IMG/VR virus record: IMGVR_UViG_3300029319_000638
Location: 1-20,989 of that record
Reading direction: 5' to 3' (one strand)
Source: a virus
Length of the DNA stretch: 20,989 nucleotides
The notes under the pieces were generated by a model. It was given only the letters and a program-made list of their open reading frames with translations. It had not been told where the DNA came from and ran no database searches. This document shows, piece by piece, positions 1 through 20,989 of this stretch. Both the position numbers and the translations under genes were made by a program. Position 1 is the stretch's first letter. The number at the start of each line of letters is the position of its first letter.

Positions 1-227
1 TAAGCATTGAATCAGATAGAAACATCTTATCTAAGCAAGATGTTATGTCAGTTGATTATCATACTGCTTATCACATTATGGGCACTAAGTGGGCATCTGC
101 TACAGATAACCCAACTAATGCTCAGTTAATGAACTCAAGCAACTGGGCTGCTACATATGATGTAGATTTAGTTCCTATTGTTGAGTTAATCGTTAACTCA
201 CCACTTGATACTTCAACTATTTCTTAA
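1..227 (+). CDS. Major capsid protein, C-terminal fragment (5' end outside window)
   Basis: The frame is open from the first base of the window to the stop at 225-227, giving the last 74 residues. An ATG at 45 exists, but the frame continues upstream, so it is not taken as the start. The segment AYHIMGTKWA, then NPTNAQL, then NWAATYD and VPIVELIVN resembles the C-terminal pattern of SPP1 gp13-like capsid proteins: a His, then G-x-K-W, then PTNA-L, then NW, then a short hydrophobic end. Position also fits: a terminator follows, then head-tail joining genes. In the assembled head this protein would form the icosahedral shell. It could instead be a different structural protein such as the tail tube protein, which is otherwise missing from the window, but the motif order and the gene order favour capsid. 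Confidence 0.65.
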   Translation, partial: SIESDRNILSKQDVMSVDYHTAYHIMGTKWASATDNPTNAQLMNSSNWAATYDVDLVPIVELIVNSPLDTSTIS

Positions 228-249
228 TAGTATTAAGTAGCAAAGTAGT

Positions 250-285
250 AAAAAGCCTCATCAATTATTGGTGGGGTTTTTTCTT
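250..285 (+). terminator. Rho-independent terminator after capsid gene
   Basis: The left arm AAAAAGCCTCATC (250-262) pairs with the right arm GGTGGGGTTTTTT (270-282) through a 7-base loop, with several G-T wobbles, and the right arm runs into a T tract. It sits 23 bases after the capsid stop codon. This would cap the highly expressed capsid message and lower read-through into the joining genes. Confidence 0.75.
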
Positions 286-319
286 TACGCTACAATAAAA
301 CTAAATTACTTTATCAATC

Positions 320-850
320 GTGGCAGCCACTATAAATGCAACTATAAAAGATGCTAATGCTAATAGCTATGTCACGTTGACAGAAGCTAATACTTATTTT
401 GAAACCGTCCCAGATTCGAGTACTTGGACAGATAAAACAGATGATCAAAAAAATAGAGCATTAATATCTGCGACTAGATGGATTGATAGTTTTGTTTACT
501 ACGGTGATAGATGTGATGATGGACAGGCATTGAAATTTCCAAGAAATAATTATCAAGTAGATGGTGTTGAGTTGGCTTGTTCTACTATTCCATTAAATAT
601 TAAGTATGCACAATATGAACTAGCTAGAGCTTTAGCAAATGATACTGATGCTATTACAGGAACTACTGGTAAAGATGGTAATTTTCAAGAAGTTGCTTTG
701 GGTGATCTTCGAGTCAAATACAATACAGATAGTCAGGGAACTGGATCTGTAAATAATATTCTAGATGTTTACCCGTGGTTACAAAGTTATCTTGGGGCTT
801 ATATGCTTGGAGGAGCTGGCACTTTTCAGATGAGGGTGGTTAGAGGATAA
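320..850 (+). CDS. Head-tail adaptor (DnaT-like ssDNA-binding family fold)
   Basis: A 176-residue protein with a GTG start; no clear Shine-Dalgarno sequence precedes it, and no better start is visible. Residues 10-75 match the pattern of the phage DnaT-like family: NSYVTLTEANTYF, then W, a run of AL-SATRW-D, G-RCDDGQALKFPRN. In phages, members of this family are encoded just after the capsid gene and act as connector or adaptor proteins placed between the portal and the head closure protein, despite the name taken from DnaT. The order here (capsid, this gene, head closure, neck, tail terminator) supports the structural role. The stop overlaps the next ATG as TAATG. Family assignment is from motif memory, not a search. 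Confidence 0.7.
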   Translation: MAATINATIKDANANSYVTLTEANTYFETVPDSSTWTDKTDDQKNRALISATRWIDSFVYYGDRCDDGQALKFPRNNYQVDGVELACSTIPLNIKYAQYELARALANDTDAITGTTGKDGNFQEVALGDLRVKYNTDSQGTGSVNNILDVYPWLQSYLGAYMLGGAGTFQMRVVRG

Positions 851-1236
851 TGGCAGGTCAACTCGATTCAGTATTTAAAAATGTTGCTAAAAGTGTTGTT
901 GCAACTTTAGGGGATTCTTTTAATCACACAATTACTTTTGTAAAAAAAGGAGTGCAAGAATATGATGTCGATAACGGTCAGCTTGTAAGTATAGACACTA
1001 CTTATTCAGATATTAAAGTTCCACTTGAATTTATACAATCCGAAGAAGAAGAAGGACAAGAGATTAGAAGAGCAAAACTATACATAACTCCAGATTTAAT
1101 TGGTGATAATCAAATCACATTTCAAGATAAAGTAAAACTCACATATGATGGACAGTTAAGAACTGCACAGATTTATGATATAGATACCAAAAAAGGTAAT
1201 CAGGTTTATCTTTATACAATCTTGGTGCGATTCTAA
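850..1236 (+). CDS. Probable head closure / head-tail joining protein
   Basis: A 128-residue protein joined to both neighbours by TAATG overlaps. It is predicted to be mostly beta: alternating strands such as HTITFVKK, KVPLEFI, KVKLTYDG and QVYLYTILVRF, with an acidic insert EEEEGQE near residue 68. Size, position between the adaptor and the gp10-like gene, and the beta-rich character fit the head closure (SPP1 gp16 / HK97 gp7-like) slot, which plugs the filled head and gives the tail a docking surface. There is no single diagnostic motif that I can name, so the call rests mainly on gene order. Confidence 0.5.
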   Translation: MAGQLDSVFKNVAKSVVATLGDSFNHTITFVKKGVQEYDVDNGQLVSIDTTYSDIKVPLEFIQSEEEEGQEIRRAKLYITPDLIGDNQITFQDKVKLTYDGQLRTAQIYDIDTKKGNQVYLYTILVRF

Positions 1237-1775
1237 TGGCAAGAAAAAAAGACTTTTTAAAAAGCGATCCAATGGCAGATATGCAGGCACAAATAAATGC
1301 TGATTTTAATAGTCTTATAAAAAAAACTCATAAAAGTTTGTCAACTAAAACTCATAGTCCTGTTTGGACGGGATTTTTTGCATCTAGCTGGAAAGCACAG
1401 ACTACAGGTGTAAGAGCAAAAGATGATATTAGAAAATTTAAACCGTGGGCGAATATTAAAAAGCAAAATTCATTTAGTCGTAATGGACGTTGGAACAGTA
1501 AAAGACCATCAAATCCAACAATTAGAATAAGGTATCCCGTTAATAGAACTTTTAATATTAATAGACCTGTGTTTATTGGTAATAGAGCAAAACACGCTGC
1601 TTATGCTCTTGAAGGAGGTAAGATTCAAAACTTTATACAAGGACGTATGGCTAAATTAATAGCGGATACAATGAAAGAAAAGAAAACAAAAGGTAGAATA
1701 TTTTTACAATCAAGACAGACACCTGGTTTTGGTCAATCAGGTAAACAAGCAGGTTATTCTGAGTTGAACTTATGA
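1236..1775 (+). CDS. HK97 gp10-like tail completion/neck protein
   Basis: A 179-residue, very basic protein (many Lys and Arg). It has the features of HK97 gp10-like proteins: an N-terminal helix of about 40 residues, the SPVWTGFFASSWKA segment (family pattern: P-x-D/W-T-G-x-x-x-S-W), a long variable basic middle, and a late HAAYALEGG block near residue 127 where family members have Y-A-x-x-x-E-x-G. These proteins complete the tail end that docks onto the head. The gene begins at a TAATG overlap, and its stop codon (1773-1775) overlaps the start of the tail terminator gene at 1772 as ATGA. The C-terminus is rich in Gln and Gly. Confidence 0.65.
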   Translation: MARKKDFLKSDPMADMQAQINADFNSLIKKTHKSLSTKTHSPVWTGFFASSWKAQTTGVRAKDDIRKFKPWANIKKQNSFSRNGRWNSKRPSNPTIRIRYPVNRTFNINRPVFIGNRAKHAAYALEGGKIQNFIQGRMAKLIADTMKEKKTKGRIFLQSRQTPGFGQSGKQAGYSELNL

Positions 1776-2200
1776 GTTTAAAAAACACTAGAGCTACGTT
1801 TGAAAAAGCAGTAACCGATGCTGTTTTAGACGATGATCCAACCATTTCTATGGTTTATGACAATCTAAATTTCAGCACACCTGGTCAACAAGAAAGATAT
1901 GTAGTGATGAATGTAAATTATTCACAAGCAACATTACAACCTCAAGGAGCAGCTATAGACTATTATTCTGGGGTTATACAATGTAATATTCACGTTCCTA
2001 AAAACAATGGTACGCAAGAATTAATGGAGATATCAGAGAAAGTGATAGATGGTTTAACTTCTGTAAATGCTTCTGATTATGTTGATACATTGTCCGTAAA
2101 ACCTAGAGTTCAAGATATAGTGGGTCCTAATTTATTGGATATTGAAGAAAGAAGTCATTTTGTTGGTGTAATATCTTGCCAATTCTCAGCAAATGCCTAG
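1772..2200 (+). CDS. Tail terminator protein (lambda U-like, DUF4128-type)
   Basis: A 142-residue protein starting in an ATGA overlap with the gp10-like gene. The pattern of an N-terminal helix, a central beta segment YVVMNVNYSQATLQPQG, then YYSGVIQCNIHVPKNNGTQELMEISEKVIDGL, and a C-terminal FVGVISCQFSA strand is typical of phage tail terminators of the DUF4128 type. The ring formed by this protein caps the tail tube when its length is reached and provides the interface to the head. In lambda the next gene would be the tail tube protein V; here the stop at 2198-2200 is followed only 27 bases later by the chaperone gene. Confidence 0.65.
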   Translation: MSLKNTRATFEKAVTDAVLDDDPTISMVYDNLNFSTPGQQERYVVMNVNYSQATLQPQGAAIDYYSGVIQCNIHVPKNNGTQELMEISEKVIDGLTSVNASDYVDTLSVKPRVQDIVGPNLLDIEERSHFVGVISCQFSANA

Positions 2201-2206
2201 TATAAT
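2176..2206 (+). promoter_or_regulatory. Candidate sigma-70-type promoter before tail chaperone gene
   Basis: A perfect -10 box TATAAT lies at 2201-2206, directly after the tail terminator stop. TTGCCA at 2176-2181 matches the -35 consensus at five of six positions, but the spacer is 19 bases, longer than the usual 17. Transcription would begin about 14 bases before the ATG at 2227. In DNA this AT-rich a chance match is quite possible. Confidence 0.4.
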
Positions 2207-2226
2207 AAAGTAGCAATACTTATTTT

Positions 2227-2580
2227 ATGACTAGAGCAATCGAACTTTTGAAGAATAGTTTTGGTGTTAGCCAACTATATCAACATGACGTAACAAAAGA
2301 CGGAAAAGTTATTTTTACTGTTTATTGGCACCCACTTACTATTGCAGAGAGAGAATCAATACAAAAAAAATCAATTAATGATGATACTAATGATTTTGCT
2401 TTGATGTTAATGATTCAAAAGGCATTAGATAAAGATGGTTCAAGAATTTTTCAAGATGGTGACAAAGCATCTTTAAGAAGAGAAGTGGAAGCAAATGTTT
2501 TACAAGAAATTCAATTAGCTATGATTAACGCTGGTATTGATAAGGAGGTTAAAGAGGCTAAAGCCGAGTTAAAAAGCTAA
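2227..2580 (+). CDS. Tail assembly chaperone (lambda G-like), unshifted product
   Basis: A 117-residue protein in the position of lambda gpG, between the tail terminator and the tape measure gene. The N-terminal part has a short strand section with FTVYWHPLTIAERE (residues 31-44); the rest is helical and charged, ending in a Lys-rich run EVKEAKAELKS. Chaperones of this type coat the tape measure protein during tail assembly and are absent from the finished virion. The gene ends at a tandem TAATAA directly after an A5 tract, and a gpT-like frame opens exactly there (see the fusion entry). No strong Shine-Dalgarno sequence is seen. No cysteine or enzymatic motif is present. Confidence 0.7.
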   Translation: MTRAIELLKNSFGVSQLYQHDVTKDGKVIFTVYWHPLTIAERESIQKKSINDDTNDFALMLMIQKALDKDGSRIFQDGDKASLRREVEANVLQEIQLAMINAGIDKEVKEAKAELKS

Positions 2581-2767
2581 TAATCAATGGAAATTTATTT
2601 ATTCATTAGCAAAAGAATTAGGAAAAACTGTTTCTGAATTGTGTGAGACTTTAACAGTTGAAGAGATGATAGGTTGGGCTGCCTATGCTGAAATAGAACA
2701 TGATGAATATGAAAAACAAAAAGAACAAGCACAAAGAAATAGTGCTATAAAAGGCAGAAAGCGGTAA
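2227..2767 (+). CDS. G-T tail assembly chaperone fusion made by ribosomal frameshift
   Basis: After the G stop, the frame shifted by +1 (equivalently -2) is open from 2573 to the stop at 2765-2767 and has no start codon of its own near its beginning. It encodes a domain starting ANNQWKFIYSLAKELGKT, then ELCETLTVEEMIGWAAYAE and a charged tail. This matches the usual T-type chaperone layout: a W, a helix with L-A-x-x-L-G, an E-L, and a late W-x-A-Y. The junction is TTA AAA AGC TAA TAA at 2569-2583; tRNA-Lys on AAA (2572-2574) could slip one base forward onto AAA (2573-2575), giving a 179-residue fusion. Programmed frameshifts in this gene pair are a known feature of long-tailed phages, mostly -1 but also +1 and -2. 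A sequencing indel is the alternative. Confidence 0.7.
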
Positions 2768-2799
2768 GATAGAGAAAATATTGTGGTTCTTTTTTAAAA

Positions 2800-4737
2800 G
2801 TGGCTAATTATGATGTTCAAATAGCTATAGCTGTTAAAGGACAGAAAGAACTACAAAGGACCCGTGTAGAAACTAGACTTTTACAAAGGTCAATAGATAG
2901 ACTTAATAAAACAGTTGTAAAAGAAAGCAAAAAAAGTGTTAAATCATTTGATAGTTTAAGTAAAGAAGTTAATCGTGCTAGTAAGGCTTTAAATACAGCA
3001 GCGATTGGCACTGACGATTATCGCAAAGCAATCCGAAATGTAATTAAAGTTGAAGATCAATATAGTAAAGAGTTAGCTAAAAAAGCTAAAATTTTTCAAA
3101 TAGAAAAAGTTGCTTATAAAGAAGGTATAAGTTTTAGTCAAGCAAAAGAAAAAATAATTCAAAGAGAAATAAAAGCTGAAAATGAATTAGCAAAAGCACG
3201 ATTAAGAAGTAGTAAAGTAGGATCTGCTATTGGTAGAGGTGCTGCGAGTGCTGTAGGTAGTGGAATCATTGGTGGTGGTTTTCCTTTGTTGTTTGGACAA
3301 GGACCGTTATCTGCTTTAGGTGGTGCTGCTGGTGGTGTAGCTGGTGGTGCATTATCAGCCATACCTGGTATGGGTCAGTTTGGTTTTGCACTATCTATAG
3401 CTGGTACAGCCATTGGTTCGGCTATGGAAGATCTAAGTGAAGCAATGCGTAAGCCAGAAGATAATATTGAGAATTTGATTGGAAAGCTAGGGTTAGTGGG
3501 AACTCCTACTGAAAAAATGGCTAAAGAATTAGAGAAGCTAGGTTTAAAAGGTTCAGCAGCAAAATTAGTTATGGATAAATTTAATGAAAAATTTGGCGAT
3601 GCACCTGATATTTTAAAAGAAAATTCTGAAAAAATGCTTGAATTTAAAAATAAAATTAATGAATTAGGAACAGCTATAACTTTATTTTTAGGCAAGGCTT
3701 TAGTTCCATTTATTGATTCCATAATGAGCGGAATGACTCAAGGAAGCTTATTAAAATCATTAAAAGCTCAAGAAGGAACAAATTTTAGTAAGGCACAACA
3801 ATCTATCGTAAATCAATCTCAATTAGAGGCTCAAAGGTTATTTCAAACTACAAATCAAGGTAAAGATATTGGTAAAACTTATAGTCAAATTTTTGATGAA
3901 AGACTTACTTTTAACCTTAAGAAAGCAGTTGGTTCACCAGATGCTATTGCAAATTTATTACCAGGAACCCCTCAAGGTGGCCCTCCTCCAATAGATCCAA
4001 ATCAAGATTTTATTGAAAAAACAAAATTTAATAAAGAAATTTTACCTTTACAGCAAGCTTTAGAGATTGAACAAAAAAGATTAACTACGAGTAGTGAAAA
4101 ACTAACTCTTATGCAGGAACAATTTGAATTAACTAATTTAGAAAACGAATTAGAACTTTTAAAACTAGATAATAAAGGAACAGAAAACGGCTTACATGAC
4201 GATACTATAAAAAAATTAGAAGCACAGATTAATTTACAAGAACAAGTCGTTGATAATGCAAAAGCACTTGCAGATCCTTTTAGAGAAGTTTCTAATATTA
4301 TTGCTCAAGACATTGGTAATGGTATTAGAGGTTTAATAAAAGGAACTGAAACCTTAGGTAATCTTTTAAATAACGTAGTAAATAAGTTAATAGATGGTTT
4401 TATCAATATGGCAATATTTGGTAATTTTGGAGGAACTTTTGAAAGAGGTTCAGGATTACTAGGAGGTATTTTTAAAGCAAAAGGTGGACCAGTAAAAGGA
4501 GGTGGAAGTTACATAGTAGGAGAACGTGGTCCAGAAATGTTTAGCCCAGGTGTTTCTGGTACGATTACACCAAATCATGCTCTTGGTGGTTCAACTACAG
4601 TTGTAGTAAACGTAGACGCTTCTGGTACAGAAGTTGAAGGAGATGAAGAACAAGGAAGAGAGCTTGGTCGTCTTATCTCAGTTGCAGTACAATCTGAAAT
4701 AATACAACAAAAAAGACCTGGAGGTTTGCTTGCGTAA
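2800..4737 (+). CDS. Tape measure protein (lambda H-like)
   Basis: A 645-residue protein with a GTG start; the next ATG choices would cut the N-terminal coiled coil. Residues 10-140 are Lys/Glu-rich helix, residues 143-208 are a Gly/Ala-rich hydrophobic stretch of the kind inserted into host membranes, and residues 400-490 are again coiled coil. The C-terminal block near residues 557-592, with AKGGPVKGGGSYIVGERGPE then G-I-TPN, is the typical tape measure ending. The protein sets tail length and then leaves with the DNA. At the usual 0.15 nm per residue it would specify a tail near 97 nm. It directly follows the G-T chaperone pair, and its stop overlaps the M-like gene as TAATG. Confidence 0.9.
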   Translation: MANYDVQIAIAVKGQKELQRTRVETRLLQRSIDRLNKTVVKESKKSVKSFDSLSKEVNRASKALNTAAIGTDDYRKAIRNVIKVEDQYSKELAKKAKIFQIEKVAYKEGISFSQAKEKIIQREIKAENELAKARLRSSKVGSAIGRGAASAVGSGIIGGGFPLLFGQGPLSALGGAAGGVAGGALSAIPGMGQFGFALSIAGTAIGSAMEDLSEAMRKPEDNIENLIGKLGLVGTPTEKMAKELEKLGLKGSAAKLVMDKFNEKFGDAPDILKENSEKMLEFKNKINELGTAITLFLGKALVPFIDSIMSGMTQGSLLKSLKAQEGTNFSKAQQSIVNQSQLEAQRLFQTTNQGKDIGKTYSQIFDERLTFNLKKAVGSPDAIANLLPGTPQGGPPPIDPNQDFIEKTKFNKEILPLQQALEIEQKRLTTSSEKLTLMQEQFELTNLENELELLKLDNKGTENGLHDDTIKKLEAQINLQEQVVDNAKALADPFREVSNIIAQDIGNGIRGLIKGTETLGNLLNNVVNKLIDGFINMAIFGNFGGTFERGSGLLGGIFKAKGGPVKGGGSYIVGERGPEMFSPGVSGTITPNHALGGSTTVVVNVDASGTEVEGDEEQGRELGRLISVAVQSEIIQQKRPGGLLA

Positions 4738-5102
4738 TGGCTACTTTTCCTTCAATAAAACCAACTTACGGCCTTCGTAAAAAATCTAAACCAAATACTA
4801 GAACAATTCGTTTTGCTGATGGATATGAACATAGACTCTTGTTTGGTTTAGCACAACATCAAAACCCAAAAGAATTTACTTTTACTTACGAAGTATCAGA
4901 AACAGACGCAGATACTATCGAAACATTTTTAGATGCCCGTGCAAATGACAGTGATAGTTTTAATTTTGCTGAAGGTTTTTTACCTGAAGAAACTGCTTCA
5001 AACTTTGAATTTGTTTGCGAGTCATGGAGCAAGTCGATACCATATAACAATAGAGCTACAATTCAAGCCACATTTAGACAAGTATTTGAACCAGCATCGT
5101 AA
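4737..5102 (+). CDS. Minor tail protein M-like (tail tip)
   Basis: A 121-residue protein between tape measure and the L-like gene, joined to both by TAATG overlaps. The body matches the phage minor tail protein family (lambda gpM): an N-terminal FPSIKPTYG, then a strand with TIRFADGYEHRL, the QNPKEFTFTYEVSE segment followed by ETFLDAR and a final W-x-x-x-x-x-x-x-N-RATIQATFRQVFEP. In lambda, M is part of the tail tip cone that closes the tube above J. The match is in both sequence pattern and position. Confidence 0.8.
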   Translation: MATFPSIKPTYGLRKKSKPNTRTIRFADGYEHRLLFGLAQHQNPKEFTFTYEVSETDADTIETFLDARANDSDSFNFAEGFLPEETASNFEFVCESWSKSIPYNNRATIQATFRQVFEPAS

Positions 5103-5701
5103 TGTCAGTTAATTCAGCCGTATTTAGCGATTTACAATCAATAAATCCGTCAGCGATTATAGAGTTATTTACTCTCCAATTATCAACTGAATTACATGGT
5201 GCAAATACAGTTTATAGATTTCATGCTGGTAGTAATCTAAATGCTAATGGCAAGATAGTATGGAAAGGAGAAGAATATTTTAGATTTCCTGTACAAGCTT
5301 CGGGTTTTGCTTTTCAAAAAGGGCAGTTACCTAGACCTAAAATAATGATTAGCAATGGTGGTAATCAAGGAAGTTCAGTAACGGGTTTAAGTTTTTCTGC
5401 AATACTTTTAAGTGTTAATGAAACCACAACAGGAAATGACCTTACAGGAGCCGTAGTTACAAGAATAAGAACACTAGCTAAATTTATTGATGCTGCAAAT
5501 TTTGCTGATAATACAAATGCAACTGCTGATCCTAATGCAGAATTTCCTCAAGAAATCTATTCGATAGATCGCAAAGCATCAGAGACTAGAGAAGTTGTAG
5601 AATTTGAACTTGCTGCTCCTACTGATCTTGCTGGTGTTCGGATTCCAGGCCGTCAAGCTACCCGTTCAATCTTTCCCGCAATTGGTACGTTTGCAGGGTA
5701 A
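5102..5701 (+). CDS. Minor tail protein L-like, lacking the Fe-S C-terminal domain
   Basis: A 199-residue protein in the lambda L slot (M-L-K-I-J order). The N-terminal part has IIELFTLQL, then YRFHAGSN, WKGEEYFRFPVQASGF and LPRPKIMISN, all typical for gpL. The end reads DLAGVRIPGRQATRSIF and stops after FAG. Lambda gpL continues past this point with a cysteine-rich domain that binds a [4Fe-4S] cluster. Here there is no cysteine in the whole protein, and the stop comes where that domain should begin. The next gene starts two bases after the stop, so there is no room for a shifted continuation. It should still form the ring linking M to I and J. Confidence 0.85.
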   Translation: MSVNSAVFSDLQSINPSAIIELFTLQLSTELHGANTVYRFHAGSNLNANGKIVWKGEEYFRFPVQASGFAFQKGQLPRPKIMISNGGNQGSSVTGLSFSAILLSVNETTTGNDLTGAVVTRIRTLAKFIDAANFADNTNATADPNAEFPQEIYSIDRKASETREVVEFELAAPTDLAGVRIPGRQATRSIFPAIGTFAG

Positions 5702-5703
5702 AC

Positions 5704-6405
5704 ATGACTTGGAAATACAAAGCATTACTTCACGCACAACGAGAAGATCCAAAAGAATCCTGTGGTCTTTTACTAAACATTAAAGGTAAGGAAAGATATT
5801 ATCCCTGTCGTAATCTTTCAATGACAGAGCATCAATGTTTTATTATCGACCCAGAAGATTATGTAAAAGCAGATAATACAGGAGAAATTGTTGGGGTTAT
5901 TCATAGTCACCCAATAACACCTCCTGCACCCAGTCAGGCAGATAAGATTGGTTGCGAAAATAGTAATTTACCGTGGCATATTGTTAACCCAAAAACAGAA
6001 CAATGGGCTTATTTAGAACCATGTGGTTACAAGCCACCAATTCTAGGCCGTCAATGGGTATGGGGTATTACAGATTGTTGGGCTTTAGTTAGAGATTGGT
6101 ATAAACAAAATAAAAACATAGAATTAAGAGATTGGGAGCGACCTGCTACTCCCGAAGATTTTTTAAAAGATCCCATGTTTGAAAGATGTGCATGGCGAAC
6201 AGGTTTTAGAGAATTACGACCAGAAGAACCTTTAGAAAATGGTGATTTATTATTTATGAGTATTTTAAATCCAGGGTTAAATCATGTAGCATTATTTTTT
6301 GAAGGAGATGTTATTCATCATTTAACCGATAGACTATCTTGTAGAGAGCCTTACTCTGAATGGCTGTTAAAATGTACAGGAAAGAGGTTACGTTATGCTT
6401 CGTAA
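5704..6405 (+). CDS. Tail tip protein K-like: JAMM peptidase plus NlpC/P60 hydrolase
   Basis: A 233-residue two-domain protein. Residues 1-115 form a JAB/MPN domain with an intact JAMM zinc motif: Glu18, His67-Ser-His69, Ser77 and Asp80 in the spacing H-x-H-x7-S-x2-D. Residues 116-233 form an NlpC/P60 cysteine peptidase domain with catalytic Cys125 in TDCWALVRDWY and the partner His194 in NHVALFF. Lambda gpK has the same pair. The NlpC half is thought to cut peptidoglycan cross-links during DNA entry, and the JAMM half probably processes a tail tip partner. All key residues visible here are present, so both activities may be live. It follows L by two bases and overlaps the I-like gene by 11 bases. 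Confidence 0.92.
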   Translation: MTWKYKALLHAQREDPKESCGLLLNIKGKERYYPCRNLSMTEHQCFIIDPEDYVKADNTGEIVGVIHSHPITPPAPSQADKIGCENSNLPWHIVNPKTEQWAYLEPCGYKPPILGRQWVWGITDCWALVRDWYKQNKNIELRDWERPATPEDFLKDPMFERCAWRTGFRELRPEEPLENGDLLFMSILNPGLNHVALFFEGDVIHHLTDRLSCREPYSEWLLKCTGKRLRYAS

Positions 6406-7000
6406 AGTAAAACTATATGGAGAATTAGCTAAATTTGTAGGCCACAAAGAATTTGAGGTCAATGCAGACACGGTTGGAAAAGCTATAAGTTTTTTAATTC
6501 ATAACTTTCCAGGGTTGGAAAAGCATATGAGTCCTAAATATTATCAAGTAAAAGTTGGTAATTATGAAATAGAAGAACAAGAAATAAACTATCCTGTTGG
6601 TTCAGAGGACATACATTTTGTGCCTGTTATTCAGGGAGCAGGAAGAGGAATCGGAAAATTTTTATTAGGTGCAGCTATGATAGGTCTTGCATTTGCAATG
6701 CCAGGTGCTGTATTTCAAGGATTTGGTGGATTTTCAGCAGCAGCAGGATATAGCGGATTTCAAGCAGCGATTGGAAATATTGGTATTGCGTTAGCTTTAT
6801 CGGGAGTATCTGATATGTTATTTCCTTTACCTCAACCACAAAAATTTAGTTCAGAAGAAGATCCACAATTATCATTTAGTTTTAGTGGAGTGCAAAATAC
6901 ATCACGGGCAGGTACACCTATTCCAATAGTTTACGGAGAAATGATGACAGGATCAGTTGTAATATCTGCTGCTGTAGACACTAATCAGGTAGATGTATGA
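6395..7000 (+). CDS. Tail assembly protein I-like
   Basis: A 201-residue protein. Residues 1-78 look like the ubiquitin-like beta-grasp fold of lambda gpI (MLRKVKLYGELAKFVG, then a strand-helix-strand pattern ending IHFVPVIQG). Residues 80-140 are a Gly/Ala-rich hydrophobic stretch, and the end carries SFSFSGVQNTSRAGTPIPIV then YGEMMTGSVVISA, characteristic of the family. The start lies inside the K-like gene (11-base overlap) and the stop overlaps the J start as ATGA, so the three are probably translated together. In the gpK JAMM/gpI beta-grasp pairing, gpI may be a substrate of K; this is inference from the known resemblance to deubiquitinase-ubiquitin pairs. Confidence 0.85.
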   Translation: MLRKVKLYGELAKFVGHKEFEVNADTVGKAISFLIHNFPGLEKHMSPKYYQVKVGNYEIEEQEINYPVGSEDIHFVPVIQGAGRGIGKFLLGAAMIGLAFAMPGAVFQGFGGFSAAAGYSGFQAAIGNIGIALALSGVSDMLFPLPQPQKFSSEEDPQLSFSFSGVQNTSRAGTPIPIVYGEMMTGSVVISAAVDTNQVDV

Positions 7001-10000
7001 CCAATAAAACTAATATTATTAAAGGATCTGGCGGTGGTGGAGGTAGTCCTCCCCCTCCATATCGTGCTCCTGATACTCTACATAGTAGAAGTTTTGCTAC
7101 TATTCAAGATTTAATTTCTGAGGGAGAAATCGAAGGATTTGCTAGTGCTTCAAAAGAAGGGCTTACTAAAGGAACTACAGCATATCAAAATGCAAGCTTG
7201 AAAGATGTGTTTCTTGGTGAAACTCCAATACTTGCTTCTGATGCTGTAAGTGCAAGTCCTAGCGATGAAAAATTTAACTTTAAAGATGTAGTATTTAAGT
7301 CAAAGTTTGGAACGTCAAACCAAACAGCAATGAGTGGCATTCCTGCCGAGAGCAGATCACCTTCAGGAGTTCAAGTTGAAGTAGAAAATGATGATGACGC
7401 TACTACTTGGACAGCTATTGATGATGGAGCTGGAAATCTAACTGGTACAAATTATACAGTTAATCAAATAGTAAAATCTGGAAATGATGCAGCCAGTGAA
7501 GTAATTGTTTTTAAGTGCACAACCGCAGGACAAGCTGGCACAACTGAACCTGCTGCTTTTTTAACAGCCACGGTTGGACAGACAATTACTGATGGTGGAG
7601 TTACATGGACAGCCCAAACTGTTGGTATAACTGGTGCGGTAACTAGGCAAATTACAAATACAGATGTAGATGCTGTAGTTGTTACTTTGACTTGGCCTCA
7701 GATACAAGTTTTAGAAGATGACGGAGATGTTAGAGGAGATACAGTTAAGTACGCAATTCAAATACAACATGATTCTGGTGGTTTTGTAACCAAAGTTGAA
7801 GCACAAGTTAGCGGTAGAACTGCTGATGCTTATGCCAGAGATCACAGAATAGAACTAACATCAGGTTTTACAACTGTAGACATAAGAGTTGTTCGTATTA
7901 CACCAGATAGCACAGATACACAAAGAGTAAATAAATTTCAATTCACAAGCTTTCAAGAAGTTATAGACAATAGTTCAACTTATCCAAATAGTGCTTATGT
8001 AGGACTTCGTTTGGATAGTAAACAGTTCAATCGTATTCCTCAAAGAATGTATCGTATCAGAGGAATAAAAGTCAGAATACCAGGAGCAGGTGCATCTAGT
8101 TCTGGCACTCCTACTGTTGATATTCAAACAGGCAGAATTATTTATCCAAGTGGTTACATTTTTAATGGAGTCATGGGAGCAGCAACTTATACAAATTGTC
8201 CTGCAATGTGCTTACTGGATCTTCTCACAAACACTAGGTATGGATTAGGAAATCATATTACTGATAGCAACATAGATTTATTTAGTTTTGTCGCTGCAAG
8301 TAAACATTCCAATGAATTAGTAGACGATGGAACAGGATCGGGTACACAAGAAGCTAGATTTAGTTGCAATGTAAATATTCAAAGTCCAAAAGAAGCATTT
8401 GAAGCAATAAACGACATAGCTAGTTCAATGAGGTGTATGCCAATATGGTCTGCGGGAGGAATAACTTTAGCTCAAGACAAATCTACATCAGCTAGTTATC
8501 TTTTTAATTTAGCAAACATAGGTGAAGGAGGTTTTTCTTATTCAGGCAGTAGTTTAAAAACTAGACATAGTGTTATTTCTGTAGCTTATTTCAATATGGA
8601 CTCTAAGGAAGTTGATTTTGAAGTAGTAGAGGATACAGCAGCGATAGCTAAATTTGGAACGATAGTAAAAAAGATAAAAGCATATGCTTGCACTTCCCGT
8701 AATCAAGCTGCAAGACTCGGAAGAGCAGTTTTATTTGCAGAACAAAATGAAAGCGAAACTGTTAGTTTTACAACTTCGATAGATTCAGGCATTGTTGTTA
8801 GACCTGGTTCTGTTATTGAGATAAATGATCCAGTGAGGGCGGGAGCTAGAAGAGGTGGTCGAATTGTATCTGCAACAACATCTGCCATAACAATAGATGC
8901 ACTAGCTGATACGACTTTACCCTCATTAACTGATAGTCCTACTGTTAGCGTTATTCTTTCAGATGGAACAGTAGAAGTAGGTAAAATTGGAAGCATAAAT
9001 AATGCAGTTTTAACTTTACAGAGTACATCTGATGCTGTTTCAAAAATAAACGATCAAGGAGAAACAGTTACACAATCTACATTTTCTTCAGCACCATTAG
9101 CAAACTCACCATATCTCATATCAAGCACTTCATTGCAAACTCAATTATTTAGAGTAATTCAAGTACAAGAGCAAGATGATATTAATTATGCAATTACAGC
9201 TTTATCCTATGTTGAAGGTAAATATGCTTTTATAGAAGATGGTACTGCGTTGCCTACAAGAACAATATCATTATTAAATCAACCAGCATCACCTCCAAGT
9301 TCTTTAACAGTTACGGAAAAAACAGTAGTTATAAACAATATTGCTAGAAGTAAGTTAATTATTGATTGGAAGCCAGTAGAAGGTGTTACTCAGTATCTCG
9401 TTAATTACAAAGTTGAAAATGGTAATTATGTGTCACAAGTTGTCTTTAGTAGTGATTTTGAGTTATTGGATACCGTTAAAGCAACTTACACAGTTCAAGT
9501 TTTTTCATACAATGCAGCATTGGAACTGTCTACAAATCCAGCTGAAACACAATTTACTGCTGTTGGTAAAACAGCCCTACCAGAAACCGTTTCAGGTTTA
9601 ACGATTGAACCAATTAATGAACAATTTGTAAGATTAAGATTTACTCAGGCAACTGCTATTGATGTTTTACATGGTGGCCGTGTTTATGTAAGACATACCA
9701 ACCAAACAGGCGGTGCAGCTACATTCCAAGCAGCCCAAGACGTTATTGAAGCCGTTGCTGGAAATACTACAGAAGTAATAGCTCCTGCGTTACCTGGAAC
9801 GTATTTACTTAAGTTTCAAGATGATGGAGGTAGATTTAGTGCTACAGCAGCTAGTGTAAATCTTTCTTTAGTTGATATTTTAGATTCTATTATTGTTAAA
9901 ACTGATAGAGAGGATACCGATGGAACTCCTTATAATGGAACAAAAACAAACGTTGTTTATGATTCATCTCTTGGTGGATTAAAGTTAATAGATCCAACAG

Positions 10001-10638
10001 CTAACGCTACTGGAACTTACGACTTTGTGGACACTCTTGATCTTGGTGCTACGTTTTCACTTACGTTAAAAAGACATTTTCAAGGAGTTGGTTTTTATGT
10101 AGGTGATAAGTTTGATAATAGAACAGATAATATTGATACTTGGACAGACTTCGATGGATCTATTGCACAGGAAGCTAATGCAAAAATAGCCGTCCGAACC
10201 ACAACTGATAATCCTAGTAGTTCTCCTACTTATACATCTTTTAATGATTTTGCAAATGGAACATTTAAAGGAAGAGGGTTTCAATTCAGAATTACTTTAG
10301 ATACCACAGATACAGCACAGAATATGAATCTTCAGCAAGCAGGGTACACAGCAACTATGCCTTCAAGAACTGAACAATCATCGGTTATAGCCTCTGGAAC
10401 AGGAGCAAAAGCAGTTACATTTACAGCACCATTTTTTGTTGGAACATCTGGTTTAGGTAATCTCAATAGTTTCTTACCTTCTGTTAATATTTCTCCACAA
10501 AACATGGCAACAGGTGATTACTTTGAACTTAGCAGTATATCTGGAACTGGCTTTACAGTTCACTTTAAAAACTCAAGTAATGCTAGTATTGATAGGAACT
10601 TTACCTATAGTGCTGTTGGTTTCGGCAAAGGAGGGTAA
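6997..10638 (+). CDS. Central tail fibre / host specificity protein J-like
   Basis: A 1213-residue protein. The N-terminus has the J pattern: a Gly/Pro-rich leader, then DLISEGEIEGF, a long beta section with RVVRITPDSTD, YPNSAYVGLRLDSKQF, CLLDLLTNTRYGLG, and SMRCMPIWSAGG, each with a clear lambda J counterpart. Residues about 133-207 are an extra module inserted before the ITRTI-like strand (here VTRQI). Residues about 770-960 look like fibronectin type III repeats, and the last 250 residues are variable and probably receptor-binding. J forms the trimeric hub and fibre that contacts the host receptor. It overlaps the I-like gene by four bases and ends with AAGGAGGG in its last codons. Confidence 0.92.
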   Translation: MTNKTNIIKGSGGGGGSPPPPYRAPDTLHSRSFATIQDLISEGEIEGFASASKEGLTKGTTAYQNASLKDVFLGETPILASDAVSASPSDEKFNFKDVVFKSKFGTSNQTAMSGIPAESRSPSGVQVEVENDDDATTWTAIDDGAGNLTGTNYTVNQIVKSGNDAASEVIVFKCTTAGQAGTTEPAAFLTATVGQTITDGGVTWTAQTVGITGAVTRQITNTDVDAVVVTLTWPQIQVLEDDGDVRGDTVKYAIQIQHDSGGFVTKVEAQVSGRTADAYARDHRIELTSGFTTVDIRVVRITPDSTDTQRVNKFQFTSFQEVIDNSSTYPNSAYVGLRLDSKQFNRIPQRMYRIRGIKVRIPGAGASSSGTPTVDIQTGRIIYPSGYIFNGVMGAATYTNCPAMCLLDLLTNTRYGLGNHITDSNIDLFSFVAASKHSNELVDDGTGSGTQEARFSCNVNIQSPKEAFEAINDIASSMRCMPIWSAGGITLAQDKSTSASYLFNLANIGEGGFSYSGSSLKTRHSVISVAYFNMDSKEVDFEVVEDTAAIAKFGTIVKKIKAYACTSRNQAARLGRAVLFAEQNESETVSFTTSIDSGIVVRPGSVIEINDPVRAGARRGGRIVSATTSAITIDALADTTLPSLTDSPTVSVILSDGTVEVGKIGSINNAVLTLQSTSDAVSKINDQGETVTQSTFSSAPLANSPYLISSTSLQTQLFRVIQVQEQDDINYAITALSYVEGKYAFIEDGTALPTRTISLLNQPASPPSSLTVTEKTVVINNIARSKLIIDWKPVEGVTQYLVNYKVENGNYVSQVVFSSDFELLDTVKATYTVQVFSYNAALELSTNPAETQFTAVGKTALPETVSGLTIEPINEQFVRLRFTQATAIDVLHGGRVYVRHTNQTGGAATFQAAQDVIEAVAGNTTEVIAPALPGTYLLKFQDDGGRFSATAASVNLSLVDILDSIIVKTDREDTDGTPYNGTKTNVVYDSSLGGLKLIDPTANATGTYDFVDTLDLGATFSLTLKRHFQGVGFYVGDKFDNRTDNIDTWTDFDGSIAQEANAKIAVRTTTDNPSSSPTYTSFNDFANGTFKGRGFQFRITLDTTDTAQNMNLQQAGYTATMPSRTEQSSVIASGTGAKAVTFTAPFFVGTSGLGNLNSFLPSVNISPQNMATGDYFELSSISGTGFTVHFKNSSNASIDRNFTYSAVGFGKGG

Positions 10639-10639
10639 C

Positions 10640-10660
10640 ATGGAGGAAAATAGTATTTAA
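10640..10660 (+). promoter_or_regulatory. Six-codon leader frame with strong Shine-Dalgarno before fibre gene
   Basis: AAGGAGGG at 10628-10635 (inside the end of J) lies four bases before an ATG at 10640 that opens a six-codon frame (MEENSI) ending at 10660. The GTG of the next fibre gene follows two bases after that stop. The arrangement would let ribosomes terminate and restart at the GTG. A second purine run, GGAGGA at 10642-10647, is about 15 bases from the GTG and could act as its own binding site instead. No function of the peptide is implied. Confidence 0.3.
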
Positions 10661-10662
10661 CT

Positions 10663-11547
10663 GTGGCTGACGTTACAAATTACACAATCGAAAATGCTTC
10701 TGGGGCGAATGTAAGAACCGACCTCAATAATGTTTTTGCTGCAATTCAATCAAGTAATTCTAAATCTTCTGACTTAGCTACAAGTCAATGTGTAGCTGGT
10801 ATGCTTTTTCTAAATACTACTTCAGATATTTTAAAGATAAGAAATAGCTCAAATGGTGGATTTACTGAAATAGGAAATATAGATCAAGCTAATTTAGGTT
10901 TATTGGCTAAATCTGGTGGTACTATGACAGGCCAGTTACTTATAGATGATTCCAGTAGTGCATCTACCCCTGCCCTTTCTTTTGATACGGATACAGATTT
11001 AGGTTTATTTAGAAAATCTGCAAACGTGATGGGATTTTCGTCATCTGGCACGGAACAAATGTTTTTTGATGCTAATGGCATTACATTAAACAATGAAAAC
11101 GAAATAAGATTTAGCGAAGGTTCTTCTAATGGTACAAACTATATAACATTAAAAGCTCCTTCTTCTGTAGCTTCAAATAGAACATTAACTTTGCCTGATG
11201 AAACAGGAACTCTAATTACTTCAACTACCGCTATAAATTCTACAAGTGTATCAGGTGTCTTATTTGCATTAGGCAGTACCTCTGTTTCTAGAGGTAATAC
11301 AATTACTGCGTTAGCTGGTATGCACCAGATCGCTCCAGCGACAAACAATACTTACAGTTTGGGTACAAGTGCTTTGAGATGGTCAAACATATTTACTAAT
11401 GATTTAAATTTATCTAACGAAGGCGGTAAAAATGACGTTGACGGAACGTGGGGAAGCTATACTATACAGGAAGGAGAGGACTCGCTTTTCTTAATTAACA
11501 AACGAAATGGAAAAAAATTTAAATTTCTTTTGGAGGAAGTGAACTAA
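10663..11547 (+). CDS. Tail fibre / appendage protein with shared C-terminal tip
   Basis: A 294-residue protein with a GTG start directly behind J. The N-terminal 75 residues include a helix and MLFLNTTSDILKIRNSSNGG, typical of phage fibre shafts. SGGTMTGQLLIDD (residues 85-97) is the usual fibre repeat start. The middle contains TDTDLGLFRKSANVMGFSS and TLPDETGTLIT, also common in marine phage fibres. The last 50 residues (TNDLNLSNEGG to the end) are 33/50 identical by eye to the C-terminus of the fibre at 14106-16244. No peptidase S74 catalytic motif is seen. It is likely an adhesion appendage. The stop overlaps the next ATG as TAATG. Confidence 0.7.
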   Translation: MADVTNYTIENASGANVRTDLNNVFAAIQSSNSKSSDLATSQCVAGMLFLNTTSDILKIRNSSNGGFTEIGNIDQANLGLLAKSGGTMTGQLLIDDSSSASTPALSFDTDTDLGLFRKSANVMGFSSSGTEQMFFDANGITLNNENEIRFSEGSSNGTNYITLKAPSSVASNRTLTLPDETGTLITSTTAINSTSVSGVLFALGSTSVSRGNTITALAGMHQIAPATNNTYSLGTSALRWSNIFTNDLNLSNEGGKNDVDGTWGSYTIQEGEDSLFLINKRNGKKFKFLLEEVN

Positions 11548-11867
11548 TGGCATTTTTTGGAGACAACGCTTGTAGAGCTTGGGTAAAAGGTGATATGGGT
11601 GGCAACATACAGAATAGCTTTGGTGTTTCAAGCATAGCTGATGAGGGTACAGGTAAGATGCAAGTAAATATGTCAACTAACAACGGTAATAATAATTACT
11701 GTGCGGTAACTGGATACCACCAAAATGGTAACACTAACCCAAGTAGAGTTACTTATATTGATGATGGAGAATACTTCAATGATAATTTTCATATAAGAGT
11801 AAACTCTGCAACAGGTGGTATTAATGATCCAAGTGGTATGTTTGCAATAGTTATGGATACAGATTAA
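11547..11867 (+). CDS. Small fibre tip-like structural protein
   Basis: A 106-residue protein coupled to the preceding fibre by TAATG. It begins CRAWVKGDMGGNIQNSFGVS and continues IADEGTGKMQVNMST, then NYCAVTGY. The pattern R-A-W-V, then S-x-x-V-S-S-I-x-D-x-G-T-G-x-x-x-V-N-x-S-T, recurs in tail fibre C-terminal domains of marine phages, where it forms a small beta domain. Here it stands as its own gene. A role as a tip or cap of the adjacent fibre is inference from position. No enzymatic motif is seen. Confidence 0.55.
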   Translation: MAFFGDNACRAWVKGDMGGNIQNSFGVSSIADEGTGKMQVNMSTNNGNNNYCAVTGYHQNGNTNPSRVTYIDDGEYFNDNFHIRVNSATGGINDPSGMFAIVMDTD

Positions 11868-11872
11868 AAATT

Positions 11873-12073
11873 ATGGCAAATTCTGATACAAGATTTATCT
11901 ACACAAATGACGATGGAATAATTACCATTGTCTGTCCAGCGGATAATACAGATTTGACTTTAGAGCAAATTAAAGCTAAAGATTGCCCTAATGACAGACC
12001 AGTTTATACTGTTGATAAGTCTACGATTCCTACAGATAGGAGTTTTAGAAACGCTTGGACTTATACGGAGTAA
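11873..12073 (+). CDS. Small fibre-associated protein with RSFRNAW end
   Basis: A 66-residue protein. The C-terminal part, with DRPVYTVDKSTIPTDRSFRN then AW, matches a short motif (V-D-x-x-x-I-P-x-D-R-x-F-R-N-A-W) that I know from small proteins next to tail fibre genes in several phages. The N-terminus is a beta segment (TRFIYTNDDGIITIVCPA). The partner gene that usually comes with it follows three bases later. The function is unknown to me; a role in fibre assembly or as a fibre cap is inferred from neighbours. Confidence 0.6.
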   Translation: MANSDTRFIYTNDDGIITIVCPADNTDLTLEQIKAKDCPNDRPVYTVDKSTIPTDRSFRNAWTYTE

Positions 12074-12076
12074 AAC

Positions 12077-12337
12077 ATGGGATTTGGCATTGATATGGCG
12101 AAAGCCAGAGAAATTCATAAAACAAACATTAGGGAAGCAAGAGCACCAAAACTTGCAGAGCTTGATATTGAATTTCAAAAAGCAATAGAAACAGGTGCAA
12201 GTACAACAGATATTGTTGCTAAAAAACAAGCATTGAGAGATGCTCCTGCTGATGCTGGTATAGCTGCTGCTTCAGATGCAGATACACTAAAAGCACAATG
12301 GAAAACAGATATTCTTGGTGACTCTCCTTATAGCTAA
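12077..12337 (+). CDS. Fibre-associated chaperone-like protein (AREIHxxxxRxARxPxLxxLD type)
   Basis: An 86-residue helical protein. MAKAREIHKTNIREARAPKL then AELDIEFQKAIE and KKQALRDAP follow the pattern of small proteins annotated as phage tail assembly chaperones or DUF4376-like, usually found beside a tail fibre gene and just behind the RSFRNAW protein, as here. The ORF begins with MGFGID before the conserved MAKAREIH; an internal ATG at MAK (12095) is an alternative start. The sequence is highly charged and lacks membrane segments. The stop overlaps the next ATG as TAATG. Confidence 0.6.
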   Translation: MGFGIDMAKAREIHKTNIREARAPKLAELDIEFQKAIETGASTTDIVAKKQALRDAPADAGIAAASDADTLKAQWKTDILGDSPYS

Positions 12338-12678
12338 TGGCAATTATCCCAGGAAAAAAGAATTTTACTGTTGATAGAAGAGCAGATTTTCCTATTAGAT
12401 TGACGTTTAAAGATTCAACTGGATCGGCCATAGATTTAACTGGATACACTGTTGCTGCACAAGTTTGGGAAGAAACACGAACCACGAAGTATGCAGATTG
12501 GACAGTTGCTTATACTAATAGATCAGGTGGAATTGTAGATATTTCTCTTACAGATACGCAAACAGCAACTTTTACTCCAAGTATTTTGTTTTATGACGTA
12601 TTGTTAACAGAACCAGGAGGACTCAAAAACTATTATTTAGAGGGTAAACTATTTATAAATGAGGGTTATACAACATGA
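12337..12678 (+). CDS. Small beta-rich virion protein, possible fibre/baseplate attachment domain
   Basis: A 113-residue protein. The pattern FTVDRRADFPIRLTFKDSTG, then DLTGYTVAAQVW, SGGIVDISLTD, and a late YYLEGKLFINEGYTT has the look of an immunoglobulin-like beta sandwich, as in the N-terminal domain of upper baseplate proteins (BppU type) of other siphoviruses. This is fold-level resemblance by eye only. It lies between the fibre-associated small genes and the long fibres, with TAATG at its start and an ATGA overlap into the next gene. A virion attachment role is likely; the exact partner is unknown. Confidence 0.5.
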   Translation: MAIIPGKKNFTVDRRADFPIRLTFKDSTGSAIDLTGYTVAAQVWEETRTTKYADWTVAYTNRSGGIVDISLTDTQTATFTPSILFYDVLLTEPGGLKNYYLEGKLFINEGYTT

Positions 12679-12899
12679 GCAGTCCTAACTCTGTTACTGT
12701 CAGTCAAGTATCTGATGTAACAACAGTTGAGCTAACCACTCAAGGGCCACAAGGCCCAGCTTTTGCTACAAGTGGAACTACTTTAGATGATTCTAGTAAA
12801 GTAGATGGTTCAGTAGTGTTTTTCGACACATCTAGTGGTACATTTAAAGCAGATGCAACTACTACCAAACTTACACTTGTCGATGGGGGCAACTTTTAA
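12675..12899 (+). CDS. Small collagen-motif fibre-like protein
   Basis: A 74-residue protein that begins in an ATGA overlap. The N-terminus (SVTVSQVSDVTTVELTTQGP) is followed by a single collagen-like GPQGPA and then a Thr/Ser/Asp-rich beta segment, DDSSKVDGSVVFFDTSSGTF. Similar short proteins with one or a few G-x-x repeats stand upstream of fibre genes in marine phages (from memory). The next gene begins two bases after the stop. It may be an N-terminal fibre piece that became a separate gene. Confidence that it is real rests on overlap, base use and continuity with the operon. Confidence 0.55.
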   Translation: MSSPNSVTVSQVSDVTTVELTTQGPQGPAFATSGTTLDDSSKVDGSVVFFDTSSGTFKADATTTKLTLVDGGNF

Positions 12900-12901
12900 C
12901 A

Positions 12902-14086
12902 ATGGCTAACACAATTAGAATTAAAAGATCCACAGGATCATCTGCACCTGGTAGCTTAGAAAATGCTGAGTTAGCTTTTGCGGAAGGCAATAAAAAACTT
13001 TTCATAGGTATAGGCACTGGTGGTGCTGGTGGTTCAGCTACAACAATCGAAGCTATTGGTGGTGTAGGAAGTTTCTTTGACAAAGACACTGTAAGATCAG
13101 CAAATGCTGTACTTAGTGGACCCACAACTGGAAGTGATGCAGCACCTACATTTAGAGCTTTAGTTGCTGCTGATATTCCTTCGTTGGCTCATACAAAGAT
13201 AAGTGATTTTGATACAGGAGTCCAAGCAAATAGATTGGATCAGATGGCTGCACCAACTGGTTCGGTTTCATTAAATAGCCAAACAATAACAAACTTGGGA
13301 GCACCTGTTAATGCAAGTGACGCAGCGACCAAAAGTTTTGTAGAATCCACTGCTCAAGGTTTAGACGTAAAAGATTCATGCGTAGCAGCAACAACAGCGA
13401 ACATAACAATATCTACTGCCCTTAATAATGGAGACACACTAGATGGTGTCACTTTATCAACTAATGATCGTGTTCTTGTAAAAGATCAATCAACAGCTTC
13501 AGAAAACGGTATTTATGTTGTAGGTTCATCTCCAGCTAGAGCAGACGATTTAGCTGCTGGTGCAGACGCAGCAGGAATGTTTACTTTCGTAGAACAGGGA
13601 ACTGTAAATGCGGATAACGGTTTCGTTTGTACTAGCAACAAAGGATCAGCAGTTGTTGGGACGAATAATTTAGCTTACGCTCAGTTTTCTGGTGCTGGTC
13701 AAATTACGGCTGGTGATGGCTTAGATAAGTCTGGTAATACTCTCTCTGTTGATTTAAAAGCTAATGGTGGACTTGTTATTGAATCTACTGAAATTGCTAT
13801 TGATCTTGCTGCTAGTTCTATAACAGGAACACTACCTGTAAGTAAATTAACGAGCGTTACTTCCACTGCATCGGAATTGAATGTTCTTGATGGAATTACC
13901 TCGACTACCACAGAACTGAATTTGATGGACGGTGGAACTTCAGCTACATCAACGACTCTTGCAGCAGCAGATAGATTTGTTTGTAACGATGCTGGAACGA
14001 TGAAACAAGTTGCTTTATCTGATCTAGTTACATTTTTAGAAGATGAAAGTGCATCTAGTTTCAACATAGATGGTGGATCATATTAG
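12902..14086 (+). CDS. Tail fibre protein with Mtd-N-like start and ELNxxDG repeats
   Basis: A 394-residue protein. Residues 1-50 (IRIKRSTGSSAPGSLENAEL, then AFAEGNKKLFIGIG) fit the N-terminal domain of Mtd-type proteins: I-x-x-K/R-R-x-T, P-x-x-L-x-x-x-E-x-A, then G-K-L-F-I-G. That domain attaches receptor-binding proteins to the tail. The middle contains KSFVESTAQGLDVKDSCVAA then NGDTLDGVTL and DRVLVKDQSTASENGIYVV, a block common in phage fibres. Near residues 320-350 come TASELNVLDG and TTELNLMDGG, a known fibre repeat. It ends without a chaperone domain. The gene is likely an adhesin or a shaft segment. Confidence 0.7.
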   Translation: MANTIRIKRSTGSSAPGSLENAELAFAEGNKKLFIGIGTGGAGGSATTIEAIGGVGSFFDKDTVRSANAVLSGPTTGSDAAPTFRALVAADIPSLAHTKISDFDTGVQANRLDQMAAPTGSVSLNSQTITNLGAPVNASDAATKSFVESTAQGLDVKDSCVAATTANITISTALNNGDTLDGVTLSTNDRVLVKDQSTASENGIYVVGSSPARADDLAAGADAAGMFTFVEQGTVNADNGFVCTSNKGSAVVGTNNLAYAQFSGAGQITAGDGLDKSGNTLSVDLKANGGLVIESTEIAIDLAASSITGTLPVSKLTSVTSTASELNVLDGITSTTTELNLMDGGTSATSTTLAAADRFVCNDAGTMKQVALSDLVTFLEDESASSFNIDGGSY

Positions 14087-14105
14087 AGCTAGGAGGTAAA
14101 GGCTC

Positions 14106-16244
14106 ATGGCTAATCAAATTAGACTCAAAAGAGGTTCTGGTAGCGATCCAAGTGCAAGTGATCTTGCTGTTGGGGAAGTAGCGGTAAGAACAGATAACGG
14201 CAAATTATTTACAAAAAAAGATAACGGTTCTGTAGCTGAAATATCTGGTGGTGGAGGTATTGATGACGGAGATAAAGGTGATATTACAGTTAGCAATAGC
14301 GGTGCAACTTTTACTATTGATAATGGAGTTGTCAATGATGCAAAGGTAGCTTCAGATGCAGCGATAGCTGGATCAAAACTTGCTAACCCAATATCTTTGG
14401 CTGATGACCATAAAATTTCATTTGGCACTGGTTCGGGTAATAATTTAGAAATATTCCACGAAAGCAGTTCAAATACAAATGAAATTATTGCTGCTGATGG
14501 TGACATACATATTCAAGCTGATAACTTCCAACTTATTAGTGATGACAGTGGTGGTAGAGCTATTTTCTTAGATAATTCAAGTGGTCATTTAGAATTAGGA
14601 TTTGACGGAAATCATTGTGTTCAAATAAATGGGTCACAAACTGAATTTATCAAAGATGTAAAATTTGATGGAGGGACTGCTGGAAGAGATATTCTTTTTG
14701 ATAGGTCAGACAATCAACTTGAATTTGCTGATGATGCTGCTGCTACTTTTGGAACAGATGATGATTTGAAAATTACACATTCTGGTAGCAACGGAAATAT
14801 AACTAATGCTACTGGTGATTTAGTTATAAGAACTTTAGGCACTAATGCTGATGATATTTTTATTGATTCTAAAGATGACATTAATATACGAGTCCATGAT
14901 ACAGATGACGCTATAACTTGTGTAGGTGATGGGGCTGTTACATTATTCCATAATAACTCGGCAAAGTTTGCTACAAGCAGTTCGGGTGGAACTTTAACAG
15001 GAACTTTAGTTGCAGATGGTTTTACTGGTCCACTAACAGGAAATGTAACTGGTAATGCTTCTGGCTCATCAGGTTCTTGCACAGGAAATGCAGCGACAGC
15101 TACAGCCCTTGAAACTGCACGAAATATTGGTGGAGTATCGTTTGATGGAACAGGGAATATAAATTTACCTGGTGTTAATACTTCTGGAAACCAAGATACC
15201 TCTGGAAATGCTGCCACTGCAACAGCTTTAGAAACTGCAAGAACTATAGCTGGTGTTTCATTTGATGGAACTGCAAATATTTCTCTTAATAACAATGCGA
15301 TTACTAACGGAGCAGGCTATATAACGGCAACTTTAACCAACGAGCAAGTCCAAGACATTGTTGGAGGTATGCTTTCAAGCAATACTGAAACAGGCATAAC
15401 AGTAACATATCAAGATGGCGATGGCACTATAGATTTTGTTGTTGCATCACAAACTGACAATAATTTTACTGATGCAGACCATTCAAAACTTGATGGCATC
15501 GCAAGTGGAGCTACTAATGTTACAAATAATAATCAGCTAACAAATGGGGCTGGATACATCACAACAGTAAGCAATTCAGATGTTGCTTCAAATGCTCAAA
15601 TATCTTTATCAAAACTAGAAACAATTACAAGCAATAGAATTGTAGGTAATGACAGTGGAAATGCTGCACCAAAAGAACTGACAGCAGCAGAAGTAAGGTC
15701 AATATTAAATGTTGCTGATGGAGCTACTAACGTAACAAACAATAATCAACTTACAAATGGTGCAGGATACATTACTTCTTCCTCTGCTGGTATTCCAGCG
15801 TCAGGCGGTACTTTTACTGGTGATGTTACTTTTGATGGGGGTGCTAATGCTTGTAAAATAGCTGGTGATAGTGATATTAGGTTAAATAATGGTGCTTGGA
15901 CAGGAGACTATGCTTGTAAATTACAGCATCATTCAAATTATCTCTATATACAAGGTGGTACGAATGGTATTCTTTGGAGAAGTTCGGGTGGAACTAACAG
16001 ACTTCATCTGAATAGCAGTGGGCATTTAATTCCACAAGCAAATAATACTTATGATCTAGGTAGTAGTTCTAATCGTTTTCAGAACATATACACAAATGAC
16101 TTAAATTTAAGTAATGAAGGCGGGTCAAATAATGTAGACGGCACTTGGGGAGATTGGACACTCCAAGAGGGTGAAGATAAAATATTTATGTTAAACAATA
16201 GAAATGGCAAAAAATATGCAATAAACTTAACTGAAATTGTTTAA
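14106..16244 (+). CDS. Long tail fibre protein with repeats and shared C-terminal tip
   Basis: A 712-residue protein with the strongest Shine-Dalgarno in the window (AGGAGGT at 14091-14097, eight bases before the ATG). Residues 1-50 repeat the Mtd-N-like start (IRLKRGSGSDPSASDLAVGE, then GKLFTKKDNG). Residues 100-300 are beta-rich with many DNA-repeat-like Asp/Asn/Gly turns. Two copies of GNAATATALETAR with GVSFDGT follow, then three TNGAGYIT copies. The final 50 residues match the tip of the fibre at 10663-11547. No S74 Ser-Lys dyad is recognised. Probably a trimeric host-binding fibre. Confidence 0.75.
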   Translation: MANQIRLKRGSGSDPSASDLAVGEVAVRTDNGKLFTKKDNGSVAEISGGGGIDDGDKGDITVSNSGATFTIDNGVVNDAKVASDAAIAGSKLANPISLADDHKISFGTGSGNNLEIFHESSSNTNEIIAADGDIHIQADNFQLISDDSGGRAIFLDNSSGHLELGFDGNHCVQINGSQTEFIKDVKFDGGTAGRDILFDRSDNQLEFADDAAATFGTDDDLKITHSGSNGNITNATGDLVIRTLGTNADDIFIDSKDDINIRVHDTDDAITCVGDGAVTLFHNNSAKFATSSSGGTLTGTLVADGFTGPLTGNVTGNASGSSGSCTGNAATATALETARNIGGVSFDGTGNINLPGVNTSGNQDTSGNAATATALETARTIAGVSFDGTANISLNNNAITNGAGYITATLTNEQVQDIVGGMLSSNTETGITVTYQDGDGTIDFVVASQTDNNFTDADHSKLDGIASGATNVTNNNQLTNGAGYITTVSNSDVASNAQISLSKLETITSNRIVGNDSGNAAPKELTAAEVRSILNVADGATNVTNNNQLTNGAGYITSSSAGIPASGGTFTGDVTFDGGANACKIAGDSDIRLNNGAWTGDYACKLQHHSNYLYIQGGTNGILWRSSGGTNRLHLNSSGHLIPQANNTYDLGSSSNRFQNIYTNDLNLSNEGGSNNVDGTWGDWTLQEGEDKIFMLNNRNGKKYAINLTEIV
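15286..15775 (+). repeat. Three TNGAGYIT protein repeats within the long fibre
   Basis: Copies are encoded at about 15286-15326, 15508-15565 and 15721-15775. The latter two read GATNVTNNNQLTNGAGYIT at protein level, but their DNA differs at many third positions. The codon drift means these are old, selected protein repeats and not a recent DNA duplication. Confidence 0.75.
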
Positions 16245-16277
16245 TTTTTATAAATTGATATTATAAGAAGAAACACT

Positions 16278-16511
16278 ATGCAAGCCATTACTGAAAAACA
16301 GATTCTTGAATGGAAAGAAGAATTAGCAAAACAAGTTAAGACTAGAGATCACGCTGAGAAAGTAATGAATGAATGTAATACAAACATCAACGCTTTGCAG
16401 GGCGGTATTCAGTTTGGGGAGATGCTGTTGAAAAAGAACGAGTCATTAAACCAGCAATTAAATAAAGTGGAGCCAAGCCCACAATCAAGAAAAGCACCAT
16501 CAAAGAAATAG
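16278..16511 (+). CDS. Small coiled-coil protein of unknown function
   Basis: A 77-residue, almost fully helical protein: heptad-like Leu/Ile/Val positions run through ITEKQILEWKEELAKQVKTR and on to about residue 64, then a Pro/Lys-rich tail (PSPQSRKAPSKK). It starts behind an AGAAGAAAC purine run. I recall similar short proteins in cyanophages but no function. It is the first gene of a group of three plus-strand genes, between the fibres and the minus-strand exported cluster. The coiled coil suggests oligomerisation or binding to the membrane protein encoded next. No catalytic motif is seen. Confidence 0.6.
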   Translation: MQAITEKQILEWKEELAKQVKTRDHAEKVMNECNTNINALQGGIQFGEMLLKKNESLNQQLNKVEPSPQSRKAPSKK

Positions 16512-16543
16512 GTGCTAAAGCCTTTACTAATGCCTCTTTAATC

Positions 16544-16765
16544 ATGTTTCAAAAAATCGCTAATGTTTTGAGTATCATCTCATTTGTAATGGTAGCTTCC
16601 ATGAGTGGTGGAGCGTATTTTGGTTACAAGTATGTAACTTCTGAACAATTCAAATCAAGAGTTATGAATGAAATCCTTGGTAATGTACAAGGAATGATGC
16701 CAAAAGTTTTAGATAATTCTTTACCACAAACAACAGGAAAATCTATTCCTTTTTTAAATAAATAA
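16544..16765 (+). CDS. Small one-helix membrane protein
   Basis: A 73-residue protein. After MFQKIAN a hydrophobic segment of about 23 residues (VLSIISFVMVASMSGGAYFG) makes one membrane span; the remainder is polar and ends KSIPFLNK. ATG 16544 is used. The frame is open further upstream to 16466, but that stretch has no ATG, GTG or TTG codon. No clear Shine-Dalgarno precedes the ATG. Similar small proteins occur in cyanophages next to a proline-rich gene (from memory). A holin or a virion membrane role cannot be told apart from sequence. Confidence 0.6.
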   Translation: MFQKIANVLSIISFVMVASMSGGAYFGYKYVTSEQFKSRVMNEILGNVQGMMPKVLDNSLPQTTGKSIPFLNK

Positions 16766-17392
16766 TTGGAAATACCCGACATAAGTATTTCTGAAATATA
16801 CATTCCAAACGTTCCAGAGCCTTATACTCCTCATTATTTAACTATTACAAAGCCACCAGATATAGATGTTCCTGGTTGTACCTATCAACATCGTGATATA
16901 AAAAATACTGGTAATCGAAATTTATTATTAGAAGATCCTAATGGTGTATTTACAACGTGTGATTTTCCGTTCCCTAGTTTTATTCCTCTTGACTATACAC
17001 CTGAGAATATGGTCATTACAGAAGAACCACTTGTCGATAATGAAGCACCGCCCTTTCCAGAAACAGAACAGCCAAAGATTCCTGACCTACCTGAACCACC
17101 CCCACCAGATTTTCCTCCATGCCCTGGTAAAAATGACCAAAGAGTAGGGGATTTTCGTAACGATAAAAAGTTAGAACGTGTTATTGGGCATGAAAGAGGG
17201 CAAGATGGTAGTGAATGCGTGACTTTGTATGAAGCAGTTGAGTGGAAAGACCAGTACATTCCGTCTGCTCCACAGTTTGTTGGGGTTTTTAGCCTTGCTT
17301 TGGTTGGTGCTTCTGCACCACTTGTACTTCAGCTTGTCCGTCCAATAGTTAAACAAATAGTCACTAAATTAACTAAGAAAAAGGTAAAATAA
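16766..17392 (+). CDS. Proline-rich, C-terminally anchored protein
   Basis: A 208-residue protein read from a TTG that follows the previous stop with no gap (TAATTG); the next Met is near residue 90, which would lose a well-formed N-terminus. Residues 1-125 are Pro-rich (about one in five), including a PEPPPPDFPPCPG run. Residues 126-170 contain RVGDFRNDKKLERVIGHERG and SECVTLYEAVEW. Residues about 172-195 form a hydrophobic span, and the end is very basic (KQIVTKLTKKKVK). I recall cyanophage relatives with the same order. The layout suggests a tail-anchored protein with an extended arm. Function is unknown; the spaced cysteines could form disulphides if the arm is outside the cytoplasm. Confidence 0.6.
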   Translation: MEIPDISISEIYIPNVPEPYTPHYLTITKPPDIDVPGCTYQHRDIKNTGNRNLLLEDPNGVFTTCDFPFPSFIPLDYTPENMVITEEPLVDNEAPPFPETEQPKIPDLPEPPPPDFPPCPGKNDQRVGDFRNDKKLERVIGHERGQDGSECVTLYEAVEWKDQYIPSAPQFVGVFSLALVGASAPLVLQLVRPIVKQIVTKLTKKKVK

Positions 17393-17424
17393 AAATACCC
17401 TATTCGCCACGGCAATGGATAGGG
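17386..17424 (-). terminator. Intrinsic terminator for the minus-strand cluster
   Basis: Read on the minus strand, CCCTAT then CCA (pairing with TGG) and ATAGGG form a hairpin from 17424 to 17398, followed by TATTTTTATTTTAC (17397-17384). The T-rich run overlaps the end of the proline-rich gene on the other strand. It stands about 130 bases beyond the stop of the last minus-strand gene. Confidence 0.5.
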
Positions 17425-17557
17425 CGTCTAGGTGGGCAAGTTTAACCGTGCTTGCCTACTGCTTAAATTGATGCTAATGTGATATACAAGCATTGCAATC
17501 TGTAAGCCCCTACTGATTGAAATAAAGGTAGTTTAAACGTGAGCCCAGAACCAATGC
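17425..17557. other. Hairpin-rich gap between convergent operons
   Basis: No gene is seen here. A 10-bp stem pairs 17431-17440 (GGTGGGCAAG) with 17451-17460 (CTTGCCTACT), with two G-T pairs. Its loop TTTAA (17441-17445) could pair with TTAAA at 17463-17467, making a possible pseudoknot. A second hairpin joins ATTG-ATGCT (17467-17475) with AGCAT-TG-CAAT (17489-17499). None is followed by a T tract on the plus strand. The segment could be a stabilising 3' end or a small RNA; no known RNA family is recognised. Confidence 0.35.
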
Positions 17558-18304
17558 TTATTTTATTTTGTGAGTATGTGGGATAACTTGATTTGGTGGA
17601 ACTGTTACTACAATATCTTCACAAGTAACTGCACTTGGTGTACCCTCTTTAAATTTAGCTCCCAACCTCGCTTGAGCCGCACATTGTTCTAAACGATAGA
17701 GGCTGATTTCCATTTTAGTTTTCTTTATTAGTAATCTTTGAGCTTCAATATTTACTGCGGTTGCTTCATGGCAAAGGGTTGGAGACTTACCTAGCGGGAT
17801 ATTAAACTGAGCAGATATTCCATAATTTAGATTAAAATTATCTTTTTCAAATCTAGGTATTTCTGAATAATATTTGATCTCACCAGTATCTTCGTCATAG
17901 ATAGGTGTCCTCGTAATATATTCTTTGGGTCGTGCGAAAGACCAACTATCGGTTACATAAGGTGTAATTGTAAGGCTAGGCGAAGCACATACTATGCCCT
18001 GACTCATTTTGTAAGATGGCATAGCTGATGGCGTTATCATAGTTGCATTATTATTGACAACACCTTGAGCATTTGAAGAAGGAGAAGCAACAGTTGTATT
18101 AGCCAAAACCTTTGCAGGGCAAAGGATTATAGCTACTGCCCAAAGGTAGTTGTAGTTTCTGTTGTTGTACTTGTATTTATTTGACGAGTTATTGAAGTTA
18201 CTGTGTCTAGACCTGGTGTTATTAATGTTTCTTGAAGAGAGAAGGCTGCTCCATCGTTTGTTATTGACCAGCGAGGTATAGCTTCTAAGTTTGGTGAAGT
18301 CCAA
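17558..18304 (-). CDS. Exported protein of unknown function, start uncertain
   Basis: The frame gives up to 248 residues from a TTG at 18304, but the first 53 residues overlap the preceding gene in another frame and are low-complexity Asn/Ser/Arg. A signal-peptide-like stretch, LWAVAIILCPAKVLA (18145-18101), comes after them, with a likely cut before NTT. No ATG, GTG or TTG occurs between 18304 and this stretch in frame. The mature part has CASPSLTITPYVTDSWSFARP and a long helix with EAQRLLIKKTKMEISLYRLE, then EQCAAQARLGAKF and a final CEDIVVTVPP. Similar proteins occur in cyanophages from memory, without known function. The gene may use an unusual start, a -1 frameshift, or carry an indel. 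Confidence 0.6.
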   Translation of the reverse strand: MDFTKLRSYTSLVNNKRWSSLLSSRNINNTRSRHSNFNNSSNKYKYNNRNYNYLWAVAIILCPAKVLANTTVASPSSNAQGVVNNNATMITPSAMPSYKMSQGIVCASPSLTITPYVTDSWSFARPKEYITRTPIYDEDTGEIKYYSEIPRFEKDNFNLNYGISAQFNIPLGKSPTLCHEATAVNIEAQRLLIKKTKMEISLYRLEQCAAQARLGAKFKEGTPSAVTCEDIVVTVPPNQVIPHTHKIK

Positions 18305-18564
18305 TGAAAGTTTACTCCTCCAACCGTTTGTTCATTCGTAGTCGTAGGAGTAGGGTTGATATATCCTGTTTCAGATTCGATATTATGTCCTGATGCTGAG
18401 TAGGAGTAACCTGTCCGATATTGATGGCTCGTAATCGTTTCATTAATTATTGATTCTGAGGTGCTTGAAGTTTGGCTCGAACCTGTACGAAATTGTGGCA
18501 CAATAGGCACAGCAAGGGTTCTTACTGGTAATACTAATAAAACTAGCAGCCAAAGTCTAGTCAA
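18133..18564 (-). CDS. Exported protein of unknown function (middle gene of cluster)
   Basis: A 143-residue protein starting eight bases inside the previous gene. MTRLWLLVLLVLPVRTLA is a clear signal peptide, with cleavage expected before VPIVPQ. The mature part is Ser/Thr-rich: PQFRTGSSQTSSTSESIINE, then YRTGYSYSASGHNIESETG and VGGVNFHWTSPN, ending in TSTTTETTTTFGQ. No cysteine is found, and no enzyme motif. Such a composition suggests a beta-rich surface or periplasmic protein. It is sandwiched between two other exported proteins on the same strand. Confidence 0.65.
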   Translation of the reverse strand: MTRLWLLVLLVLPVRTLAVPIVPQFRTGSSQTSSTSESIINETITSHQYRTGYSYSASGHNIESETGYINPTPTTTNEQTVGGVNFHWTSPNLEAIPRWSITNDGAAFSLQETLITPGLDTVTSITRQINTSTTTETTTTFGQ

Positions 18565-19072
18565 TCGTAATAGTAACTTTAGTAGATCCTATGCAAGATG
18601 TACCAGACCCACCTGCGGTACAGGTATGTATTCCAGAACTCAATGACGTTAAAGCGAGAGATCCAGCAGTACCGCCTGATCCAATAGTAGTCTGACCACC
18701 TAATACTGGTAATGCTGCAATACCCGAACTAGGAGTCACAGCAGATGGTGTAGCGTCACCCATAATTACCGATTCTGTTTTCGAGAACGCTGAACCGCTA
18801 GTAGTTACTGTAGTATCTGTCTGAATCATCGCTGGTACACCATTACTAAGGCTGCCAACATTGATACCGCCTATCTTCCCTGCTGTTGTGGTATCTCCTA
18901 CGGTTACAGATGGTGTAATATTATTTCCGCTAAGACTATATGTAGTGCCTACTTTATTGGTAACAACGTATGGCATATCTACACTTATCTGAGCAGAAGT
19001 AACAAACTCCTGTTTTATGTCAGCTAATACAGGACTAGATGCCAATAATAATAATGGAAGCAGCTTTTTCAT
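18557..19072 (-). CDS. Exported beta-rich protein of unknown function
   Basis: A 171-residue protein. MKKLLPLLLLASSPVLA is a textbook signal peptide with cleavage before DIKQEF. The mature part has QEFVTSAQISVDMPYVVTNK, then repeated Gly/Ser/Thr-rich strands (SGNNITPSVTVGDTTTAG, GGQTTIGSGGTAGSLAL), and ends with two cysteines (HTCTAGGSGTSC) and STKVTITID. The pattern suggests a beta-helix or adhesin-like fold. The start shares ATGA with the end of the membrane protein gene upstream, so the two are likely translated together. I recall similar cyanophage proteins, with no assigned role. Confidence 0.7.
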   Translation of the reverse strand: MKKLLPLLLLASSPVLADIKQEFVTSAQISVDMPYVVTNKVGTTYSLSGNNITPSVTVGDTTTAGKIGGINVGSLSNGVPAMIQTDTTVTTSGSAFSKTESVIMGDATPSAVTPSSGIAALPVLGGQTTIGSGGTAGSLALTSLSSGIHTCTAGGSGTSCIGSTKVTITID

Positions 19073-19428
19073 TTTTTAGATTTTGGGTCGATTACTTCAG
19101 CACCTTCAATCTTGATAGGTGTTATTACCCTTATAGTCTGAACCATACCATCTTCCATTGCAACTTTGTCGTCTTTCTTACTACTTTTTTTAGATCCTTC
19201 CAAACCGAATGTTGCCAGTGCTCCCGTCAGAAGCGAAGCAGGAAACGTGATGTCTTTAGGCTCTGAACTATAACCTGGTATTGAAATGTAGTTAAGAGTC
19301 ACTATAAATCCACTCCAAACAACTACACCTAATCTTACAAAAAGACTAATAATTGCTAACTGTTCTTCTTTATCATCTAAGCCTTCCTTTAATTTTTGAA
19401 AAGGGTTTTTCTTCTTCTCTTCAACCAT
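19069..19428 (-). CDS. Holin-like small membrane protein
   Basis: A 119-residue protein, first gene of the minus-strand cluster. The charged N-terminus (VEEKKKNPFQKLKEGLDDKE) is followed by a hydrophobic span at about residues 24-47 (AIISLFVRLGVVVWSGFIVT), a short loop with YISIPGYSSEPKDITF, a second weaker span (PASLLTGALATFGL), and a basic tail with KKSSKKDDK. Two spans and a charged tail fit a class II holin, but nothing proves it: no endolysin is seen beside it. The ATGA overlap couples it to the first exported protein, so an envelope-complex role is equally possible. Confidence 0.6.
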   Translation of the reverse strand: MVEEKKKNPFQKLKEGLDDKEEQLAIISLFVRLGVVVWSGFIVTLNYISIPGYSSEPKDITFPASLLTGALATFGLEGSKKSSKKDDKVAMEDGMVQTIRVITPIKIEGAEVIDPKSKK

Positions 19429-19442
19429 AATAGTTAATACTC

Positions 19443-19471
19443 TTGTTATATATTAGCAATTTAGCTATGTT
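19443..19471 (+). promoter_or_regulatory. Candidate promoter in the divergent gap before 19495
   Basis: TTGTTA (19443-19448) and TATGTT (19466-19471) stand 17 bases apart, matching the sigma-70 consensus at four of six positions each. The 66-base gap between the divergent genes at 19428 (minus) and 19495 (plus) must hold both their promoters if they are transcribed separately. The match is weak in AT-rich DNA. Confidence 0.3.
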
Positions 19472-19494
19472 TGGGAAGTAACACATAAATAACT

Positions 19495-19677
19495 ATGTTA
19501 AAAATTTTAAAACCGTTACTTCTTAAATTCCTTTCTACGTCAGCCTGCAAACAGTTGGTTATAGACCTATTGCGAGCTATTTGTAAGCAGACCTCAAATA
19601 ATCTTGATGATCAAGCGGTTGATTTCTTAGAAGAACAACTGTTTCCAGGTAGACCTGTATCTTCTTTACCAAAATGA
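19495..19677 (+). CDS. Small helical protein of unknown function
   Basis: A 60-residue protein. The N-terminal half is an amphipathic or membrane-binding helix (MLKILKPLLLKFLSTSACKQ then LVIDLLRAICKQT), and the C-terminal half has DDQAVDFLEEQLFPG. It overlaps the next gene by four bases (ATGA). I remember similar short proteins in cyanophages, paired with a gene like the next one. The role is not known; the amphipathic N-terminus suggests membrane contact. Confidence 0.55.
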   Translation: MLKILKPLLLKFLSTSACKQLVIDLLRAICKQTSNNLDDQAVDFLEEQLFPGRPVSSLPK

Positions 19678-20003
19678 AAGACACTTTTTTTCAAATTATC
19701 TTTGAATCTCCACCAGCTGAAGTTGAACTTTCTACAGAATTAAGGTGTAGAGAAATTATGAAGTCTAATGATATTGATAAAATAAAAGCATTTTGTTGTG
19801 ATTTAGTTAGAAACCAAGCGAAGATTGACGCTGTACTTTCTTCAGCCTTGGCACGTTTAGCAGAGCAAGAAGCAACAAAAATGGTTGAAGAAAAAATAGT
19901 AAAGGCAAAAGGTATTAACAAGTTATTATTTCTTTTTCATCAGTTTATGATAATGAAACAAGTAGAAAAAATTATGAAAGCAAGCCGTCCTCAAAATCCT
20001 TAA
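19674..20003 (+). CDS. Small helical protein of unknown function, paired with the previous gene
   Basis: A 109-residue protein that begins in an ATGA overlap with the 60-residue gene. It is all-helical: ELSTELRCREIMKSNDIDKI, then AFCCDLVRNQAKIDAVLSSA and ARLAEQEATKMVEEK. The middle heptads suggest a coiled coil. A REIMKxxD motif followed by CxxLVRxQ is one I associate with small cyanophage proteins, but no function follows. Its 3' end overlaps the end of the convergent minus-strand gene by 32 bases. Confidence 0.55.
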   Translation: MKDTFFQIIFESPPAEVELSTELRCREIMKSNDIDKIKAFCCDLVRNQAKIDAVLSSALARLAEQEATKMVEEKIVKAKGINKLLFLFHQFMIMKQVEKIMKASRPQNP

Positions 20004-20238
20004 GTTCTTGTTCTGAAAAATCTTCTTCACGCATACTTAGAACTTCACAAATTAACGCATTATGTTTTATAACAGCAGTTCTAATAAACTCTGTTACCCA
20101 TTTACCATTAGTTATAAGTTGAGCTTTTCGATTACCGTCAATAAAAACATAATGATCATAACCTCTTAAATCTTGATCTAATAATTTTTTTTCTAAGTTT
20201 GATATTCTATTTAATTTTAAAGTTTTTAATTTATTCAT
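19972..20238 (-). CDS. Unknown small protein downstream of the methyltransferase
   Basis: An 88-residue protein whose ATG lies inside the methyltransferase's last codons (eight-base overlap), so it is probably translated from the same message. It has a basic helical N-terminus (NKLKTLKLNRISNLEKKLLD), a beta pattern YDHYVFIDGNRKAQLI then NGKWVTEFIRTAV, and an acidic C-terminal helix (REEDFSEQELKDFEDGL). I do not recognise it. The position suggests a link with DNA modification or its regulation, but there is no DNA-binding motif that I can see. Confidence 0.55.
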   Translation of the reverse strand: MNKLKTLKLNRISNLEKKLLDQDLRGYDHYVFIDGNRKAQLITNGKWVTEFIRTAVIKHNALICEVLSMREEDFSEQELKDFEDGLLS

Positions 20239-20989
20239 TGTAATAAAGATCGTGTACTCTTTTCAGAGGTATAGCAGCGACTTGTGGCACTACTGAATTT
20301 CCGAGGGCTTTAGTTCTGTCCACCCTATAGGATAACCCATCATCTCCTCTACGAAGTATGGGCTTACTGACATATGATCTCCAATCTGGGTTAAGACATC
20401 TGGTAGCACCTTTGGCCCATATTTCTCGTTCCATTTGGCTGAAGTTCTGCCTTTGTAGTCTCTTGCTGTTGGAGTCGGTAGACTTTGTAAATGATTGAAC
20501 AACTCTACTGTTTGAGGATTCAATGCTTCTCGTAGATTTGCCAACTTGGTTCGCCCTTTGCGATGTATCGTTGTTTGTTTGATCATCGAATCCACTGATC
20601 GAGGAGGTAGGTGATCCATAGTCGTTGGTGTAGGCAACACACCACCACCTTGAACGTCTGTGGCAGGCTCCCAATGAACTCGCAGATATAACTGACCATT
20701 CTGCATCGTACCCTGCTTGGGAAAGCTCTCCGAGAACGATGTCCAATCCATTATTAAGGATCGCTGCCACGTTTTCCAAGACAACGAATCTTGGTCGAAC
20801 CATGCGTATGACTCGCATGAGTTCGTAAAAGATACCTGATCTGGATTCTTCTGTGATTCCAGCTCTATTTCCTGCCACTGATATTGATTGACAGGGAAAG
20901 CCTCCGCAGATGACATCATATTGTCCAGGGATAGCTGTGAATGTTCTGATGTCATCATGGATTGGAGTGAATGGAAAATGTTTTTTAAG
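20231..20989 (-). CDS. DNA cytosine-5 methyltransferase, partial (N-terminus outside window)
   Basis: The frame is open to the window edge, giving the last 252 residues. CGGFPCQSISVAG holds motif IV with the catalytic Cys (residue 33 of the visible part). FVVLENVAAIL is motif VI with Glu72. LGACHRRSRWW is motif VIII with His in place of the usual Gln. RVDRTKALGNSVVPQVAAIP forms motif X. Motif I with the SAM-binding loop lies beyond the edge. A GTG at 20878 is internal and is not the start. The region between motifs VIII and X is short (about 90 residues), so target recognition is compact. It likely methylates phage DNA to evade host restriction. The local DNA is clearly less AT-rich than the tail genes. 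Confidence 0.95.
   Translation of the reverse strand, partial: LKKHFPFTPIHDDIRTFTAIPGQYDVICGGFPCQSISVAGNRAGITEESRSGIFYELMRVIRMVRPRFVVLENVAAILNNGLDIVLGELSQAGYDAEWSVISASSLGACHRRSRWWCVAYTNDYGSPTSSISGFDDQTNNDTSQRANQVGKSTRSIESSNSRVVQSFTKSTDSNSKRLQRQNFSQMEREIWAKGATRCLNPDWRSYVSKPILRRGDDGLSYRVDRTKALGNSVVPQVAAIPLKRVHDLYYNE
20290..20958 (-). CDS. Overlapping frame with PTPT...D and MGYP-GW motifs, possible second gene inside the methyltransferase
   Basis: A 222-codon frame on the same strand as the methyltransferase, shifted and nearly wholly inside it, open even beyond its ATG at 20958. The translation contains SLSWKTWQRSL (residues 58-68), SESFPKQGTMQNGQLY (76-91), LPTPTTMDHLPPRS (108-121), LPTPTARDYKG (160-170) and EEMMGYPIGWTELKP (204-218). 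I know this order of motifs from a phage protein family often found near cytosine methyltransferases. Each of its motifs lies over a conserved methyltransferase motif, so it may be a real overprinted gene or a shadow kept open by methyltransferase constraint. No Shine-Dalgarno check is possible at its true start. Confidence 0.4.
   Translation of the reverse strand: MMTSEHSQLSLDNMMSSAEAFPVNQYQWQEIELESQKNPDQVSFTNSCESYAWFDQDSLSWKTWQRSLIMDWTSFSESFPKQGTMQNGQLYLRVHWEPATDVQGGGVLPTPTTMDHLPPRSVDSMIKQTTIHRKGRTKLANLREALNPQTVELFNHLQSLPTPTARDYKGRTSAKWNEKYGPKVLPDVLTQIGDHMSVSPYFVEEMMGYPIGWTELKPSEIQ

Follow-up and report, generated by a model that had tools for sequence, protein, structure and literature searches.

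The stretch of DNA analysed here (the window), a linear virus record of 20,989 bases, is identified by its tail genes as a fragment of a lambda-like cyanosiphovirus. Adjoining its tail-fibre genes is a minus-strand cassette of four genes, g1 to g4, on which two plus-strand genes, p568 and p570, converge (Table 1). A sequence-only reading of this DNA had described four overlapping minus-strand genes encoding one two-span membrane protein and three exported proteins, and the open reading frames, overlaps (including 4 nt between g1 and g2 and 8 nt between g2 and g3), spans and signal segments were all found. Those four genes are real, but the unit to which they belong is a module of six, two of which converge from the other strand. 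The hairpin between the convergent operons (~17390-17425) is no stronger than those of shuffled sequences (z = -0.69), and an intrinsic terminator at this place was rejected on that basis.

Table 1. Genes of the six-gene module and neighbouring features of the window
Feature	Position	Strand	Description	Family
g1	19428-19069	minus	119 aa; DUF6450 two-span membrane protein, holin-like	T4-GC 218 / PSSP7_043
g2	19072-18557	minus	171 aa; exported, signal peptide MKKLLPLLLLASSPVLA	T4-GC 237
g3	18564-18133	minus	143 aa, TTG start; exported DUF6322 protein, signal segment MTRLWLLVLLVLPVRTLA	T4-GC 236 / PSSP7_044
g4	18304-17558	minus	248 aa from likely TTG at 18304; signal segment LWAVAIILCPAKVLA	T4-GC 235 / PSSP7_045
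g3/g4 out-of-frame overlap	18133-18304	minus
p568	16544-16765	plus	small, one N-terminal span; labelled 'plasmid stability' elsewhere	T4-GC 414
p570	16766-17392	plus	proline-rich, one C-terminal span, basic tail	T4-GC 234; PSSP7_042-like in podoviruses
Small gene	19674-20003	plus	family also matches a MED4-184 protein	phrog_30071
C5 cytosine DNA methyltransferase gene	20231-20989		3' part, runs off the window end	PF00145

Profile searches placed g1 in DUF6450 (PF20048, 1.8e-24; phrog_2714), g2 in phrog_564 (3.9e-34), g3 in DUF6322 (PF19847, 7.2e-28; phrog_650), and g4 in phrog_848 (4.1e-57) and also phrog_1755, all of which are families of unknown function. Members of the DUF6450 family are about 80-150 aa long with two spans and charged tails, and the hydrophobic spans of g1 begin at about residues 25 and 60. 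The other three proteins of the cassette each have a hydrophobic segment ending at a signal peptidase I-type site (VLA, TLA, and VLA in g2, g3, and g4, respectively), with neither a Cys at +1 nor a lipobox in the window's proteins or their aligned relatives. The g2 and g3 proteins are related to one another (hhalign E 3.1e-9, probability 96), the aligned part taking in the signal region; a gene labelled 'omp1' beside psbA in S-RSM2 (locus L087, 3568-4062) is a further relative of g2. On the plus strand, p568 (phrog_568, 3.4e-17) has its hydrophobic span from residue 8, and p570 (phrog_570, 1.3e-38) is 15% Pro with a span from residue 173. 'Plasmid stability' was rejected as the function of p568, a small one-span membrane protein for which the label looks inherited. 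Scans against Pfam, PHROGs, and NCBIfam found no catalytic or peptidoglycan hydrolase domain in the module proteins.

The g3 protein is predicted to be all-beta (model pLDDT 79), and g4 (model pLDDT 67) is predicted to combine an amphipathic hairpin with a long helix, its residues 86-102 alternating strongly in the manner of an amphipathic strand; four Cys are invariant in a 40-sequence alignment of g4. Because these models are weak and the structure matches of g3 and g4 in Foldseek and VIA-align are insignificant (Z below 5; anthrax PA, CDTb, lysenin and aerolysin stems, levivirus coats, and lower collar proteins), we claim no fold for either protein. A search of solved structures returned nothing credible.

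A start of g4 inside g3

There is no ATG, GTG, or TTG near the signal segment of g4 (core at about 18145-18101, mature part 18100-17561), and the nearest in-frame start is the TTG at 18304, which lies inside g3, 172 nt before its end. The same arrangement recurs elsewhere: of 213 loci, 211 read g4 in the -1 frame relative to g3, with the nearest usable starts far upstream in nearly all of them. The base before the TG located 172 or 178 nt ahead of the g3 stop is C in 1 of 94 distinct sequences as against 17% C at g3 third positions overall (binomial 5e-7, the relatedness of the sequences not being corrected for), and at a comparison site, -139, C occurs in 27 of 98. Conservation of this position in siphoviruses and T4-like phages suggests that g4 probably starts inside g3, with a long positively charged leader preceding the signal core. 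The g4 of P-SCSP1u starts from a nearby ATG in the other frame. A programmed -1 frameshift from g3 into g4 was considered and rejected, there being no slippery heptamer at the shared end, and a start inside g3 fits better.

Two annotated copies differ in how the start has been placed. The annotated start of P-SSP7 PSSP7_045 (locus L086, 7533-8156) leaves out the signal peptide, which is located in the overlap with PSSP7_044. In MED4-184 (locus L001, ~5990-6040), the -1 frame of g4 is interrupted shortly past g3, close to seven consecutive T, and g4 is annotated from a TTG in the other frame; this could be a sequencing error or a real shift.

Distribution and gene order among cyanophages

A tblastn search of 50,697 phage records matched g4 in 383 records (453 when the P-SSP7 copy was the query), p570 in 395, g1 in 310, g3 in 186, and g2 in 72. 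Without exception, these were cyanophages or marine phage records, and the existence of such homologues shows that g1 to g4 are not chance open reading frames. The T7-like S-TIP37 is among the carriers of g3. This spread, together with membership in families of unknown function, bears out the earlier suggestion that the cassette occurs widely, is conserved, and has yet to be explained.

Scanned with the family profiles, 222 loci (the window and 221 others) showed three main layouts. In T7-like podoviruses, p570-g1-g3-g4 lie on one strand, in a form of the module without g2; in siphoviruses and MPP-C podoviruses, g1-(g2)-g3-g4 face p570, joined by p568 in the siphoviruses; and in T4-like phages, g2-g3-g4 face p570-(219)-p568-g1, placing the DUF6450 membrane gene on the strand opposite to the exported genes. 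In S-TIM5, DUF6450 lies about 29 kb from g4, yet both are present. The sequence-only reading had named the genes being found apart in most genomes as an outcome that would count against it. The exported genes in fact remain adjacent, and although the membrane gene changes strand in T4-like phages and lies far off in S-TIM5, and g2 is missing in podoviruses, the co-occurrence still holds. The g4 family profile and DUF6450 agree in presence or absence in 20 of 21 genomes: both occur in eight (P-SSP7, P-SCSP1u, S-SSM5, Syn9, S-TIM5, S-SKS1, MED4-117, and DSL-LC02) and neither in 12 (Syn5, S-PM2, P-SS2, P60, S-CBS1, S-CBS3, ACG-2014f, S-CREM1, S-SRM01, S-CRM01, and the freshwater Ma-LMM01 and Pf-WMP3). 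The exception is S-CAM7, a lysozyme-bearing phage with a divergent g4 and no DUF6450, in which a divergent g3/g4-like exported pair (locus L271, 2383-3288) has ordinary ATG starts.

A pattern-based scan of a genome collection found no bacterial copy outside phage-like contigs. The 13 contigs recovered came from single-cell, metagenome, or isolate assemblies, and neighbouring phage genes were present on all 11 that were examined. A 188-kb contig filed under Nonlabens xiamenensis 1Q3 (NZ_RMVE01000006.1) has the module layout of T4-like cyanophages and is probably a cyanophage contaminant.

Position, lysozyme distribution, and function

In P-SSP7, the operon comprising PSSP7_042 (p570-like), 043 (DUF6450, annotated with 2 TM), 044 (DUF6322), and 045 (g4) lies between the tail-fibre genes and terS. 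The tail-fibre-to-terminase interval of T7 holds the holin 17.5; immediately past this interval, the two terminase genes flank the spanins 18.5/18.7. A Pfam scan found no recognisable peptidoglycan hydrolase in P-SSP7, and none among the best 25 of the 34 families matched in MED4-184, the closest siphovirus; both the module and a recognisable endolysin are absent from Syn5. A match of S-SSM5 to PF00959 was rejected as an endolysin, being inside a 953-aa tail-like open reading frame and not free-standing, and a search for Glyco_hydro_108 was matchless everywhere and therefore uninformative. P-SSP7, Syn9, S-SM1, and S-PM2 appear in a published list of spanin-less phages that includes twenty isolated on Prochlorococcus or Synechococcus, for which a fragile outer membrane was suggested as the reason (PMC6139136). 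The late-promoter motif NATAAATA is not enriched upstream of g2 in T4-like operons (2 of 25 as against 1.0 expected); at g1 in siphovirus and MPP-C loci it occurs in 12 of 46 as against 3.7 expected, but at scattered positions, and was given no weight.

The module and lysozyme are distributed in a nearly complementary manner. In S-PM2, a T4-type lysozyme labelled 'putative lysin' is encoded as a free-standing protein next to genes for a C39-like peptidase and lipoproteins, and relatives of this lysozyme, often beside or fused to the peptidase, occur in S-CAM7, ACG-2014f, S-CREM1, S-SRM01, DSL-LC02, S-CBS3, and S-CRM01. The intact module is missing from seven of these eight lysozyme phages, and no module gene at all was found in six (S-PM2, S-CREM1, S-SRM01, S-CRM01, ACG-2014f, and S-CBS3); of the other two, DSL-LC02 (a phage genome recovered from lake water) combines module and lysozyme, and S-CAM7 has its divergent g3/g4-like pair. 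Conversely, no free-standing lysozyme of the S-PM2 family was found in the eight other module-bearing genomes tested, and P-SS2, which has a lysozyme (PMC2784084), has no module. A Fisher test on 20 genomes gave p = 0.03, a figure that is descriptive since the genomes were hand-picked partly by module and partly by lysozyme; a second figure, p = 9e-5, assumes that 15 other phages of the 2010 set of T4-like cyanophages have no lysozyme, two of which were checked, and is not to be relied on. Habitat is a partial confounder, several of the lysozyme phages infecting estuarine or freshwater hosts, but host alone does not explain the split, given that WH7803 grows both lysozyme phages (S-PM2 and S-CAM7) and module phages (S-SKS1 and S-SCSM2R). 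In ACG-2014f, a 'hypothetical protein' (locus L260, 1766-2983) is a fusion of the C39-like peptidase and the T4-type lysozyme, i.e., an unannotated endolysin.

The gene set, export signals, layouts, co-occurrence, position, and near-complementarity with lysozyme observed here lead us to propose, at a probability of roughly one half, that g1 to g4 with p568 and p570 form a cyanophage-specific lysis (envelope disruption) module, in which a holin-like protein and exported proteins would carry out the outer-envelope step without canonical spanins. We infer the lethality, timing, and order of action of the module as follows. DUF6450 would act as a two-span, class II-type holin-like protein; the C-terminal span of p570 would hold this protein in the inner membrane while its proline-rich part extends into the periplasm; g2, g3, and g4 would pass via Sec to the periplasm or outer membrane; and, once lysis is triggered, the putatively beta-rich g2 and g3 together with g4 would weaken or open the outer envelope, the exported proteins thereby taking the role of the Rz/Rz1 spanins and possibly part of that of the endolysin. 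The P-SSP7 position, the co-occurrence in three lineages, the missing hydrolase, the lysozyme split, and the restriction to phage-like contigs argue for this reading, and DSL-LC02, S-CAM7, Syn5, the lack of any catalytic family or late-promoter enrichment, the insignificant folds, and habitat argue against it. Disruption of the outer membrane at lysis, one of several options raised by the sequence-only reading, is thus the one that the evidence favours as a putative function, and the T7-slot position and near-complementary distribution with lysozymes cast doubt on its description of the exported proteins as non-lytic. A bolder version of the proposal, which we hold to be doubtful, is that the module is a self-sufficient non-canonical lysis system of most Prochlorococcus and marine Synechococcus viruses that needs no classical endolysin or spanin to open the whole envelope, has spread over three unrelated lineages, and was replaced by the conventional lysozyme cluster in S-PM2-type phages.

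It is unlikely that the module instead serves envelope remodelling or superinfection exclusion, with exported proteins coating or blocking the outer surface against other cyanophages and p570 and DUF6450 as inner-membrane partners. Several exported proteins in a row, confined to phages of one host group and common to unrelated lineages, could constitute an exclusion system, and Foldseek weakly, though not significantly, matches g4 to TraT, a lipoprotein of surface exclusion (E 0.4-0.55); however, there is no lipobox and, in the profile scans, no OMP or exclusion family match, and neither the near-complementarity with lysozyme nor the lysis-slot position would be expected. The type I signal peptides on three of the proteins, and the location of the genes among replication genes in T4-like phages, make it less likely still that the products are virion or virion-assembly proteins, be they small tail, collar, or whisker proteins or fibre-assembly proteins, as the adjoining tail-fibre genes in the window and P-SSP7 and weak fold matches of g3 to podovirus tail-knob and lower-collar chains (best E 1.7e-3, 8egr_I) might suggest; they are also annotated as 'hypothetical' and not structural in S-TIM5 and S-SM1, a virion proteome measurement being established for S-SM1 alone. 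Least probable is a host-physiology module that moves as a unit in the vicinity of pstS and hsp20 and whose exported proteins maintain the envelope or nutrient uptake of the infected cell: the T4-like cluster does lie near hsp20, pstS, and psbA and has been described as mobile (PMC3037559), but small podoviruses and siphoviruses lacking these neighbours also conserve the module, which has no bacterial homologue outside phage-like contigs in the genome-collection scan and matches no metabolic family.

Were the module a lysis system, it would explain why standard searches failed, allow lysis genes to be recognised by sequence in marine metatranscriptomes, and mean that T4-, T7-, and lambda-like phages share a lysis module owing to the host envelope and not to phage ancestry. 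Viral lysis of Prochlorococcus and Synechococcus sets free large amounts of carbon in the ocean, and the module may be how many of these viruses burst the ocean's commonest photosynthetic cells.

Comparison with known systems

The module shares with the spanins of lambda (Rz/Rz1) and T7 (18.5/18.7) the occurrence of envelope proteins in a T7-like lysis region and an out-of-frame overlap of two exported-protein genes. It differs from them in comprising six genes, in having signal peptidase I-type signals and no lipoprotein, and in its predicted all-beta and alpha/beta proteins, in place of a coiled-coil i-spanin and an o-spanin lipoprotein. None of g2 to g4 has the lipobox of the outer-membrane lipoprotein of a two-component spanin, and as candidate i-spanins, p568 has only about 45 further residues after its N-terminal span and p570 is anchored at its C-terminus. 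The peptidoglycan hydrolase domain that marks an endolysin is likewise absent from the module proteins. DUF6450 resembles class II holins (e.g., S21 of phage 21) in its small size, two spans, charged tails, and position in the P-SSP7 lysis slot, and is on these features a predicted holin, although it has no sequence match to any holin family.

The module also belongs with the mobile hypothetical cluster of T4-like cyanophages (T4-GC 218, 219, 234, 235, 237, and 'plasmid stability'), which the relevant passages of Sullivan et al. 2010 (PMC3037559) describe as mobile and as present in all T4-like cyanophages of their set except S-PM2; those passages propose no lysis function for it. Homologues of 218, 234, 235, and 237 and of the 'plasmid stability' gene are clustered in the window, the family assignments (Table 1) resting on profile scans and on the annotation of S-SSM5 and S-SM1. 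A paper naming DUF6322 or DUF6450 was not found in the literature searched, nor were the three-lineage presence, T7-slot position, lysozyme near-complementarity, and nested g4 start, subscription papers and supplements lying outside that search; a 'gp165' label common to some podovirus and T4-like copies indicates that annotators had already linked those. In T4-like phages, the cluster sits among replication genes and has the same families and the same convergent arrangement as the window module, whereas in the window siphovirus DUF6450 has moved into the g2-g4 operon and T4-GC 219 is missing, and podoviruses have the module as one operon that lacks g2. The cluster itself has thus been known since 2010, and what is new here is its occurrence in lambda-like siphoviruses and T7-like podoviruses and its three layouts.

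Follow-up and report, generated by a model that had tools for sequence, protein, structure and literature searches.

Close to one end of a 20,989-nucleotide viral DNA (IMG/VR record IMGVR_UViG_3300029319_000638; the whole of this stretch is here called the window), a C5-cytosine methyltransferase frame is overlain on the same strand by a second long frame marked by LPTPT..D blocks, and the locus raises the question of whether both frames are genes. To our knowledge, genes that overlap over long stretches on one strand are rare and disputed in cells and phages. An initial sequence-only reading of the window had left two outcomes: real overprinting, or a second-frame family that is in part a shadow translation of methyltransferases. 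We refer to the methyltransferase frame as alpha and to the second frame, which is +1 relative to alpha, as beta or the PT frame.

Translation confirmed the two overlapping frames, both on the minus strand, as are all features given below. Alpha (20231..20989) encodes 252 aa and is open at its 5′ end, where it is cut by the contig end. It matched Pfam PF00145 (1.8e-32), with the match stopping at position 231 of the 324 in the profile, and phrog_363 (4.5e-54). We checked four of its motifs individually by translation and found them in the order proposed: motif IV, GGFPCQ, with the catalytic cysteine (20888..20905); motif VI, ENV (20768..20776); motif VIII, HRRSR (20648..20662); and motif X, LGNSVVPQ (20282..20305), where the overlap ends. 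The region of motif I falls outside the contig; the motif is visible in relatives such as Synechococcus phage S-H1. Beta (20290..20958) runs from an ATG at 20958 to a stop at 20290 and encodes 222 aa, in agreement with the 222 stop-free codons counted earlier; up to the contig end at 20988, the frame is free of stops for 232 codons. It matched phrog_1008 (6e-22), whose label, 'DNA methyltransferase', is silent on the second-frame nature of PT, and profile scans gave neither a credible Pfam match nor any NCBIfam match. Alignment and codon positions mark conserved N-terminal blocks, SWKTWQRSL ... FPKQGTMQNGQLY (20686..20781), and these are followed by two LPTPT..D blocks, here called cassette A (20482..20637) and cassette B (20365..20481), both delimited by the cassette census described below and both within the region in which PT is the constrained frame. 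The base-for-base coincidence of motifs in the two frames, also described before, was confirmed and recurs in relatives.

The openness of beta is improbable by chance, as had been estimated. When the codons of alpha were permuted synonymously with its protein held fixed, none of 20,000 permutations reached a 232-codon +1 run (mean 95), and the same was true when codons were redrawn 20,000 times from the usage of ten other window genes (mean 60). The +2 frame of alpha contains 17 stops. Among 80 bacterial and archaeal loci (described below), 70 exceeded their own synonymous shuffles at the 1% level and 10 did not. One alternative to a real second gene is a mere shadow: the methyltransferase protein and codon bias would account for the openness and conservation of PT, which would have no product. 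The 10 loci in which openness alone is unremarkable fit this alternative; the permutation result for the window does not.

Searches of viral contigs with either protein as query yielded 116 loci on 86 contigs, close relatives only, and all 116 carried both frames in the same +1 phase; many of these loci are closely related to one another, and the counts are not counts of independent events. Up to the last 12 bases, every PT match among them was free of stops. All 50 of the loci that were retrieved with the alpha query, which are among the 116, are dual, and duality is therefore not merely an effect of searching with PT. We also observed the dual open arrangement in the methyltransferases of phages Synechococcus S-H1, Microcystis Mwe-JY08, Mycobacterium Spikelee, Bacteroides BF1-TP2 and Acinetobacter ABMM1, which have stops throughout their +2 frames. 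Every PT protein scanned (35 of 35) matched phrog_1008. PT is not uniformly better conserved than alpha: in identity to the window over the best segment, PT exceeded alpha in 42 and fell below it in 38 of the loci L001-L080. In a wider tblastn search of phage records, alpha gave 1350 matches and PT 17, so many methyltransferases are without a recognisable PT of the window type. As to existing annotations, the inner frame is entered as 'g55 internal gene' in Paenibacillus phage Shelly and as a second methyltransferase in Paenibacillus phage Bloom; in Vibrio phage 1.236.O (MG592600; L206:1355-2053), the PT frame alone is annotated, as a hypothetical protein, and the overlapping methyltransferase is unannotated.

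A comparison of synonymous constraint in both frames, which the sequence-only reading had proposed, revealed that constraint is handed from alpha to PT near motif VIII. We compared the window with 10 close relatives and summed the differences over the ten pairs, so that changes shared between relatives are counted more than once. Up to motif VIII, 63 of 88 differences fell at alpha position 3, whereas beyond it 227 of 278 fell at alpha position 1, the same base as beta position 3; expressed as variable sites, these figures were 30 of 47 and 56 of 84, respectively. Alpha position 3 was nearly frozen beyond motif VIII, differing at 1.8% compared with 31% in the alpha-only tail. Changes that alter alpha and are silent in beta occurred at 2.8 times the expected number in the second half and 0.45 times in the first, and those that alter beta and are silent in alpha at 0.2 times in the second half and 2.7 times in the first. 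Five other viral clades showed the same position switch, the most divergent of them weakly, and pooling 60 of 172 bacterial pairs gave it again; for these 60 pairs, the values at alpha positions 1, 2 and 3 were 0.16, 0.10 and 0.33 in the first half and 0.39, 0.24 and 0.29 in the second.

Beta is clearly under selection over the second half. Because the differences there fall on the beta wobble position, alpha in this half is mostly a translated shadow of selected beta; the shadow is thus the methyltransferase frame, the reverse of the shadow that had been suspected. The first half is dominated by alpha constraint, and selection on beta is moderately supported: changes at alpha position 3 were sixfold below those of the alpha-only tail in the comparison of the window with its 10 relatives, and were reduced 1.2- to 4.7-fold relative to alpha-only parts in the five viral clades and bacterial pairs. 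The conserved blocks at 20686..20781 follow this pattern, with alpha the more constrained frame and beta moderately so. In three loci (L078, L147 and L150), alpha has a stop after motif VIII and beta is open in all three. This openness, the concentration of second-half differences on PT position 3 and the recurrence of the switch in further viral clades and bacterial pairs all speak against a PT that is nothing but a shadow, an alternative that we regard as highly improbable. We conclude that PT is a real protein frame; of the two outcomes first envisaged, overprinting is the one borne out by the codon positions and permutations.

Outside viral contigs, scanning genomes with the PT alignment gave at least 594 pattern matches and 203 confirmed loci, the best 80 of which we examined. 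All 80 were dual, with PT lying over a methyltransferase in the same phase. By record title they belong to Pseudomonadota, Bacillota, Actinomycetota, Bacteroidota, spirochaetes and planctomycetes, among others. Many of the loci are MAG contigs, and a single MAG supplied both archaeal loci, so a viral origin is possible for some. Samples from four phyla (398, 299, 296 and 296 genomes) were also searched, with 7 or 10 candidates scored per genome. We classified 89 loci kept from the genome scans, which are partly the same genes as the 80 and include several that were fetched twice, and every PT match among them that reached motif IX had a methyltransferase overlapping it or in the same frame. 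Two weak partial PT matches without a methyltransferase, the one in L292 and one of the pair in L231, appear to be chance hits. Stand-alone PT homologues, which the sequence-only reading had suggested seeking, were thus absent from this set at that length, and its proposal that PT is a separate phage family did not hold: because PT matches reaching motif IX were always found over, or in frame with, a methyltransferase, and PT lay over one in all of the best 80 of 203 loci, it is better read as a predicted second chain of that enzyme. Three long matches first scored as containing stops (L213, L218 and L261) re-scored as open over profile positions 28-223, 28-216 and 9-223, respectively; L224 and L282 have broken or rearranged frames. 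The overlap arrangement is widespread in phages and bacteria and is often annotated as one frame only.

The suspicion of a shadow did stand for one class of match. Fifty rows from the four-phylum search ended by position 137 of the 229 in the PT profile, and 41 of these contained stops and 9 did not. Ordinary methyltransferases do give shadow matches that are limited to the N-terminal part of PT; this part is partly predictable from methyltransferase motifs IV-VIII, which fits the shadow alternative. The N-terminal part of the profile therefore picks up ordinary methyltransferases, and such hits cannot be counted as beta. Two loci with motif IX in the alpha frame (L250 and L253) nevertheless have shifted frames open for 157 and 165 codons, which match the N-terminal part of PT and may be intermediates or shadows; they, too, fit the shadow alternative.

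Several other loci depart from the common form. In L282 and L265, the alpha frame consists of two overlapping pieces in different frames, which could reflect rearrangements of the family or sequencing errors. Three loci from an enterobacterial plasmid and prophages (L299, L303 and L304) form a second, divergent subfamily, in which motif I is preceded by an N-terminal segment 'YYNE.DP.AA.WL.NLI' and the beta-like frames span 223-343 codons. One of them (L304:1941-3152; E. coli NZ_CP041110) is entered in RefSeq as two partial pseudogenes, 'DNA cytosine methyltransferase', across which a 404-aa alpha frame and a 343-aa beta frame are both open, and the pseudogene call is possibly an annotation artefact. 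In another E. coli locus (L302:1990-2791; NZ_CM129871), a decayed copy has both frames broken near the same place, and RefSeq records an internal stop.

The C-terminal end of beta points to what the second frame is. In canonical C5-methyltransferases, the alignment places motif IX, RRLTPRExARLQGFPD, shortly upstream of motif X. At this place the window alpha reads DGLSYRVDR, and motif IX is absent; beta reads SPYFVEEMMGYPIGWTEL (20311..20364). The sequence-only reading had noted 'MGYPIGWTEL' in the other frame as a feature of a phage family; beyond that, we found that it resembles the motif that alpha lacks. Bridging genes connect the two arrangements. The alpha frame reads HRLSPRFVEWLMGLPGGWVTDVPGLSHNQQLTLLGNGVVP in Actinomadura L195 (the same gene as L216) and MPEFVEWMMGLPAGWTAGPARTHRLRMLGNAVVP in L263, and in both genes the motif IX block stands in the alpha frame right before motif X while the LPTPT part remains in +1. 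In L266, the stretch matching profile positions 124-215 lies in the alpha frame. In gene 5 of Mycobacterium phage Bora and in L137, it is the beta frame itself that runs into motif X, and the Bora copy of motif IX aligns with the canonical one. A Pfam scan of these two beta frames did not find PF00145, so the motif IX-X reading in Bora and L137 rests on alignment and order. Because the bridging genes (L195, L263, L137 and Bora) hold motifs IX and X in one frame, we identify the C terminus of beta as a predicted methyltransferase motif IX. That a PT frame can run into motif X also counts against the shadow alternative.

As a control, the methyltransferase of Streptococcus Javan311 is a canonical single chain, with RKLTPRECWRLQGFPD in its one frame and both shifted frames broken. 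The sequence-only reading had held that methyltransferases with a broken shifted frame and a conserved protein, together with a lack of stand-alone PT homologues, would mark PT as a shadow. Taken literally, canonical single-chain enzymes such as Javan311 are of just this kind; they do not refute PT here, because the codon positions show selection where PT is intact.

Could PT instead be a gene in its own right, overprinted on the methyltransferase and unrelated to it in function, encoding for example an anti-restriction or regulatory protein? Its lack of a credible Pfam match, a solved relative or an AlphaFold fold would suit such a gene. AlphaFold models of beta were poor (pLDDT 44 and 62; pTM 0.17 and 0.29), a fold search gave only hits with E above 7, and the best match in a profile search of solved structures had an E of 0.11, which is at chance level. 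However, PT holds the motif IX that is absent from alpha, it was not found apart from a methyltransferase in the loci examined and the bridging genes join it to motif X. We therefore consider an unrelated function very unlikely.

A further alternative is that the locus makes a single full-length methyltransferase, by a programmed +1 frameshift after motif VIII into PT and perhaps another back before motif X. The change of constrained frame near motif VIII is what one chain crossing there would produce, and PT ends with motif X in Bora and L137, as such a chain might. The moderate support for beta selection upstream of motif VIII leaves additional room for it. However, many beta frames appear to have starts of their own. 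We scored 69 of the 80 bacterial loci, those in which motif I could be located, for twin starts; a script flagged 19, of which 15 have the exact form NTGAATG at the beginning, often behind a purine-rich run. In these 15, the beta ATG begins four bases downstream of the alpha start, and a TGA precedes it in its own frame. In the viral group of the window, 40 of 40 relatives looked at have an ATG at one or other of two neighbouring codons that lie over alpha Asp-Asp-Ile, and beta probably starts inside alpha, at the ATGATG (20953..20958) that lies over the alpha codons His-Asp-Asp; a pattern search found no Shine-Dalgarno-like run before this ATG. PT is also kept open across the whole N-terminal half, where a chain made by frameshifting would have no use for it, and an unsystematic look noticed no shared slippery site. 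A frameshifted single chain is accordingly unlikely in our judgement.

We favour the reading that one C5-methyltransferase is encoded as two chains by one stretch of DNA in two frames, an arrangement of the M.EcoHK31I kind, and we hold it with high confidence. Three of its elements are shown here: relatives keep the two frames together, beta is selected as a protein in its second half and motif IX stands at the C-terminal end of beta. The middle of beta bears on how the work may be divided between the two chains. We took a census of cassettes in the viral beta proteins of the window and 39 selected relatives (40 in all, some of them closely related), splitting the proteins at [LWFMIQ]PTP and clustering the cassettes on their first 26 residues. 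This gave 18 cassette types, 13 of which were seen repeatedly, with 1-5 cassettes per beta protein. Their order varies: the window has A-B, and others have B, C-A-B, D-A-B, A-J-D-H, L-C-D-A-H or C-D-F-A-E. Cassette D is about 150 residues long, and the alpha frame is open through it (L064, L066, L073, L074, L076, L109 and others); a stretch within it, TTIKELAAKTTIKKTTIEHWFRKDK, looks like a helix-turn-helix. One member of the scanned PT set matched phrog_4151, 'DNA binding protein' (0.0018). The cassettes may be target recognition domains and, as they are exchanged between relatives, they probably set the DNA sequences that the phage protects.

Two-chain enzymes of this class have been described. 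The small chain (176 aa) of M.EcoHK31I, a YGGCCR enzyme of two polypeptides, was reportedly found to be encoded within the large-chain gene in another frame (Lee, Kam and Shaw, 1995). According to the accessible text on this enzyme, motifs I-VIII and X are in one chain, the larger, and motif IX is in the second (PMC3404938), and the enzyme is called naturally split (PMC3439449). The window shares these features: a large chain with motifs IV, VI, VIII and X, those tested, and without IX; a predicted second chain with IX; and a second frame selected as protein, clearly in its second half and moderately in its first. The likeness drawn here is one of published chain layout. The same text predicts the target recognition domain of M.EcoHK31I in the larger chain (PMC3404938), whereas the codon data for the window point to beta as the chain with the constrained recognition region. 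The accessible part of the description of M.EcoHK31I also mentions no cassette arrays, no twin starts and no switching of motifs between frames. M.AquI (CYCGRG), as described in the available portion of PMC3404938, is also made of two chains and, as here, is split within the variable region, and Bora and L137 resemble it in having a second chain with motifs IX and X. It differs from the window, in which motif X is in alpha and the frames overlap almost wholly.

SPR and phi3T are Bacillus phages with multispecific C5-methyltransferases. Enzymes with several target recognition units in one polypeptide are described for Bacillus temperate phages in the accessible text of PMC12707154, and they resemble the window family in arraying several recognition units in one phage enzyme. 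They are single polypeptides, whereas the window has motif IX and the cassettes in another frame and is not of the single-chain type. We also considered the relaxed-specificity methyltransferases of Paracoccus and Sinorhizobium phages as a functional link (PMC6536676, PMC3925955 and PMC5537653) and rejected them; in the accessible parts of these papers, they are proteins of about 700 aa, and the YGGCCR enzyme that was tested is an m4C enzyme. Our literature search, which lay mostly outside subscription papers and REBASE, found in the accessible texts no description of this family as overlapping genes. What is new here is the breadth of the arrangement, the hand-over of constraint between frames, the shuffled beta cassettes and the twin starts four bases apart.

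How might the two frames work together? Alpha would supply the AdoMet-binding and catalytic motifs I-VIII, then a stretch that is mostly filler, then motif X. Beta, read in +1, would supply an N-terminal block over the catalytic motifs, one or more LPTPT..D cassettes and motif IX. We infer that both chains are made and associate, much as in M.EcoHK31I, with alpha as the catalytic domain and beta as the target-recognition (small) domain, and that the cassettes are specificities; exchange of beta cassettes would then probably determine which DNA sequences are protected in the phage. It is about an even bet that the family represents a widespread phage and bacterial class in which specificity resides in the hidden beta frame, with one exchangeable cassette per target, shuffled between phages with both frames kept open, and in which the middle of alpha is a shadow.

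The overlap described here recurs across bacterial phyla and phages and has a readable mechanism, and it provides an example of overprinting in which constraint is handed between frames inside one gene. Records entered as 'DNA cytosine methyltransferase' may describe half an enzyme, so that cloned genes could seem inactive and specificity could be mis-assigned. If the cassettes correspond to targets, the restriction sites that a phage protects would be predictable from its sequence alone.
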